From Pleomorphomonas carboxyditropha (GTDB lineage: Bacteria > Pseudomonadota > Alphaproteobacteria > Rhizobiales > Pleomorphomonadaceae), in assembly GCF_002770725.1 (NCBI RefSeq), contig NZ_NQVN01000001.1, positions 558,001 through 622,000 on the forward strand: a stretch of DNA of 64,000 nt, in the 5' to 3' direction. Position 1 is the stretch's first letter, and the number at the start of each line of letters is the position of its first letter. The notes beneath the pieces were generated by a model, which ran no database searches, had not been told where the DNA came from, and saw only the letters and a list, made by a program, of their open reading frames with translations. The translations under genes and the position numbers were made by a program. Below, in pieces: positions 1 through 64,000 of the stretch.

Positions 1-1
1 C

Positions 2-2311
2 CCCGTCCGGCTCGACTTTACCTGGAACCCGGAGAAGCGGGCGATATCGGTCAACCCGTCGCCGGTCGTCCTCAGCAGCGGCTATCTGCTCGTCCATGGC
101 GAGGTGGTGCCGCCCCGCGATGCCAACCAGCTCTGGACCTTCGACGTGGCGCTCGAAGGCCAGGACGTGCTGAGCGGCATTCGCACCACCGAAGGGCGGG
201 TGGCCGGCAGCTACGACGCCAAGGCGGCGCTGTTCGTCATGGACGACATGCACGTCGAGGGCGCCGGCATCAGCTTCACGGCGGCGGCGCGGGCGTCGCA
301 CCGGGACGGCGGCTCCTTCGCCGTCCTGTCGGGCGTATCGCCGCGCCTGCCGGCCGCCGCGCTCAAGGTGCTCTGGCCCACGACGGTGGCGCCCGAGGTT
401 CGCGACTGGGTCGGCAAGCACATCCATTCCGGGCTGATTTCCAACGCCACGGTGGACCTCTCCGTGCGCGGCGACCGGATGGCGGGCGGCAGCGTCGTGC
501 CGGACGCGACCATCGCCTTCGATTTCTCCGAGGGCGCCTTCATGCCGTTCGACGGCGCGCCGCTGATCCACGATGCGATCGGGCGCGGCAAGCTTTCCGG
601 CAACCGCTTCGAGATCGCCGTCGACAGCGGCTGGGTCGATCTCGGGGACGGGCGGCGCCTCGACATGGGGCCGTCCACCTTTGTGGTGCCCGCCGTCGAC
701 GCCAAGGTGCCGGACGGCGAGGTGACGTTGCGACTGTCCGGCCCGGCGGCGGCCGGCATCGCCCTGTGGAACCGCCTGCCGTTCGCCGAGGCGGCCGATT
801 TTTCGCCGGATCCCGCCGACGTCGCCGGCGACGTGAAGGCCGACCTGTCGATCCGCCTGCCGCTCGCCGACGACATAGCCGACACCGATATCGTCTATAA
901 CGGCCGGATCGACCTTTCCGGCTTCGATCCGGGCACGCCGATCAACGGCCGGGCGGTGAAGCGGGGCAACCTGTCGATCGAGCTCAGCGACGGAACGGCG
1001 CATGTCAGCGGCAAGGCGCTGATCGACGGCGCGCCGGCCGATGTTTTCCTGACGCGGCCGCTGTCCGGCGAGGGCGAGGCGAAGTCGGTGGTGAAGCTCG
1101 ATCTCGACGCCGCCGCCATCAAGGGCTACGGCCTCGATCTCGGCGATATGCTCGACGGCGTCGTTTCGGTGGAGATGACCGACAACGGAGCGTCGCGCCA
1201 TGTGTCGGTCAACCTCGCCAAGGCGGACGTCAACCTGCCGCTGGTCGGCTTCCGCAAGCCAGCCGGCAAGCCGGGCACGCTGGCCTTCGATCTGTCGGCC
1301 CGGTCGGGCGGTACCGCCGTCACCAACCTTGCCCTGAAGGCGGGCGCGGCCGAGGTCGAAGGCCAGGTCAGCCTCGACGGCAATGGCGACTTCGTCGGCG
1401 CCAACCTCACGAAGTTCAATTTCTCGGCCGCCGATCGTCTGGCCCTCAAGGCATCGGCGGGCGACGGCGCTCTCAAGGTCACCGTCAACGGCTCCCGGCT
1501 CGATGCGCGCTCGCTGGTGGGCAGCCTTCTGCGCCGGACCACCGGCACCGGCATTCCCGGCGACATGGCGCTCGATCTTTCCGCCGCCATCGCCAACGTG
1601 TCCGGCGAAGGGGGCGAGCAGCTCGATGGGCTCAATCTCTCGTCGGCGATCTCGGGAGGCAGGATCAATAATCTGTCGCTGACGGTGCAGACGTCGGGCG
1701 GCGGCTCGGCGTCGGCGACGCTGCAGCCCGGCGCGCGGGGACGGGATCTCAAGGTTGAGGCCGGCGAAGTCGGGCGCATTCTGCGCTTTCTCGGCGTCTA
1801 CCGGCGCGTCTACGGCGGGCGCGCCACGCTCGCCGGCGTTATCGACGACAGCGGCATCCTCACGGCCGGCATCGACGGCAACCACTGGAAGGTGGTGGAG
1901 GAGCCGGCGCTGGCGCAGCTCTCCACCGCCTCGCGCAACGGCCCGACCGAGGGCTTGTCGACGGCCGACATCGGCCGGCTGATCTTCGACGTCAAGTTCG
2001 GCAACGGCGTGCTGTCGATCGGCGAGGGGTTCATCCGGACCGAGACGGCGGGTCTCACCATGGCCGGCGACGTCGATTTCTCGAGGAACGCGCTGCGCCT
2101 TGCCGGCAGCTATCTGCCGGCCAGCCAGCTCGACAGCGTGCTGGCGGCCATCCCGCTGCTCGGCCAGACGATCTTTGCCGGCGGCGGCCGCTCCGGCCTG
2201 CTCGGCGTGTCCTACCGCCTGAGCGGACCGATCGACGCGCCGTCGCTGTCGGTCAACCCGCTGTCGGCGATCGCTCCGGGCATCTTCCGCCGCCTGTTCG
2301 AGCTGAAATAA
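2..2311 (+). CDS. AsmA-like / DUF3971 family envelope protein, C-terminal part
   Basis: The frame is open from the first bases, so the start lies outside the window and about 770 C-terminal residues are seen. The sequence is a long run of beta-rich, low-complexity Gly/Ala/Asp/Ser repeats ending in a region of the AsmA_C/YhdP type, with the closing pattern 'LSGPIDAPSLSVNPLSAIAPGIFRRLF'-like (short hydrophobic turn followed by RRLFE). Proteins of this family are large periplasm-spanning bridge-like proteins tied to phospholipid traffic to the outer membrane; that role is family knowledge, not shown here. The end of the gene is followed by a 160-base gap before the GGDEF-EAL gene. Family assignment is fairly sure; exact subfamily is not. 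Confidence 0.75.
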   Translation, partial: PVRLDFTWNPEKRAISVNPSPVVLSSGYLLVHGEVVPPRDANQLWTFDVALEGQDVLSGIRTTEGRVAGSYDAKAALFVMDDMHVEGAGISFTAAARASHRDGGSFAVLSGVSPRLPAAALKVLWPTTVAPEVRDWVGKHIHSGLISNATVDLSVRGDRMAGGSVVPDATIAFDFSEGAFMPFDGAPLIHDAIGRGKLSGNRFEIAVDSGWVDLGDGRRLDMGPSTFVVPAVDAKVPDGEVTLRLSGPAAAGIALWNRLPFAEAADFSPDPADVAGDVKADLSIRLPLADDIADTDIVYNGRIDLSGFDPGTPINGRAVKRGNLSIELSDGTAHVSGKALIDGAPADVFLTRPLSGEGEAKSVVKLDLDAAAIKGYGLDLGDMLDGVVSVEMTDNGASRHVSVNLAKADVNLPLVGFRKPAGKPGTLAFDLSARSGGTAVTNLALKAGAAEVEGQVSLDGNGDFVGANLTKFNFSAADRLALKASAGDGALKVTVNGSRLDARSLVGSLLRRTTGTGIPGDMALDLSAAIANVSGEGGEQLDGLNLSSAISGGRINNLSLTVQTSGGGSASATLQPGARGRDLKVEAGEVGRILRFLGVYRRVYGGRATLAGVIDDSGILTAGIDGNHWKVVEEPALAQLSTASRNGPTEGLSTADIGRLIFDVKFGNGVLSIGEGFIRTETAGLTMAGDVDFSRNALRLAGSYLPASQLDSVLAAIPLLGQTIFAGGGRSGLLGVSYRLSGPIDAPSLSVNPLSAIAPGIFRRLFELK

Positions 2312-2475
2312 CGACGCGGCGGGTAAGTTCTATTCAGAATATTGGCGATAGACTTCCCGAGACCGGGCGACGCTATAGTCCGGATGGGGACGCGCGCACG
2401 TCGGCGAATGCCCGGAGAGGGTGGAGCGCTGCGCGGCATGCCTTACTTGGATGACCCAACCACGGATTGGCAATC

Positions 2476-4914
2476 ATGTTCGCTTTGCTGATTTTGCAGT
2501 TGATCGCCTTCTCGCTGTTTCCGCTTTATTTCACCACGCTCTCGGGCCCGCTGCGCCAGATCCATTTCTACATCTACATTTCGCTCGTCCTGCTGATCGG
2601 CGGCTTCATGGGGAATGTCTACTCGCTGCCGGTTGCCGACGGCGTGGTCATCTCGGGCGGCAACCTGTGCTACGGCGCCTTCATGATGACGTCGGTGATG
2701 TTCGTGTGGGTTGAGAAAGACGCTTTCATCCTGCGGCATCTGGTCCGTCTCGTCATCATCGTCGACATCTTCAACATCGTCTTCTCCTTCCTGACCCAGT
2801 CCATTCTCAGGACGGACGGGGTCATCAACCCGCACGGCGTTCCTCCCGGGATGTTCGAGACTTCGACGTTCCTGATCGCCCTCGGCGGCGTCCTGATCAT
2901 CGCCGAGCTTCTGCTTCTGCTGTTCATCTTCGAATTCACCAGGAAGAGAAAGCAGGCGCTCCCCGTCACCGCCGCGATCTACATTCTTTCCTTCGTGCTG
3001 GTCCTGGTGCTGGACGGCATCGCCTTTCCCTTCATCGCCTTCGGCATCAACGCGGAAATCGCCGCCATCGTCTTCGGAGGGCTTACGGGGAAAGTGCTGA
3101 TCGCCATCGCGTTCGGCATGCCGCTCGCCCTGTTCGTGCTGTGGAAGCGGCAGGCGTTCGTCGACTATCTGGAGGCCGACACGATCCGCTGGCGCCTTCT
3201 CGCCTCCAGCAGCGCCGACCTGATCAGGGAAATGGCCCGGAAGGACCAGGACGTCCAGCGCGGCGATATCGTGTTCAAGAATTCGACCGATGGCCTTGCC
3301 GTCGTCGCCCACACCGGCGCCGTGCTCAAGGCCAATCCGGCTTTCGAGCGGATGCTGGACATCGGCGACGGCGCCGCCGGTTCCTATCCCGCCCATTTGC
3401 AGGAGGCGTTCTGGAGCGACGGCAGGCCCGTCCCGCTGCCGGAGGGTCCCAAGGAGACGTGGCGCCGGGAAGTGATGTTCGGGCAGGGCAGGAACCGGCC
3501 CGGCATCCTGTCGATAACGCCGGCCGGGGAGGGCGCCGGGGGCGGCGAGACCTACGTCTATTCGTTGACGGACATAACCGAACAGAAGAACGCCCAGGAG
3601 CGGTTGGAGTACCTTGCCTCGCACGACCAGTTGACCGGCCTCGCCAACCGCCGCGTTCTCGATCGATGCCTTGCCGAGCTGCGGGACGACGCTTTCGCGC
3701 TCATCATCATCGATCTCGACCACTTCAAGGACGTGAACGACAGCTATGGGCATGGAGCCGGCGATCGTGTTCTCCAGGTCGTCGCCGGTCGGCTGGAGGC
3801 GATCCGGGAGCAATACCTGAAGCCGGGCGACACGCTGTGCCGCACCGGCGGCGACGAATTCGCGCTTCTCGTCCGTTCCGGCGATAGCGGCTTCATCGAA
3901 GGCATCCTCGAGAAAATCCAGACGGCGCTCGGCCAGACCGTTTGCATCGACGACAATCTGGAAGTGTTTTCCTCGGCGACGCTCGGCGTGAGCTACAAGC
4001 CACGGGCCGGCGATCGTGACGCCTTCCTCGAAGCCGACGCGGCCCTCTACGAGGCCAAGCGCAACCGGCGCGGCTCGGTCGGCGTCTACGAGGACAGGCT
4101 GACCGCCGAGAGCCAGAAGAAGATGAAGCTGGGCGTCAAACTGAAGAACGCGCTGGCGAACAACCTGCTTGAGGTGCACTACCAGCCGCAGTTCGATGCC
4201 GTCAGCCACAAGCTGCGCGGGGTCGAGGCGCTTGCCCGATGGACCGATCCGGAGCTCGGCGTGGTGCCGCCGAGCGACTTCATTCCGGTGGCGGAGGGAA
4301 CCAGCCTCATCGAAGCCCTGGGCGAGTATGTGCTCGAAAGAGCCTGCCGGGATGGCCGGGAATGGCTCGGCAGCGGCTACGCTCCCATCACGGTGTCGGT
4401 CAATGTATCGGCAAGCCAGCTCCGATTCGGCGGGTTCATATCCGTCCTGTCGAAGACATTGGCGAAGACGGGCTTTCCGGCCGGCAATCTGCAAATCGAG
4501 ATAACCGAATCCTCCTATATCGAACGCGAGAACGAGGTGACGCCCCTTCTCAAGGAACTGAAGGAGCTGGGCGTCAGCATCGCCATCGACGATTTCGGTA
4601 CGGGATATTCGTCCTTTTCCTATTTGCGGGAAATGCCGTGGGACTGCATCAAGATCGACCGCAGCTTCATCACCGACATTCCCCGCGACACGCAACAGTG
4701 CGGGCTGGTGTCGACGATCATCACGCTGGCAAAGGTGATGTCGTTCAAGGTGGTGGCGGAAGGCGTTGAGACCCGGGGGCAACTGGATTTCCTCACCGCC
4801 TGGGGATGCGACCTGATCCAGGGATATTATTTCGCCAAGGCCCTTCCCAAGGAAAACCTCCTCGCCATGCTGCCTCGCGACAGCGAGAGCGTCGCTCTTC
4901 AGCCGGGCCTCTGA
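2476..4914 (+). CDS. Membrane-bound PAS-GGDEF-EAL cyclic-di-GMP protein
   Basis: An 812-residue protein with about seven hydrophobic helices in residues 1-230, a PAS-like segment around 265-375, a GGDEF domain and an EAL domain. The diguanylate cyclase signature is an intact GGDEF at 458-462, and the phosphodiesterase signature EAL is at 584-586 with DDFGTGYSS and EGVET further on, so both activities could be functional. The N-terminal membrane part resembles vitamin-uptake/queuosine-precursor-transporter-like sensor modules (VUPS/VUT type); this is inference. A TTG nine bases upstream is an alternative start; ATG at 2476 is preferred because it begins the first membrane helix. It likely links an unknown membrane signal to c-di-GMP level. 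Confidence 0.88.
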   Translation: MFALLILQLIAFSLFPLYFTTLSGPLRQIHFYIYISLVLLIGGFMGNVYSLPVADGVVISGGNLCYGAFMMTSVMFVWVEKDAFILRHLVRLVIIVDIFNIVFSFLTQSILRTDGVINPHGVPPGMFETSTFLIALGGVLIIAELLLLLFIFEFTRKRKQALPVTAAIYILSFVLVLVLDGIAFPFIAFGINAEIAAIVFGGLTGKVLIAIAFGMPLALFVLWKRQAFVDYLEADTIRWRLLASSSADLIREMARKDQDVQRGDIVFKNSTDGLAVVAHTGAVLKANPAFERMLDIGDGAAGSYPAHLQEAFWSDGRPVPLPEGPKETWRREVMFGQGRNRPGILSITPAGEGAGGGETYVYSLTDITEQKNAQERLEYLASHDQLTGLANRRVLDRCLAELRDDAFALIIIDLDHFKDVNDSYGHGAGDRVLQVVAGRLEAIREQYLKPGDTLCRTGGDEFALLVRSGDSGFIEGILEKIQTALGQTVCIDDNLEVFSSATLGVSYKPRAGDRDAFLEADAALYEAKRNRRGSVGVYEDRLTAESQKKMKLGVKLKNALANNLLEVHYQPQFDAVSHKLRGVEALARWTDPELGVVPPSDFIPVAEGTSLIEALGEYVLERACRDGREWLGSGYAPITVSVNVSASQLRFGGFISVLSKTLAKTGFPAGNLQIEITESSYIERENEVTPLLKELKELGVSIAIDDFGTGYSSFSYLREMPWDCIKIDRSFITDIPRDTQQCGLVSTIITLAKVMSFKVVAEGVETRGQLDFLTAWGCDLIQGYYFAKALPKENLLAMLPRDSESVALQPGL

Positions 4915-5016
4915 CGACCGGTATCAGCACCCTCGGCTCGCTGCTGGAGATCGTCGACGGAGTCGCGGTAGCCAGGTCGCGAACGCCCGACCGTGGCGCT
5001 TGCCGGACGAGGCGCA

Positions 5017-5025
5017 TGATATAAT
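5017..5025 (+). promoter_or_regulatory. Candidate extended -10 promoter element
   Basis: TG at 5017-5018, one base, then a perfect TATAAT at 5020-5025 in an AT-rich island within the 434-base gap 4915-5348. No good -35 at 16-18 bases, as is usual for extended -10 promoters. It would drive the sugar porter 320 bases downstream or a short untranslated RNA. Confidence 0.35.
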
Positions 5026-5185
5026 AATTCTCTTATTTTCCATAGTAAGCATAAACGTACCGAACTGTGTCGTGCCAGGCCATGCCTATAGCTGGCTGTC
5101 TGCGGCGAGGATTTGCACAAAATAGTGCCATATTTCGGTAGGTCTGCGAATTGAACCGATTTATTCGGCCGTCTTTATGATTGAC

Positions 5186-5200
5186 TATATGTTCCATATA
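5186..5200 (+). promoter_or_regulatory. Candidate operator/promoter of the sugar porter gene
   Basis: Perfect dyad TATATG-TTC-CATATA. It begins on the last base of a TTGACT at 5181-5186 that could act as a -35, with GAAAAT 18 bases on as a weak -10. The position, about 150 bases upstream of the transporter start, suits a repressor or activator site. The rest of the gap 4915-5348 shows no gene. Confidence 0.4.
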
Positions 5201-5348
5201 ATTTGAAAATAGATCCGTTCATTCTGAGCGATCGATGTGCGTATCGAGGTCATTCGGAAGCAGGCAACGCGAAGCGCTGTTCGGTCGGAGGGGGCCGGGG
5301 GCTGCGGGTTAGTACGCGGCGCAAGCGTTCCGACGGAGGAGGACAGAA

Positions 5349-7001
5349 ATGCAAGGAGAACCCGGATCGGTCGAGCGCGTACCGGATCGTGCCGAAGTGG
5401 AGCGGCTTGTTTCGATCACCCCGGCCTCGGGAAGACCGCGGTCGATAGGGTTTCTCGCCGCCGTAGCCACCTTCGGCTCGCTGCTGTTCGGCTACGATAC
5501 CGGCGTGATCGCCGGCGCCTTGCCATACATGGTGCTGCCGGAGGCTGCCGGCGGTCTTGGCCTCAACGACGTCGAGATCGGTCTCGTCGGCGGCTTGCTC
5601 GCCGTCGGTGCCGCCTTCGGCGCCATCTATGGCGGCTGGCTGTCCGATCGTTACGGCCGCCGTCACAACATTCTGCTGCTTGCGGCCATTTTCTTCGTTG
5701 CCGCCTTTGGATGCACCTTTGCGCCGAACGTCTGGGTTCTCTATTTCTTCCGCATCCTGCTCGGTTTCGCCGTCGGCGGCGCCTCGTCGACGGTTCCCAA
5801 CTATCTTGCGGAAATGGCTCCGAAACGGGTGCGCGGGCCGCTGGTGGCGATCGACCAGTTCATGATCGTCGGCGGTCAGCTTCTCGCCTACGTCATCAAT
5901 GCCGTGGTCGTTGGCTACAAAGGCGGGCCGAGCGTCGTCGTCGACCACGATCCGAGCGGTCAGTTCGCCCAGGGAGCGCTCGGCGCCTGGGACCTGCTCT
6001 CGCATACCGTCGGCCTGGTGGTGACCGGAGGCAACGGCGAGACCTGGCGCTGGATGCTGGTGGTGGCGACGCTGCCGGCCGTTGCCTTGTGGATCGGCAT
6101 GCGCATGATGCCCGAATCCTCGCGCTGGTACGCGGCCAACATGCATTTCGTCGAGGCCATCGGCGCTCTGAAGCGGGTGCGCGGCGATCGGGACGACATC
6201 GCCGACGAAATCGACGACATGGTCAACCTGCACCGCGTCGAGACCCAGGAACGCTGGACGCTGCGCCAGGTGCTGACCGTTGGCTGGACCCGCAGGATCC
6301 TGGTCATCGGCCTGTTCCTGGGGTTCTTCGACCAGCTCACCGGCATCAACACGGCCATGTACTACCTGCCGACGATCCTGCACGCCGCCGGCTTTTCGTC
6401 CGCCGACGCCATCCTGCTCAACGTGGTGAGCGGCTTTGCCTCGCTGGTCGGTTCGGCGGTGGGTTTCCTGCTCATCGCCAGGTTCGCGCGCCGGCAGGTC
6501 GGCATCTACCAGGAGGCGGGCATATCGGTGTCGCTGCTGCTGCTGGCGGCCACCTTCGCCATCGGCATCCAGCCGTATCTGGCGACGGACGGCACCCTGC
6601 AGGGGGCGCCGGGGGCCGCGCCGTGGCTGGTGCTGGCTATCGTCTCGGTGTTCGTGTTCATCAAGCAGAGCGGCACGGTCACCTGGGTCATCCTCGCCGA
6701 GATGTTCCCGGCCCGCATCCGCGGCACGGCCATGGGCGTCGCCATCGGCGGCCTGTGGATCATGAACGCCATCGTGACCTTCGCCTTCCCGATCATGGTC
6801 GCCGGCATCGGGCCGGTATGGACCTATATCGTCTTCGGGCTGATCAATGTCGGCGCGCTGACCTACTATGTCCGGGTGGTGCCCGAGACAAAATACTCCT
6901 CGCTAGAAAGCCTCGAACTGCATTTCCGCCGGAAGTACTCGACCGAGGAGGAACTGGAAGAAATCCAGGTTTCGGCGCTGACGAAACCGTCGGACCTCTG
7001 A
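5349..7001 (+). CDS. MFS sugar porter
   Basis: A 550-residue, 12-helix major facilitator of the sugar porter (SP) family, probably a proton symporter for a hexose, pentose or polyol at the cytoplasmic membrane. Seen: GYDTGVIAGAL in helix 1, the loop motif GWLSDRYGRRH between helices 2 and 3, PESSRW after helix 6, and PETKYSSLESLE at the C-terminus, a variant of the family PETKGxSLEE. A Shine-Dalgarno GGAGGA sits just before the ATG. An insert of roughly 50 residues between helices 5 and 6 (KGGPSVVVDHDP...) makes it longer than typical 460-480-residue members. The gene stands alone, with a candidate operator upstream. The sugar cannot be told from sequence. Confidence 0.88.
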   Translation: MQGEPGSVERVPDRAEVERLVSITPASGRPRSIGFLAAVATFGSLLFGYDTGVIAGALPYMVLPEAAGGLGLNDVEIGLVGGLLAVGAAFGAIYGGWLSDRYGRRHNILLLAAIFFVAAFGCTFAPNVWVLYFFRILLGFAVGGASSTVPNYLAEMAPKRVRGPLVAIDQFMIVGGQLLAYVINAVVVGYKGGPSVVVDHDPSGQFAQGALGAWDLLSHTVGLVVTGGNGETWRWMLVVATLPAVALWIGMRMMPESSRWYAANMHFVEAIGALKRVRGDRDDIADEIDDMVNLHRVETQERWTLRQVLTVGWTRRILVIGLFLGFFDQLTGINTAMYYLPTILHAAGFSSADAILLNVVSGFASLVGSAVGFLLIARFARRQVGIYQEAGISVSLLLLAATFAIGIQPYLATDGTLQGAPGAAPWLVLAIVSVFVFIKQSGTVTWVILAEMFPARIRGTAMGVAIGGLWIMNAIVTFAFPIMVAGIGPVWTYIVFGLINVGALTYYVRVVPETKYSSLESLELHFRRKYSTEEELEEIQVSALTKPSDL

Positions 7002-7040
7002 CGGCTTTCAGCGATCATTACCGTATGCCGGAACTCTCGA

Positions 7041-7193
7041 TCAGCCGTTCCATCGGTCGAACTTGTGCGGATCGACCCCGAGGATGCGCAGATCCCGATC
7101 ATCCGGACGACGGTGCGCGGCGCGCTCGGCGTTCACCCGGGCCGCCGCGCCGAAGATTTGGCCGATCCTGAGCAAACCCTTCATCCCGTTCAT
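7041..7193 (-). CDS. Small conserved-looking protein of 50 residues
   Basis: A short frame in the gap between the sugar porter and tyrS, reading leftwards. It begins MNGMKGLLRIGQIFGAAARV and ends in the pattern RRPDDRDLRILGVDPHKF followed by DRWNG. A basic or amphipathic first half followed by 'R-x-P...DL..LGVDP..F' is a pattern I associate with small Hyphomicrobiales proteins resembling DUF1127-type or helix-plus-tail peptides; this is a resemblance, not an identification. An AAGGGG lies nine bases before the ATG at 7193; ATG at 7184 is an alternative. Function unknown. It converges on the sugar porter and is not cotranscribed with tyrS unless read through. Confidence 0.5.
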   Translation of the reverse strand: MNGMKGLLRIGQIFGAAARVNAERAAHRRPDDRDLRILGVDPHKFDRWNG

Positions 7194-7392
7194 CGCCGTC
7201 AACCCCTTCTTTGGTCATATGAGTAGCATCGACAAAATGGGGTTCGGCATCAGTCAAGACAACCGGATTGAACGCAGACCTGGACGCCACTCTCCGCATA
7301 TCCGAACGGATATCCGGCGGCGGTTCACTTACAAACCCTATATCGCGGCGGATGCCCCCGGCCGGAGCCGAGGGCGATCTCCTTGCCGCCGC

Positions 7393-8646
7393 TTATACCG
7401 GCTTCAGCAGCACGTGCTTCTTCTTGCCGAGCGACAGCTTGATGACGCCGTCGTCGGTCAGGCTCCGAAGCGTCAGCGTTTCCTTGGGGTCGGTTACCGT
7501 GCGGTCGTTGATCTTGAGGCCGCCGCCCTGGGCGGAGCGGCGGGCATCGCCGTTGGAGGCGGCGAGGCCGGCCTGGACGAAGGCCGTCAGCACGCCGACG
7601 CCGGCCTCGAGGTCGGCCTTCGGCACCTCGATGGTGGGCAGGTCGTCGGTATGAACGCCTTCCTCGAAGGTGAGGCGCGCCGTCTCGGCCGCCGCTTCCG
7701 CCGCCTCGCGGCCATGGACGACGGCGGTCGCCTCGGTGGCCAGCACCTTCTTGGCCTCGTTGATCTCGGCGCCGCCGAGCGCGCCGAGCCGGGCGATTTC
7801 CGACAGGGGCAGGCGGGTGAAGATCTTCAGGAAGCGGACGACGTCGGCATCCTCGGTATTGCGGAAATACTGCCAGAAGTCATAGGGGCTGAACAGGTCG
7901 CCGTTGAGCCAGACGGCGCCGTTGGCGGTCTTGCCCATCTTCTGGCCCGACGCGGTGGTCAAGAGCGGCGTCGTCAGCGCGTAGAGCTGCGGGCCGTTCA
8001 TGCGGTGGCTGAGGTCGACGCCGTTGACGATGTTGCCCCACTGGTCGGAGCCGCCCATCTGCAGAATGGTGCCGTAGCGGCGGTTGAGCTCGACGAAGTC
8101 GTAGCCCTGCATGATCATGTAGTTGAATTCGAGGAAAGACAGCGACTGCTCGCGGTCGAGGCGCAGCTTGACGCTGTCGAAGGACAGCATGCGATTGACC
8201 GAGAAGAAGCGGCCGACGTCGCGCAGGAACTCGACGTAGTTGAGCTTCAGCAGCCAGTCGGCGTTGTTGACCATGATGGCGTCGGTCGGGCCGTCGCCGT
8301 AGCGCAGGATGCGGGCGTAGACCTTCTTGATGCTCTCGATGTTGGCGGCGATCTGCTCGGGCGACAGCAGCTTGCGCTGGTCGTCGCGGAAGGAGGGATC
8401 GCCCACCATCGAGGTGCCGCCGCCCATCAGGCTGATCGGCCGGTGGCCGGTCTCCTGCAGCCAATGGAGCATGGTAACGGTGATGAGGTTGCCGATGTGG
8501 ATGGATGTGGCCGTGGCGTCATAGCCCACATAGGCGGTGATCGGACCCTTCATGCACGCCGCGTCGAGACCTTCGGGGTCCGAGATCTGGTGGATGAAGC
8601 CACGCTCGTCGAGCGTGCGCAGGAAATCCGACTTGAAGCCGCTCAT
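7393..8646 (-). CDS. tyrS: Tyrosyl-tRNA synthetase
   Basis: Class I aminoacyl-tRNA synthetase that charges tRNA-Tyr with tyrosine in the cytoplasm. Seen: the HIGH-type signature HIGN at residues 50-53, KMGKT at 237-241 standing for KMSKS, a YDATATS motif in the tyrosine pocket, GGSDQWGN at about 200-207, and a C-terminal S4 RNA-binding domain (about 350-412) ending KHVLLKPV. The 417-residue length is normal for the family. The frame is open further upstream to 8775, but the start at 8646 ([10 protein letters not shown]) is chosen for the AAGGTAAG before it and for family length. It diverges from anmK, a common neighbour in this bacterial group. Confidence 0.96.
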
Positions 8647-8679
8647 CTTTCTTACCTTTGGTTTGTCCGCGGACCGGAA

Positions 8680-8708
8680 TTGACGTATCAGTCCGCTGGG
8701 CTTCCTAT
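8680..8708 (+). promoter_or_regulatory. Candidate promoter of anmK
   Basis: TTGACG, a 17-base spacer and TCCTAT in the 101-base divergent gap between tyrS and anmK. The -35 is good, the -10 matches the consensus at three positions only. Confidence 0.35.
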
Positions 8709-8747
8709 CAGGATCGAAACGGGATTTCACGGGGTATGAGGTCAAAA

Positions 8748-9854
8748 ATGTCGGACGATTCGGCCACGTGGGCACTCGGCCTGATGAGCGGTACGTCGAT
8801 GGACGGCGTCGACGCGGCGCTGATCCGCACCGACGGCGAGGGGATCGCCGCGTTCGGACCGACGCTGTTCCAGGCCTATGGCGACGAGGAACGGGCGGTT
8901 CTGAGGGCGGCGCTGAAGGATGCGCACGGCATGACCGCCCGCGAAGACCGCTTCGGCAGACTGGCCGAGGCGGAAACCGTCGTCACCGATGCGCACGCCC
9001 ACGCGGTGGCGGTGCTGCTGATCGCCGCCGAGAAGAAGGGCATCCGGCCGGAGGTGATCGGCTTCCACGGCCAGACGGTGCATCACGCGCCCGACCGCGG
9101 CTTCACCGCCCAGATCGGCGATGCCGGCGTGCTGGCCGAGCGCTTCAACCTGCCGGTGGTCTACGACTTCCGCTCCGCCGACATCCGCCAGGGCGGCCAG
9201 GGGGCGCCGCTGGTGCCGGTCTATCATCGGGCGCTGGCCCGGAAGGCCGGGCTGACGCCGCCGGTCGCCTTCCTCAACATCGGCGGCGTCGCCAACGTGA
9301 CGCTGATCGGCGAAGACGGCGCGCTGACCGCCTTCGACACCGGCCCCGGCAACGCGCTGATCGACGACCTGGTGTTCAACGCCACCGGCGCCCGCTTCGA
9401 CGTCGACGGCGCGATCGCCGCGCAGGGGCGGGTGGACGCGAACGTGCTTGGCCAGCTGATGGATCACCCGCATTTCGAGACGCCGGCGCCCAAGTCGCTC
9501 GACCGCAACACCTTCCGCGCCGATGCCGCCGCCGGCCTGTCGTTTGCCGACCGCGTGGCGACGCTCACCGCCTTTACCGCCGAGGGCGTCGCCGCCGGCC
9601 TGCGCCTCGCCGGTGCGCCGGTCCGGACGGTGATCGTGTCGGGCGGCGGCGCCCGCAACCCGGTGATGGTGCGGATGATTGCCGAACGGAGCGGCGTCGA
9701 GGTGGTGCCGGCCGGCAACGTCGGCTTCGACGCCGACTTCGTCGAGGCGCAGGCCTTCGCCTATCTCGCCGCGCGCCGCCTGAAGGGCCTGCCGTCGACC
9801 TTCCCGACCACTACCGGCACGCCGGTGCCGGTGGTTTGCGGCGAGATCGCCTGA
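8748..9854 (+). CDS. anmK: Anhydro-N-acetylmuramic acid kinase
   Basis: Kinase that opens and phosphorylates 1,6-anhydro-MurNAc to MurNAc-6-phosphate during peptidoglycan recycling. Seen: the family start [14 protein letters not shown] at residues 11-24, GFHGQTVHH, the nucleotide-binding segments [11 protein letters not shown] and [10 protein letters not shown], and VSGGGARNP near the end. Length 368 residues is typical. The frame extends upstream to 8658, but ATG at 8748 has GAGGT six bases before it. A second unknown gene follows after 16 bases and may be cotranscribed. Confidence 0.95.
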
Positions 9855-9870
9855 TCTTCTGGAGCGATGC

Positions 9871-10707
9871 ATGCTCGCCGAGGCCCTCCTGTTCGCCGTC
9901 GCCCGCCTGACCTCGCCGAGAAGTCGCGCCGCCGTCATCCGGGATGCCGTCGGGCTCTGGGCGCGCGCCCGCCGCTGCCGTGCCGCCTGGGCCGAGCACG
10001 AGGCGCGGACGCGGGCGGCGATCGACCGGGCGATCGACGGCGTCGCGGTTCGCCGCACGGCGGTGGTGCTCGGCTCGGGGCTGCTGCGCGACGTGCCGAT
10101 CGACCGGCTCTCCAGCATGTTCGACAAGGTGGTGCTGGTCGACATCGTCCATCTGCCGACGGTGCGGCTGAAGGTATTGCTGCGCCGCTATCCCAACGTC
10201 AGCTTCATGACGCGGGATATTTCCGGCTATGACCGGCTGGCCGAGCAGTCGTGGATCAAGCTCGCCACCGGGCAGGACGACCTCGGCGTCCGCCTCGATC
10301 CCCTAGGCTTTCTCCGCAAGATCGATGAGCTCGATCTGGTGATCTCGGCCAACGTGCTGTCGCAGGTTGCCGTCGGCGCCCGGAAGCGCCTGGAAGAGAA
10401 AGACCGGAAGGCCAAGGACCGCAAGGCGCGCTTCATGCCGGAGGATACGGTGGCGCAACTGGTCGCCGGCCACCTCGACGGTCTGGCGCAACTGCCCTGC
10501 AAGACGGTGATCGTCACCGACGTTTCCTATGTCCGGCGCCGACGCGACGGCACCATCGTCGACACCGGCGATCTTTTATACGGCGTCACCCCGCCGTTTC
10601 CCTTCGACACCTGGGATTGGCCGGTGGCGCCGTTCGGCGAGGAGGCGGCGGACGAGGAGCGCGTTCACCGGGTGATCGCCGCCGAGGACGTGGCCGTCGA
10701 CCTGTGA
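9871..10707 (+). CDS. Uncharacterised protein with a Rossmann-like core
   Basis: I do not recognise this 278-residue protein with confidence. Visible are a basic N-terminal helix, a glycine-rich strand-turn VVLGSGLLRDVP (about residue 66) followed by VVLVDIVH, which resembles motifs I and II of SAM-dependent methyltransferases, and a charged stretch KRLEEKDRKAKDRKARF near residue 173. Later segments KTVIVTDVSYV and GDLLYGVTPPFPFDTWDWPV could form the remainder of a Rossmann sheet. No signal peptide or membrane helix. It lies 16 bases after anmK, so it is probably cotranscribed. Methyltransferase activity is only a guess. Confidence 0.7.
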   Translation: MLAEALLFAVARLTSPRSRAAVIRDAVGLWARARRCRAAWAEHEARTRAAIDRAIDGVAVRRTAVVLGSGLLRDVPIDRLSSMFDKVVLVDIVHLPTVRLKVLLRRYPNVSFMTRDISGYDRLAEQSWIKLATGQDDLGVRLDPLGFLRKIDELDLVISANVLSQVAVGARKRLEEKDRKAKDRKARFMPEDTVAQLVAGHLDGLAQLPCKTVIVTDVSYVRRRRDGTIVDTGDLLYGVTPPFPFDTWDWPVAPFGEEAADEERVHRVIAAEDVAVDL

Positions 10708-10788
10708 CGGGCTATGGATTTGTTTCTATATATAATTCGTCGTCACGACCTGCGCGGGTGAACCATCTCGGAGCGGAAAAGACTCTCC

Positions 10789-11649
10789 TCAGAACCGCCC
10801 CTCGGTGGGCTCCACCCACCAGCCGGGGTGGTCGGCAGCGAGACGCGCGCCGGCCATTCTCGCATCTGCCTCATCGTCGAACAGGCCGAAGCAGGTGGCG
10901 CCCGACCCCGACATGCGGGCAAGCCGGACGCCCGGCAGATCGGCAAGCGCGGCGAGCACGTCTGCGATCGCCGGGGCGATGGCCTTGGCCGGCGGCTCGA
11001 GGTCGTTGCGCGTCCCGGCGGCGAGGAAGGCCGCGAGGTCCGTCCCCGTGCCGAAAGCGGGCAGGGCGGGAAGCGGCGGATTGTCGCGCCGCCCGAGCGC
11101 CCGGAAGACGGCGGGCGTCGATACGCCGACGCGCGGATTGACCAGCAGCAGGCCGAAGGCGAGCTTTCCGGCCGTCGGAGCGATGCGTTCGCCAACGCCG
11201 GCGACGCGGGCCGGCCGGCCGTCGAGGCACATGGGCACGTCGGCACCCAGCGACAGGGCCAGGGCAGTGATGGCCGGATCGTCAAGTGAGCGGCCGTACA
11301 GCCGGCAGAGGCCGCGCAGGGTGGCCGCCGCGTCGGCCGAACCGCCGCCGATGCCCGAGGCGACGGGCAGGCGCTTCACGAGGCCGATCGCCAGCGGGTC
11401 GGTTCGTCCATCCAGTTCGCGGAAACCGCGCAGGGCCCGCAGCACGAGATTGTCGCCATCGGCGCGGAGATCGCCAGCCATCGGCCCGTCGATGACGAAG
11501 CGGTCGGCGTCGCCCGGCGTCAAGGTCACCGTGTCGCCGATCCCGGCGAAGGCGACGAGCATGTCGAGGTCGTGATAGCCGTCGGGCCGCCGCCCGACGA
11601 CATGCAGCGCGAGGTTGACCTTGGCGCGGGCCTCTTCGACGACCGGCAT
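10789..11649 (-). CDS. ispE: 4-diphosphocytidyl-2-C-methyl-D-erythritol kinase
   Basis: GHMP kinase of the MEP isoprenoid pathway; it phosphorylates CDP-ME at the 2-hydroxyl using ATP. Seen: AKVNLALHV with the catalytic lysine at residue 10, RPDGYHDL, the ATP loop [16 protein letters not shown] at about 94-109, the acidic residue in LGADVPMCL, and the C-terminal glycine motif [12 protein letters not shown]. At 286 residues it matches the family. The frame runs upstream into the TPR gene, but the start at 11649 fits the domain. Twenty bases separate it from the upstream TPR gene on the same strand, suggesting an operon. The gap 10708-10788 to the convergent unknown gene holds no clear terminator. 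Confidence 0.95.
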
Positions 11650-11669
11650 TTCCCGTCGATCCCGGCCGG

Positions 11670-13460
11670 TCAGGGCGTCGCCTGGGCCGGCTTGGTGTCG
11701 ACGGTCTCGGCGGCGGCCTTGCCCGTGCCGTCTTCCGCGAGGCCGTGCTCGAGCTTGGCCTCGATCTTGGCGAGGTCTTCCGGTTCGGGCTTGCTGGCCT
11801 TGGCGTGGTTCCACTGGAAGCGCGCCTCGATGCGGCGGCCGACCTGCCAGTAGGCATCGCCGAGATGGTCGTTGATGGTCGGATCGGACGGCATCAGCGA
11901 CACCGCCCGTTCGAGCTGGCTGACCGCCTCGTCATATTCGCCGAGCTTGTAGTGCGCCCAGCCGAGGCTGTCGACGATATAGCCGTCGGTCGGGGAAAGG
12001 CTGACCGCCTTCTCGATCAGGGCCATGCCGTCCTTGAGGTTCATGCCCTTGTCGATCCAGGAGTAGCCGAGGTAGTTGAGGACCAGCGGCTGGTCGGGCT
12101 TGAGTTCCAGCGCCTTCTTGAAGTCGGCTTCCGCCTCCGGCCAACGGTTGGTCCGCTCGTAGGTGATGCCGCGGTTGTAGAACACCTGCCAGTCCTCGGT
12201 CTGCGGCTGGCTGCCGATGGCCCGGATGGTCCGCGTATAGACGTCGGCCGCCTCGGCGAACATCTTGCGCGTCCTCAGGATGTTGCCGAGGCCGTTCAGC
12301 GCTTCCTTGTCCTTCGGGTCCTTGCGGATGACGCGCCTCAGCGTGGCCCGCGCCTCGTCCACCTTGTCGAGCGTGTTGTAGTCGAAGGCGATCATGATGT
12401 CGGCGTTGCGCCGGAGCGGCGAACGGGCGGAAACCTTGTCGAGAATGGCGATCGCGTCGTTGGGGCGGTTCAGGCGCTCGAAATTCTCGGCGAGCGTGAT
12501 GCGGGTCATGTCGTCGTTTGGATCGAGCGCCAGCGCGAGCTGCAGGAAGATGACGCCGAAGTCGTTGGTATCCTCGCGCACCACGGCGGTGCCGAGGCCG
12601 GACAGGATCTCCGACGCCCCCTCGCTGACCGTGCGGACGCGGGCGGCCGGCCGGCTCTTGGCGTTGATGATGGCGGCCACCTCCTTGAGGAGCGGATGGC
12701 CGGGCGCCGAGGCCAGCGCCTTGTCGATGGTGGCCTTGGCGGCGCCATAGTCGCCGTTTCGGGCGAAGGTGCGGGTGGCCGCGTCGATCACCGACACCGG
12801 GCCGTCGTCGATGGCGAGCGCCGCCTTGAACTCCTCGGCGGCCACCTCGCCGCGGCCGGCAACCGAGGCGATGAGGCCGGCGTGGTAGTGGCGGAAAAAC
12901 AGATACCATTTCTCGCCGTCGAGCTTGCCGAGGCGGGCGAGCGCGTCGTCGGTCTTGCCGGCGCCCTGTTCGGCCCAGGCCGACAGGATTTCGACGGCCA
13001 GGGTCAGGAGCGGCCCGGAGCGCGCATGCTGGAAAGAGGCGATCGCGTCGGTCCAGCGGCCGGCTTGGAAGTCGTCGAGGCCGATGGTCAGGGCGGCGAT
13101 CGGGCTGTCGGCGTCGATGGCGCTCAGCCGCTCGGCGAAGGTGCGGACTTCCGTCAACTCGCCAGCGGCGATGTAGAGAGACAGGGCGCGTTCGAGCAGG
13201 AACTTGTCGTCGGGCGCGTCGAGCAGCGCCGACGCGAAATAGTCGGCCGAGGCGCGATAGTCGGCAATGCTGCCGGCCAGGCGGCCGGCGAGATAGTTGC
13301 CTTCGAGCGAGGAGGCGATGGGCAGCCCGGTGTCCGGCTGCGCCGCCACCGTGCCGCGCGCGCCGGCCGGTAGCGGACCGGCGAGGGTGAGGGTGGCCAG
13401 CGCCGCTCCGAGAAGGGGTCCCATGGCGAAGCGTCTGAAAGTCGGCCGGCGTAGCATCAT
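11670..13460 (-). CDS. Exported tetratricopeptide repeat protein
   Basis: A 596-residue protein with an N-terminal export signal (RRPTFRRF, then a hydrophobic run [19 protein letters not shown] and an Ala-rich cleavage region) followed by about nine TPR units covering nearly the whole chain, for example [20 protein letters not shown] and [23 protein letters not shown] arrays mediate protein-protein contacts, here probably in the periplasm or at the envelope. The gene lies directly upstream of ispE, an arrangement I have seen in related genomes (knowledge). The ATG pair at 13458-13460 and 13455-13457 and an internal ATG at 13426 are all possible starts; the first keeps the positive charges before the hydrophobic core. 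Confidence 0.85.
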
Positions 13461-13688
13461 GGGCGAACAATCCCGTCGTCGGTTCGTGGCGGCGCGCCAC
13501 CATCGCGGCGTCCGAAACAGCCGGCCGCCGACTCCACTAAAAGGCAAAATGGCGGCAAAGGCGTGGCGCTTCAAGCGCGGTGTCGCCTCGCCGGCCAAGA
13601 AAGTCGCCGCCGTCCATTGCCATTGCATTCCAGCCGGCAAAGTTCGAAATGAAGCGTCGAACAAACCGAATGCCGGACGCCCCCTTTC

Positions 13689-14375
13689 ATGAATATCGCC
13701 TTCCTGCTGGTTCTGCTGCTCGCTCTGGGCGCCTGGCTCATCCGCTGGCGCGGCGCCAGCCTGCGGAGCGACATCGACGCCATCGCCCGTAACTACGGTC
13801 TCTTGGCCGGGCTGGGAGTCGTCGCGGCGCTCGCGGTCACCGGTCGTCTTTCGCTCGCCGCCGTCGGCGTGGCCGTGCTGATCTGGCTGTATCGAGCGGG
13901 GCTGCTCAGGACGCAACGGCGCGGGCGGCGCGGCCAGCCGGTGCTGCGTTCGCCGATGGTCGAGGTGGTGGTCGAGGGCGACGCCGTCGGCGGACGGGTC
14001 GTCGCCGGCGCCTTCCGGGGCAGCGACCTCAATCGCCTCGGCGGGGCGGAGCTGTCCCGCCTCTACGCCGAGACGGCGCGTGACGGCCGCAGCCGCGCTA
14101 CGCTAGAGATTTATCTCGACCGCCGAATGCCCGGATGGCGTGAGAACATGCAGGGTGAGGCCGCATCGCGGGGCCGTCGAGCGGCGAATGCGGGCGCCAT
14201 GAGCGAGGAGGAGGCGTACGAGATCCTTGGGCTTCAAAAGGGCGCCGGAGAGGCCGACATCCGGGCCGCCCATCGCCGGCTGATAAAGCGGGTGCATCCC
14301 GACCAGGGCGGCTCCACTTTCCTGGCGGTACGTATCAACCAGGCCAAGGACCGGCTTCTGTCCAAACATGTCTAG
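13689..14375 (+). CDS. Membrane-anchored J-domain protein
   Basis: A 228-residue protein with two hydrophobic helices near the N-terminus (about 1-16 and 36-62), a basic linker RTQRRGRRGQ, and a short C-terminal J domain from about residue 176. The Hsp70-stimulating tripeptide HPD is present in RVHPDQGGS, preceded by EEEAYEILGLQKGAGEADI. The layout matches the TIM14/PAM18-like or DnaJ-like membrane proteins of alphaproteobacteria, which would recruit DnaK to the inner face of the membrane. The Shine-Dalgarno is weak. It diverges from the TPR gene across a 228-base gap in which I see no further gene. Confidence 0.85.
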   Translation: MNIAFLLVLLLALGAWLIRWRGASLRSDIDAIARNYGLLAGLGVVAALAVTGRLSLAAVGVAVLIWLYRAGLLRTQRRGRRGQPVLRSPMVEVVVEGDAVGGRVVAGAFRGSDLNRLGGAELSRLYAETARDGRSRATLEIYLDRRMPGWRENMQGEAASRGRRAANAGAMSEEEAYEILGLQKGAGEADIRAAHRRLIKRVHPDQGGSTFLAVRINQAKDRLLSKHV

Positions 14376-14492
14376 CTCCCGTTACGCAAAAACAGTGGGT
14401 GCCGTTGACTGACTGTGCTTGTCGCGCCGGCTGAAAGGCGGAGACGTGCCTTACGGATCGGACGCGGGGCGCTCCGACCGCCGGAGGGGCGG

Positions 14493-16145
14493 TCAGAGCC
14501 TGATCGTGAAACAGGCGAAGTCGTTCTTCTTCAGGGCCGCGCAGGCGCGGTTGGCGGCCTTCTCGTTCTCGAAGCCGCCGAAGCGCGCCCGCACCACCGT
14601 CGAGCCGCCCTTGCTGAACGCCTCGGCGAAGGGACTGGCGGCGGCAAGCTGCGGGGCGGCCGATTTCGCCTTGTCGAGAAGGTCCATGGCGGCGGCCTTC
14701 GAGCCGACGGCGCCGATCTGGATGTACCAGCCGCTCCGCTGGCGGGTGGAGGCGGCGGCCGGCGCCTGAACGGCGTCGGTCATGACGTTGGCCGGCTCGG
14801 CGGACGCCACCTCGACGGTTTTGCCGGCGGCGCGGCGCGAGTGGACGTCGGCGCGGGCGACGAGGTCGGCCATCGGGTCGCTCTGGGGCGCCGGACCGAT
14901 GTCGGCGAAGGCCTCGGCGGCGGAGGACGGCAGGTGCGCGTTGGCAAGGCTCGCCGGCAGGGTAGCCGTCGCGAGGCTGACCGGCTCGGGGGACGGGGCG
15001 GCGGCGGGAGCGACGACCGGCGCCGGCATGGCGGCGACTTCCGTGGTGTCCGGAGCGACCGGCGGCAGCGGCGCCGCCGGGGCGACCGAGGCGGTCACCA
15101 GGGCCGGATCGGGATCGGCGTTGCCGGCGTCGGCGGTCATCGGGCGCGGCAGCGGCGCCGGGTGCGGCGGCAGCGTCGAGGCAACGACGAGGCGGGCCGG
15201 CTCGGCCGGCGCCGCCGCGCTGGCGGCCGCCACCTTCGGCGCGTTCATGGCGTCGGCCACGAGCCGGTCGTCATAGCCGCGACCACGCGAAGCCTTGGGC
15301 AGGTAGGTGTTGACGAGCTGCACCATATGAGCGTCGCGCTGGGCGGCCGTCTTGCCGCCCATGACGACGGCCATGATCTTGCGGCCGTCACGCTTCACCG
15401 AGGTGACGATGTTGAAGCCGGACGCGTTGACGTAGCCGGTCTTGATGCCGTCGACGCCGTTGATGCGGCCGAGCAGGTTGTTGTGGCTGCCGATGGTCCG
15501 GCCGCGGAAATTGTAGGAGCGGATCGAGAACAGCGGATAATATTGCGGGAAGCGGGCCTGCAGCGCCACGCCGAGCTTCATCATGTCGCGCGCCGACGTG
15601 TACTGGCCGGGATCGGGCAGGCCGTTGGCGTTGCGGAAGCGGGTGTTGGTCATGCCGATGGCGCGGGCGGTGCGCGTCATGCGGTCGGCGAAGGCCGGCA
15701 CGGAACCGGCGACATTTTCGGCGATGACGGCGGCGGCATCATTTGCCGAGCGGGTGATCAGGCCCTTGATGGCGTCCTCGACGGAAATCGTCTCGCCGGC
15801 GCGCAGGCCGAGCTTGGTCGGCGCCTGCCGCTGGGCGAGCGCGGAGACGCGCAGCGGCGTCGAGAACTTGAAGCGGCCCCGCTCCAGCTCCTCGAAGAGG
15901 ACATAAAGCGTCATCATCTTGGTGAGGGAGGCGGGATAACGGCGGGCGTCGGAATTGGCCTCGTAGAGCACCTTGCCCGAGGCGGTATCGACGACGATTG
16001 CCGCGTATTTCGAAGGAACGACCTGGCTTGGGAATTCCTTGGCCGCGATGGCGACGGTGGAAACGCCCGTCGCGATGACGGCGACGGCGGCGGGAGCCGC
16101 CATGCGGTGCAGGACCTTGGAAACAAGACTACGCAAACTCGACAA
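14493..16145 (-). CDS. D-alanyl-D-alanine carboxypeptidase (S11) with C-terminal SPOR domain
   Basis: Penicillin-binding protein that trims the terminal D-Ala of peptidoglycan pentapeptides in the periplasm. All active-site motifs are present: SLTK at 73-76, SAN at 133-135 and KTG at 235-237. After the catalytic domain comes a Pro/Ala-rich linker (about 270-460) and a SPOR domain of about 75 residues beginning GWYIQIGAVGS, which in other proteins binds denuded septal glycan, so this enzyme may act at division sites (inference). The start is a TTG at 16145, chosen because AGAGGG lies seven bases upstream and it gives a signal peptide with positive charges; an ATG at 16103 would leave a signal without them. 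Confidence 0.92.
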   Translation of the reverse strand: MSSLRSLVSKVLHRMAAPAAVAVIATGVSTVAIAAKEFPSQVVPSKYAAIVVDTASGKVLYEANSDARRYPASLTKMMTLYVLFEELERGRFKFSTPLRVSALAQRQAPTKLGLRAGETISVEDAIKGLITRSANDAAAVIAENVAGSVPAFADRMTRTARAIGMTNTRFRNANGLPDPGQYTSARDMMKLGVALQARFPQYYPLFSIRSYNFRGRTIGSHNNLLGRINGVDGIKTGYVNASGFNIVTSVKRDGRKIMAVVMGGKTAAQRDAHMVQLVNTYLPKASRGRGYDDRLVADAMNAPKVAAASAAAPAEPARLVVASTLPPHPAPLPRPMTADAGNADPDPALVTASVAPAAPLPPVAPDTTEVAAMPAPVVAPAAAPSPEPVSLATATLPASLANAHLPSSAAEAFADIGPAPQSDPMADLVARADVHSRRAAGKTVEVASAEPANVMTDAVQAPAAASTRQRSGWYIQIGAVGSKAAAMDLLDKAKSAAPQLAAASPFAEAFSKGGSTVVRARFGGFENEKAANRACAALKKNDFACFTIRL

Positions 16146-16694
16146 TGGACCGCCCTCTTAACGCCAACCCGGGGACTTCGTCCGTGCCGCTCGGCTGGAA
16201 CGAAGCCCAATCGACCCGTTCTCCATCCCCTGAGCCCAACGGGCAACGGTCGCAAAATTAGCGGCAACGCGGTTACGGAAGCGTAAAGTTTGAATCGACT
16301 TTTCCGGATTCGTAGCGTCCCGAAACAGGACTCGGCATTTTTGGGGGAGTTCGAGGCGAGATCGGCCCGGGTCATGCGAAAAGCTGGGGGCTGCCAGCGA
16401 TTCACCATATTGCATCATGGCTTGACCTAAGCGAAACTCCTTACCAGATACAGACAGACAGATCGTCGGGCCCGTCACAAGTGCGTGGAGTGTCGGGCCG
16501 GACTCCAGATTGGAATTGCGCCCCCGTTGTCCCTGATTCAATATGAGCCAATGATCGGCAAGATCGGGGCAAGCAATCGGAGGGAAAAGGTGGTTGAGGC
16601 GGTTCAGGCTGGCGTGACGGGAATGGCACCGGCAGATGTTTCCTGCGCCTTGCCGGACTGTCGTTCCGTGGCCGGCAGGTGGACCGACGGGAAG
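16146..16694. other. Intergenic region between the carboxypeptidase and clpS
   Basis: A 549-base divergent gap. The clpS frame remains open back to about 16485, but no upstream start has a better ribosome site. TTGACC at 16422-16427 followed 19 bases later by GATACA is a poor promoter candidate. I see no RNA gene, strong hairpin or repeat. Confidence 0.5.
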
Positions 16695-17060
16695 ATGGAA
16701 GACGAGACGCGCCGTTCGGTCCTTTCGGCCGACGACGAGGACGGGGAGAGTGGGAACGGGTCTGACTCGGGAACCGGAGTAGCCTCCAAGGTCCTGACAA
16801 AGACCAAACGACCGAGCATGTATCGCGTTCTGATCCTGAACGACGACTACACGCCGATGGAATTCGTGGTGCACATCCTGGAGCGTTTCTTCAATAAGGG
16901 GCGTGAAGAGGCAACCCAGATCATGTTGCACGTCCACCATCATGGGGTGGGGGAATGTGGCGTCTATACCTATGAAGTCGCCGAGACCAAGGTGACACAG
17001 GTGATGGACTTCGCGCGCCGCCATCAGCATCCGCTTCAGTGCGTCATGGAAAAAAAGTGA
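16695..17060 (+). CDS. clpS: ATP-dependent Clp protease adaptor ClpS
   Basis: Adaptor that binds N-degron substrates and hands them to ClpA. The core from about residue 33 is typical: [17 protein letters not shown] with the substrate-gating residues, [17 protein letters not shown] and the end [11 protein letters not shown]. The N-terminal 30 residues are acidic and flexible, as in the family, where they enter the ClpA pore. ATG at 16695 gives 121 residues with GGGAAG upstream. clpA follows after nine bases, so the two are cotranslated. Confidence 0.95.
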
Positions 17061-17069
17061 GGGTCCATC

Positions 17070-19478
<2,409 letters not shown>

Positions 19479-19513
19479 ATCCAGGCGGCCGAAGGTCAAT
19501 TATGTCGAGAGAG

Positions 19514-19545
19514 ACGGCGCGATCCAAAAGGTCGCGCCGTTTTTC
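19514..19545. terminator. Rho-independent terminator between clpA and the hydrolase gene
   Basis: A perfect 9-bp stem ACGGCGCGA/TCGCGCCGT (19514-19522 with 19532-19540), a 9-base loop and TTTTT on the plus strand. It ends on the first base of the convergent hydrolase stop codon, so it serves clpA and possibly both genes. Confidence 0.85.
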
Positions 19546-20291
19546 TATCGAGCGAAGAAAGCCGCGACGCCTTCCTTGAACACCTTGTCGCCGGTGGCTC
19601 GCATGTGATCCCGATTGGGAATGTCGAGCACCTCGGCGCCGGGGATCATGGCGGCGAGTTCGGCGGCCGAGCCGGCGACGGCGTCCCTGGTGCCGACGGC
19701 AACCAGCGTCGGAACGGCGATGCGGGCGGTTTCCGCCGGGTCGATGGGGCGGCCGTAGCCGCGAATGCAGGCGGCGAGCGCCGGCCGGTCGGACCGGGTC
19801 TGGTCGGCGAACTGGCGATAGCCGCGGCCGACCGGATCGGCGACGTCGTCGGGGGACGGGGCGAGCAGGGCGGCGGCGATCGGCTCGCGGTCGAGGCCGG
19901 TCTTCGCCATGGCGCCGCCGATGCCGCCGAGCACCAGTTTTTCCAGACGGTCGGAATGACGGACGGCGAAATCGACGAGGATGCGGGCGCCCATCGAATA
20001 GCCGATGGCCCGGACGCGTTCGAGGCCGAAGTGATCGAGCAGCGCCTCGACGTCGCCGGACATCTTGTCGAGGCGATAGTCCTCGGGCTCGTGGAGCTTG
20101 ACCGAGCCGCCGTGACCCCGGTTGTCGAGGGCGATGGTCCGGTAGCCGGCCCGGACGAGCCAGTCGATCCAGCCGGTGTCCAGCCAGTTGACGCGGGCGC
20201 TGGAGGCGAAGCCGTGGACGAGCACCACCGGCTGGCCGCTGCCCTCATCGAGATAGGCGAAGTCGCCGTCGGCGGTCGAAAAGCCCGGCAT
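19545..20291 (-). CDS. Alpha/beta-fold hydrolase
   Basis: A 248-residue cytoplasmic alpha/beta hydrolase. Seen: oxyanion-hole motif VLVHGFASSA, the DNRGHGGS turn, the nucleophile elbow GYSMGA, a later aspartate region VAVGTRDAVAG and the catalytic histidine in NRDHMRATGD. Esterase, lipase-like or thioesterase roles are all possible; no substrate can be named. ATG at 20291 is preferred since GGAGG lies eight bases upstream; longer starts at 20306 and beyond overlap that site. It converges on clpA and diverges from the zinc-finger gene. Confidence 0.9.
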   Translation of the reverse strand: MPGFSTADGDFAYLDEGSGQPVVLVHGFASSARVNWLDTGWIDWLVRAGYRTIALDNRGHGGSVKLHEPEDYRLDKMSGDVEALLDHFGLERVRAIGYSMGARILVDFAVRHSDRLEKLVLGGIGGAMAKTGLDREPIAAALLAPSPDDVADPVGRGYRQFADQTRSDRPALAACIRGYGRPIDPAETARIAVPTLVAVGTRDAVAGSAAELAAMIPGAEVLDIPNRDHMRATGDKVFKEGVAAFFAR

Positions 20292-20421
20292 GGGACGAAC
20301 CTCCATCGCGCCGGCGGCGCCGTTCCGCAAAGTCCCGAGCTTTTGCCGCAAAGGGACTGTTCTTGTTGTCATCTTGCCGGTATGCTTCGGGAACTCACGG
20401 ATTTCAACAAGGGTATCGTGC

Positions 20422-20667
20422 ATGGCCGACACTTTCGTGCCTCATTTCGCCAACGACGCCGGGGTGACGACCATCCGGATTGGCGCGAAGGAATTCATGT
20501 GCATCGGCGCCAAGCCGCCCTTCGACCATCCGCACATCTTCCTGGAAATGGGAGATGACGTCGAGGTGGTCTGTTCCTATTGCTCGACCGTCTATCGCTA
20601 CGATCCGTCGCTCAAGCCGACCGAATCGGAACCCAAGGACGCCGCGTGGCAGCCGAAAGCGGCCTGA
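20422..20667 (+). CDS. Zinc-finger (CHCC type) protein related to complex I NDUFS6
   Basis: An 81-residue protein with the pattern C-x9-H ... C-x2-C seen as MCIGAKPPFDHPHIFLEMG and VVCSYCSTVYRY, matching the zf-CHCC domain (PF10276 family). In mitochondria the homologue NDUFS6 is an accessory subunit of complex I that binds zinc; alphaproteobacteria keep a small homologue. A role in NADH dehydrogenase assembly here is inference. The ATG at 20422 is set by the domain size. The FAD monooxygenase begins 20 bases downstream. Confidence 0.88.
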   Translation: MADTFVPHFANDAGVTTIRIGAKEFMCIGAKPPFDHPHIFLEMGDDVEVVCSYCSTVYRYDPSLKPTESEPKDAAWQPKAA

Positions 20668-20687
20668 TCCACGCCAAGGATGGAGCT

Positions 20688-21887
20688 ATGCCGGATCACT
20701 TACCGGTGGTGGTGGTTGGGGCCGGAATTGCCGGCCTCACGTTGTCCTTGTGTCTTGCGCGGGCCGGCGTGCGGGTCACGGTGATCGACAGGGCGCCCGA
20801 ACTGAGGGAGGTCGGCGCCGGTCTGCAACTGTCGCCCAACGCCTCGTCGATCCTCTTTCACCTCGGGCTCGGTTCGGCGCTCGACGCCACGGGCGTGCGG
20901 CCGGAGGCGGTGACCATTCGCGACGGAGCGAGCGGCCGCCTCATTCTGCGCATGCCGCTCGGCGAGGCGATGGTCGAGCGCTACGGCGCGCCCTATATCG
21001 TCATCCACCGCGCCGATCTCCAGGGAACGCTGCTCGCCGCCGTCGAGCAGGAGCCGCGCGTCACCCTGCATCTCGGCGTCGACATCACGTCCATCGGCGA
21101 GGATGAAGGGGGCGTGGCGGTCGAAGGCCGCGAGGCGGGCGAGCCGGTGCGTTTTGCCGGCTGCGTGCTGGTGGGCGCCGACGGCGTCCGCTCCATGGTG
21201 CGCGAGACGGTGATCGGCGGCGGCCCGGCGGTCTACACCGGCCGCACCGCCTGGCGCGCCACTTTCGAGGCCGAGGGCTTCTTCGCCCAGTCCTTCCGGC
21301 ACAACGAAACCGGCCTCTGGCTCGGCCGGCATGCCCATCTCGTCCACTACGCCATCGATGCGGGACGGGAGATCAACCTCGTCGCGGCCATCGACGACGC
21401 CTGGAACGACGATGGCTGGGACGTGCCGGGCGACCCGGCTCAAGTGCAGGCCGCCTTCGAGGACTGGCCGGAGCCGGTCAGGAAGCTGGTCGCCATGCCG
21501 GACAACTGGCGGAAGTGGGCGCTCTGCGAGGCGCCGCGCAACACGCCATGGACCAAGGGGCGGACCGTGCTGATCGGCGACGCCGTGCACGGCATGCCGC
21601 CCTTCGTCGCGCAGGGCGCGGCGATGGCCATCGAGGATGCGCGCGTGCTGGCCAACGTGCTGGCGGCCGGCTTCGGCGACGATATCGAGGAGCGGCTCGT
21701 CGAGTTCGCGGAGGGGCGCAAGGCACGCACCGACAAGGTGGCGGCCGCCGCGCGGCGCAACGGGTTCGTCTACCATCTCGGCGGAGCGCCGGCCAAGGCG
21801 CGAAACCTCGGCATGCGCCTGCTCGGCGCCGAGCGGCTCTTCAACAACATGGATTGGATTTACGGCTGGCGTCCGGTAGAAGGCTAG
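20688..21887 (+). CDS. FAD-dependent monooxygenase (salicylate-hydroxylase-like)
   Basis: A 399-residue flavoprotein of the aromatic hydroxylase group. Seen: N-terminal dinucleotide fold VVVVGAGIAGLTLSLCLA, the DG motif in VGADGVRS, and the second FAD motif LIGDAVHGMPPFVAQGAAMA. Such enzymes insert one oxygen atom using NAD(P)H; the aromatic substrate is unknown. The start has AAGGATGGAG before it; the longer open frame from 20580 overlaps the zinc-finger gene. An MFS gene follows after 21 bases and may be cotranscribed. Confidence 0.9.
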   Translation: MPDHLPVVVVGAGIAGLTLSLCLARAGVRVTVIDRAPELREVGAGLQLSPNASSILFHLGLGSALDATGVRPEAVTIRDGASGRLILRMPLGEAMVERYGAPYIVIHRADLQGTLLAAVEQEPRVTLHLGVDITSIGEDEGGVAVEGREAGEPVRFAGCVLVGADGVRSMVRETVIGGGPAVYTGRTAWRATFEAEGFFAQSFRHNETGLWLGRHAHLVHYAIDAGREINLVAAIDDAWNDDGWDVPGDPAQVQAAFEDWPEPVRKLVAMPDNWRKWALCEAPRNTPWTKGRTVLIGDAVHGMPPFVAQGAAMAIEDARVLANVLAAGFGDDIEERLVEFAEGRKARTDKVAAAARRNGFVYHLGGAPAKARNLGMRLLGAERLFNNMDWIYGWRPVEG

Positions 21888-21908
21888 TCCTTTCCACGGA
21901 TTCCCACC

Positions 21909-23105
21909 ATGACGCCACCCGCCCAGGACCGTTTCGACCGGCGCCGCCTCGCCGGTCTCGCCGCCGCGATCGGAGCGATCTCGGCGGTCGGCACCTCGCT
22001 GTCGCTCGGCATGCCGCTTCTGGCCGTCATCCTCGAGCAGCGCGGCCATTCCAGTTCGACCATCGGTCTGGTGACGACGGCGGCCGGCGTCGCGGCGCTG
22101 CTCAGCACGCCTTTCGTGCCGGCGCTGACGCGGCGGTTCGGCGCCGCCTGGGTGCTGCTGCTGGCGGTGGTGCTCGGCACCGTCACCTTCCCGCTGTTCT
22201 ACGTCTTCGATTCGATCGCCGTCTGGTTCGTGCTGCGCTTCGTCTTCTCGCTCTGTCTCAACACGGCCTTCATCGTCTCGGAATTCTGGATCAACGCGCT
22301 GGCGCCGGCTGAAAAGCGCGGCTTGGTGATGGGCGTCTACGCCACCATCCTGTCCGTCGGCTTCGCGGTGGGGCCGGCGATCCTCAGCCTGATCGGCTCG
22401 GAGGGCTGGCTGCCGTTTGCCGTCGGCACCGGACTGATGGCCGTGTCGATCCTGCCGATCGTCGCCGGCTTCCGGGCCGATCCGCCGATGCACGAGGGCA
22501 AGGGCGGCAACTTCCTGCATTTCCTCACCGTGGTGCCGCTCGCTACCTTCGCCGCCTTCACGGTGGGCGCCGTCGAATCGTCGGTGATGAGCTTCTCGCC
22601 GGTCTACGGTCTCCGCCTCGGCTACAGCGAGCAGATGGCGGCGCTCCTGGTGATGGCGGTGGCGATCGGCAACATCGTGGCGCAACTGCCGCTCGGCATG
22701 CTGTCCGACCGCATGGATCGGCGGCGCCTCCTGCTCTACATCGCCCTCGGCGGCATCGCCTCGGCCGCGCTGGTCGCGGCGGTCTCGTCGGTGATATCCC
22801 TGCTCATGCTGGCGATCGGGCTGTGGGGCGGGCTGGTGGCCGGCCTTTACGCGGTGGGATTGACCCATCTCGGCGCGCGTCTTACCGGCAGCGATCTCGC
22901 CTCGGCCAACGCGGCGTTCATTTTCATGTACTCGGTCGGCATGCTGGTGGGGCCGGCCGCGACCGGCGTCGGCATGGACGCGCTGGGACCGCAGGGCTTG
23001 GTCGTCGTGCCGGTGCTGATCCTTGCCGGCTATGCCGTTTTCGCCTTCGGTCGCATCCGCCGGGTACCCGAGCCAAATGCCGACGGACGGCCAAGCTCGT
23101 CTTGA
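21909..23105 (+). CDS. MFS transporter, YcaD-like drug/metabolite exporter
   Basis: A 398-residue protein with twelve hydrophobic helices. It resembles the YcaD group: SLGMPLLAVILEQRGHS in helix 1, SEFWINALAPAEKRG after helix 4, and PLGMLSDRMDRRRLL in the loop between helices 8 and 9. No substrate can be assigned. It lies between the FAD monooxygenase and rpmG. Confidence 0.85.
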   Translation: MTPPAQDRFDRRRLAGLAAAIGAISAVGTSLSLGMPLLAVILEQRGHSSSTIGLVTTAAGVAALLSTPFVPALTRRFGAAWVLLLAVVLGTVTFPLFYVFDSIAVWFVLRFVFSLCLNTAFIVSEFWINALAPAEKRGLVMGVYATILSVGFAVGPAILSLIGSEGWLPFAVGTGLMAVSILPIVAGFRADPPMHEGKGGNFLHFLTVVPLATFAAFTVGAVESSVMSFSPVYGLRLGYSEQMAALLVMAVAIGNIVAQLPLGMLSDRMDRRRLLLYIALGGIASAALVAAVSSVISLLMLAIGLWGGLVAGLYAVGLTHLGARLTGSDLASANAAFIFMYSVGMLVGPAATGVGMDALGPQGLVVVPVLILAGYAVFAFGRIRRVPEPNADGRPSSS

Positions 23106-23213
23106 CTTTCGGGCGCTTTCGACTAGGGTGCCCGCCGAACGAACGACGCTTCCCGCGTGGGGCGTCCAGCCGCTTTGGCTGTCACCGTCAACAAGCACAA
23201 GGAATCGGATGCC

Positions 23214-23381
23214 ATGGCCAAGGCAACGACCATCAAGATCCGGCTCGTCTCGACCGCCGACACCGGGTACTTCTACGTCACCAAGAAGAACTCGCGCACG
23301 ATGACCGAGAAGATGACCAAGACCAAGTACGATCCGGTCGCGCGCAAGCACGTCGAGTTCAAGGAATCCAAGATCAAGTGA
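23214..23381 (+). CDS. rpmG: 50S ribosomal protein L33
   Basis: A 55-residue basic ribosomal protein starting [20 protein letters not shown] and ending in a Lys-rich tail with [11 protein letters not shown]. It belongs to the form lacking the two CxxC zinc pairs, which is usual in alphaproteobacteria. The short start at 23214 is the family one. A strong terminator follows. Confidence 0.97.
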
Positions 23382-23432
23382 TCCGGCCCTGGCCGGCCGC
23401 GCCGAGGGCGCCCGGCCCGGACGAGATCGATG

Positions 23433-23461
23433 AAAAAGGCACCCGCTCCGGGTGCCTTTTT
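23433..23461. terminator. Bidirectional Rho-independent terminator
   Basis: Perfect 13-bp stem AAAAAGGCACCCG / CGGGTGCCTTTTT with loop CTC. It stands between rpmG and the convergent eipB and has a T-run on each strand, so it can end both transcripts. Confidence 0.92.
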
Positions 23462-23489
23462 GCTTTTGGGGCCGGCGGCGTCCGCCGCG

Positions 23490-24431
23490 TCACTTGCCGG
23501 GCTTCTCGCCGGCCGCCGGCGCGTCACTGTTTTCCTGCCCGGCCTTTCGGCTATCGTCCTCCGCCTTGGGAGCGGCCTCAGAGGCCGGCTTGTCGTCGGC
23601 CGGCGCCGCAGCGGCCGGCGACTCGGCGCACGGGGTCTCCGGCAACAGCTCGAAGTGGGCGATTTTGCCGTTGAGGACGAAGTCGCCGTAGTCGAGACGC
23701 ATCCTGGAGGAGACGCCGTTCTCCCAGAGGTCGAAGGAGATGGAGTAGTCCGGCGGCTGGTCGCTGCCGGCATCGGCGCCGAAGTAGGAGACGGTGACCG
23801 GCCAACGCCGCATGTCGCCGATCGGCTTCTCGCTCTCGTCGGGCGGCGTGGCGCGAGGAGAGCCGATCACCGTCGAGGTGTGGAACACGTGCTGGCCGCC
23901 GTCCGAGCCGTCGTAGACATCGTCGGAAAAGACGGTGGCGCCCTTCTCGGCGGCCTCGATGGTCTTGATGAGCTGGGCGGTCGGGAACATCACCGGCTTG
24001 TCGATGGTGAACTCGGTATTCTCGGTGAGCTTCAGCTTGACGTTGACCTTGTCGCCTTCGCGGACGGCCGTGCCGTTGACGTCCTGGGTCTGCACGTCGT
24101 TGACGAAGGTCTGGGATTTGAAATCGAAGCTCCGGCTGTCGCCACTCTCGAAATTCTTGTTGCGGAGGTCGGTGACCGCCGAGTTGCCCTCGCCGTCGCC
24201 GGTTTCCAGCACGAAGCGAAAGCTGACGGTGTAGCCCTCGCAGGCGTTGCCGGTGAATTCGTAGACCATGCGTCCCTTCATGTTGACGCTGAGGTCGCTC
24301 ATCTGGGGATTGCTCTCGAGGAACAGATCATAGGCGACGCGATGCGGTGCCAGGCCGCCGGCAAACGTCGGCTCGATCAGCGCCGAAAAGGCCCAGGCGA
24401 TCGCCGCCGATCGGAAAAGCGCATTCTTCAT
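23490..24431 (-). CDS. eipB: Cell envelope integrity protein EipB (DUF1849)
   Basis: A 313-residue periplasmic protein with a signal peptide (MKNALFRSAAIAWAFSALI, then AGG). The DUF1849 body is a beta-rich domain; Cys64 (GNACEGY) and Cys268 (ETPCAES) sit where the family has its single disulfide. EipB of Brucella is known to support envelope integrity and interacts with a TPR-containing partner. The last 40 residues form an Ala/Pro/Glu/Lys-rich tail. The start at 24431 follows directly from the signal peptide; the open frame continues upstream without a better site. Confidence 0.92.
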   Translation of the reverse strand: MKNALFRSAAIAWAFSALIEPTFAGGLAPHRVAYDLFLESNPQMSDLSVNMKGRMVYEFTGNACEGYTVSFRFVLETGDGEGNSAVTDLRNKNFESGDSRSFDFKSQTFVNDVQTQDVNGTAVREGDKVNVKLKLTENTEFTIDKPVMFPTAQLIKTIEAAEKGATVFSDDVYDGSDGGQHVFHTSTVIGSPRATPPDESEKPIGDMRRWPVTVSYFGADAGSDQPPDYSISFDLWENGVSSRMRLDYGDFVLNGKIAHFELLPETPCAESPAAAAPADDKPASEAAPKAEDDSRKAGQENSDAPAAGEKPGK

Positions 24432-24775
24432 GAGGTCCCCGGCGTGTCTGCAAATGGATTCGTTGAGTATGCGGATGAATGGACACAGGATAGCACGTAT
24501 AGTCGCGTAAACATCAACCGATCGTATAGCGGGCAGGGCGTGCCTCCAGCCGGCCGGGTTGCCCTCGCCGGCGGGATGGGCGCGGTCGGTGGAGCCGACA
24601 GTATCTCCCGGCAAGGCCGGCCGGCGTTGGCGGACGCCGACCAAGTCTATTTCTGCATGGCACCCTTGCAAGGGCGCATAACCGGGCAATACGCTAGAAA
24701 TTACGTACGTATATAGACATAGAATTAAAGATTGACGGGTAGCGGTTGGCCAAGTTCAACAGTTGGAATCCCGTC
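24432..24775. other. Divergent intergenic region, eipB and chemoreceptor
   Basis: A 344-base gap holding the promoters of both flanking genes. The part next to the chemoreceptor (about 24695-24735) is AT-rich and contains the self-complementary TACGTACGTA followed by TATAGA. I see no gene. Confidence 0.4.
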
Positions 24776-26863
24776 ATGAACCGCCTGTCCGTGAGTTTGA
24801 TCCTCAAGTTGGTCATTGGGGTGCTGGTCTCCGCCTCGCTCGTGCAGCTATCGCTTGGCGCATGGAGTTCCTGGCGACATGCGATCGCGAGCGTCAGAAT
24901 CGAGGCGGTCGCACAGGCGACCTCGTCGATGTTCGACGCGTTGCACAATCTGCGCGTCGACCGGGCCAATACGGTTCGCGGACTTGCGGCCGACGACGCC
25001 GCCGGCTTTGCCGAGCAGGCCGACAAGGCCCGCGCCGTTGAGATGCCGGCGATCGAGCAGGCGGTCTCCATCCTGCAAGCGTCCGGCCTGCCGGAGAGCG
25101 GCCAACTGGCCGTCCGGCTTCAGGCGGCACACGACCGGCTCAAATCGTTGCAGGAGCAGAGTCTTGCGGCATTCGGGCGGGCCAGGGCCGATCGGCCGGG
25201 GGACCTGGCCGGCCAATATACCGCTGCGTCCACCGCGATGATCGATCTCCTGAACGAAACCTCGTCCAGGATCGCCCAGAGCGTCCGCCTGCAGGATGGC
25301 TTCACCGATCGTCTGCTCGACATCAAGGCCCTTGCCTGGACCATGAGGAGCGCCGCCGGCGACGCGTCCACGGTGACGGCCGACGCCCTCGGTCCGGCCG
25401 GCCCTTCGGCAAATGCGCTTGAAAGCTACCTCACCAACATGGCAAGCGCCCGCGTGACCTGGCAGGCCATCAAGGAAATGAGCGCCGGGGTCGCGTTGCC
25501 GCCGGCGTTCGCCGAGGCGGTTGCCGCCGCCGATCGCGACTATTTCCTGTCGGGCAGCGTCGAGCGGCAGACCGACCTGCTCAAGACGGCCATTGCCGGC
25601 GGCAAGGCCGACATGGATACGCTGAGCTGGAGCACCTACAACGCACCGCGGCTGACCAAGCTCCTCGAGGTGGCGAACGCGGCATTGACCATTGCCCGGA
25701 CCAACGCGGTGGCGGCGCGACAGTCGGCGGAGAGAGACTTCTGGCTGCAGACCGCACTCCTCGTCGGCGCCGTTCTGGTGGCGGCCGGCACGATCCTGTT
25801 CGTGCAGCGGCGGGTGCTGAAGCCGCTGGAGGTCATTCGCGACCGCATGATGATCCTGGCGCGGGGAGATTTTTCGGTGGACGTGCCCTACCAGACGCGG
25901 GGCGACGAGATCGGCGCGCTCGGCAAGGCCATGGCGGTGTTCCGCGACAACATGCAGGAGACCGAGCGGCTGCGCGCCGAACGCGTCGATAACGAGCGCC
26001 TCGAAGCCGAGCGCCGGCGCGCGGCGATGAACGAGCTGGCCGATCGGTTCGACCGGGCGGTCGGCGGCATCGTCGAGGTGGTCGCGTCGGCGGCGACCGA
26101 GCTTCAGGCCTCCGCCAGGTCGCTCTCGGTGACCGCCGAGGAAACCCAGACGCAGTCGTCGTCGGTGGCCGCCGCCTCCGAACAAGCCTCCGCCAACGTG
26201 GCTTCGGTGGCCTCGGCGACCGAGGAGATGTCTTCGTCGGTCGCCGAGATCGCCCGGCAGGTGGCGAAATCGTCCGAGATCGCCTCAAAGGCCGTGGTCG
26301 AGGCCGATCATACCAACGAGCGTGTCAGGGGGCTGGCGACCGCCGCGGAGAAAATCGGCGCCGTCGTCGATCTCATCAACAACATCGCCTCGCAGACCAA
26401 CCTCCTGGCCCTCAATGCGACGATCGAGGCGGCACGGGCCGGCGAGGCCGGCAAGGGCTTTGCCGTCGTCGCCGCCGAGGTCAAGCAGCTTGCCGACCAG
26501 ACCGCCAGGGCCACCGCCGAAATCGGCACCCAGATCGGCAACATCCAGAACGCCACCGGCGATGCCGCCGCCGCCATCCAGGCCATCGGCGGCACGATCG
26601 AGAGCATGAACGACATCGCCTCGTCCATCGCCGAGGCGGTCGACGGTCAGAGCGAGGCGACGAGGGAGATCGCCCGCAACGTCCAGGAGGCATCGGTCGG
26701 GTCCGCCCAGGTGTCCGAAGCGATCGTGAGCGTGACCACCGCGGCGGGAGAGTCGAGCGCGGCGTCCTCGCAGGTGCTGTCGGCGGCGGCGGAACTCAGC
26801 CAGCAGGCGGAAATGCTGCGGCGGGAAGTGGGGAATTTCCTCGTCACCGTTCGCGCCGCCTGA
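24776..26863 (+). CDS. Methyl-accepting chemotaxis protein
   Basis: A 695-residue receptor with a first membrane helix at about 7-30, a long helical periplasmic domain (about 30-325), a second helix near 330-350 (LLVGAVLVAAGTILFV), a HAMP domain (PLEVIRDRMMILARGDFS) and a cytoplasmic MCP signalling hairpin. The conserved tip is present as NLLALNATIEAARAGEAGKG. It would pass a periplasmic signal to CheA/CheW. No ligand can be named. A TTG at 24746 is an alternative start; ATG at 24776 begins the usual basic-then-hydrophobic N-terminus. The gene stands alone and a 9-bp hairpin follows. Confidence 0.93.
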   Translation: MNRLSVSLILKLVIGVLVSASLVQLSLGAWSSWRHAIASVRIEAVAQATSSMFDALHNLRVDRANTVRGLAADDAAGFAEQADKARAVEMPAIEQAVSILQASGLPESGQLAVRLQAAHDRLKSLQEQSLAAFGRARADRPGDLAGQYTAASTAMIDLLNETSSRIAQSVRLQDGFTDRLLDIKALAWTMRSAAGDASTVTADALGPAGPSANALESYLTNMASARVTWQAIKEMSAGVALPPAFAEAVAAADRDYFLSGSVERQTDLLKTAIAGGKADMDTLSWSTYNAPRLTKLLEVANAALTIARTNAVAARQSAERDFWLQTALLVGAVLVAAGTILFVQRRVLKPLEVIRDRMMILARGDFSVDVPYQTRGDEIGALGKAMAVFRDNMQETERLRAERVDNERLEAERRRAAMNELADRFDRAVGGIVEVVASAATELQASARSLSVTAEETQTQSSSVAAASEQASANVASVASATEEMSSSVAEIARQVAKSSEIASKAVVEADHTNERVRGLATAAEKIGAVVDLINNIASQTNLLALNATIEAARAGEAGKGFAVVAAEVKQLADQTARATAEIGTQIGNIQNATGDAAAAIQAIGGTIESMNDIASSIAEAVDGQSEATREIARNVQEASVGSAQVSEAIVSVTTAAGESSAASSQVLSAAAELSQQAEMLRREVGNFLVTVRAA

Positions 26864-26917
26864 TTTCCCGGGCGGCCGTCCCGGAGAGGACGGACATGGG
26901 GTCCGGTTGCCGGTAAT

Positions 26918-26938
26918 CCCCCAGGCCCAGCCTGGGGG
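26918..26938 (+). terminator. GC-rich hairpin after the chemoreceptor gene
   Basis: Perfect 9-bp stem CCCCCAGGC/GCCTGGGGG with a 3-base loop, 55 bases after the stop. It lacks a T-run, so termination is not certain. Confidence 0.45.
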
Positions 26939-26982
26939 CTTCCCCACGACGCCGGAAGCGGTAGATTGCCGGTGGTTCTTTT

Positions 26983-27035
26983 GATTCCGGCATTTGCTCC
27001 GAGGATTGTTTCGGATGGATGCAAATGCCGGAGTC
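26983..27035. repeat. 53-bp palindromic intergenic repeat, copy 1
   Basis: Outer arms CCGGCATTTGC (26987-26997) and GCAAATGCCGG (27021-27031) are perfectly complementary. The unit is clearly similar to another 53-bp palindrome at 59042-59094, sharing GAxTCCG at one end, TTGCTCCG inside and ATGCCGGAGTC at the other end. Confidence 0.6.
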
Positions 27036-27072
27036 GGCCCGCCGGGCCACCCATTCCGGAGATCTCCCGAAA

Positions 27073-27537
27073 ATGACCAGTTCCGTCGAATCCGCCCTCA
27101 ACGGCCTCGGCCTGACGCTGCCCGAGGCGATCGCCCCCGTCGCCAACTACGTGCCATATGTCCGCACCGGCAATCTGTTGTTCGTCTCGGGACAGATTTC
27201 CAAGACGGCGGCCGGCGCCGCCGTCATCGGCAAGCTGGGCGTCGAAGTCGACGTGGCCGGCGGACAGAAGGCGGCCGAGCTCTGCGCCCTCAACATCCTG
27301 GCGCAGGTGAAGGCGGCCGTCGGCGACCTCGACCGCATCGTGCGGGTCGTCCGCCTCAATGCCTTCGTCAATTCCGCGCCGGAATTCACCGATCAGCCGC
27401 AGGTCGTCAACGGAGCGTCAAATCTCATCGCTAACGTCCTCGGCGACAAGGGCAAGCACAGCCGTACGGCCGTCGGCGTCGCCGCCCTGCCGCTCGGCGT
27501 CGCGGTGGAGATCGACGCCATCATCGAGGTGTCCTGA
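27073..27537 (+). CDS. RidA/YjgF family protein
   Basis: A 154-residue member of the RidA superfamily, of the longer subgroup sometimes called YjgF/YER057c/UK114-like with 150-155 residues. Seen: YVRTGNLLFVSGQIS, a core helix CALNILAQVKAAVGDLDRI, and the final VGVAALPLGVAVEIDAI. RidA proper hydrolyses reactive enamine or imine intermediates from PLP enzymes, using an arginine in a conserved 'GKHSRTAVG' region, which is present here (SRTAVG). The gene is followed after five bases by the GDPD gene, so they share a transcript. ATG at 27073 has GGAG upstream. Confidence 0.9.
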   Translation: MTSSVESALNGLGLTLPEAIAPVANYVPYVRTGNLLFVSGQISKTAAGAAVIGKLGVEVDVAGGQKAAELCALNILAQVKAAVGDLDRIVRVVRLNAFVNSAPEFTDQPQVVNGASNLIANVLGDKGKHSRTAVGVAALPLGVAVEIDAIIEVS

Positions 27538-27542
27538 GGCAA

Positions 27543-28298
27543 ATGACGGATTTTTCCTGGCTTACCGCCCGACCGATCGCCCACCGCGGCCTGCATGACG
27601 CCAAGGCGGGACGTATAGAGAATACGCTTTCGGCTTTCGACGCCGCGGCGCGGGCGGGTTTTCCGATGGAGATGGACGTCCATCTCTCCGCCGACGGCGT
27701 AGTCTACGTCTTCCACGACGACGTGCTCGACCGCCTGACCACCGGCAAGGGCCCGGTGGCCGGCCGGACGATGGCCGAGCTCAAGTCGGTGCCGATGGTC
27801 GGCACCGGGGACCGCATCCCGACGCTGCGGCAAGTGCTCGACCTCGTCGGCGGGCGGACCGGCCTCGTCATCGAGATCAAGAGCTATTTCGCCGAGCGCC
27901 AGCGCGACCTCGTCGAGGCGACCGCCCGCGAGCTCGCCACCTACGACGGGCCGGTGGTGGTGGAATCCTTCGATCCGCGCCAGATTCAGGACCTCGCGGA
28001 GATCGCGCCCGACCTGCCGCGCGGCATCGTCGCCGACGACGCGGCCAGCGCCGCGGACTACAATCATTATCGCCATGTGGGGCGCGAGGAGCTCGCCACG
28101 CTTTCCCACCGCTCCTGGTCGCAATTCCAGTTCGTGAGCTACTGGGTGAGGCTCCTCGGCAACGACGTCAGCCGCCGGGTGCGCGACGAGTGGAAACTGC
28201 CGGTGACCGCCTGGACCATCCGCAAGCCGGACGAGCGCCGGGCGGCCACGGATTTCGGCGCCCAGCTAGTGTTCGAGGGCTTCGATCCCGACGCCTGA
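27543..28298 (+). CDS. Glycerophosphodiester phosphodiesterase family protein
   Basis: A 251-residue TIM-barrel enzyme of the GDPD family, predicted to split glycerophosphodiesters to glycerol-3-phosphate and an alcohol in the cytoplasm (no signal peptide). Seen: the metal and catalytic histidines in PIAHRGLHD and VFHDDVLDR, ENTLSAF, EMDVHLSADG and the later VIEIKSYF. The Shine-Dalgarno TGAGG overlaps the stop of the RidA gene. The final segment LPVTAWTIRKPDE is the usual barrel closure. Confidence 0.92.
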   Translation: MTDFSWLTARPIAHRGLHDAKAGRIENTLSAFDAAARAGFPMEMDVHLSADGVVYVFHDDVLDRLTTGKGPVAGRTMAELKSVPMVGTGDRIPTLRQVLDLVGGRTGLVIEIKSYFAERQRDLVEATARELATYDGPVVVESFDPRQIQDLAEIAPDLPRGIVADDAASAADYNHYRHVGREELATLSHRSWSQFQFVSYWVRLLGNDVSRRVRDEWKLPVTAWTIRKPDERRAATDFGAQLVFEGFDPDA

Positions 28299-28408
28299 GA
28301 GCCTGCCCGAAATTCTACTGGGGCGGGCATCCAGCATCGAATCCGGTTCTCGTACGCGTCGCCACCTTCGCCCTGGGAGCCCTATAGCGTCGGCTCGCCT
28401 CATCCTGC

Positions 28409-28500
28409 CCGAGGTCCTACGCCTGCGCGTAGGATGACAGAATTATATATAAGAAACATATACATAGATTGTCATCCTACGCGCAGGCGTAGGACCTCGG
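28409..28500. repeat. Large inverted repeat with 31-bp perfect arms
   Basis: Arms at 28409-28439 and 28470-28500 are perfect inverse copies around a 30-base AT-rich centre. Each arm is itself a small hairpin, TCCTACGC-CTGC-GCGTAGGA. It lies in the 313-base gap 28299-28611 between the GDPD and QorB-like genes; no gene is seen in the gap. It is probably a palindromic mobile repeat and, when transcribed, a very stable structure. Confidence 0.8.
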
Positions 28501-28583
28501 ACCGAAAAAGGCACTCGGTGCCTATAGGGCTCCAAAAGGATAACGGCGCTCTGGGAGGGATGCTTTTCGAGTAGAAGGGTGGA

Positions 28584-28607
28584 GGCGCCGCGATCGGCGC
28601 CCCTTTC
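28584..28607 (+). terminator. Possible terminator hairpin
   Basis: GGCGCCG-CGAT-CGGCGCC stem of 7 bp followed by CCTTTCT on the plus strand. It lies just before the stop of the convergent QorB-like gene. Confidence 0.4.
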
Positions 28608-28611
28608 TGCG

Positions 28612-29502
28612 TCAGGCCGTGAGGGCGGCCCGGTTCGCCTCGAGGAAGGCGGCGAGCGGGCGTGGCTTGCGTCCGGTCAGCTCCTGCACGGCTCCCGACG
28701 GCTTTGCCAGCAGGCCGGCGCTGTTGGTCGCGTCCATCGACAGCGTCAGCGTGATCAGGAACTCGGGCAGGCCGGCCGCCTTGAGGTTGGCGGCCAGCAC
28801 TTCGGGCGACAGCCGGACCACGCTGATCGGCTTGCCGAGTATGCTGGAGGCCAGGCCGGCGATTTCCTCGGTGGTGAACGCCTCGTCGCCGGTGATGTCG
28901 TAGATGGTCTTGTCGTCGGCCCAGGGGCGAACGAGAGCGGCGGCGGCGGCGCGGGCGCAATCGTCGTGGGCGACATAGCTCACCTTGGTGCCGGGCTTCT
29001 CCGACGTGTACCAGGTGCCCTGCTTCAGCACCGCCGGCAGGCTCATGAGCAGATTCTCCTGGTACCAGTGGTTCCGCAGGATGCGGTAGGGGACGCCGCT
29101 ATCGAAAATGGCCGTCTCGGTGCCGGCATGGTCGCCGGCGAAGAACAGCGGATGGTCGGCGCCGTGAGGGTCGGGGGCGGAGGTGTAGACGATGCCCTTG
29201 ACGCCCGCCGACTTCGCAGCGGCGACGGCCGCCCGCTGGCCGGCGAGGCGGCTGCCGATGGCGTCCGTCGACACGATGAGCAGGCGATCGACGCCGGCGA
29301 AGGCAGACGCCAGCGTCTCCGGCTTGCCGAAGTCGACGGCCCGCACGGTGACGCCGCGCGCGGCAAGATCGGCGAGCTTGCCGGGATCGCGTGTACCGGC
29401 GACGAGGTCGGCGGGGGCGATGCCGAACTCGTCGAGAAGAAGGCTGACCACGCTGCGGCCGAGCTTGCCGGCGGCGCCGGTGACCATCAGTTTCTCGCTC
29501 AT
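28612..29502 (-). CDS. NAD(P)-binding oxidoreductase, QorB/NmrA-like
   Basis: A 296-residue atypical short-chain reductase of the NmrA/QorB kind. The N-terminal nucleotide motif is VTGAAGKLGRSVV, starting at residue 7; later GIVYTSAPDPHG, an RNHWYQENLL segment and the C-terminal IYDITGDEAFTTEEIAG are characteristic of the YtfG/QorB group, which reduces quinones with NADPH. AAGGAA precedes the ATG at 29502. It diverges from an HxlR-type regulator across 123 bases, the same pairing as ytfG-ytfH (qorB) and qorA-qorR in other bacteria, so it is probably repressed by its neighbour until quinones or other oxidants appear. Confidence 0.88.
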   Translation of the reverse strand: MSEKLMVTGAAGKLGRSVVSLLLDEFGIAPADLVAGTRDPGKLADLAARGVTVRAVDFGKPETLASAFAGVDRLLIVSTDAIGSRLAGQRAAVAAAKSAGVKGIVYTSAPDPHGADHPLFFAGDHAGTETAIFDSGVPYRILRNHWYQENLLMSLPAVLKQGTWYTSEKPGTKVSYVAHDDCARAAAAALVRPWADDKTIYDITGDEAFTTEEIAGLASSILGKPISVVRLSPEVLAANLKAAGLPEFLITLTLSMDATNSAGLLAKPSGAVQELTGRKPRPLAAFLEANRAALTA

Positions 29503-29532
29503 GGACGTTCCTTGCTTTGAGAATGGAATATT

Positions 29533-29547
29533 GTCTCTTTTCGAGAC
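29533..29547. promoter_or_regulatory. Candidate HxlR operator
   Basis: Dyad GTCTC-TTTTC-GAGAC in the divergent gap, 31 bases upstream of the QorB-like start. HxlR/QorR dimers bind such spaced dyads between the paired genes. Confidence 0.5.
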
Positions 29548-29625
29548 CACCCCTAGAATAGAGATGATGCCAAGGCGGGCAAGACGGCACTTTGGCCTGC
29601 GTTAGTTACCCGGAGGGAACCAGTG

Positions 29626-30039
29626 ATGACGGCAGTTTCCGGCGATGTCGATGCCGTGCTCGACGGCTTTCAGAAGGCCATCGAGGCCGAACCGGATTTC
29701 GACGCCTGCCCGGTGCGCGGGGTGCTCGACCGCATCGGCGACAAGTGGAGCACGCTGATGGTGCTGACGCTGGCGCTGCGGCCGCACCGGTTCGGCGAAC
29801 TCAAGCGGGCCATTCCCGACATCTCCCAGCGCATGCTGACCCAGACGCTGCGCGACCTGCAGCGCGACGGCTATGTGGCGCGCAAGGTGTTCCCGACCAC
29901 GCCGCCGGCCGTCGAATACAGCCTCACCGATCTCGGCCGATCGCTGATGACGCCGCTGTCGGCGCTGGTCGACTGGGCGATCAGGACGCGCGGCGCGGTC
30001 GAGGCGGCGCGCGCGGCCTTCGATCGGGAAAACGTGTAA
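29626..30039 (+). CDS. HxlR-family redox-type transcriptional regulator
   Basis: A 137-residue winged-helix regulator. Seen: [19 protein letters not shown] at the N-terminus, the recognition helix region [17 protein letters not shown], and the wing VEYSLTDLG. Cys28 in the DACPV motif is the position used by QorR, YodB and HypR for sensing quinones and thiol stress. ATG at 29626 is set by GGAGGG eight bases upstream; GTG at 29623 is possible. It faces the QorB-like reductase, which it probably represses. Confidence 0.9.
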
Positions 30040-30102
30040 GGCCGGCTCTCGGTAGCAGGAACCGTTCTGTTTTGAGCCCCAAAGGCTTCATATGGCCTGC
30101 AA

Positions 30103-30870
30103 TCAGGCCAAGGTCCCGTTACCCTTACTCTGGAAGGGATCCATCCTCGCGGCGGCCACTGATAGCTGCGACAAAAGGCGGGCCATGTACGTGGCCGTGA
30201 GGGGCGTATTCAGAACGTCGGTTATTGCCTGCTGCCGGTGCTCTTCCGCCGTCAGCGGCTTTTGATAATCGGGTGAGTTCTGCCACTCCTCCGTGACCTT
30301 TTGGATAGCCGCCCGGACATCGGCCGGGATTTCCTCGGGCGGAATGACCTTGAGAGCATCCAGGGGAATGCGTCGGCCGGTCAGGAAGTCCTCGGGACCG
30401 AGGCGGTCTTGATCGGCACCCAGGCGAATCATGTAGACAGGATCGTCGTCGGTCGCTTTACCTTCGAGCCAACGGGTCCGCCGCAGGGTCTTTTCAGCCT
30501 CCATTTCATCCCTTGAGAGGAAGCCGTCGCGATCGACGTCGGCTCGTTGGAAAAGGGCATCGATGACCCGCTTGTCATCTTCGGCGCGTGTCGCTGCGTC
30601 TGCCTTTCCATATTCCTGCCAATCGAGCAAAGGCCCGAGCATTTCCACATCCAGTGGCGAGGACGGTAGCTCGGACGAACTGAGGCTCTGGTCTCCATCG
30701 ACATCGAAGGACCGGATGAGCTGATCGATGTCGACCTCGCCCTGGTAGCTCGTTTTCAGCGCGTCCAGCTCATCTTTGCTCAGGCGATTGTCTGCGTTGG
30801 TATCGCTCTGCTTCAGGAGGCGTTGCCAGATTTGGCTCGTGATACCGGAAGGTTCCACAACCGAACTCAT
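30103..30870 (-). CDS. EF-hand calcium-binding protein
   Basis: A 255-residue protein with three good EF-hand loops: D23-E34 (DTNADNRLSKDE), D56-E67 (DVDGDQSLSSSE) and D111-E122 (DVDRDGFLSRDE), each with acidic residues at the usual positions. The C-terminal half has no recognised domain and contains charged helices. There is no signal peptide. By eye, base composition is lower in G+C and codon use less biased than in the flanking genes, which may indicate acquisition. A 6-bp hairpin GGCCTG-CAAT-CAGGCC overlaps the stop. Function unknown beyond likely Ca2+ binding. Confidence 0.85.
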   Translation of the reverse strand: MSSVVEPSGITSQIWQRLLKQSDTNADNRLSKDELDALKTSYQGEVDIDQLIRSFDVDGDQSLSSSELPSSPLDVEMLGPLLDWQEYGKADAATRAEDDKRVIDALFQRADVDRDGFLSRDEMEAEKTLRRTRWLEGKATDDDPVYMIRLGADQDRLGPEDFLTGRRIPLDALKVIPPEEIPADVRAAIQKVTEEWQNSPDYQKPLTAEEHRQQAITDVLNTPLTATYMARLLSQLSVAAARMDPFQSKGNGTLA

Positions 30871-31033
30871 TTGCCAGCCCCGCGTTGGCGTTCTTTCCGT
30901 TCATTCAAGCAGGATGCGGGCCATCCTTCGTGGACGACATTGCCGCCGGGCTTTGGCGCGATCCTGATGAGGATATGGCGTGAGGAACGGTGCGGAAATG
31001 GGTCTACGCCGTTGGCGAGTTGCCCAAAATCCC

Positions 31034-31061
31034 TTGCGGGGCGGCAAAAGCTGCCCCGCAA
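31034..31061 (-). terminator. Terminator hairpin downstream of the HIT gene
   Basis: A 12-bp stem (one G-T pair) TTGCGGGGCGGC/GCTGCCCCGCAA with loop AAAA, 40 bases past the HIT stop. Reading leftwards it is followed by GGGATTTT, a short T-run. Confidence 0.55.
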
Positions 31062-31100
31062 CTATTTCCACCAGGCACGAATTGCCACCTCTGCGTGCAG

Positions 31101-31526
31101 TCACTCCGCCAGGGCAGCCTTGAGCTTTTCGGCGTGGCCGGTGAGGAGGGCGCTGTCGGCCATCTTGCCGGTGTGCGGACGCAGCGGCACGCCGAGATAG
31201 CGCGGCACGACGTGGAAGTGCAGGTGGAACACGGTCTGGCCGGCCGGCGCCTCGTTGAACTGCATGACGGTGGCGCCGTCGGCCTCGAAGGCGGTCACCG
31301 CCGCCTTGGCGATCTTCTGCGTGACCTTGATCACCTTGGCGAGGACGTCCGGATCGACGTCGAGGATGTTGCGGGCCGGGGTCTTGGGGAGAATCAGCGT
31401 GTGGCCGTCCGACTGCGGCATGACGTCCATGAAGGCGAGGGTGTCGTCGTCCTCGTAGACCTTGTAGGCGGGGATGTCGCCGCGCAGGATCTTGGCGAAG
31501 ATATTGTCGGCATCGTAAGCGGTCAT
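31101..31526 (-). CDS. HIT family nucleotide-binding protein
   Basis: A 141-residue histidine-triad protein of the HINT/YcfF-like branch, likely a nucleoside phosphoramidase or similar purine nucleotide hydrolase. The triad is present in HLHFHVVP, and the N-terminal IFAKILRGDIPAYKVYEDD is typical. GGAG precedes the ATG at 31526 by six bases. It follows the GNAT gene by 56 bases on the same strand, a linkage common in Hyphomicrobiales. Confidence 0.93.
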   Translation of the reverse strand: MTAYDADNIFAKILRGDIPAYKVYEDDDTLAFMDVMPQSDGHTLILPKTPARNILDVDPDVLAKVIKVTQKIAKAAVTAFEADGATVMQFNEAPAGQTVFHLHFHVVPRYLGVPLRPHTGKMADSALLTGHAEKLKAALAE

Positions 31527-31582
31527 CGTGCTCTCCCGGGAGGAACTGTCGGGGCGCAAGGTGGTCCCTCGCGCCCGGCCGG

Positions 31583-32797
31583 TCAATCCCGTTCCTGCAG
31601 AGGCCCGCGCCGGAAGGGACCGAGGCCCTCCAGTTCCGCTTCGGCGCGAAGCACGGCGCGCTTCTCGCGGACGAGGAAGTCGGCCACCGCCCGCCGGAAG
31701 CCGGCGTCGGCGATGTAGTGAGCCGATCGGGTCGTTTCCGGCAGGTAGCCGCGCGACAGCTTGTGCTCGCCCTGGGCGCCGGCTTCCACCACCGCCAGGC
31801 GATGCGCGATCGCGTAGTCGATGGCCTGATGGTAGCAGACCTCGAAATGCAGGAAGGGGTGCTCCTCGATCGCCCCCCAGTTGCGGCCGTAGAGCCGGTC
31901 GGAGCCGATGAGGTTGAGCGCGCCGGCGATGTAGCGGCCGGCCCGGCGCGCCATCACCAGCAGGACGCGGTCGGCCATCCTTTCGGACAGCAGCGAGAAG
32001 AAGCGGCGGTTGAGATAGGGCGTGCCCCACTTGCGGCTGCCGGTATCCATGTAGAAGGCGAAGAAGGCGTCCCAGTGGGCCTCGGCGAGGTCGCCGCCGG
32101 TCACCCACTCGACGCTGATGCCGTCCTGCAAGGCTTCGCGGCGTTCGCGTTTCAGCGCCTTGCGCTTGCGCGAGGCGAGGCGGCCGAGGAAGTCGTCGTA
32201 GCTGGCGTAGCCCTCGTTCCTGAACTGGAATTGCTGGTCGAGCCGTTCGAGCCAGCCCTCGGCGCCGAGCGCGGCGGCGCTTTCCTCGTCGACGAAGGTG
32301 ACATGGGCCGAGGACAGCTCGTAGCGGTCGGCAACGAGCTTCATGCCGCGGGCGAGCGCCCGCCGCGTCGCCTCGTCGGCGGCGAGAAGGCGCGGGCCGG
32401 TGACCGGTGTGAAGGGGACGGAAGACTGGAGCTTGGGGTAATACTGGCCGCCGGCCCGCTCCCAGGCGTCGGCCCAGCCATGGTCGAAGACATATTCGCC
32501 GTAGGAATGGCCCTTCAGATAGGCGGGCGCGGCGCCGATCAGACGACCGTCCCCGTCCTCCAGCAGCAAGTGGCTCGGCAGCCAGCCGGTCTCGGCCGCG
32601 ACGCATCCGGAGTCCTCGCAGACGAGCAGGAAATCGTGGCTGATGAACGGATTGTAGGGGGAGGGCGGCCCGTCGCCCGTGAAGCGGATGGCGCCGCGCT
32701 GTCCCGTCTGCCAGCCGGGATTGGCGAGGCCATCCCAGTCGGCCTTGCCGACAGCGGCGAGCGTGTCGACGGTACGCAGCGAGAGCGAATGGGGCAT
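31583..32797 (-). CDS. GNAT/FemAB-like family protein (COG3146)
   Basis: A 404-residue protein of the PF04339 family, often named 'peptidogalycan biosynthesis/recognition' or GNAT N-acetyltransferase. Seen: PYNPFISHDFL near the start, LYGRNWGAIE, a conserved LHFEVCYHQAIDYAI segment and GAQGEHKLSRGYLP, all typical of the family. The fold is a double acetyltransferase like FemX, but the substrate is unknown. It heads a two-gene unit with the HIT gene. Confidence 0.88.
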   Translation of the reverse strand: MPHSLSLRTVDTLAAVGKADWDGLANPGWQTGQRGAIRFTGDGPPSPYNPFISHDFLLVCEDSGCVAAETGWLPSHLLLEDGDGRLIGAAPAYLKGHSYGEYVFDHGWADAWERAGGQYYPKLQSSVPFTPVTGPRLLAADEATRRALARGMKLVADRYELSSAHVTFVDEESAAALGAEGWLERLDQQFQFRNEGYASYDDFLGRLASRKRKALKRERREALQDGISVEWVTGGDLAEAHWDAFFAFYMDTGSRKWGTPYLNRRFFSLLSERMADRVLLVMARRAGRYIAGALNLIGSDRLYGRNWGAIEEHPFLHFEVCYHQAIDYAIAHRLAVVEAGAQGEHKLSRGYLPETTRSAHYIADAGFRRAVADFLVREKRAVLRAEAELEGLGPFRRGPLQERD

Positions 32798-32971
32798 GGA
32801 CTGGCGGAATCGCGGCTCGATAAGGGTTTGTCCCTAGGATAGACCCGACTTGGGCGTCGATGCAAATGCCGGATTTTGCAGTCCAAGCGGTTCGGAAGCT
32901 TGCGGGCAGGAAACTAAGGATTAACGGGAAGGGCTCTATCTAGAATTGTCGCTACTGATGGATTTTCCAAC

Positions 32972-33319
32972 GTGTATAAAAGCCAGAAGTTGTCGAAGCG
33001 GGAAATGGCGGAGCTGATCGCCCGCCTGAGAAACCCCAACGTCAGGGTCGGCGAGCAGCGCGGTGCGGACCGGCTGAACTGCCACTGGCCGGCTCTGGTT
33101 CAGTCCGAACCGCGCGATGTCGCCTGCGTCGTCGAGAATATCAGCCACACCGGCTGCCGCGTCCGTACCGCCGGAACGCTGTTCGCGCCGGGCGACACGG
33201 TCATCGTCCGCATCCCGTCGCAGAAGATGGTGCTGGATGGCGTGATCGCCTGGGCGCGCTCCGAGGAAGCCGGCATCCAGTTCAGCTTCGGCGAGGAAAG
33301 CCACAACCTGACCGTCTGA
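32972..33319 (+). CDS. PilZ-domain protein
   Basis: A 115-residue single-domain protein. The c-di-GMP binding signatures are recognisable: RGADR (RxxxR) at about 30-34 and ENISHTGCRV (N-x-S-x-x-G) near 55-64. It may therefore be a c-di-GMP effector; the window also encodes two GGDEF proteins. GTG at 32972 is taken as start, but ATG at 33005 with GCGGGAA before it is nearly as likely. Confidence 0.82.
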   Translation: MYKSQKLSKREMAELIARLRNPNVRVGEQRGADRLNCHWPALVQSEPRDVACVVENISHTGCRVRTAGTLFAPGDTVIVRIPSQKMVLDGVIAWARSEEAGIQFSFGEESHNLTV

Positions 33320-33363
33320 CCGGTCGCGATCCATTGCCGGAAATGCGCCCCGCCGCGATGCCG

Positions 33364-33834
33364 TCAGTGCCGGTGGCCGTAGACCTCGGCCGGATCGAAG
33401 CGGCGTTCGCCGCCGACGTGCTCGAGCCGCACCGGACCGTCGGCCGCCTTCTGGCCGAGCGGCGCGCGCCGGTAGAAGCAGGACACCTGTCCGGTGTGGC
33501 AGGTGGCGCCGGCGCCGTCCACGCGCACGCGCAGCACCAGCGCATCCTGGTCGCAATCGGTCAGCAGCTCCACCACCTTCTGCACGTTGCCGGAGGTGGC
33601 GCCCTTGTGCCAGAGCTCGCCGCGCGACCGGCTCCAGTACCAGCCCTCGCCGGTCTCGATGGTCAGCGCCAGGCTTTCGGCGTTCATGTAGGCGACCATC
33701 AGCACCTGGCCGCTGTCGGCGTCGACGGTGACGCAGGCAATGGTACCGTCCGGCCCGAAGCGCGGGGTCAGCACGTCGCCCGCCTCGAGCGCCGCCTTGT
33801 CGCCGGCGGGCGGGAACAGTTTCGTCTCGGTCAT
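33364..33834 (-). CDS. hisI: Phosphoribosyl-AMP cyclohydrolase
   Basis: Third step of histidine synthesis: opens the adenine ring of PR-AMP. Seen: [12 protein letters not shown], the [17 protein letters not shown] signature, the acidic [11 protein letters not shown] and the zinc cysteines in [14 protein letters not shown]. The protein is monofunctional (156 residues, no HisE part). It starts seven bases after folE on the same strand, so both are cotranslated. Confidence 0.96.
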
Positions 33835-33841
33835 GTCGGGT

Positions 33842-34456
33842 TCACTTGCCTTCGCCGCGCAGCATCATCATGAAGCGGGCCTGTTCGGTGGGGTCGGTCT
33901 TGAAGCAGCCGGTGAAGCGGGCGGTCACCGTCGAGGCGCCCGGCTTCTGCACGCCGCGCATGGCCATGCAGAGATGCTCGGCCTCGATCAGCACGGCGGT
34001 GCCGCGCGGCTTCAGCACCTTTTCGATGGCGTTGCTGACCTGGGCGGTCATCGTCTCCTGCGTCTGCAGCCGGCGGGCATACATCTCGACGATGCGGGCG
34101 AGCTTGGACAGGCCGACGACGCCGGTGGTGGGATAATAGGCGATATGGGCCTTGCCGATGAACGGCACCATGTGGTGCTCGCAATGGGAATAGAAGGGGA
34201 TGTCGCGCACGAGGATCAGTTCCTCGTAGCCGGCCACCTCGGTGAAGATGCGGTCGAGCACCTCCTCGTCGGTCTGGCTGTAGCCGGAGAAAAGCTCGGC
34301 ATAGGCCTTGACGACGCGCTTCGGCGTGTCGCGCAGCCCCTCGCGCTCCGGGTCTTCGCCGGCATAGGCGATCAGCGTGCGGACGGCGGCCTCGGCTTCC
34401 TCGCGGCTGGGGCGGCGCGTCGTGCGGGCGCCGGCGGTGAAGATGGCATCGTCCAT
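33842..34456 (-). CDS. folE: GTP cyclohydrolase I
   Basis: Converts GTP to 7,8-dihydroneopterin triphosphate, the first step of folate synthesis. Seen: the zinc and catalytic residues in [10 protein letters not shown] and [14 protein letters not shown], and [19 protein letters not shown]. The 204-residue length is typical of FolE type IA. It is the first gene of a folE-hisI pair and diverges from the IscU-like gene. Confidence 0.96.
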
Positions 34457-34629
34457 GCTTGGTCCTTCCTGGGACTCCCGCGCCCGTATCGGCGGAGGCC
34501 GCGACGTCCGGCCGTCGCCGCGCTTGGCGGGAGGGCCGTATCAGGCCTATATACGCGCCATGTCCCGCAGTTCAAAGGTGGTTGGCGGCAACGGGACAGT
34601 ATGCTCCGCCACCCGCCGAAGGTGTCAGC

Positions 34630-35070
34630 ATGCTCGACGATGTCTACAACGCCCACATCCTCGACCTGGCCGGCAACATCGGCCGCGTCGGCCGGCTCGC
34701 CGGGCCGGATGCCACGGCGACGCGCCATTCCAAGCTGTGCGGCTCGCGGATTACCGTCGACCTCCGCATGACAGGCGACGTCGTCGCCGACTACGCCCAC
34801 GAGGTCAAGGCCTGCGCGCTCGGGCAGGCGTCGGCGGCGGTGATGGCCAAAAACGTGGTGGGCGCCACGGCCGCCGAGCTCAGGCAGGCGCGGGACGACA
34901 TGTTCGCCATGCTGAAGGAGGGCGGCGCGCCGCCGGCCGGCCGCTTCGCCGAGCTCCGCTATCTCGAGCCGGTGCGCGACTTCAAGGCGCGGCACGCCTC
35001 GACCATGCTGGTGTTCGAGGCGGTGGTCGCCTGCCTCGACGACATCGCGGCGGCGCGCGTCGCCAGCTAG
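34630..35070 (+). CDS. IscU/NifU-like iron-sulfur scaffold homologue
   Basis: A 146-residue member of the IscU/NifU N-terminal family. Two of the three usual cluster cysteines are in place (HSKLCGS and VKACALGQAS), but the third position reads ARHASTML, with no cysteine. This degenerate form seems to be standard for the copy beside folE in Hyphomicrobiales (knowledge, moderate certainty), so it may not be a classical scaffold. GAAGGTG lies just before the ATG. yidD follows after nine bases and is probably cotranscribed. Confidence 0.85.
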   Translation: MLDDVYNAHILDLAGNIGRVGRLAGPDATATRHSKLCGSRITVDLRMTGDVVADYAHEVKACALGQASAAVMAKNVVGATAAELRQARDDMFAMLKEGGAPPAGRFAELRYLEPVRDFKARHASTMLVFEAVVACLDDIAAARVAS

Positions 35071-35079
35071 GGACCAGCC

Positions 35080-35448
35080 ATGTGCGAGTGCGGCAAACGG
35101 CATGCAAACGACGGCGCGGTATCGCCTCAGACGCCGGGGCGCCTCGTCGGCCGGGCGGTGATCCGCGTCTATCAGGTGGTTCTGTCGCCGTTGACGGGGC
35201 GGCAGTGCCGCCATCTTCCCACCTGCTCGAGCTATACCGACGAGGCGATCGGCCGCTTCGGCCTGTGGGCCGGCGGCTGGATGGGGCTGGCCCGCATCCT
35301 CCGCTGCAATCCCTGGGGCTCGTCCGGCTTCGATCCGGTGCCCGAGACGCTCGACCCCGCCTATCGCTGGTGGCGGCCCTGGGTGGGCGCGCGCTGGACC
35401 GGCGCCCATATCGATCCGGCCACCAGGCTAGATCGTCGTGCGTCCTGA
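35080..35448 (+). CDS. yidD: Membrane protein insertion efficiency factor YidD
   Basis: A 122-residue protein with the UPF0161 signature: IRVYQVVLSPLTGRQCRHLP, TCSSYTDEAIGRFG and RCNPWGSSGFDPVP. YidD assists YidC in inserting inner-membrane proteins. The last residues, DRRAS, and the stop codon are encoded by the left palindrome of a RIME-like repeat, so the C-terminal tail is repeat-derived. Confidence 0.94.
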   Translation: MCECGKRHANDGAVSPQTPGRLVGRAVIRVYQVVLSPLTGRQCRHLPTCSSYTDEAIGRFGLWAGGWMGLARILRCNPWGSSGFDPVPETLDPAYRWWRPWVGARWTGAHIDPATRLDRRAS

Positions 35449-35532
35449 CGGACGCAAAGTGACGATCTAGTTCTTTGTCGTTGCATCGGATTTTCCGAAA
35501 ACCGGAGTCCACTTTTCGGTCCGATGCTCTAG
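35428..35532. repeat. RIME-like mosaic repeat, copy 1
   Basis: 105 bp with two palindromes. The left one has arms CTAGATCGTC (35428-35437) and GACGATCTAG (35461-35470). The right one runs 35483-35527, from GCATCGGATTTTCCG to CGGTCCGATGC. Architecture and sequence match the RIME family known from rhizobia. It contains the stop codons of both convergent neighbours, yidD and the DHA2 exporter. Confidence 0.85.
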
Positions 35533-36992
35533 ACTGACGGCTCGCCGGCCGCCTCGGCGCGATGGCCGGACACCTCGGAACCGGCGTTCGGCGACATGCG
35601 GGCGTAGATCGGGATGCAGAGAAGGCCGATCACCGCCAGCGCCAGGAAGGCCGGCGCGAAGTCGCCCGGCAGCACGGCCATGTCGCCGCGTATCGACCGG
35701 GTGATCTCCAGGGCGGCGGCACCGACCGCGACGCCGAGCGCCGCCGAGATCTGCTGGCCGACCGAGGAGATCGAGGTGGCGTGACTCATGCGCCGGTTGT
35801 CGATCTCGGCGAAGGCGAGGCCGTTGAGCGCGGTGAACTGCAAGGAGCGGAAGAAGCCGCCGATCAGCAGCACCGCGAAGATCACCATGTGCGGCGTCTC
35901 CTTGCTGAAGGACAGGATGGCGAGCAGGAAGGCGGTGGTGAACAGCGTGTTGATCATCAGCACCATGCGGAAGCCGTAGGCGCGGACGATGCGCGGTGCG
36001 GTAAACTTCATCAGCACGGCGCCGGCGGCGGTGGCGAAGGTGAGCAAGCCGCTTTCGAACGGCGTCATGCCGAAGCCGAGCTGGAGAAGCAGCGGCAGCA
36101 GGAAGGGAATGGCGCCGACGCCGATGCGGAACAACAGGCCGCCGAGCACCGACACGCGGAAGGTCGGCAGGCGAAACAGCGTCAGGTCCATCAGCGGTTC
36201 GGGCGTTTCCACCGCGTGGCGGGCATAGGCATAGAGCGCGGCGGCGCCGAGGATGATCATGACGATGTCGATCCACGACGGCAGCACGCCGATGCCGCTG
36301 GCCGCGACGCCGAACACGAAGCCGGCGAGGCCGATGCCGGACAGCACGAAACCGCGCGTGTCGAGCGGCGGCAGGTTTTCTTCCTTGTAGTTCTTGATGA
36401 AGATGCTGACGAGGACGAGACCGACGATGCTGATCGGGATGTTGATCCAGAAAATCCAGCGCCATTCGAAATAGGTGGTGATGAAGCCGCCGAGCGGCGG
36501 CCCGAGCACCGGGCCGATCATCGCCGGCACCGTCAGCCAGCTCATGGCGCGCAGATAGTCGGACTTCTGTACCGAGCGCAGCATCACCAGCCGGCCGACC
36601 GGCACCATCATGGCGCCGCCGGCGCCCTGGACGATGCGGGCGGCGACGAAGCCCTCGAGCGACGACGACAGGCCGCAGAACACCGATCCGGTGACGAACA
36701 CCAGGATGGCGAGGCGGAAGATGGTGCGGGCGCCGAAACGGTCGGCCATCCAGCCGGAGATCGGCAGGAAGACGGCGACCGAGATCAGGTAGCTGGTGAA
36801 GGCGAGCTTCAGCGAAATCGGGTCGACCCCAAGGTCGAGGGCAATTTGGGGAAGCGAGGTGGAGACCACCGAACTGTCCAGATTTTCCATGAAGAGCGCG
36901 CAGGCGACGATCAGCGGAATGAGCATGGCTTTCTCGTGTTTCGTCCGGTTTATGGCGGAAGCGCGGTCTTGGGTCGAGGGGATGGCGATCAC
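35529..36992 (-). CDS. DHA2-family MFS multidrug exporter
   Basis: A 487-residue, 14-helix drug/proton antiporter of the EmrB/QacA type. Seen: VACALFMENLDSSVVSTSLP in helix 1, GWMADRFGARTIFR in the first loop, the antiporter motif region MIGPVLGPPLGGFI in helix 5 and WRWIFWINIP after it. No membrane-fusion partner gene lies next to it. GTG at 36992 is taken as start; ATG at 36926 gives a shorter tail and has GAGAAAG upstream. Its TAG stop lies in the RIME-like repeat. Confidence 0.9.
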   Translation of the reverse strand: MIAIPSTQDRASAINRTKHEKAMLIPLIVACALFMENLDSSVVSTSLPQIALDLGVDPISLKLAFTSYLISVAVFLPISGWMADRFGARTIFRLAILVFVTGSVFCGLSSSLEGFVAARIVQGAGGAMMVPVGRLVMLRSVQKSDYLRAMSWLTVPAMIGPVLGPPLGGFITTYFEWRWIFWINIPISIVGLVLVSIFIKNYKEENLPPLDTRGFVLSGIGLAGFVFGVAASGIGVLPSWIDIVMIILGAAALYAYARHAVETPEPLMDLTLFRLPTFRVSVLGGLLFRIGVGAIPFLLPLLLQLGFGMTPFESGLLTFATAAGAVLMKFTAPRIVRAYGFRMVLMINTLFTTAFLLAILSFSKETPHMVIFAVLLIGGFFRSLQFTALNGLAFAEIDNRRMSHATSISSVGQQISAALGVAVGAAALEITRSIRGDMAVLPGDFAPAFLALAVIGLLCIPIYARMSPNAGSEVSGHRAEAAGEPSV

Positions 36993-37105
36993 ATGTCGGA
37001 GAACATGACTGTCATGCGCGCGGAAACGGTCCGTCGCCTTTGATTTCGGGTGCTTCCAGGACTAAAGTCCTTGCGTCGGCGTGGGGTTCCCCCGCGCCGG
37101 CAACC

Positions 37106-37248
37106 ATTCTCGGGGCGGGGTGCAACTCCCCACCGGCGGTAATGGCGGCGCGAGCCGCCTAGCCCGCGAGCGCTCCGGCCACAAGCCGGAGGTCAGCAGA
37201 TCCGGTTGGATTCCGGAGCCGACGGTATAGTCCGGATGAAAGAGAAGG
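37106..37248 (+). promoter_or_regulatory. FMN riboswitch (RFN element)
   Basis: The conserved blocks of the RFN aptamer occur in order: TTCTCGGGGCGGGGTG at the 5' side, CCCCACCGGCGGTAA, AGCCCGCGAGCG, GGTCAGCAGATCCGG, GGAGCCGACGGTATAGTC and GGATGAAAGAGAAGGG closing the first helix. The variable arm GCTCCGGCCACAAGCCGGAG forms its own hairpin. FMN binding normally shuts the downstream gene, here the ribN-type transporter 108 bases further on. Confidence 0.95.
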
Positions 37249-37356
37249 GTATGCTGAAAATCCCCCTCGCGGCCGGCACGAGCCGATCGCGACCGATTGT
37301 CTCCATGACCCGATCGCCCTGATTCCGCGTCGTTCCTTTTCGCCAGGGATTCGAAC

Positions 37357-38289
37357 TTGAATCAGAGCCCGAACAAGACTCGGTCGTTTCCTGTGCTCGG
37401 GGCGATCTACATGGTGTCGGCCGGCGTCGTCTTCGCCGCCATCAACGTGCTCACCCAGTGGGTGACCGGAACCTACCATTTCTCGTCGCAGGCGCTCGCC
37501 TTCTGGCAATACGGCCTGTCGCTCGTCTTCTTCCTGCCGACGCTCCTGAAGCTCGGGGCCGGCGCCTTCCGCACCGCCCATCCGGTGGCGCACGTCGTCC
37601 GCGTGATCTTCGCGACGCTCGGCGTGCAGTTCTTCGTCGGCGCGCTGGCGGCCGGCGTGCCGATCGCCCAGGTGGTGGCCGTCGACATGACCTCGCCGTT
37701 CATCGTCATCGTGGCGGCGCGGCTGATCCTCGGCGAGCGCATCGGCCCGCACCGGGCGCTCGCCACCCTCGTCGGCTTCGTCGGCGGCATGCTGATCCTC
37801 GCCCCCTGGTCGGACAGCTTCTCGGTCTACAGCCTGCTGCCGCTCGGCGCCGCGGCGATGTGGGCCGGATCGTCGGTGATGACCAAGCAGCTCGCTGCCG
37901 TCGAGCGGCCGGAGGCGGTGACCGTCTATCTCCTGGCGCTGCTGACGCCGATCAACGCCGCCTTCCTCCTGACCTCGACCGGCTTCGACGTCGCGACCGC
38001 CTTCGCGCTGCCGGGCGGCACGGTGCTCTGGGTGGTGGTGGCGCTCGCCGCGCTGACCGCGGCGGCGCAATATCTTCTGACGCTCGCCTACGCGCGCGCC
38101 GACGCCTCCTACCTCCAGACCTTCGACAACGTGCGCCTGCCGCTCAACACGCTGGCCGGCTGGCTGGCGTTCGCCTACGCGCCGAGCGGCTATCTCTGGA
38201 TCGGCGCCCTGATGATCATCGGCGCGTCGCTCTACCTGCTGCGCACCGAGGCGGTGAAGACGGCCGGCCACGAGCCTGTGCCGGCTTGA
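37357..38289 (+). CDS. ribN: Riboflavin importer RibN (EamA/DMT family)
   Basis: A 310-residue inner-membrane protein with ten hydrophobic helices in two EamA halves, for example [37 protein letters not shown] and [18 protein letters not shown]. It follows an FMN riboswitch, and EamA proteins in that position in Rhizobiales are known as RibN riboflavin transporters; the function is thus supported by context as well as family. The start is a TTG with AGGGA eight bases upstream; no ATG gives the complete first helix. Confidence 0.88.
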
Positions 38290-38431
38290 CGCGGAGCGGG
38301 CGCCGCCTTTTGTCGAAAGCGGTGTGAACAACGGGCGGGCGGCGGCAAGCGGCTTTGCATGTGCCGCCCATTCGTGCGAAAAGTCCGTTTCTCTCAGCGG
38401 GGTTGCCCCGCGGTTCCACGGGCTAAATGAC

Positions 38432-39133
38432 ATGTCGGTGCTGAAGTCGATCCGGAACGCCGTGCCGCCGATCCACCCGGAAGGGCACAAGTTCATCCTG
38501 GTTTTCCTGGCGGCCACCGTGCTGCTCGGCTGGCTGTTCGAGCCGCTGTTCTGGATCGGGCTGGCGCTCACCATCTGGTGCGCGCTGTTCTTCCGCGACC
38601 CCGTGCGCGTCACGCCGGTGGCCAATTCGCTGGTCGTCTCGCCGGCCGACGGCCGCGTCTCGGCGGTGGGTCTGGCGGTGCCGCCGCGCGAGCTGGGCCT
38701 CGGCCCGGAGCCGTTGCTCAGGATCTGCGTGTTCATGAACGTGTTCGACGTGCACGTGAATCGGTCGCCGGTTACCGGCCGCGTCGTCCGCATCGCCTAC
38801 AAGGCCGGCAAGTTCCTCAACGCCGAGCTCGACAAGGCCAGCGACGACAACGAGCGCAACGGCCTCGTCATCGAGCGGCCCGACGGCCGCGTCGTCGGCG
38901 TGGTGCAGATCGCCGGCCTGATCGCCCGGCGGATCGTCTCCTTCACCCGCGAGGGCGAGGGCCTGACCGTCGGCGACCGCTTCGGCCTCATCCGCTTCGG
39001 CTCGCGCGTCGACGTCTACCTGCCGGCGACGGCGACGGCGCTGGTTTCCGAGGGAACGCGGGCGATCGCCGGCGAAACGGTGCTCGCCGATATCGACGGC
39101 ACGACCAAGACGCCCTTCGTGCGCGTGTCCTGA
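38432..39133 (+). CDS. psd: Phosphatidylserine decarboxylase proenzyme
   Basis: Decarboxylates phosphatidylserine to phosphatidylethanolamine at the inner membrane. The 233-residue short form (archaeal-type/PSD-A related) is usual in alphaproteobacteria. Seen: [11 protein letters not shown], a hydrophobic hairpin, [25 protein letters not shown] and the self-cleavage site [11 protein letters not shown], where the Gly-Ser bond yields the pyruvoyl subunit. It is followed after 11 bases by pssA. Confidence 0.95.
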
Positions 39134-39144
39134 GGCGGACGGCG

Positions 39145-40002
39145 ATGCCTGGACTTTTCCCGCCGTTCGATCCCGAGCCGGAGGCCGTTGAACGCCCGAA
39201 GCGGCTCCGCCGCATTCCGATCCGCAGCGTGATCCCCAACCTCGTGACGCTCTTGTCGCTGTGCGCCGGGCTCACCTCGATCCGCATGGCCTTCGAAGGG
39301 CGGTTCGACATGGCGGTCTACGCCATCCTGGTCGCCGCCGTGCTGGACGGGCTCGACGGCCGGCTCGCCCGCTACCTGCGCGTCACCTCGAAATTCGGCG
39401 CCGAGCTCGATTCCCTCAGCGACTTCCTCAGCTTCGGCGTGGCGCCGCCGCTGCTGCTGTTCGTCTGGAACTTCCACGACATCAATTCCTTCGGCTGGGT
39501 GGCGGTGGTGCTGTTCGCCATCGCCGGCGCCCTGCGCCTTGCCCGCTTCAACACCATGCTGGGCGAGGACAAGCCGGCCTGGCAGTCCAATTTCTTCACC
39601 GGCGTGCCGATCCCGGCCGGCGCGCTGGCCGTGCTCTTGCCGGTCTACGTCGACCGCGTCGGCATCGACGTGCCGCAGGCGGCCGCTCCGGCGGTGGTCG
39701 CCTACGTGGTGCTGATCGCCGCGCTGATGGTCAGCCGCGTGCCGACCTTCTCGGGCAAGAAATACGGCGGCATCCAGCGCGAATGGGTGGTGCCGATCCT
39801 GATCGGCGTCGTCATCCTGGCGATGCTGCTGGTCAGCTATCCGTTCCACGTGCTCAGCATCCTGACCATCCTCTATCTCGCCTATATTCCGTTCGGCTGG
39901 CGCGCCTGGAACCGGCTGGCGCGCCAGCATGGCACCAAGGAGGACGAGCTGACGCTCGACGTCGGCAGTTCGCCTTTCCCCGACGACGAAAGCGTGTCCT
40001 AG
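39145..40002 (+). CDS. pssA: CDP-diacylglycerol-serine O-phosphatidyltransferase
   Basis: Makes phosphatidylserine from CDP-diacylglycerol and serine; psd upstream uses the product. This is the integral-membrane type II enzyme (285 residues, about eight helices). The CDP-alcohol phosphotransferase motif is visible in DGLDGRLARY followed by GAELDSLSDFLSFG. The sequence PNLVTLLSLCAGLTSI before it is also typical. Confidence 0.95.
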   Translation: MPGLFPPFDPEPEAVERPKRLRRIPIRSVIPNLVTLLSLCAGLTSIRMAFEGRFDMAVYAILVAAVLDGLDGRLARYLRVTSKFGAELDSLSDFLSFGVAPPLLLFVWNFHDINSFGWVAVVLFAIAGALRLARFNTMLGEDKPAWQSNFFTGVPIPAGALAVLLPVYVDRVGIDVPQAAAPAVVAYVVLIAALMVSRVPTFSGKKYGGIQREWVVPILIGVVILAMLLVSYPFHVLSILTILYLAYIPFGWRAWNRLARQHGTKEDELTLDVGSSPFPDDESVS

Positions 40003-40047
40003 CCGCGCGCCGTCGGCCGTCCGCCCAACCAGACGAGGTGACGCGAC

Positions 40048-40965
40048 ATGATCGACAAGAGCTATCCCCGCGACATGGTCGGGTACGGCCGCAACCCTCC
40101 TGACGCCGCCTGGCCGGAAGGCGCCCGCATCGCGGTGCAGTTCGTCGTCAACTACGAGGAAGGCGGCGAGAACTGCATCCTGCACGGCGACGCCGCCTCC
40201 GAGGCCTTCCTGTCGGAAATCGTCGGCGCCCAGCCCTGGCCGGGTCAGCGGCACGCCAACATGGAGTCGATCTACGAATACGGCTCGCGCGCCGGCTTCT
40301 GGCGGCTCCACCGCCTGTTCACCTCGCGCGCCGTGCCGGTGACGGTCTACGGCGTCGCCACGGCGCTCGCCCGCAATCCCGAGGTGGTGGCGGCCATGAA
40401 GGAGGCCGACTGGGAAATCGCCAGCCACGGCCTCAAGTGGATCGACTACAAGGACTATACCAAGGAGGCCGAGCGCGAGCACATGCTCGAGGCCATCCGC
40501 ATCCACGAGGAGGTCACGGGATCGCGGCCGCTCGGCTGGTATACCGGCCGTGCCTCGATTTTCTCCAACGAACTCGCCATGGAGGAGGGCGGCTTCCTCT
40601 ATTCGTCCGACTCCTATGCCGACGATCTGCCCTATTGGGTCGAGGGGCCGAACGGGCCGCATCTCATCATTCCGTATACCCTCGACACCAACGATATGCG
40701 GTTTGCGACAAATCAAGGCTTCAACTCGGGCGATCAGTTCTACACCTACCTCAAGGACGCCTTCGACGTCCTCTACGAGGAAGGCCGGAACGGCAGTCCC
40801 AAGATGCTGAACGTCGGCCTGCATTGCCGCCTCGTCGGCCGGCCGGCCCGGGTTGCCGCGCTCCAGCGTTTCGTGGACCATGTGCTATCGCATGACAAGG
40901 TCTGGGTACCCCGCCGGATCGATATTGCCTGGCATTGGATCGCCCAGCACCGGCCCGGCGCCTGA
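40048..40965 (+). CDS. puuE: PuuE-like allantoinase / polysaccharide deacetylase family
   Basis: A 305-residue protein of the PuuE branch of the carbohydrate esterase 4 fold. Seen: GYGRNPPDAAWPEGARIAVQ, FVVNYEEGGENCILHGD, YEYGSRAGFWRL, ASHGLKWIDY and GLHCRLVGRPARV, all strongly conserved in PuuE, which hydrolyses allantoin to allantoate in urate breakdown. No other purine-degradation gene is nearby; it stands between pssA and the peptide importer. The start has GAGGTGACGCGAC before ATG. Confidence 0.9.
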   Translation: MIDKSYPRDMVGYGRNPPDAAWPEGARIAVQFVVNYEEGGENCILHGDAASEAFLSEIVGAQPWPGQRHANMESIYEYGSRAGFWRLHRLFTSRAVPVTVYGVATALARNPEVVAAMKEADWEIASHGLKWIDYKDYTKEAEREHMLEAIRIHEEVTGSRPLGWYTGRASIFSNELAMEEGGFLYSSDSYADDLPYWVEGPNGPHLIIPYTLDTNDMRFATNQGFNSGDQFYTYLKDAFDVLYEEGRNGSPKMLNVGLHCRLVGRPARVAALQRFVDHVLSHDKVWVPRRIDIAWHWIAQHRPGA

Positions 40966-41118
40966 CGCCGGCCAAGAAGAAAGAAAAACGGCTGGCGCCG
41001 TCCCGCATGACCGGCGCCTTTGGATCACTGGCAAGCAGACCAACGAAAAAAACGCAATCTTTCGGCGATCGGCGGCAAGCGTCCGGTCGGCGCGACTACA
41101 GGCAGGAGGCTCGAAAAC

Positions 41119-42720
41119 ATGAACACCCCCCGAGTATTTCGCACATTGTCGGCGACGCTGATCGCCGGCTCGATGCTGGCGGTTCTGGCGACCCCGTCGC
41201 TGGCCGAGGTCGTCATCCGCCGCGGCAACGGCGGCGAACCGCAGACGCTCGATCAGGCGCATATTTCGATCGACGTCGAAGGCTTCATCGTCCGCGACAT
41301 GTTCGAGGGCCTCACCATCTATGATCCGCACGGCAAGGTGATCCCGGGCGTCGCCGAGAGCTGGACGCTGTCGGACGACGGCACGGTCTACACCTTCAAG
41401 CTGCGCGAGGGGGCCAACTGGTCGGACGGCAAGCCGGTGACCGCCGACGACTTCGTGTTCGCCTACCGCCGGATGGAGGATCCGAAGGAAGCGGCCGAAT
41501 ACGCGACCATTCTCTATCCGATCAAGAATGCCGAGGCGATCAACGGCGGCAAGGCGGCCGTCGATACGCTGGGCGTCAAGGCGGTCGACGCCAAGACGCT
41601 CGAGATCACGCTCGAGCGGCCGACGCCTTATTTCATCGAGCTGCTCGCCCACTACGCGGCGCTGCCGGCGCCGAGCTGGGCCATCGAGAAGTTCGGCGGC
41701 GAATGGGTCAAGCCGGGCAATATCGTCTGCAACGGCGCCTTCTGCATGACCGAGAACGTGCCGAACGACCATATCACCGCGGTGAAGAACCCGAAGTATT
41801 GGGACGAGGCCAACGTCAAGATTGACAAGATCATATACAACCCGTCGGAAGATCAGGCGACCACCGAGCGCATGTTCGAGGCGGGCGAACTCGATCTCGT
41901 CTATAATTTCCAGACCGACCAGATGAAGTTCCTGGAAGACAAGCTTGGCAAGGATCAGGTGCTGGCCTTCTCCGATCTGGCTTCCTACTATTACGTCTTC
42001 GACAGCCGCACGCCGCCGTTCGATGACGCCCGCGTGCGTCAGGCGCTTTCCATGGCCGTCGACCGCGAGTTCCTGTCCGAGAAGATCTTCTCCAACACGC
42101 AGATGCCGGCCTATTCCTTCGTGCCGCCGGGCATTCCCGGCTACGAGTCGGCGACCGTCAGCTGGGCCGATCTCGACCAGCTCGACCGCGAGGACAAGGC
42201 CAAGGAGCTTCTGAAGGAGGCCGGATACGGCGAGGGCGGCAAGCCGCTCAAGATCGACATCCGCTTCAACACCAACGACAATCACAAGAAGGTGGCCACC
42301 GCCATCGCCGACATGTGGAAGGCGCTCGGTGCCGAGGTGACCATTCAGAACCTCGATGTGAAGTCGCATTACGCCTATCTGCAGGAGGGCGGCGCCTTCA
42401 ACGTGGCCCGCGCCGGCTGGACGGCCGACTATTCCGACCCGGAAAACTTCCTGAACCTGCTCGTCTCCACCAACACCAGCTTCAACTACGGTCATTGGAA
42501 GAACGAGAAATTCGACGAGCTGATGAAGGCCTCCTATGAGGAGCGCGATGCCGCCAAGCGCATGCAATTGCTGCACGATGCCGAGCGTATCGCCATGGAC
42601 GAGCAGGGCCTTGCCCCGCTGATGGTCCATGCCTCGACCTGGCTCGTGTCCAACAAGGTGCAGGGCTTCGCGCCCAACCCGGCGAACGAGCACCTGACCA
42701 AGTTCCTCTCCTTCAAGTAA
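41119..42720 (+). CDS. Peptide ABC transporter substrate-binding protein (OppA-like)
   Basis: A 533-residue periplasmic solute-binding protein (SBP family 5) with a signal peptide ending in LATPSLAE. Seen: the family opening RRGNGGEPQTLDQAHI, PGVAESWTLSDDGTVYTFKL and WSDGKPVTADDFVFAYRR, and late in the chain WTADYSDPENFLNLL. These are hallmarks of oligopeptide binders such as OppA/MppA. GGAGG precedes the ATG by ten bases. It is the first gene of an importer operon whose permease genes follow after a 277-base gap containing a hairpin and a RIME-like repeat. Confidence 0.94.
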   Translation: MNTPRVFRTLSATLIAGSMLAVLATPSLAEVVIRRGNGGEPQTLDQAHISIDVEGFIVRDMFEGLTIYDPHGKVIPGVAESWTLSDDGTVYTFKLREGANWSDGKPVTADDFVFAYRRMEDPKEAAEYATILYPIKNAEAINGGKAAVDTLGVKAVDAKTLEITLERPTPYFIELLAHYAALPAPSWAIEKFGGEWVKPGNIVCNGAFCMTENVPNDHITAVKNPKYWDEANVKIDKIIYNPSEDQATTERMFEAGELDLVYNFQTDQMKFLEDKLGKDQVLAFSDLASYYYVFDSRTPPFDDARVRQALSMAVDREFLSEKIFSNTQMPAYSFVPPGIPGYESATVSWADLDQLDREDKAKELLKEAGYGEGGKPLKIDIRFNTNDNHKKVATAIADMWKALGAEVTIQNLDVKSHYAYLQEGGAFNVARAGWTADYSDPENFLNLLVSTNTSFNYGHWKNEKFDELMKASYEERDAAKRMQLLHDAERIAMDEQGLAPLMVHASTWLVSNKVQGFAPNPANEHLTKFLSFK

Positions 42721-42757
42721 GTCGATCGACGACATCCGCCCTTTCCTCTGCGACCGA

Positions 42758-42792
42758 GGGAAGGGCGGCGCCCCCGAGGGCGGCGCTTTCCC
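42758..42792 (+). terminator. Imperfect hairpin after the binding-protein gene
   Basis: GGGAA...TTTCCC arms enclosing GC-rich repeats GGGCGGCG/GGGCGGCGC form an imperfect stem 38 bases past the stop. No T-run follows, so it may be an mRNA-stabilising or attenuating structure rather than a full terminator. Confidence 0.4.
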
Positions 42793-42831
42793 ATGAACCG
42801 GGGGGCGTCGTCCGTCGGCCTATCCCGGGGG

Positions 42832-42936
42832 CTGGATCGTCGTGCGTCCCGACGGACGCAAAACGACGATCCGGTCTTCCGTCATCGCATCGGATGGTCC
42901 GAAACCCGGATTCCACCTTTCGGTCCGATGCGGTAA
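42832..42936. repeat. RIME-like mosaic repeat, copy 2
   Basis: Aligns without gaps to copy 1 over about 105 bp. Left palindrome 42834-42872 (GGATCGTCGT...ACGACGATCC), right palindrome 42887-42931 (GCATCGGATGGTCCG...CGGTCCGATGC). It lies inside the importer operon between the binding-protein and first permease genes. Confidence 0.85.
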
Positions 42937-42997
42937 CAGGCGCCCGGGCGGACACGTCGTTCTCGCCTTCCGTGACCAATCCAACGGGGACGGGTCC

Positions 42998-43921
42998 ATG
43001 CTACGTTTTGTCCTGCGACGGCTGATGTCGGCCCTGCCGACCATCTTCATCGTCGTCACGCTGTCCTTCTTCCTGATGCGCGTCGCGCCGGGCGGTCCAT
43101 TCAATCTGGAGCGTCCCCTCGAGCCCCAGGTTCTCGAGAACCTGAAGCGCGCTTTCCTGCTCGATCGGCCCCTGGTGGTCCAGTACGGCCATTACCTGTG
43201 GAATCTGTTGCACGGCGATCTCGGGCCGAGCTTCATCTACCGCGACTTCACCGTTGCCGAGCTGATCGGCAAGAGCCTGCCCTATTCGATGACCCTCGGC
43301 GCCTGGGCGCTGGTCGTCGCGGTGGTCGGCGGCATTGCCATCGGCTCCTATGCCGCGCTGCACCAGAATTCCTTCGTCGACTATATCGTGATGGGCGTCG
43401 CCAGCTTCGGCATCACCGTCCCGAATTTCGTGCTGGCGCCGATCCTGTCCTTCATCTTCGCCGTGGTGCTGCACTGGCTGCCGGCCGGCGGCTGGGGCGA
43501 CGGAGGCCCGACCAACCTGCTGCTGCCGGTGATTTCGCTGGCGCTGCCGCAGCTCGCCGTGTTCGCGCGCATCACGCGCGGCTCGATGATCGAGACGCTC
43601 CGGGCCGATCATATCCGCACCGCCCGCGCCTATGGCCTGCCCACCCGCGTCGTCGTGGTCGTCCATGCCATGCGCGCCGCGCTGGTGCCGGCGGTCAGCT
43701 ATCTCGGCCCGGTCGCCGCCGCCGTGCTGACCGGCTCGGTGGTGGTCGAGACGGTCTATTCGCTGCCCGGCGTCGGACGCTATTTCGTGCTCGGCGCCCT
43801 CAACCGCGACTATACGCTGGTGATGGGCACCGTCGTGCTGATCTCGGTGTTCATCGTCGTGTTCAATCTTCTCGTCGACATTCTCTATGCCGTTCTCGAT
43901 CCGAGGGTCCGTTATGAGTGA
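42998..43921 (+). CDS. oppB: Peptide ABC transporter permease (OppB-like)
   Basis: A 307-residue inner-membrane permease with six helices. Seen: LRFVLRRLMSALPTIFIVV, MRVAPGGPF, and the EAA loop near RADHIRTARAYGLPTRVVV before the final helices and GVGRYFVLGALNRDY. The ATG at 42998 has GGGGACGGG upstream. Its last eight bases overlap the next gene, so translation is coupled. Confidence 0.94.
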   Translation: MLRFVLRRLMSALPTIFIVVTLSFFLMRVAPGGPFNLERPLEPQVLENLKRAFLLDRPLVVQYGHYLWNLLHGDLGPSFIYRDFTVAELIGKSLPYSMTLGAWALVVAVVGGIAIGSYAALHQNSFVDYIVMGVASFGITVPNFVLAPILSFIFAVVLHWLPAGGWGDGGPTNLLLPVISLALPQLAVFARITRGSMIETLRADHIRTARAYGLPTRVVVVVHAMRAALVPAVSYLGPVAAAVLTGSVVVETVYSLPGVGRYFVLGALNRDYTLVMGTVVLISVFIVVFNLLVDILYAVLDPRVRYE

Positions 43922-45047
43922 GATGACGCAAGCCCTCGTCGAGCCGGCGGCCGCGATGCGCGGCACCAGCCTGTGGGCCATGGCCCGCCACCGCTTCCTG
44001 CGCAACAAGGCGGCGATGGCCAGCCTCGTGGTGCTGATCGTCGTGGCGGTGTTCAGCTTCGGCGGCACCTGGGTGTATCCGCACAAGTATGACCAGATCT
44101 TCCCGTCCTACGTGGCGGTGCCGCCCTCGCTCGATCCCTATCCGCTCGAGGACACGTTGCAGCGGGTGATGCAGACGGCCGTCGAGCGGGCGCGCCTCAG
44201 GCTCGACGCCTTCGACGCCGACGGCACGGCCTATACGGCGCGCATCAGCTCCGACAAGCCGATCGACGCCCGCGCCACGCGCTATCTCGACCGTCCCGAC
44301 GAGTTCGACGGCGCCGAGATCACCGCGACGCTGGACGACGGCAGGACCATCGAGGTCCAGGGCAAGATCAACGGGCAGTATTTCCCGTTCGGCACCGACC
44401 GCAACGGCCGCGACCTGTTGCCGCGCATCATGGTCGGCGGGCAGGTGTCGATCACCGTCGGCCTGCTCGCCACCTTCGTGTCGCTGATCATCGGCGTCAC
44501 CTACGGCGCCGTGTCCGGCTATATCGGCGGCCGCGTCGACAACGTGATGATGCGCTTCGTGGAAATCCTCTACTCGCTGCCGTTCATGTTCTTCGTGATC
44601 ATGCTGGTCGTGTTCTTCGGCCGGCATTTCGTGCTGATCTTCGCGGCGATCGGCGCCATCGAGTGGCTGGACATGGCGCGTATCGTGCGCGGACAGACGC
44701 TGTCGCTGAAACGGCGCGAGTTCGTCGAGGCAGCGCATGCCATGGGCCTCACCAACTGGCAGATCATCCGCCGGCACGTCATCCCCAACACCATCGGCCC
44801 GGTGGTGGTGTTCGTCACCGTGCTGGTGCCGAAGGTCATCCTGCTCGAAAGCTTCCTCTCCTTCCTCGGCCTCGGCGTGCAGGAGCCGATGACCTCCTGG
44901 GGATCGCTGATTGCCGAGGGCACCACGGGCATGCAGGCGGTGCCGTGGCTCCTGATCTACCCGGCCGTCTTCTTCGTGGTGACGCTGTTCGCCCTCAACT
45001 TCATCGGCGACGGCCTGCGCGACGCCCTCGATCCGAAGGACCGCTGA
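43914..45047 (+). CDS. oppC: Peptide ABC transporter permease (OppC-like) with long periplasmic insert
   Basis: A 377-residue permease, longer than the roughly 300-residue OppC of enterobacteria. The extra length is a periplasmic segment of about 110 residues after the first helix (from HKYDQIFPSY to INGQYFPFGTDRNGRD), which includes a strand-rich ATLDDGRTIEVQ stretch. The EAA loop is in GQTLSLKRREFVEAAHAMG. CCGAGGG precedes the ATG. Such extended forms occur in other alphaproteobacterial importers (knowledge, moderate). Confidence 0.92.
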   Translation: MSEMTQALVEPAAAMRGTSLWAMARHRFLRNKAAMASLVVLIVVAVFSFGGTWVYPHKYDQIFPSYVAVPPSLDPYPLEDTLQRVMQTAVERARLRLDAFDADGTAYTARISSDKPIDARATRYLDRPDEFDGAEITATLDDGRTIEVQGKINGQYFPFGTDRNGRDLLPRIMVGGQVSITVGLLATFVSLIIGVTYGAVSGYIGGRVDNVMMRFVEILYSLPFMFFVIMLVVFFGRHFVLIFAAIGAIEWLDMARIVRGQTLSLKRREFVEAAHAMGLTNWQIIRRHVIPNTIGPVVVFVTVLVPKVILLESFLSFLGLGVQEPMTSWGSLIAEGTTGMQAVPWLLIYPAVFFVVTLFALNFIGDGLRDALDPKDR

Positions 45048-45048
45048 C

Positions 45049-46641
<1,593 letters not shown>

Positions 46642-46689
46642 CGGCGGCTGAACGCCTCGGAAAAGCGAAGGCCGGGCAGTTTGAACTGA

Positions 46690-46725
46690 CCCCCGAAAGT
46701 TGGACACCAACGTTCGGGGGTTTTT
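46690..46725 (+). terminator. Hairpin plus T-run at the left end of the IS
   Basis: CCCCCGAAAGTTGG pairs with CCAACGTTCGGGGG (one mismatch) around ACA and is followed by TTTTT, directly abutting the orfA start codon. It would stop transcription entering from the importer operon and hide the orfA ribosome site in read-through RNA, a known way to limit transposition. Confidence 0.75.
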
Positions 46726-47259
46726 ATGTCCAAGTACAGCGTTTCTTTCAAAGAACGCGTCGTTGCGTTTTATGGGGGTGGCGAGCGTAGCTACGCAGAT
46801 GTCGGGCTACAGTTTGGCATCGACCATTCGACGGTGCGCAAATGGATCGGCCTTTATGCGGCGCACGGTTCGGCTGGGCTGACGAAGCAGCACAGCCACT
46901 ACGACGCCGCATTCAAACTGTCGGTCTTGCAGCGGATGTGGACTGAGGGGTTGTCCTATCGGCACACGGCTGCGATCTTCAACATTCGCAATGCCAGCTG
47001 TCTTCCGGATTGGGAGAGAGGCTATGAGCAGGCCGGGATCGAAGGCTTGGCTCCTCGCCGCAAAGGGAGGCCACCGCGCATGAAGAAGCCCGAACCGCCC
47101 TCCGAGACGCCTGATCCATCGGTGGATTCGGCCAAGAGCCGTGAGGAGCTGTTGGCGGAGCTGGCGTATCTGCGCATGGAGAACGCTTACCTAAAAAAAC
47201 TGGAGGCCTTAGCGCAGGCGCGTCAAACGCCGAACGGACGCAAGCCGTCCAGGCGTTAA
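46726..47259 (+). CDS. IS3-family transposase OrfA
   Basis: A 177-residue DNA-binding protein with two helix-turn-helix segments (FKERVVAFYGGGERSYADVG and AAFKLSVLQRMWTEGLSYR) and a C-terminal leucine-zipper-like part ELAYLRMENAYLKKLEAL. The ATG follows immediately on a T-run. At 47193-47199 seven A residues code for part of YLKKLE; ribosomes slipping back by one here enter orfB and make the OrfAB transposase. Confidence 0.92.
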   Translation: MSKYSVSFKERVVAFYGGGERSYADVGLQFGIDHSTVRKWIGLYAAHGSAGLTKQHSHYDAAFKLSVLQRMWTEGLSYRHTAAIFNIRNASCLPDWERGYEQAGIEGLAPRRKGRPPRMKKPEPPSETPDPSVDSAKSREELLAELAYLRMENAYLKKLEALAQARQTPNGRKPSRR

Positions 47260-48092
47260 GGCCACTCCACTCGTTCGACGGGCTGCTGAAGCTTTCCGGG
47301 CTTGCGCGCAGCACGTTCTATTATCAGCGGAAAGCGCTGTCGTCGGGCGACCGGCGCGCGGCGTTGAAGGTGACGATCAAATCGATCTTCGAGACGCACA
47401 AGGGGCGCTATGGCTATCGTCGGGTGGCGGCGGCGATCCGTGGCCGCGGAGAGGTGGTCAATCACAAGACCGTCCAGCGGCTGATGGTCGAGATGGGATT
47501 GAAGTCTCTGGTCCGGCCAAAGAAATACCGCTCCTACAAAGGCGAGAAAGGGCATGTGGCGCCAGACCTTCTCCAGCGCCAGTTCACCGCCGAACGCATG
47601 AACCAGAAGTGGACGACGGATGTAACCGAGTTCAATGTCGCCGGCGAGAAGCTCTACCTGTCGCCGGTGATGGACCTCCACAACGGCGAGATCATCGCCT
47701 TCGAGACGGCAAGGCGGCCTATCTTCAAGCTGGTCAAGGACATGCTCGACAAGGCATTGAACACACTGGGCGAGGCAGACGGGCCGATCCTGCATTCCGA
47801 TCAGGGATGGCAGTACCGAATGCCCGCCTGGAGCAGCCTGCTCGAAAGCCGTAACATCGCACAGTCCATGTCCCGCAAGGGAAACTGCCTCGACAACGCC
47901 GCCATGGAGAGCTTCTTCGCCACTCTCAAGTCCGAGTTCTTCCATCCCAATCGTTTCGACAGCATCGAAAGCCTGCGAGACGGTGTCGAGGACTATATCC
48001 GCTACTACAACAATGACCGCATCAGGATGAAACTCAAAGGGCTGAGCCCCGTACAATACAGGACCCAGCCCTTAAATCGACCCAGCCTATGA
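47193..48092 (+). CDS. IS3-family transposase OrfB (expressed by -1 frameshift)
   Basis: DDE transposase with an rve integrase core. The frame, one behind orfA, is open from before the A7 site, giving after the shift an HTH-like ALRPLHSFDGLLKLSGLARS, then GRYGYRRVAAAI and the catalytic core: TTDVTEFN (D), HSDQGWQY (D) and NAAMESFFATLKSE (E). All three acidic residues are present and the C-terminal RYYNNDRI is intact, so the element may be active. There is no good independent start codon; a TTG at 47364 is not convincing. Confidence 0.9.
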   Translation, partial: KKTGGLSAGASNAERTQAVQALRPLHSFDGLLKLSGLARSTFYYQRKALSSGDRRAALKVTIKSIFETHKGRYGYRRVAAAIRGRGEVVNHKTVQRLMVEMGLKSLVRPKKYRSYKGEKGHVAPDLLQRQFTAERMNQKWTTDVTEFNVAGEKLYLSPVMDLHNGEIIAFETARRPIFKLVKDMLDKALNTLGEADGPILHSDQGWQYRMPAWSSLLESRNIAQSMSRKGNCLDNAAMESFFATLKSEFFHPNRFDSIESLRDGVEDYIRYYNNDRIRMKLKGLSPVQYRTQPLNRPSL

Positions 48093-48158
48093 AACCGTCC
48101 AACTTAATGGGGTCAGTTCAAACCGGGGCGGCCTTTACTGCTGTCATCCCTACAAATC

Positions 48159-48263
48159 CTAGAGCATCGGACCGAAAAGTGGAATCCGTTTTTCGGAAAA
48201 TCCGATGCATAAACAAAAGCCTAGAGCGGCAGACCGGATATATCCGGGCGCCCGCCGCTCTAG
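48159..48263. repeat. RIME-like mosaic repeat, copy 3 (inverted, hybrid)
   Basis: 105 bp in the opposite orientation. Its first half, 48164-48208, is the same palindrome as the right half of copy 1. The second half, 48221-48263, is a different palindrome with arms CTAGAGCGGC and GCCGCTCTAG. It lies between the IS and the dipeptidase stop codon. Confidence 0.85.
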
Positions 48264-48270
48264 TCGCGTT

Positions 48271-49317
48271 TCACTCCCGCCAGACCTGCGCCAGAATACG
48301 CAGCCAGTTGTCGCCGCAGAGCTTGGCGAGATCCGCTTCGCCATAGCCGGCCTGGCGCAACGCGCCGACCAGTGCCTGCTGACCGGCGGCGTCGCCGATT
48401 TCGGCCGGAATGGTGGCTCCGTCATAATCCGAGCCGAGGCCGACGCCGTCGATGCCGAGATGCTCCACCAGATGGTCGACGTGGCGCACCATGTCGGTGA
48501 GCGGCGTCGTCGCATTGTCCTGGCCGTCAGGCCGCAGGAAGGACGTCGCGTAGTTGAGGCCGACCATGCCGCCGGTGTCGCGAATGGCGTCGAGCTGGCG
48601 GTCGGTGAGGTTGCGCGTCACCGGCGTGATGGCATGAACGTTGGAGTGGGTGGCGATCAGCGGCATGTCCGACACCTTGGCGACGTCCCAGAAGCCCCGT
48701 TCGTTGATATGCGACAGGTCGATCATGATGCCGAGCCGGTTGCAGGCCTTCACGAGCCGGACGCCTGCCTCGGTAAGGCCGGGGCCGGTATCGGGCGAGC
48801 TCGGATAGGCGAAGGGCACGCCGTGGCCGAAGGCGTTGGTGCGGCTCCACACCGGCCCGAGCGACCTGAGGCCGGCGGCGTAAAAGGCGTCGAGCGCCAG
48901 AAGGTCGGGGTCGAGGGGCTCGCAGCCTTCCATGTGCAATACGGCGGCGAACACGCCGTCGTCCATCGCCTGGCGAATCGCGGCCGTCGACGTGCAGAGC
49001 CGCCAGGCGCCCTCGCGGTCGAGCCTGTGGGCGATGCCGGCCATGGCCACGGCGGCGGCCAGCGCGGCCGGCTGGTCGATCGGCTCGGCGAGCGGCGAGG
49101 CATAGCTGCCCCCGTCGAACGTCGGGCGGGGGCCCTGCCTCGACGGCACGAAAATGGCGCAGAGACCGCCGGCGAGACCGCCGGCACGGGCGCGCGGACC
49201 ATCGATATGGCCGGTGGCGATGCCGTCGCGGAACTCGGTGACCGGATCGCCGCCTCTGCCCGCGGTTTCCCAGAGGCGCATCAGAACATCGTTATGTCCG
49301 TCGAATACAGGCTGCAT
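48271..49317 (-). CDS. Membrane-dipeptidase-like peptidase, family M19
   Basis: A 348-residue zinc dipeptidase homologue. Seen: the first metal motif DGHNDVLMR, the bridging glutamate in LHMEGCEPL, LGPVWSRTNAFGHG, DLSHINERGFWDV, ATHSNVHAI and the final GLGSDYDGAT. There is no signal peptide or anchor, so it is probably cytoplasmic and could cleave dipeptides brought in by the nearby importer (inference from neighbourhood). ATG at 49317 is taken; GTG three bases upstream is possible. It points towards the IS and the RIME-like repeat. Confidence 0.92.
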   Translation of the reverse strand: MQPVFDGHNDVLMRLWETAGRGGDPVTEFRDGIATGHIDGPRARAGGLAGGLCAIFVPSRQGPRPTFDGGSYASPLAEPIDQPAALAAAVAMAGIAHRLDREGAWRLCTSTAAIRQAMDDGVFAAVLHMEGCEPLDPDLLALDAFYAAGLRSLGPVWSRTNAFGHGVPFAYPSSPDTGPGLTEAGVRLVKACNRLGIMIDLSHINERGFWDVAKVSDMPLIATHSNVHAITPVTRNLTDRQLDAIRDTGGMVGLNYATSFLRPDGQDNATTPLTDMVRHVDHLVEHLGIDGVGLGSDYDGATIPAEIGDAAGQQALVGALRQAGYGEADLAKLCGDNWLRILAQVWRE

Positions 49318-49517
49318 CACACCATCGCTCGGTCAGAAGGAAGGACCGCCCGAAAAGGGCAGGGACTTCGGGGCGGCGGCACGGCGGAACCGGCGGTCGC
49401 ACCGGCCCGTGTCGCATCCGTGGAGATACCAAGTGGTAGGAGGCTCGCCGGGGGAGGTCAACATGCCTCGGCGCCGGCGATGCGCAGTCGTCCGGATAGG
49501 AGAGAATTATCCTCCGG

Positions 49518-49533
49518 TTTGCGCCGGCGCAAA
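49518..49533. promoter_or_regulatory. Perfect 16-bp palindrome upstream of the DUF2249 gene
   Basis: TTTGCGCCGGCGCAAA, centred 63 bases before the ATG at 49589. Inverted heptamers CCGGATA (49492-49498) and TATCCGG (49535-49541) lie around it. A likely regulator site; the regulator is unknown. Confidence 0.5.
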
Positions 49534-49588
49534 GTATCCGGATGCCGGCATCCCTATGATCGAACCACTGACGAAGCGGAGAGAAAGC

Positions 49589-49903
49589 ATGACCGATACT
49601 GCCACCCGTGATCTCGAACTCGACGTGCGCGGGCTGCCCTGCGTCAACCGTCGCGCCATCATCTTCGGCAGCTTCGACCGGTTGGCCGACGGCGAGTCGC
49701 TCGTCGTGATCAACGACCACGAGCCGGTCGGCCTGCGCGGCCACTTCGAGGATATCGTGCCGGGCCGCTACCGCTGGGAGGCGCTGCCGCGCACCGACGA
49801 GGCGTTCCGCGTCCGCATCACCCGCGCCGCCTTCGATCCCGAACTGGCGCGCGAAGGCGCCGCGGCGCTCGCCGCGCTGGCACGCCATAGCTGCGACCAT
49901 TGA
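49589..49903 (+). CDS. DUF2249 domain protein
   Basis: A 104-residue protein with the DUF2249 pattern LDVRGLPCVNRR, FDRLADGESLVVINDHEPVGL and WEALPRTDEAFRVRITR. The family is related to SirA/TusA-like folds and often occurs with nitric oxide or anaerobic respiration genes in alphaproteobacteria; no such partner is seen here. GGAGAG lies upstream of the ATG at 49589. It stands alone, with a palindromic regulatory site upstream and a terminator downstream. Confidence 0.88.
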   Translation: MTDTATRDLELDVRGLPCVNRRAIIFGSFDRLADGESLVVINDHEPVGLRGHFEDIVPGRYRWEALPRTDEAFRVRITRAAFDPELAREGAAALAALARHSCDH

Positions 49904-49927
49904 TTTTCTGCCCGGGGCGGAAAACGG

Positions 49928-49964
49928 AACGGGCGGCAAGGCCGAAAGCCTGCCGCCCGTTTTG
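49928..49964 (+). terminator. Rho-independent terminator
   Basis: ACGGGCGGC and AGGC pair with GCCT and GCCGCCCGT across a single bulged A, with loop CGAAA, followed by TTTTG. It ends the DUF2249 transcript and faces the convergent glgP. Confidence 0.85.
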
Positions 49965-49987
49965 TCGTCTCCGAGCTCCAAGGAAAA

Positions 49988-52444
49988 TCAGAAGTTCGGC
50001 TCGACGCCCCAGACGTCCTTGGAATAGCCGCGAATGGTGCGGTCGGAGGAGAACCAGCCCACCTTGGTGGTGTTGAGGATCGACCGTTCCGTCCAGCGGG
50101 TCTTGTCGCGATAGTCGACGTCGACGGTGCGCTGGGTCTGGAAATAGGACTGGAAGTCGGCCGTCACCAGGAACCAGTCGGTGTGCCACAGGCGGTCGGC
50201 CACCTCGTTGAACCGGCCGTGGTCGTCGGGCGAGAAGGTGCCGTTGACCATGGCGTCGATGGCGCCCTTCAGCGTCGGGTCGCTGTCGATGGTGGCGTTG
50301 GGGTTGTAGCCGCGCTGACGCAGGCCGGCGACATCGTCGGCGGTGAGACCGAAGATGTAGATGTTATCAGGGCCGACACGCTCGGCGATCTCGACGTTGG
50401 CGCCGTCGAGCGTGCCGATGGTCAGCGCGCCGTTGAGCGCCAGCTTCATGTTGCCGGTGCCGGAGGCCTCCATGCCGGCCGTCGAGATCTGCTCGGAAAG
50501 ATCGGCCGCCGGAATGATCACCTCGGCCAGCGACACGTTGTAGTTCGGCAGCACCGCCACCTTCAGCCGGTCGCCGATGATCGGGTCGTTGTTGACGACG
50601 CGGGCGACGTCGTTGGCCAGCTTGATGATCCGCTTGGCGATCTGGTAGCCGGGGGCCGCCTTGCCGCCGAAGATCTTGACGCGCGGCGTCCACTCGGCGC
50701 CGGGGCCGCGGCGAATGGCCTGATAGAGGGCGATCGTTTCGAGGACGTTGAGAAGCTGGCGCTTGTATTCGTGCATGCGCTTGATCTGCACGTCGAACAG
50801 CGCGGTGGGATCGACGCGCAGGCCGATGCGCCGCTCGATCTCGGCGGCGAGGCGCACCTTGTTGGCCTGCTTGGCGGCGGCGAACTTGTCGCGGAAGCTG
50901 GCGTCGGTGGCGAACTTCGCTGCGTCCTCGATCTTCTCGAGATTGTCGACCCAGCCGTCGCCGATCGCCTCGAGCAGCAGCGCGCGCAGGCCGGGGTTGC
51001 ACTCGTAGAGCCAGCGGCGCGGCGTGATGCCGTTGGTCTCGTTGACGATGCGGTCGGGGTAGAGCAGGTGGTAGTCCTTGAACACCGTCTGCTTCATCAG
51101 CTCGGTGTGCAGCGCCGACACGCCGTTGACCCGCCGCGAGCCGACGAAGGCGAGGCTGCCCATCTTGATCTCGCTGCCCCACTCGATGATGCGGATATTG
51201 TCCAGCGACACCGGCAGGTTGCGCCCCTGCACCTCGGCGAGGTGGTGGTAGTCGATCCATTCGATGATCTGCATATGGCGCGGCAGCACCTTGCGGAACA
51301 GGTTGGTGTTCCAGCGCTCCAGCGCCTCGGGCATCAGCGTGTGGTTGGTGTAGCTGAGGCACTGGCGGGTGATCTCGAAGGCTTCCGGGAAGGTCAGCCG
51401 GTAGTCGTCGGCGAGAATGCGCATCAGTTCGGCGACGGCGATCGCCGGATGCGTGTCGTTCATCTGGATCGCCACCTGCTCGGGCAGCTTGCGGATGTCA
51501 TCGTTGTCTTCGAGATAGCGGCGGAGGATGTCCTGCAGCGAGGCGGAGGTGAAGAAATATTCCTGCTTGAGGCGCAGTTCCTTGCCTTCGGCCGTGGTGT
51601 CGTCGGGATAGAGCACGCGCGAGATGGTCTCGGCGCGGATGGTCTTCTCGGCGGCCGACATGTAGTCGCCGTGGTTGAAGCGGCCGAGGTCGAGCACCTC
51701 GACGGGGCGCGAGGCCCAGAGGCGCAGCGTGTTGACGTGGCGGCCCTTCCAGCCGGCGATCGGCGTGTCGTAGGCGACCGCCTTCACCGTCTCGTCGGCG
51801 CGCCAGTAGGTGGCGCCATGGCCATCGAAGGAGATCTGGCCGCCGAACTTGACGAGATAGGCCATCTCGGCCCGCTCGAACTCCCAGGCGCGGCTGGACA
51901 CCAGCCAGTCCTCCGGCTCCTCCACCTGCCAGCCGTCGTGGAAGCGCTGGCGGAACAGGCCGTGGTCGTAGCGGATGCCGTAGCCGTGGGCCGGGATGCC
52001 CAGCGTCGACATGGAATCCATGAAGCAGGCGGCGAGGCGGCCGAGGCCGCCGTTGCCGAGGGCGGCGTCGCTCTCCTGCTCGAGCTGGGCCTGGTAGTCG
52101 ATGCCGAGCTCGGCGCAGGCGGTGCGAACCTGGGCCTCGATGCCGAGATTGCAGACGGCGTCGTTGAGCAGGCGGCCGATCAGGAACTCCATGGACAGGT
52201 AGTAGACGTGCTTCTTCTGGCCGGCGTGCGAAGCCTTGGTGGATTCGAACCAGCGCTCCACCACCTGGTCGCGCACGGCGAGCGACAGCGCCATGCTCCA
52301 GTCCTTGGCCGTCGCCCGGGACGGATCCTTGCCCACGGCGTATTTCAGCTTGGCGCGGACGGCCTCCCTGAAGGCCTCCGCCGTGAGGGCGGGCGCCTGA
52401 CCGGCGGAGCCGGCGGCCTCATCGATCCTGATCGTGTCGTTCAT
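49988..52444 (-). CDS. glgP: Glycogen/starch phosphorylase
   Basis: An 818-residue PLP enzyme that releases glucose-1-phosphate from glycogen. Seen: the family N-terminus YYLSMEFLIGRLL, GNGGLGRLAACFMDSM, HTLMPEALERW, and the cofactor site EASGTGNMKLALNG with Lys667. The window holds no other glycogen gene, so it is not in a glg operon here. The ATG at 52444 begins an acidic N-terminal tail of about 20 residues before the conserved domain. Confidence 0.97.
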   Translation of the reverse strand: MNDTIRIDEAAGSAGQAPALTAEAFREAVRAKLKYAVGKDPSRATAKDWSMALSLAVRDQVVERWFESTKASHAGQKKHVYYLSMEFLIGRLLNDAVCNLGIEAQVRTACAELGIDYQAQLEQESDAALGNGGLGRLAACFMDSMSTLGIPAHGYGIRYDHGLFRQRFHDGWQVEEPEDWLVSSRAWEFERAEMAYLVKFGGQISFDGHGATYWRADETVKAVAYDTPIAGWKGRHVNTLRLWASRPVEVLDLGRFNHGDYMSAAEKTIRAETISRVLYPDDTTAEGKELRLKQEYFFTSASLQDILRRYLEDNDDIRKLPEQVAIQMNDTHPAIAVAELMRILADDYRLTFPEAFEITRQCLSYTNHTLMPEALERWNTNLFRKVLPRHMQIIEWIDYHHLAEVQGRNLPVSLDNIRIIEWGSEIKMGSLAFVGSRRVNGVSALHTELMKQTVFKDYHLLYPDRIVNETNGITPRRWLYECNPGLRALLLEAIGDGWVDNLEKIEDAAKFATDASFRDKFAAAKQANKVRLAAEIERRIGLRVDPTALFDVQIKRMHEYKRQLLNVLETIALYQAIRRGPGAEWTPRVKIFGGKAAPGYQIAKRIIKLANDVARVVNNDPIIGDRLKVAVLPNYNVSLAEVIIPAADLSEQISTAGMEASGTGNMKLALNGALTIGTLDGANVEIAERVGPDNIYIFGLTADDVAGLRQRGYNPNATIDSDPTLKGAIDAMVNGTFSPDDHGRFNEVADRLWHTDWFLVTADFQSYFQTQRTVDVDYRDKTRWTERSILNTTKVGWFSSDRTIRGYSKDVWGVEPNF

Positions 52445-52729
52445 CGGTGATCCCTGCGGTTTCGATCGATTGTCGCCGATGAAGGTTACGAGGCAGTGAC
52501 CGATTTCTCCGGCCGCACCGTAACGCCAAGTACCGTCACCGGATAATCGTCGCCAAGACTACGCGGCACTTGGCCACGGCCTCTTGAAGCGGACACTGGC
52601 GAGCACTGCCGCGGCTGTCTAGGTCTTCGGCACCACAGTCGAGAAAAAACGCCGGAAAATGCCGATTATGCCATCTATAAATGCATAACTCCGACATTTG
52701 TTTCGTCGAGATATGCGTAAATTGCAATT

Positions 52730-53650
52730 CTAGACATCTTCCGTCACACCGAGATCCTCGGCCGACAGCCAGAAAACCTCGCCCTCGGACTCGGCCGTGT
52801 CGAGCCAGACGAAGGGCAGGTCGGGATAGGTCATCTCGAGGATTTCCCGGTCGCTGCCCACCTCGCAGAGGAGACCACCGCCGGGGTTGAGGTGATCGGG
52901 CGCCGCCTCGATGATGCGGCGGACGATATCGAGGCCGTCGAGGCCGCCGGCGAGCGCCATCTCCGGTTCCTGCCGGTATTCGTCCGGCAGTTCGGCCATG
53001 GCCTCGTCGTCGACATAGGGGGGATTGGTGATGATGAGATCGTAACGGCGGCCGTCGAGCGGGGCGAACAGGTCGCCGTGATAGAGGCCGACGCGGCCGT
53101 CGCCGAGGCGGTCGACGTTGATCGCCGCCACATCGAGCGCATCCTCCGAGAGGTCGACGGCGTCGACGGCGGCGTTCGGGAAGACCATCGCCGCCAGAAT
53201 GGCGAGGCAGCCGGAGCCGGTGCAGATATCGGCGACCGACAGGATGTCGTCGGGATCGCGGATCAGCGAGGCTTCGCCTTCGCCGGAGAAGGCTTCCGAG
53301 AACAGCAGCTCGCCGACGAACGAGCGCGGCACGATGACGCGCGGATCGACGACGAAGGGCACGCCCTGAATATAGGCCTTGCCGACCAGGTAGGGCGTCG
53401 GCATCCGTTCGTCGACACGCCGGTCGATCCGTTCGATGACGAGCCGCCGCTCGGCGCGCGTCAGGCGGGCATCGAGCCAGGGATTGATGTCGTCGATCGG
53501 CAGGTGCAGCGATTCGAGGATCAGGAAAACGGCGTCGTCGATCGCCTCGCTGGTGCCGTGGCCGATGCCGATCTCGGCGTCGCCATAGCGGCTCATGGCA
53601 TAGCGCAGGAGGTCCCGGACGGTGAGGAGGTCGTCGGCAATGTCGGTCAC
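52730..53650 (-). CDS. prmB: Ribosomal protein L3 glutamine methyltransferase (PrmB)
   Basis: SAM-dependent N5-glutamine methyltransferase. Seen: PTPYLVGKAYIQGVPFVVD and the family VPRSFVGELL, motif I VADICTGSGCLAILAAM, and the substrate-binding NPPY in IITNPPYVDDEAM. PrmB, rather than PrmC, is suggested by the N-terminal domain with DDINPWLDARLTRAER and the VPRS box. The start is GTG at 53650 (306 residues, MTDIADDLL); a longer frame exists upstream. The 285-base gap 52445-52729 towards glgP is AT-rich at its prmB side and shows no gene. Confidence 0.92.
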   Translation of the reverse strand: MTDIADDLLTVRDLLRYAMSRYGDAEIGIGHGTSEAIDDAVFLILESLHLPIDDINPWLDARLTRAERRLVIERIDRRVDERMPTPYLVGKAYIQGVPFVVDPRVIVPRSFVGELLFSEAFSGEGEASLIRDPDDILSVADICTGSGCLAILAAMVFPNAAVDAVDLSEDALDVAAINVDRLGDGRVGLYHGDLFAPLDGRRYDLIITNPPYVDDEAMAELPDEYRQEPEMALAGGLDGLDIVRRIIEAAPDHLNPGGGLLCEVGSDREILEMTYPDLPFVWLDTAESEGEVFWLSAEDLGVTEDV

Positions 53651-53801
53651 GGCTGTATTCCCGGAAAAGAGGGCGCGGCTGCTATGGCACGGCGCAGGCA
53701 TCGCTGCAATCAGGCGTGTGGAGACGGCGAAAACAACGCTCAACGTTCGTCGAAACGCACGTCGCTCCGGTACGAACAGTGAAATAAAATGTTCGGAAGA
53801 A

Positions 53802-53876
53802 TGGTACGGCCTACGGGAATCGAACCCGTCTCTCCAGCGTGAAAGGCTAGTGTCCTAACCGATAGACGAAGGCCGC
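53802..53876 (-). tRNA. tRNA-Glu (anticodon TTC)
   Basis: The cloverleaf folds on the minus strand: acceptor GCGGCCT with AGGCCGT (first pair G-T), D arm with GGTTAGGA, anticodon loop CTTTCAC giving TTC, and T arm ACGGGTTCGATTCCCGT. The CCA end is encoded in the genome at 53802-53804. Confidence 0.96.
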
Positions 53877-53889
53877 CCAACGAGGGGCG

Positions 53890-53918
53890 CTTATAGTGAG
53901 CTTCTGCCGGTTGGGCAA
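53890..53918 (-). promoter_or_regulatory. Promoter of tRNA-Glu
   Basis: Read leftwards: TTGCCC, 17 bases, TATAAG, ending 14 bases before the tRNA 5' end. Spacing and position are ideal for a housekeeping sigma-70 promoter. Confidence 0.7.
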
Positions 53919-53980
53919 GAGCCAATCGGTATTTGCCGAGGCTTTTTTGCAGCTTCATCTAGGCGCTTGATCGGCAAGCG

Positions 53981-55090
53981 TTATCCGCGCTTGCGACAGG
54001 CCCAGCGCCACTCGCGCCGCCGCCCGGTATCCACATGGATCGACTTGGTGTGGCAGTAGAGGCCGAGGCCGCCGCGCGAAGGATGGCTGTAGAAATAGCG
54101 GGCGAGCTCATCGCGCGCGATGCCGGGCATATAGAGATCGACGGCGTTGCAATAGAGGTGCTGCGAGTGCAGCGCGCCGCGGACGCTCCGATTGTGCGAC
54201 GGGGAGCGATAGCCCGAGGTGATCACCGCCTTGCGGCTGAAATGCCGCTCGGCGTCGCGGATCATGCCGAGCAGCGGCGACTTGACGCAGGACACGTTGA
54301 TCGCCGAATGGGCGAGCAGCAGTCCGTTGGCCGCCTGCACCACGTCGCGCGGCAGGCCGGGAACGTAATGGGCGTAGGGCTGGACCTCGCCGTCGAACAG
54401 GCCGCGCGGGTCGCCATCCGGACCGCGCGAGGCGAGCACCAGGTTGCCCTGCCAGGCGACGCCCGGCAGGCCCTCGAACAGCTCCTGCGGCCGCTCGGGG
54501 CGGGCGGTGTAAACGTTGACGAAGTCGTGCTCGAGGCCGTCGTCGACGGGCGGCTTGGGCACGGCGATCTTGGCCGGGTCGGCCTCGTCCTCGCCGGTGA
54601 GTTCGGCCTCCGACACCTCGGCGGCTTCCTCCACGGGGATCGCGGCGAGGTCGGCCTCCGCTTCCGCCTTGGCCGCCGCGACGTCGGCGGCCGTCGGCCG
54701 GGCTTCGTCGGGTTTGGCCGCCGTTTGCGAAGCGGCGGGCGTGGCGTCGGGCCCGGCGGATGCGGGTTCGGCGGCGGACGGCTCACCGCCGCCGAACAGC
54801 GAGGCGAACAGTCCGGAGGCCCTGGGCTTTTCCTCGAGAGCCACGGCGGCGACCACGGACGCGGCCGGCGCGTTCCCGTCGTCCGGCTTGGCCGTCTCCT
54901 CCTGCGGGACGGCGGACGCGGCATCCGGCTTCTTCGGGCCTTCTTCCGCGCTCTTCTCGGCGTCGGCCTTCGCCTTGATCTCGGCGATCTCGACCGGGGT
55001 GAGCGGTTTGAATTCGGAACGGTCCAGCACCGCGCCGCAGCCGGCCGCGGCGAGGCTTGCCAATACGAGCAGTGCCGACCGCAGCGTCAT
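53981..55090 (-). CDS. Lipoprotein with YcbK-like DUF882 / peptidase M15 domain
   Basis: A 369-residue protein with a lipobox LAAAGC, so it should be a lipoprotein. A long Ala/Glu/Pro/Lys-rich linker (about 25-200) leads to a C-terminal M15-type domain. Zinc ligands are visible: ALHSQHLYCNAVDLYMPG (H and D) and SIHVDTG (H), and SGYRSPSHNRSV is characteristic of YcbK/DUF882. Such enzymes cut peptidoglycan cross-links or side chains. The long linker would let it span from membrane to wall. The start at 55090 gives the lipoprotein signal; gloA lies 43 bases upstream on the same strand. Confidence 0.88.
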   Translation of the reverse strand: MTLRSALLVLASLAAAGCGAVLDRSEFKPLTPVEIAEIKAKADAEKSAEEGPKKPDAASAVPQEETAKPDDGNAPAASVVAAVALEEKPRASGLFASLFGGGEPSAAEPASAGPDATPAASQTAAKPDEARPTAADVAAAKAEAEADLAAIPVEEAAEVSEAELTGEDEADPAKIAVPKPPVDDGLEHDFVNVYTARPERPQELFEGLPGVAWQGNLVLASRGPDGDPRGLFDGEVQPYAHYVPGLPRDVVQAANGLLLAHSAINVSCVKSPLLGMIRDAERHFSRKAVITSGYRSPSHNRSVRGALHSQHLYCNAVDLYMPGIARDELARYFYSHPSRGGLGLYCHTKSIHVDTGRRREWRWACRKRG

Positions 55091-55133
55091 GGCTGCCCCG
55101 TCCTTGCCGATCAGCCGGCGCACGGGCCGCGCC

Positions 55134-55574
55134 TCACCACTTGCCGGTGTTGGGCATCGAGACCCAGGGCTCGGCCGGCGGCAGGGCATCGCCCTTCTGC
55201 AGGAGCTCGATGGAGATATTGTCCGGCGAGCGGACGAAGGCCATGCGGCCGTCGCGCGGCGGCCGGTTGATGGTGACGCCGCCCTTCATGAGACGGTCGC
55301 AGGTGGCGTAGATGTCGTCCACCTCGTAGGCGAGGTGGCCGAAGTTGCGGCCTTCACCGTAGGCTTCCGGATCCCAGTTGTAGGTCAGCTCGACGAGCGG
55401 CGCGCTGTGCGCCCGGCCGGCCTCGACATCGTCGGACGCGGCCAGGAAGATCAGCGTGTAGCGCCCCGCCTCGTTCTCGCTCCGCCGGACCTCGGTCATG
55501 CCCAGCAGGTCGCGGAAGAAGGCGAGCGACGCGTCGACGTCGGTGATCCGCACCATGGTGTGAAGATAGCGCAT
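55134..55574 (-). CDS. gloA: Lactoylglutathione lyase (glyoxalase I)
   Basis: Converts the hemithioacetal of methylglyoxal and glutathione to S-lactoylglutathione. Seen: [20 protein letters not shown] with the first metal histidine, [29 protein letters not shown] with the second histidine, and the C-terminal metal glutamate in [11 protein letters not shown]. The 146-residue length is typical. GGAGG is eight bases before the ATG. Confidence 0.95.
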
Positions 55575-55735
55575 GTCGTTTTCCTCCGCTTGAGCCGCCG
55601 GGCGGCCGGTTTCCGTTTCGGTTCGGCGGGTAGTTATCCCCGGTCCGCCGACGGATGCAAGGCTGGCGGCTTTGCGAACAAACCGGCACCGCCGCCGTGG
55701 TGCGAGAGGCTGCTGGCGGAAAGCGCGCGCAAAAC

Positions 55736-55753
55736 CGTTAACAGCGGTTAACG
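55736..55753. promoter_or_regulatory. TTAA-type dyad upstream of the cold-shock gene
   Basis: CGTTAAC-AGCG-GTTAACG, a perfect 7-bp dyad in the 290-base gap between gloA and the cold-shock gene. It resembles a CtrA box (TTAA-N7-TTAA) but the spacing is one base short. Confidence 0.35.
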
Positions 55754-55864
55754 AGGGGCTTGCGGAAGGGTGGCCCTCAGGTGGTATTTTAGCAGAAGAA
55801 TCACGAATAGTCGGGGCGCGGAACTATCCGCGCTTGTCGTAAGTGCGATCGTGGAGACTGGCTC

Positions 55865-56440
55865 ATGGCCAAGGCTCAGTTTGTGTCGGAAGACAACACC
55901 GCCGACGAGGACGTCGGCGTGGAAGTCATTGAAGTCGCGGGCGTCATCAAGTGGTTCGACGTCGCGAAGGGATTTGGCTTCGTCGTGCCGGATGAGCCGG
56001 GCTTGCCTGACGTGCTCCTCCACGTCACCTGCCTGCGGCGCGATGGGTTCCAGACCGCCTACGAAGGCTCGCGCGTCGTTTGCGAGGCGATGCGCCGGCA
56101 AAAGGGGTTGCAGGCGATGCGCGTGCTGTCGATGGACGAATCGACGGCGGTGCATCCGTCTCAATTGCCGCCCTCGCGCACCCATGTTCAGGTGACCGCC
56201 TCGAGCGGCCTCGAGCAGGTCGAGGTGAAGTGGTTCAACCGCGTGCGCGGGTTCGGCTTTCTGACGCGTGGCGACGGTACCGAGGACATTTTCGTCCACA
56301 TGGAAACGCTGCGCCGCTTCGGCATCACCGAGCTTCGGCCGGGCCAGCGCGTGCTGGTGCGCTACGGCGACGGGCCGAAGGGAAAGATGGTCGCGGAAAT
56401 TCGCCCGCTTCAGCCCGGCGGCATACCTTCGTCACATTGA
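55865..56440 (+). CDS. Double cold-shock-domain protein
   Basis: A 191-residue protein with two cold-shock domains. The second (about 118-182) is canonical, with KWFNRVRGFGFLTR and DIFVHMETL carrying RNP1 and RNP2. The first (about 25-90) keeps KWFDVAKGFGFVVP but RNP2 reads DVLLHVTCL, so it may bind nucleic acid differently. Such CspD-like tandem proteins are common in alphaproteobacteria and bind single-stranded RNA or DNA. GGAGA precedes the ATG. A TTAA-type dyad lies about 120 bases upstream. Confidence 0.92.
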   Translation: MAKAQFVSEDNTADEDVGVEVIEVAGVIKWFDVAKGFGFVVPDEPGLPDVLLHVTCLRRDGFQTAYEGSRVVCEAMRRQKGLQAMRVLSMDESTAVHPSQLPPSRTHVQVTASSGLEQVEVKWFNRVRGFGFLTRGDGTEDIFVHMETLRRFGITELRPGQRVLVRYGDGPKGKMVAEIRPLQPGGIPSSH

Positions 56441-56532
56441 TGCCTTAGTGGGGCGGCGCGCGGCGTCGGCAAGGTCCGGCGGGCGCGCCGTGTCGTGTGC
56501 AAACACCGAACAGTCAGGGATCGAAGGCAAAA

Positions 56533-57048
56533 ATGTCGGAAGTAACGTCGTGGCGCCTCGTCATACGGGCGCTCGCCGCAGGTCTTGTTGCAGCATTCGC
56601 CATTCTCTACTTTTTCGGAAACGGCTCGAAGGCCGGCGAGGGCGACAACCCCGTCGGCCCTCGTTCCAGCCTCAGCGTGGAAACTTCGACCGGCGTCTAT
56701 CCCTATCAGGTGGAGATTGCCGACACCGATGAGAGCCGGTCGCGCGGCCTGATGTTCCGCCGCGAAGTCGCCCCGGGAACCGGCATGCTGTTCGACATGG
56801 GCGCCACGCGCGACGTCGCCTTCTGGATGCACAACACTTTCGTGCCGCTCGACCTGGTCTTCATCTCGGAAAAGGGCAGGGTGGTGTCGATCGCCCATGG
56901 CGCCAAGCCGCAGTCGGATGCCCGCATTCCCTCGCAATCGCCGGTGCGGTTCGTTCTCGAACTGCCGACGCCGGAGGCCAAGCGCATCGGCCTGTCGGTC
57001 GGCGACCGGGTTCGCCATCCGGCGATCGACGCCGTGCTGGGGCAGTGA
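56533..57048 (+). CDS. DUF192 family membrane-anchored protein
   Basis: A 171-residue protein with one N-terminal membrane helix (about 9-28, LVIRALAAGLVAAFAILYFF) and a periplasmic DUF192 domain. Seen: YQVEIADTDESRSRGLMFR, MLFDMGATRDVAFWMHNTF and LDLVFISEKGRVV, the standard family blocks. Function unknown. GAAGGC lies upstream. It is 92 bases after the cold-shock gene on the same strand and converges on the antiporter gene with a seven-base gap. Confidence 0.9.
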   Translation: MSEVTSWRLVIRALAAGLVAAFAILYFFGNGSKAGEGDNPVGPRSSLSVETSTGVYPYQVEIADTDESRSRGLMFRREVAPGTGMLFDMGATRDVAFWMHNTFVPLDLVFISEKGRVVSIAHGAKPQSDARIPSQSPVRFVLELPTPEAKRIGLSVGDRVRHPAIDAVLGQ

Positions 57049-57055
57049 TCCCGGC

Positions 57056-58915
57056 TTAATCCGTTCCCTGAGCGGCCTTCTTGACGGCTTCCGCCGGCTT
57101 CTCCTCTTTCGAAAAGCGCTGGTGCAGCCGGCCGTACAGGCGACGCATCAGTTTCGGCGGCGGCATTTGCGGCGACCGCATGGACAGGTCGACGACATCC
57201 TCGAGCCTCAGGCTGGCCTTGACGAGCTGCCCGTCCTCGACGGCGCGCGCCACGAGCTCGGCATAGGAAGCCAGCGTCAGCCGGCTGCCGGCGCGCAGCC
57301 GGCTGCCGTGACGGGCCGAGAAGGCTTCGGCGACGGTGAGACCGGCAAGGTTCGGGGGGATCTGCATTTCATAGAAGGTGGCGAGATCGGACAGCGAGGC
57401 GTCCGGCGCCACCGCGAATTCGCCGAAGGCCGTGCGCTTGGCCGCGGCCAAGGTCTCGGCCGGCAAGGGCGCGAACAGCCGGTCGAGGCGGTTGACGCGA
57501 TCCAGGGGCGAGATGAAGTAGGCGTAGTCGCCACTCCGGATCTGGCCGGCCTCGGCGGCGTTCTTGACCGCGCCGTCGCGCACGACGATCACCGGCTTCA
57601 GCCAGGCGGGCAGGGAGGTCGGCCGCAGCGCGGCATAGCTGTCGGACCGCACGGGATAGCCGACCATCTCGTTGTCGGTCTGGCCGGGCAGGTCGATCTC
57701 GACGCGGCGCGCGCTGGCCGCCGTCCGCTTCAGCGCCATTCCGAAAAAGCGCGCCGCCGGCGCGATGCTCCACCCCTGGATGAGCAGCGATATCAGCACC
57801 ACGAAGAAGGCGACGTTGAAATACATCGGCGCGTTGGGCGCGCCGGCCAGCGTCGGCACGGTGGCCAGGAAGATCGAGACGGCGCCGCGCAGGCCGACCC
57901 ACGAGACGAAGTTGATCTCCGGCGGCGTGAAGCCGAAAGGCTTCAGGCAGATCCAGACGGCGGCCGGCCGGCCGAGGATGATCAGGAACAGCGCGATCGT
58001 CAGGCCCTGCGGCGCATACTCGATCAGCTTGCTGGGCGTCACCAGCAGGCCGAGCATCAGGAACATGACGATCTGGCAGAGCCAGGTGGCGCTTTCGAGA
58101 AACTTGCTGATGGCGGGGTAGGCGCGGACGGTGCTGTTGCCGACCACCAGGCCGGCCACGTAGACGGCGAGAAAACCCGATCCATCGAGATAGGAGGTGA
58201 TGCCGAACATGCTGACGGTCAGCGCGATGACGAACAGCGGATGCAGCCCGCCGGGCAACGTCAGCCGGTTGAGCGCCAGCGTCGCCAGCGCACCACCGGC
58301 GACGCCCATGGCGCCGCCGAGCGCCGCCTGCCGAGCCAGCGCCGTCAGCGTGCCGAAGCCGGGCGCCGAATGGGCGACGGCCAGTTCGGTAAGGACGATG
58401 GTGAGGAAGACCGCGACCGGGTCGTTGGAACCGGATTCGATTTCCAGCGTGGCTCCGACGCGCGGCCTCAGTTGCAGGCCACCGGTCTTCAGCAGGAAAA
58501 AGACCGCTGCCGCGTCGGTCGAGGCGACGATCGAGCCGAGCAGCAGCCCCTCGATGAGATCGTAGCCGAGAACAAGATAGCTGAACGCGCCGATGAGCAG
58601 GGCGGTCGCCGCGACGCCGGCCGTCGCCAGCGTGAGGGATGGCCCGAGCGCCTCGCGGGTCTCGGCTAGCCGCATTCTCAGGCCGCCGTCGAACAGGATG
58701 ATGGCCAGCGCGCAGGAACCGATCAGGTAGGTGAGGCGGTAGTTGCTGAATTCGATGCCGCCGGGGCCGTCGCTGCCGGCCAGCATGCCGACCACCAGGA
58801 AGACGAGCAATAGCGGCGTGCCGAAGCGCGAGGCCAGAAGGCTCGAAAGGATACCGAGGAGGATCAGCGTCGCGCCCAGGGCCAAAACAAGGTTGGCGAC
58901 CGCGATCTGATGCAT
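57056..58915 (-). CDS. Potassium/proton antiporter (CvrA/NhaP2-like)
   Basis: A 619-residue CPA1 antiporter. The membrane part (about 12 helices, 1-400) shows FGTPLLLVFLVVGMLAGSDG, LFDGGLR, GSIVASTDAAAVFFLL and ESGSNDPVAVFL with the ion-binding aspartates, and WVGLRGAVSIFLATV. It is followed by a cytoplasmic TrkA-C-like segment and a CorC_HlyC-type region (about 420-600). This layout matches the NhaP2/CvrA family that exchanges K+ or Na+ for H+. The minus-strand frame stays open far upstream (to about 61.3 kb), but translation beginning at 58915 (MHQIAVANLVLALG) fits the first helix. Confidence 0.92.
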   Translation of the reverse strand: MHQIAVANLVLALGATLILLGILSSLLASRFGTPLLLVFLVVGMLAGSDGPGGIEFSNYRLTYLIGSCALAIILFDGGLRMRLAETREALGPSLTLATAGVAATALLIGAFSYLVLGYDLIEGLLLGSIVASTDAAAVFFLLKTGGLQLRPRVGATLEIESGSNDPVAVFLTIVLTELAVAHSAPGFGTLTALARQAALGGAMGVAGGALATLALNRLTLPGGLHPLFVIALTVSMFGITSYLDGSGFLAVYVAGLVVGNSTVRAYPAISKFLESATWLCQIVMFLMLGLLVTPSKLIEYAPQGLTIALFLIILGRPAAVWICLKPFGFTPPEINFVSWVGLRGAVSIFLATVPTLAGAPNAPMYFNVAFFVVLISLLIQGWSIAPAARFFGMALKRTAASARRVEIDLPGQTDNEMVGYPVRSDSYAALRPTSLPAWLKPVIVVRDGAVKNAAEAGQIRSGDYAYFISPLDRVNRLDRLFAPLPAETLAAAKRTAFGEFAVAPDASLSDLATFYEMQIPPNLAGLTVAEAFSARHGSRLRAGSRLTLASYAELVARAVEDGQLVKASLRLEDVVDLSMRSPQMPPPKLMRRLYGRLHQRFSKEEKPAEAVKKAAQGTD

Positions 58916-59296
58916 TCGAGCCTCTGACGGTTTGGGACTCCCGTGGCGCGAACTCGACATTCGGATCCCGGCCGGCATCGGCTCCAGATCAAATGTCAAA
59001 TTCAAAGTTCCACTGGGAACAATGGATTGCCAGTGATTTACGACTCCGATACTTGCTCCGGGCTGGTATCGGGCGGATGACAGATGCCGGAGTCGAACCA
59101 CTGGTCCGACATGCTTCCACATTGAGGCGACTTTGGGAACCGATTCATGGAGATCTTGTAATTTTTGATGAAGCGGGCCCCGTCCGTTGGCAAGGCGCGG
59201 GATGGTTGCGCAACTGTGATGCCCAGACGTGTCTTTCCGTGATAAGAGGCGCGCGTATCTCTCGGCAGAGAGTTTCTTCGGCGCGGATTTCGGTGC
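58916..59296. other. Intergenic region upstream of the antiporter and the GT39 gene
   Basis: A 381-base divergent gap with lower G+C than its surroundings. It holds a 6-bp hairpin CACTGG/CCAGTG at 59011-59035 and the palindromic repeat at 59042-59094. Frames of about 130-155 codons cross the region on both strands, but they look like non-coding sequence. Confidence 0.5.
59042..59094. repeat. 53-bp palindromic intergenic repeat, copy 2
   Basis: Arms GACTCCG and CGGAGTC at the ends. Same length and clearly related sequence to 26983-27035, most strongly in the outer arms and the TTGCTCCG block. Confidence 0.6.
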
Positions 59297-60985
59297 ATGG
59301 ACGAGCAGAGCGACAAGCAGGCCCGGGCAGAGGGGGAGCCGATATCCGGCAAAGCGCCGGGCCGCCCGTGGCCGCATCTCGTCAACCTTCTCGTCCTGAC
59401 CCTCGTCGCCTTCGCGCTTTTCGCGCCGGGCATCTCGTCGCTGCCGCTCACCGACCGTGACGAGGCGCTCTACGTCCAGGCCTCCCACCAGATGCTGGAA
59501 ACCGGCGACTGGGTGGATATCCGCTTTCAGGACGAGCCGCGTTACAAGAAGCCGGCGGGCATCTACTGGATACAGGCCGCCGCGGCCGAATTGTCCGGTT
59601 ATGGCAAGGATGCGCCCCTCTGGATCTATCGCCTGCCGTCGCTGGCGGGGGCGGTGCTGATGGTCCTGTTCACCTACGGCATCGGTGCGACGCTCGGCAC
59701 GGCGCGGGCGGGGCTGATCGCCGGCCTCCTCGCCGCCTCCACCATGCTGATCGGCTTCGAGGCGCGTATCGCCAAGACCGACGCCATGCTGTGCGCCACG
59801 GTGCTGGCCGCCGAGTTTGCCCTGGCCCGGGCCTATGTCGATCCGGCAAGGGCGAGATCGCTGCCGCGCAATGCACTGTTCTGGACGGCGATGGGCGTCG
59901 GCATCCTGATCAAGGGACCGATCACGCCGCTGATCGCCGGCCTCACGCTGGTCGTCGTGTCGGCTAGGGAACGGTCGGCGGCGCTCTGGCGGTCGCTGTC
60001 GCCGCTGAAGGGCATCGCCTTCATGCTCCTTCTGGTGCTGCCCTGGCTCATCGCCATCGGCTGGATCTCGGGCGGCGCGTTCTTCAGCAAGGCGGTCGGC
60101 CAGGACATGCTCGGCAAGGTGGCCTCCGGCCAGGAGTCGCACGGGGCGCCGCCCGGCATGCATCTCCTGGTGGCGCTCGGCACCTTCTGGCCGCTGTCGG
60201 TGCTGGCGCCGTTGGCGATCGTTCAGGTCTGGAAGGCGCGACGCGAGCCGGCGATCTTCTTCCTGATCGCCTGGGTCGTGCCGGGCTGGCTGATATTCGA
60301 GGCGGTGGCCACCAAGCTGCCCAACTATGTCCTGCCCTTCATGCCGGCGCTGGCGGTGCTGGTGGCGCTGTCGCTCGACAGCGGCGCGCTCGGCGCGGCG
60401 CGGCGCGGCTGGCGGATTTCGGTCGCCTTCATCGCGGTCGGCGCGGTGCTGGTCGGCTTCGGGCTCAACATCGCTTTCCTGATCTATCAGGGCCATGCGA
60501 GCTGGCAGGGCCTCGTCGGCGCGGTCATCGTCGCCGGCCTTGGCGTCGCGGCGAGCCGCTTTCTCGCTTCCGGGCGGCTGCGCTCCGGGCTGGCCGCCAC
60601 GGTGGCCGCCGCCGGCGGCCTGATGCTGCTGGGCTATGCCATCCTGCTGCCGGCGGCGAGGCAGCTCTGGCTCAGCGACGATCTCGCCGAAGCCGTCGCC
60701 TCCGTCCGCCGGTGCGACGCGCCGGCCGTCTCGGTGGTCGGCTATGGCGAGCCGAGCACCGTCTTCCGTCTCGGCACCGGCACGCTGCGGACGACCGCGC
60801 CGGCTGCCGCCGAAGCCTTCCGGATGAACGACTGCGCCATCGCCATCGTCTCGGCCAATAACCGGGAGGCGTTCGTTACGGCGCTCGGCGAGGCGGACAA
60901 GGCGCCGGAACCGGTCGCCACCGTGTCCGGCCGCAACCTCAACGGCATGAAGCTGCGCACCATGCTGCTGTTCGTAAAGCCGTGA
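59297..60985 (+). CDS. GT39/ArnT-like polyprenyl-phosphate glycosyltransferase
   Basis: A 562-residue membrane protein with about 12 helices of the PMT/ArnT family, which moves a sugar from a polyprenyl-phosphate donor to an envelope acceptor such as lipid A in the periplasm. Seen: the catalytic acid motif LTDRDEALYVQASHQML in the first periplasmic loop, FQDEPRYKKPAGIYW, the IAKTDAMLC block and the last loop with PNYVLPFMPALA. The acceptor and the sugar are unknown. It is the first gene of a three-gene unit with the PAP2-GT2 fusion (10-base gap) and the LABN protein. Confidence 0.9.
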   Translation: MDEQSDKQARAEGEPISGKAPGRPWPHLVNLLVLTLVAFALFAPGISSLPLTDRDEALYVQASHQMLETGDWVDIRFQDEPRYKKPAGIYWIQAAAAELSGYGKDAPLWIYRLPSLAGAVLMVLFTYGIGATLGTARAGLIAGLLAASTMLIGFEARIAKTDAMLCATVLAAEFALARAYVDPARARSLPRNALFWTAMGVGILIKGPITPLIAGLTLVVVSARERSAALWRSLSPLKGIAFMLLLVLPWLIAIGWISGGAFFSKAVGQDMLGKVASGQESHGAPPGMHLLVALGTFWPLSVLAPLAIVQVWKARREPAIFFLIAWVVPGWLIFEAVATKLPNYVLPFMPALAVLVALSLDSGALGAARRGWRISVAFIAVGAVLVGFGLNIAFLIYQGHASWQGLVGAVIVAGLGVAASRFLASGRLRSGLAATVAAAGGLMLLGYAILLPAARQLWLSDDLAEAVASVRRCDAPAVSVVGYGEPSTVFRLGTGTLRTTAPAAAEAFRMNDCAIAIVSANNREAFVTALGEADKAPEPVATVSGRNLNGMKLRTMLLFVKP

Positions 60986-60995
60986 GGGGCCGTCG

Positions 60996-62594
60996 ATGCT
61001 GATCAACAGGCGGCCGGCTCGCTGGCGCGATCCCGACGTCATCAAGACCGTCTTGTGGCTGGCCGGCGTCCTGACGGTTCTCGCCATCGTCGTGTCGGGC
61101 CGGTTCGATGAAGAGGCGCGCGCCTGGGTGATGGCCGGCGGGCGGCCGGCGCCGATCTGGCGGTTCCTGTCGCGGCTGGGCCAATCGGACTGGATGCTGA
61201 TCCCCTCCGGTGTCGTGCTGATCGTGATGTACTGTCTCAGGCGGCCGAGGTTCGGCGGTCCGGCGAGGTTCGAGACCCTCCACGACATGGTGCTGTTCTT
61301 TTTTACCGCCATCGCCGCCACCGGCATCGCGGTTCTCATCGTCAAATATTCGTTGGGCTTTTCCCGTCCGTCGGTCGAAGGCGCGCGGGTGATGCGCGTC
61401 TTCGCCTTCCATCCATCCTATGCTTCCTTCCCGTCGGGACATTCGACGACGGCGGCGGCCTTCGCGCTGTCGCTGACGCTTCTGTGGCGGCCGCTGGCCG
61501 TCGTGGTCTGGCCGCTCGCCATCGCCATCGGCGCGTCGCGGGTCATGGTCAACGCCCACCGGATTTCCGACGTGGTGGCCGGCCTTTCCTTCGGCGCCTG
61601 GGGCACGCTGTTCGTCGCGACCTGGTTCGCGCGGCGGGGCCGGCTGTTCCGCCTGTCGGAAAGCGGGCTGCCGCTGCCGCTCCGCCATCGGTTCGACACA
61701 CTCTCCGGCGAGGGCAGAGCCTTGTTGACGCGGCTCCGGCTTGTCATAAGCAGGCGGATCGGCGTCCCCGATTTTCATCTCTCAGGGGTAGGGCAGCCGG
61801 ACGCCGCGAAAAACGCGCATCCGGCCGGAGTGACCAGCATGATCATACCGAAACCATCCGAGACGGGCTTTGTCTCGGTCGTCATTCCCGCCCGCAACGA
61901 GGCGGACAATCTCGCGGTCATCGTGCCGGAGATTCTCGTGGCCATGGCCGGCCGCGCCTTCGAGGTGATCGTCGTCGACGATGGCTCGACCGACGGGACC
62001 GGCGCCGCCGTCGCCGCCTGGAAGGCCGAGGGCAGGCCGGTCCGCCACATCCGCCATGTCGAGGCCTGCGGCCAGTCGGCGGCCGTGCGTTCCGGCGTGC
62101 TGGCGGCGCGTGGCGAGATCGTCGCCACCATCGACGGCGACGGCCAGAATGACCCCGCCTATATCCCGAGACTGGTCGATGCGCTCATCGCCGCCGGTCC
62201 GTCGGTGGGGATCGCCGCCGGCCAGCGCCTGAAGCGGACCGACGGCCTGGCCAAGCGCTATGCCTCGCGCTTCGCCAACTGGCTGCGCAACGTCATCCTG
62301 AAGGACGCGACGCGCGACACCGGTTGCGGCCTCAAGGCGGTGCGGCGCGACATCTTCCTGCTGCTGCCGTTCTTCCACGGCTGGCACCGCTATCTGCCGG
62401 CGCTGGTGCTCAGGGAGGGCTACGGCGTCACCCATCTCGATGTCGTCGACCGCTCGCGCATGCACGGCGCTTCCAACTACGGCATCTTCGACCGCGGATT
62501 GCAGGGCATCCTCGACCTCTTCGGCGTCTGGTGGCTGAAGCGGCGCATCAAGCGTCTTCCCGTGGTCTCGGAAATTGGTGGCGACAATGGCTGA
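60996..62594 (+). CDS. PAP2 phosphatase fused to ArnC-like GT2 glycosyltransferase
   Basis: A 532-residue continuous frame with two enzymes. Residues 1-250 are a six-helix PAP2/LpxE-like lipid phosphatase with all catalytic motifs: K117-x6-RP, PSGH at 146-149 and S181R-x5-H188-x3-D192. From Met282 a family 2 glycosyltransferase of the dolichol-phosphate or undecaprenyl-phosphate sugar type follows, with VVIPARNEADN, VDDGSTDGTG, and DGDGQNDP as the DxD region, but without the two C-terminal membrane helices of ArnC. The linker 251-281 has a hairpin-coding stretch, and GGAG stands eight bases before codon 282, as if the second half once had its own start. Its last eight bases overlap the LABN gene. 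Confidence 0.9.
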   Translation: MLINRRPARWRDPDVIKTVLWLAGVLTVLAIVVSGRFDEEARAWVMAGGRPAPIWRFLSRLGQSDWMLIPSGVVLIVMYCLRRPRFGGPARFETLHDMVLFFFTAIAATGIAVLIVKYSLGFSRPSVEGARVMRVFAFHPSYASFPSGHSTTAAAFALSLTLLWRPLAVVVWPLAIAIGASRVMVNAHRISDVVAGLSFGAWGTLFVATWFARRGRLFRLSESGLPLPLRHRFDTLSGEGRALLTRLRLVISRRIGVPDFHLSGVGQPDAAKNAHPAGVTSMIIPKPSETGFVSVVIPARNEADNLAVIVPEILVAMAGRAFEVIVVDDGSTDGTGAAVAAWKAEGRPVRHIRHVEACGQSAAVRSGVLAARGEIVATIDGDGQNDPAYIPRLVDALIAAGPSVGIAAGQRLKRTDGLAKRYASRFANWLRNVILKDATRDTGCGLKAVRRDIFLLLPFFHGWHRYLPALVLREGYGVTHLDVVDRSRMHGASNYGIFDRGLQGILDLFGVWWLKRRIKRLPVVSEIGGDNG

Positions 62595-62916
62595 TCTCTT
62601 CGCGCAGTTCGCCGGCTGGCTTCACGACGTATTCGTCAAGCAACTCGATTTCTGGGTGATCCTCGGCTTCATCGCCCAGGCCATGTTCACCATGCGCTTC
62701 GTCGTGCAGTGGCTCGCCTCCGAGAAGGCCAAGGCTTCGGTGATCCCGGTGGCCTTCTGGCTGTTCTCGCTGGGCGGCGGCTTCCTGCTGCTGGTCTATT
62801 CCATCGCCCGGCAGGATCCGGTGTTCATCGCCGGCCAGGGGCTCGGCCTGCTCATCTATATCCGCAACCTGATGCTGATCAGGAAGTCGACCAAGCGCGC
62901 CGACGGGCCTGAGTGA
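62587..62916 (+). CDS. Lipid-A-disaccharide synthase N-terminal-like (LABN) protein
   Basis: A 109-residue small membrane protein with about three helices and the LABN signature DFWVILGFIAQAMFTMRFVVQW, followed by SVIPVAFWLFSLGGG and IYIRNLMLIRK. The domain is found with ArnC-like glycosyltransferases and may help in flipping or presenting the polyprenyl-linked sugar (inference). ATG at 62587 overlaps the stop of the fusion gene by eight bases. It converges on ruvX with a two-base gap. Confidence 0.92.
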   Translation: MADLFAQFAGWLHDVFVKQLDFWVILGFIAQAMFTMRFVVQWLASEKAKASVIPVAFWLFSLGGGFLLLVYSIARQDPVFIAGQGLGLLIYIRNLMLIRKSTKRADGPE

Positions 62917-62918
62917 GA

Positions 62919-63413
62919 TCAGAGGCGTCGCGGATCGTCGGCGCGCGCGGCGAGATGCAGGCGGTCCAGGAAGCCTTGCAGGATGAAGCTCGCCGCCAGC
63001 TTGTCGACCACCTCGTCGCGCCGCCGGCGCGAGGCGTCCGCCTCGAGGAGCGTGCGGGTGACCGCCGCCGTCGACAGCCGCTCGTCCCAGAAGAAGATCG
63101 GCCGGCCGTCGAGGGGCGTGAGGTTGCGGGCGAAGGCGCGCGTCGACTGGGCGCGCGGCCCCTCGCTGCCGTCCATGTTGATCGGCAGGCCGAGCACGTA
63201 GCCGCCGACGTTATGCCGGTCGGCGAGTTCGATCAGCGCGGCGGCGTCCTTGCCGAACTTGACGCGGGACAGGGTCACGAGCGGCGTGGCGATCAGGAAG
63301 CGTTCGTCGGACAGGGCGACGCCGATCGTCTTGGTGCCGAGGTCGAGGCCGAACAGGCGGCGTTCCGCCGGCAGGGCCGCCACGAAGGCGATGGGATCTC
63401 CGGCTTCGGTCAT
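62919..63413 (-). CDS. ruvX: RuvX/YqgF Holliday-junction resolvase-like nuclease
   Basis: A 164-residue RNase H-fold nuclease. Seen: the first acidic motif [32 protein letters not shown] and [12 protein letters not shown], and the C-terminal [15 protein letters not shown]. Family members process 16S rRNA 5' ends (YqgF) or act on DNA junctions. ATG at 63413 with AAGG upstream is chosen; a GTG 30 bases upstream is possible. Confidence 0.94.
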
Positions 63414-63487
63414 CGGTTCTGCCTTTTCACGCGGGAAGGGCACTCCCTAGCACGCCGTGCATTCCGGCCCAAGCCTTGGCGCGGAAG

Positions 63488-64000
63488 TCAGGAGACGATT
63501 TCCGGTGAGGTCGCCGATACCCGGTCGCGGCCGGTGTTCTTGGCCTGGTAGAGCGCCGAGTCGGCGCGCCGATAGAGGTCGTTGACCGTGTCTCCCGGCC
63601 TGAATTCGGCGACGCCGAAGCTGGCGGTCAGCCGGATGGTGCTGTCGCCGCGCTCGATCGCCAGCGCGTTGATCTGGCCGCGCAGGTAGTCGGCAACCGA
63701 AATGCCGCCATCGACGGGGATGCATGGCAGGATCACCGCGAACTCCTCGCCGCCGATGCGGGAGAAATGCGAGTCGGACGGCACGCGCAGTGTTCCGACG
63801 TTGCGGATCACTTCGTCGCCGGCGTCGTGGCCGTAGATGTCGTTGATATGCTTGAAGTGGTCGATGTCGAACAGGATGAGCGAGAAGGTGCCGCCAAACT
63901 CGGCGGCGGTGATTTCCGCATCGAACCGCTGGCGGAAGGCGCCGCGGTTGAAAAGGCCGGACAACGGGTCGACGGTCGCCATTTCGATCAGCCGGCGCTG
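63488..64000 (-). CDS. GGDEF-domain diguanylate cyclase, C-terminal part
   Basis: The frame runs off the right edge of the window, so only the last 170 residues are seen. They form most of a GGDEF domain: VDPLSGLFNRGAF, FDIDHFKHINDIYGHDAGD and the active-site form GGEEF, which is a functional variant. ADSALYQAKNTGRDRV ends the domain. An inhibitory RxxD site is not evident. The sensory part lies outside the window. Confidence 0.93.
   Translation of the reverse strand, partial: QRRLIEMATVDPLSGLFNRGAFRQRFDAEITAAEFGGTFSLILFDIDHFKHINDIYGHDAGDEVIRNVGTLRVPSDSHFSRIGGEEFAVILPCIPVDGGISVADYLRGQINALAIERGDSTIRLTASFGVAEFRPGDTVNDLYRRADSALYQAKNTGRDRVSATSPEIVS

Follow-up and report, generated by a model that had tools for sequence, protein, structure and literature searches.

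A candidate lipid A 1-phosphatase of the PAP2 superfamily and a GT2 polyprenyl-phosphate sugar synthase are encoded in one uninterrupted frame in Pleomorphomonas carboxyditropha, and most sampled genomes of the family Pleomorphomonadaceae share this fusion, which is a trait and no accident. From its sequence, the single open reading frame (ORF) is predicted, at somewhat better than even odds, to have a dual output, namely a fused LpxE-RgtE and a separately started RgtE. We tentatively propose, with a probability of roughly 0.45, that the joint between the two halves has two uses, serving both as a flexible linker within a tethered, membrane-spanning LpxE-RgtE and as the promoter, leader and ribosome site of the second gene. 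An earlier note on this DNA had posed a bifunctional enzyme and internal initiation as alternatives; open frames in 16 of 20 family genomes and a conserved start module suggest both at once. The enzymes and the pathway are already known, and the new part is their joining and the double-duty linker. Among the literature matches listed, titles and abstract openings contain no description of an LpxE/PAP2-glycosyltransferase fusion; the topics covered beside the fusion were LAB_N with galacturonic acid, internal starts and fused genes, RgtE and Pleomorphomonas lipid A.

Gene Neighborhood and Predicted Functions

The window, i.e., the whole stretch of 64,000 nucleotides that was analyzed, contains an operon-like row of an rgtF-like gene, the fused ORF and a LAB_N gene, all on the same strand (Table 1). 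The rgtF-like gene ends 10 bases before the start of the fused ORF, and the last 8 bases of the fused ORF are shared with the LAB_N gene, whose ATG is at 62587. Elsewhere in the window, an ORF at 55865-56440 resembles, by eye, a two-domain cold-shock protein.

Table 1. Features of the fused PAP2-GT2 locus, in window positions.
Feature	Position	Strand	Basis
RgtF-like (ArnT-like) lipid glycosyltransferase	59297..60985	+	Pfam PMT_2, 43.2 bits (cut-off 26.1)
Fused PAP2-GT2 ORF	60996-62594	+	One uninterrupted frame, 532 aa
PAP2 half, LpxE-like membrane phosphatase	60996..61698 (end approximate)	+	Pfam, motifs, folded in model
Linker	61683..61838	+	Open in frame, without codon periodicity, synonymous sites kept; residues 254-281 disordered in model
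Promoter-like TTGTTG-N17-CATAAG (CTTG-N21-ATA), candidate internal GT2 promoter	61721..61750	+	Hexamers invariant in 12/12 genomes
Short hairpin (GCCGGA/TCCGGC outer stem), just before SD	61796..61825	+	Outer stem mostly kept, inner not
GGAG and ATG, candidate internal translation start	61827..61841	+	Both in 12/12 genomes
GT2 half, RgtE-like polyprenyl-phosphate sugar synthase	61839..62594	+	251 residues from ATG at 61839; Pfam Glycos_transf_2
LAB_N small protein	62587..62916	+	Pfam LAB_N, 114.4 bits

The fused ORF scores above the Pfam cut-offs for both PAP2 (PF01569; residues 100-215, 62.5 bits, cut-off 27.2) and Glycos_transf_2 (residues 294-454, 88.3 bits, cut-off 23.3). These matches, together with the recurrence of the joining in 16 of 20 family genomes, confirm the single 532-residue PAP2-GT2 frame that the earlier note had described. 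Its claim that both halves keep their catalytic motifs also holds for all the motifs sought: K117-x6-RP, PSGH (146) and SR (181)-x5-H-x3-D are intact in the PAP2 half, which with the PF01569 score place the ORF in the PAP2 superfamily, and DDGSTD (328) and DGDGQ (380) are intact in the GT2 half. The earlier note had called the GT2 half ArnC-like; the half scores only 82.4 bits with the curated ArnC model NF007986, whose cut-off is 529, and is not a member of that family. The upstream RgtF-like protein is likewise not a member of the ArnT family as modeled by NF009784 (84.5 bits, cut-off 567).

According to parts of three published accounts, lpxE, rgtF and rgtE form the set that replaces the 1-phosphate of lipid A by galacturonic acid and are clustered in M. 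loti (PMC5644692, PMC7663294, PMC7795004). Because the RgtF-like and LAB_N neighbors match this published cluster, the two halves of the fused ORF are best read as LpxE-like and RgtE-like. The PAP2 half is linked to rgtF and rgtE as in M. loti, and its neighborhood and motifs point to a candidate LpxE lipid A 1-phosphatase as the best reading; the GT2 half combines its domain score with linkage to rgtF, as expected of RgtE. The activity suggested in the earlier note, a lipid phosphatase that also charges a polyprenyl carrier, would be consistent with this neighborhood and with the GT2 fold. We infer the substrates of both halves from the neighbors, at 32-67% identity to the M. loti genes, and most likely the row rgtF-[lpxE-rgtE]-LAB_N would make lipid A in which galacturonic acid replaces the 1-phosphate. 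A serious rival is that the PAP2 half recycles the carrier instead, converting polyprenyl pyrophosphate to polyprenyl phosphate that feeds the GT2, and does not act on lipid A. LpxEs are stated in part of one paper to dephosphorylate undecaprenyl pyrophosphate as well (PMC6581854), but the RgtF-like neighbor and the published clustering favor lipid A, and three genomes retain the GT2 at a locus that has no PAP2; we regard carrier recycling as unlikely, though worth serious attention.

Distribution of the Fused Frame

The comparison covered 80 relatives that were searched, 20 family genomes and an order-wide draw of 249 genomes, nine of which belong to the family. With frames checked, stop-free PAP2-GT2 joining was found in 16 of the 20 Pleomorphomonadaceae genomes, including 13 of the 14 of the genus itself (all but G007) and, outside this genus, G014, G015 and G017, so that the fusion occurs in four genera of the family (g1, g2, g3 and g5). 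The PAP2 and GT2 are separate genes in G019, and no PAP2 lies between rgtF and the GT2 in G007 (L111), G016 and G018 (L116). Upstream of the GT2 in G007 there is, by eye, an apparent remnant of a PAP2 end.

The frame could in principle be an artifact, with a stop or a base lost through faulty assembly or sequencing, but its presence in 16 of 20 family genomes speaks against such an error, nothing was found in favor of one, and we give this explanation practically no weight. The earlier note had held that linker stops in close relatives, together with an assembly error in this genome, would undo its reading; the frame is open in 13 of the 14 genus genomes, and the remaining one, G007, has no PAP2 there.

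Outside the family, the 240 genomes of the order yielded a single stop-free match covering PAP2 and GT2, in G195, where Pfam detects the two domains as well. In a further eight (G077, G113, G101, G135, G229, G186, G208 and G176), the halves share a frame that is interrupted by at least one stop between them; this search counted same-frame pairs with matches at E <= 1e-40 only, pairs in different frames being uncounted. In two of these eight (L152 and L018, of G113 and G077, respectively), the PAP2 and GT2 share one frame that is split by a lone TAG, located some 22 codons upstream of the GT2 ATG and kept in both. The fused locus of G195, which belongs to another family (L167, 1501-2982), likewise encodes PAP2 followed by GT2 in a single frame without stops, but its PAP2 half has VSGE where PSGH is expected. 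Because of this replacement, the G195 fusion is probably independent, and the same domain pair appears to have been fused a second time.

Roseibium and Pannonibacter (L033, L034, L044 and L038) share the gene order rgtF-lpxE-rgtE-LAB_N with P. carboxyditropha, but their PAP2 and GT2 are separate genes, the PAP2 stop overlapping the GT2 start in Roseibium or just preceding it in Pannonibacter. In a tree of GT2 and LAB_N, the family loci used group together except G016, with weak internal support. The simplest reading is that the family underwent a single early fusion, after which the two genes separated again once and the PAP2 was lost more than once; repeated fusion within the family is also conceivable.

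The Linker Is Open but without Codon Rhythm

A poorly conserved linker is present, as the earlier note had said, but it is nearer 50 residues (about 230-281) than the 30 given there. Codon columns were aligned over 12 genomes of the genus, and none of the 12 has an in-frame stop in the linker. When the columns of codons 230-276 were shuffled for the 11 gap-free genomes, all 11 stayed open in 1.3% of 20000 shuffles, the average shuffle putting a stop into 8.2 of the 11; the other two forward frames over these codons have a stop in 11 and 4 of the 11 genomes. The twelfth genome (L012), which is 15 bases shorter and has its gaps placed as 3 and 12 in the DNA alignment, was left out of the shuffle count. 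The shuffle result lends modest support to translation through the linker.

Over the 12 genomes, the three codon positions (1/2/3) of the PAP2 body diverge by.154/.078/.427, those of codons 254-276 by.265/.314/.351 and those of codons 230-239 by.164/.188/.136; neither of the two linker stretches has a codon rhythm. Such a pattern is what would be expected if only two separate proteins mattered, with ribosomes leaving or the product being cut in the linker and the open frame being nearly neutral, and the GT2 kept without a preceding PAP2 in G007, G016 and G018 is in keeping with that. The absence of stops from 12 of 12 genomes, compared with 1.3% of shuffles for 11 of them, the fusion in four family genera and the stop-free joining in another family nevertheless speak against this reading, and we consider two separate proteins as the only products of consequence to be improbable.

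Constraint on synonymous sites was expressed as O/E, the observed over the expected share of codon differences that fall among codons with the same amino acid. The lowest values are 0.27 (codons 232-244), 0.31 (242-254) and 0.31 (273-285), the linker ranging from 0.27 to 0.44, and among 2000 column permutations a minimum this low has a frequency of no more than about 1 in 1000 (0.1% quantile 0.276). Of the 520 windows in the fused ORF, 39 have O/E < 0.50; the neighbors served as a control, and none of the 484 windows in the 3' part of rgtF or of the 100 in LAB_N is that low. The only low window listed far from the linker (0.48, codons 518-530) covers the embedded LAB_N start and is an internal positive control, being what is expected of an embedded start. 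Rare codons also gather in the linker, where ATA makes up 2.48% of codons 230-290 vs. 0.16% elsewhere. A rare ATA codon with an out-of-frame TAA, at 61746-61749, is kept in 12 of 12 aligned genus genomes.

The junction is under unusual DNA-level constraint, which a retained internal start best fits; synonymous constraint alone would look alike for a promoter, an RNA element or a different DNA site. A second protein encoded out of frame or antisense was considered as the cause of the constraint and is not favored, the constrained blocks being without a shifted codon rhythm.

Candidate Start Signals within the Linker

The conserved blocks of the linker include a promoter-like element and the sequence around the GT2 ATG. 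Over the 12 genomes, 30 of the 40 positions of 61716-61755 are invariant, compared with 12 of the next 70 bases up to the Shine-Dalgarno (SD) block, 309 of 630 in the PAP2 body and 397 of 645 in the GT2 core; the 30 of 40 are not unique, being equaled by 2 of 1299 other 40-base windows of the ORF. At the GT2 start, 21 of the 24 positions of the block formed by the SD, the ATG and the first GT2 codons (61826-61849) are invariant. GGAG (61827-61830) lies eight bases before the ATG (61839-61841), exactly as the earlier note had claimed, and the conserved SD and start codon coincide with the synonymous constraint, as in an internal gene start.

The CTTG-N21-ATA form of the promoter-like element, at 61721-61748 and with the spacing found in the genus itself, also precedes the GT2 in four (G014, G017, G018 and G019) of 8 other family loci, where dinucleotide shuffles predict 0.00, and in 0 of 10 loci outside the family, in a test that was not blind, the element having first been noticed by a looser pattern, and on family loci that are related and not independent. 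With the spacing relaxed to 19-22, it is found in 5 of 8 family loci and 1 of 10 outside, and the loosest pattern, found in 6 of 8 family loci (0.23 expected) and 4 of 10 outside (0.40 expected), is not family-specific. The element is present where the PAP2 is absent from its place (G018) or separate (G019); G007 has it at spacing 22 only, G015 has a degraded copy only, and G006, which is fused, and G016 are without it. In 27.3 kb of forward intergenic DNA there are 3 matches to CTTG-N21-ATA (0.11 per kb); the corresponding densities are 0.07 per kb for same-direction intergenic DNA read in reverse and, for coding sense strands, 0.003 per kb. So few matches cannot establish a promoter class. 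Genome-wide, the pattern that includes ATAAGC shows no enrichment (7 matches vs. 16 for the reversed control). A strict sigma-70 scan of 59000-63000, which used an E. coli-type consensus with at least 9 of 12 hexamer bases, a spacing of 16-18 and A2 and T6 of the -10, found 0 promoters, so that 61721-61750 also fails it, and no convincing promoter consensus of the organism emerged from a dyad search that covered the window and a further 400 kb, with 295 genes called crudely.

The hairpin that the earlier note had pointed out is present with its GCCGGA/TCCGGC sequence, but its conservation is weakly supported. Over the 12 genomes, pairing is kept in 94.4% of cells of the outer stem and 69.6% of the inner CGCG stem; the paired share was reached by 118 of 500 shuffles and the covariation score by 22 of 500, and the covariation term of RNAalifold over the hairpin region is only -0.87. 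On these numbers the hairpin is a weak candidate for a conserved RNA element, and a terminator scan found no intrinsic terminator in the linker.

These results bear on whether the ORF makes a fused bifunctional protein only, the kept DNA blocks then having another role, for instance in an RNA structure, as the site of a regulator or through codon choice that aids folding of the membrane protein before the GT2 is synthesized. The frame is indeed kept open, G006 is fused without the promoter-like element, the strict promoter scan is negative and the pattern is not enriched genome-wide. The kept blocks, however, are placed like a promoter, an SD and an ATG, with GGAG and ATG in all 12 genomes, and the promoter-like element also occurs in G018 and G019, where the PAP2 is absent or separate; we judge a fused protein alone to be rather unlikely, and prefer the dual output.

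Structure Model and Predicted Topology

An AlphaFold model built with 60 sequences has both halves folded (mean pLDDT 84.5, pTM 0.64), an earlier model from 14 sequences having been poor (mean pLDDT 57.7). In the model, a helix at residues 234-254 is followed by residues 254-281 with pLDDT below 50, and the GT2 begins at about residue 289; the low-confidence stretch coincides with the part of the linker that lacks codon rhythm. The best solved structures are ArnC and dolichyl-phosphate mannose synthase by sequence and ArnC, dolichyl-phosphate mannose synthase and GtrB by Foldseek (best E 8e-15), and the GT2 half has the fold of polyprenyl-phosphate glycosyltransferases. The 50 Foldseek matches listed are of glycosyltransferase type only, with no PAP2 match among them.

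As described in part of one paper, LpxE has its active site at the periplasmic surface, with some of the site located at the N-terminal end of the last helix (PMC6581854). The residues of the PAP2 half that match this site lie at or just before its last helix (190-213), and because the LpxE site is periplasmic, this helix should lead the GT2 half to the cytoplasm, the side on which loading of polyprenyl carriers takes place. ArnC is the closest solved relative of the GT2 half both by sequence and by fold, but only 31 residues follow the part that can be aligned with it (to residue 501). ArnC has C-terminal membrane helices, and because so few residues follow, these are taken to be missing in the GT2 half.

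Probable Origin of the Junction

An ATGA that combines the PAP2 stop with the GT2 start is present in three Roseibium loci and in G019. The PAP2 gene of Pannonibacter ends with the TGA of GGAGTGACC, just upstream of a GT2 start. The junction in the window, GGAGTGACCAGCATGATC, has a TGA after the GGAG and an ATGA at 61839-61842, both outside the PAP2 frame. The idea of a fossil junction, put forward in the earlier note, fits both the ATGA overlap in Roseibium and G019 and the out-of-frame ATGA here. In an ancestral ATGA-coupled gene pair, a shift of phase upstream of the junction has probably produced the fusion, and the start signals of the second gene would have been left inside the new frame and kept under selection. 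Because second codons beginning with A are common, the phase shift is something that we infer from the junction.

Proposed Working and Comparison with Known Systems

We propose that the LpxE-like half would strip the 1-phosphate of lipid A at the periplasmic face and that the RgtE-like half, on the cytoplasmic side, would load polyprenyl phosphate with galacturonic acid, which RgtF would transfer from the polyprenyl carrier. Ribosomes that read through the whole frame would produce the two enzymes tethered to each other, and additional free RgtE may come from the promoter-like element together with the SD and ATG. The fused enzyme could keep the donor supply near the dephosphorylating enzyme, and free RgtE would add donor. 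If this is true, the enzyme that dephosphorylates lipid A and the one that produces the sugar donor taking the place of the phosphate are linked in one polypeptide, and the cell could tune free RgtE, and with it the donor supply, independently of the tethered form. The locus would also be a comparative example of regulatory signals that were swallowed by a fusion and persist inside a coding linker, and a gene model with a single protein would probably miss the second product.

The closest parallel in gene content is the M. loti cluster rgtE / LAB_N / rgtF / lpxE, which was reportedly described by Brown et al. in 2013 as the pathway for the alpha-(1,1)-GalA of lipid A. In M. loti CJ3sym (L083), the same four gene types lie side by side, and identities to the proteins encoded in the window are 66% for the GT2, 67% for LAB_N, 40% for RgtF and 32% for the PAP2. 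The PAP2 and GT2 of M. loti, however, are separate genes at opposite ends of the cluster, whereas here they are adjacent and in one frame. For the predicted dual output, a known parallel is SctQ/SpaO of the injectisome, of which a full-length protein and a C-terminal product are made by internal initiation. Both would be cases of one frame with two starts, but unlike in SctQ/SpaO, the P. carboxyditropha ORF would have a complete enzyme as its second product, perhaps expressed from a promoter of its own.
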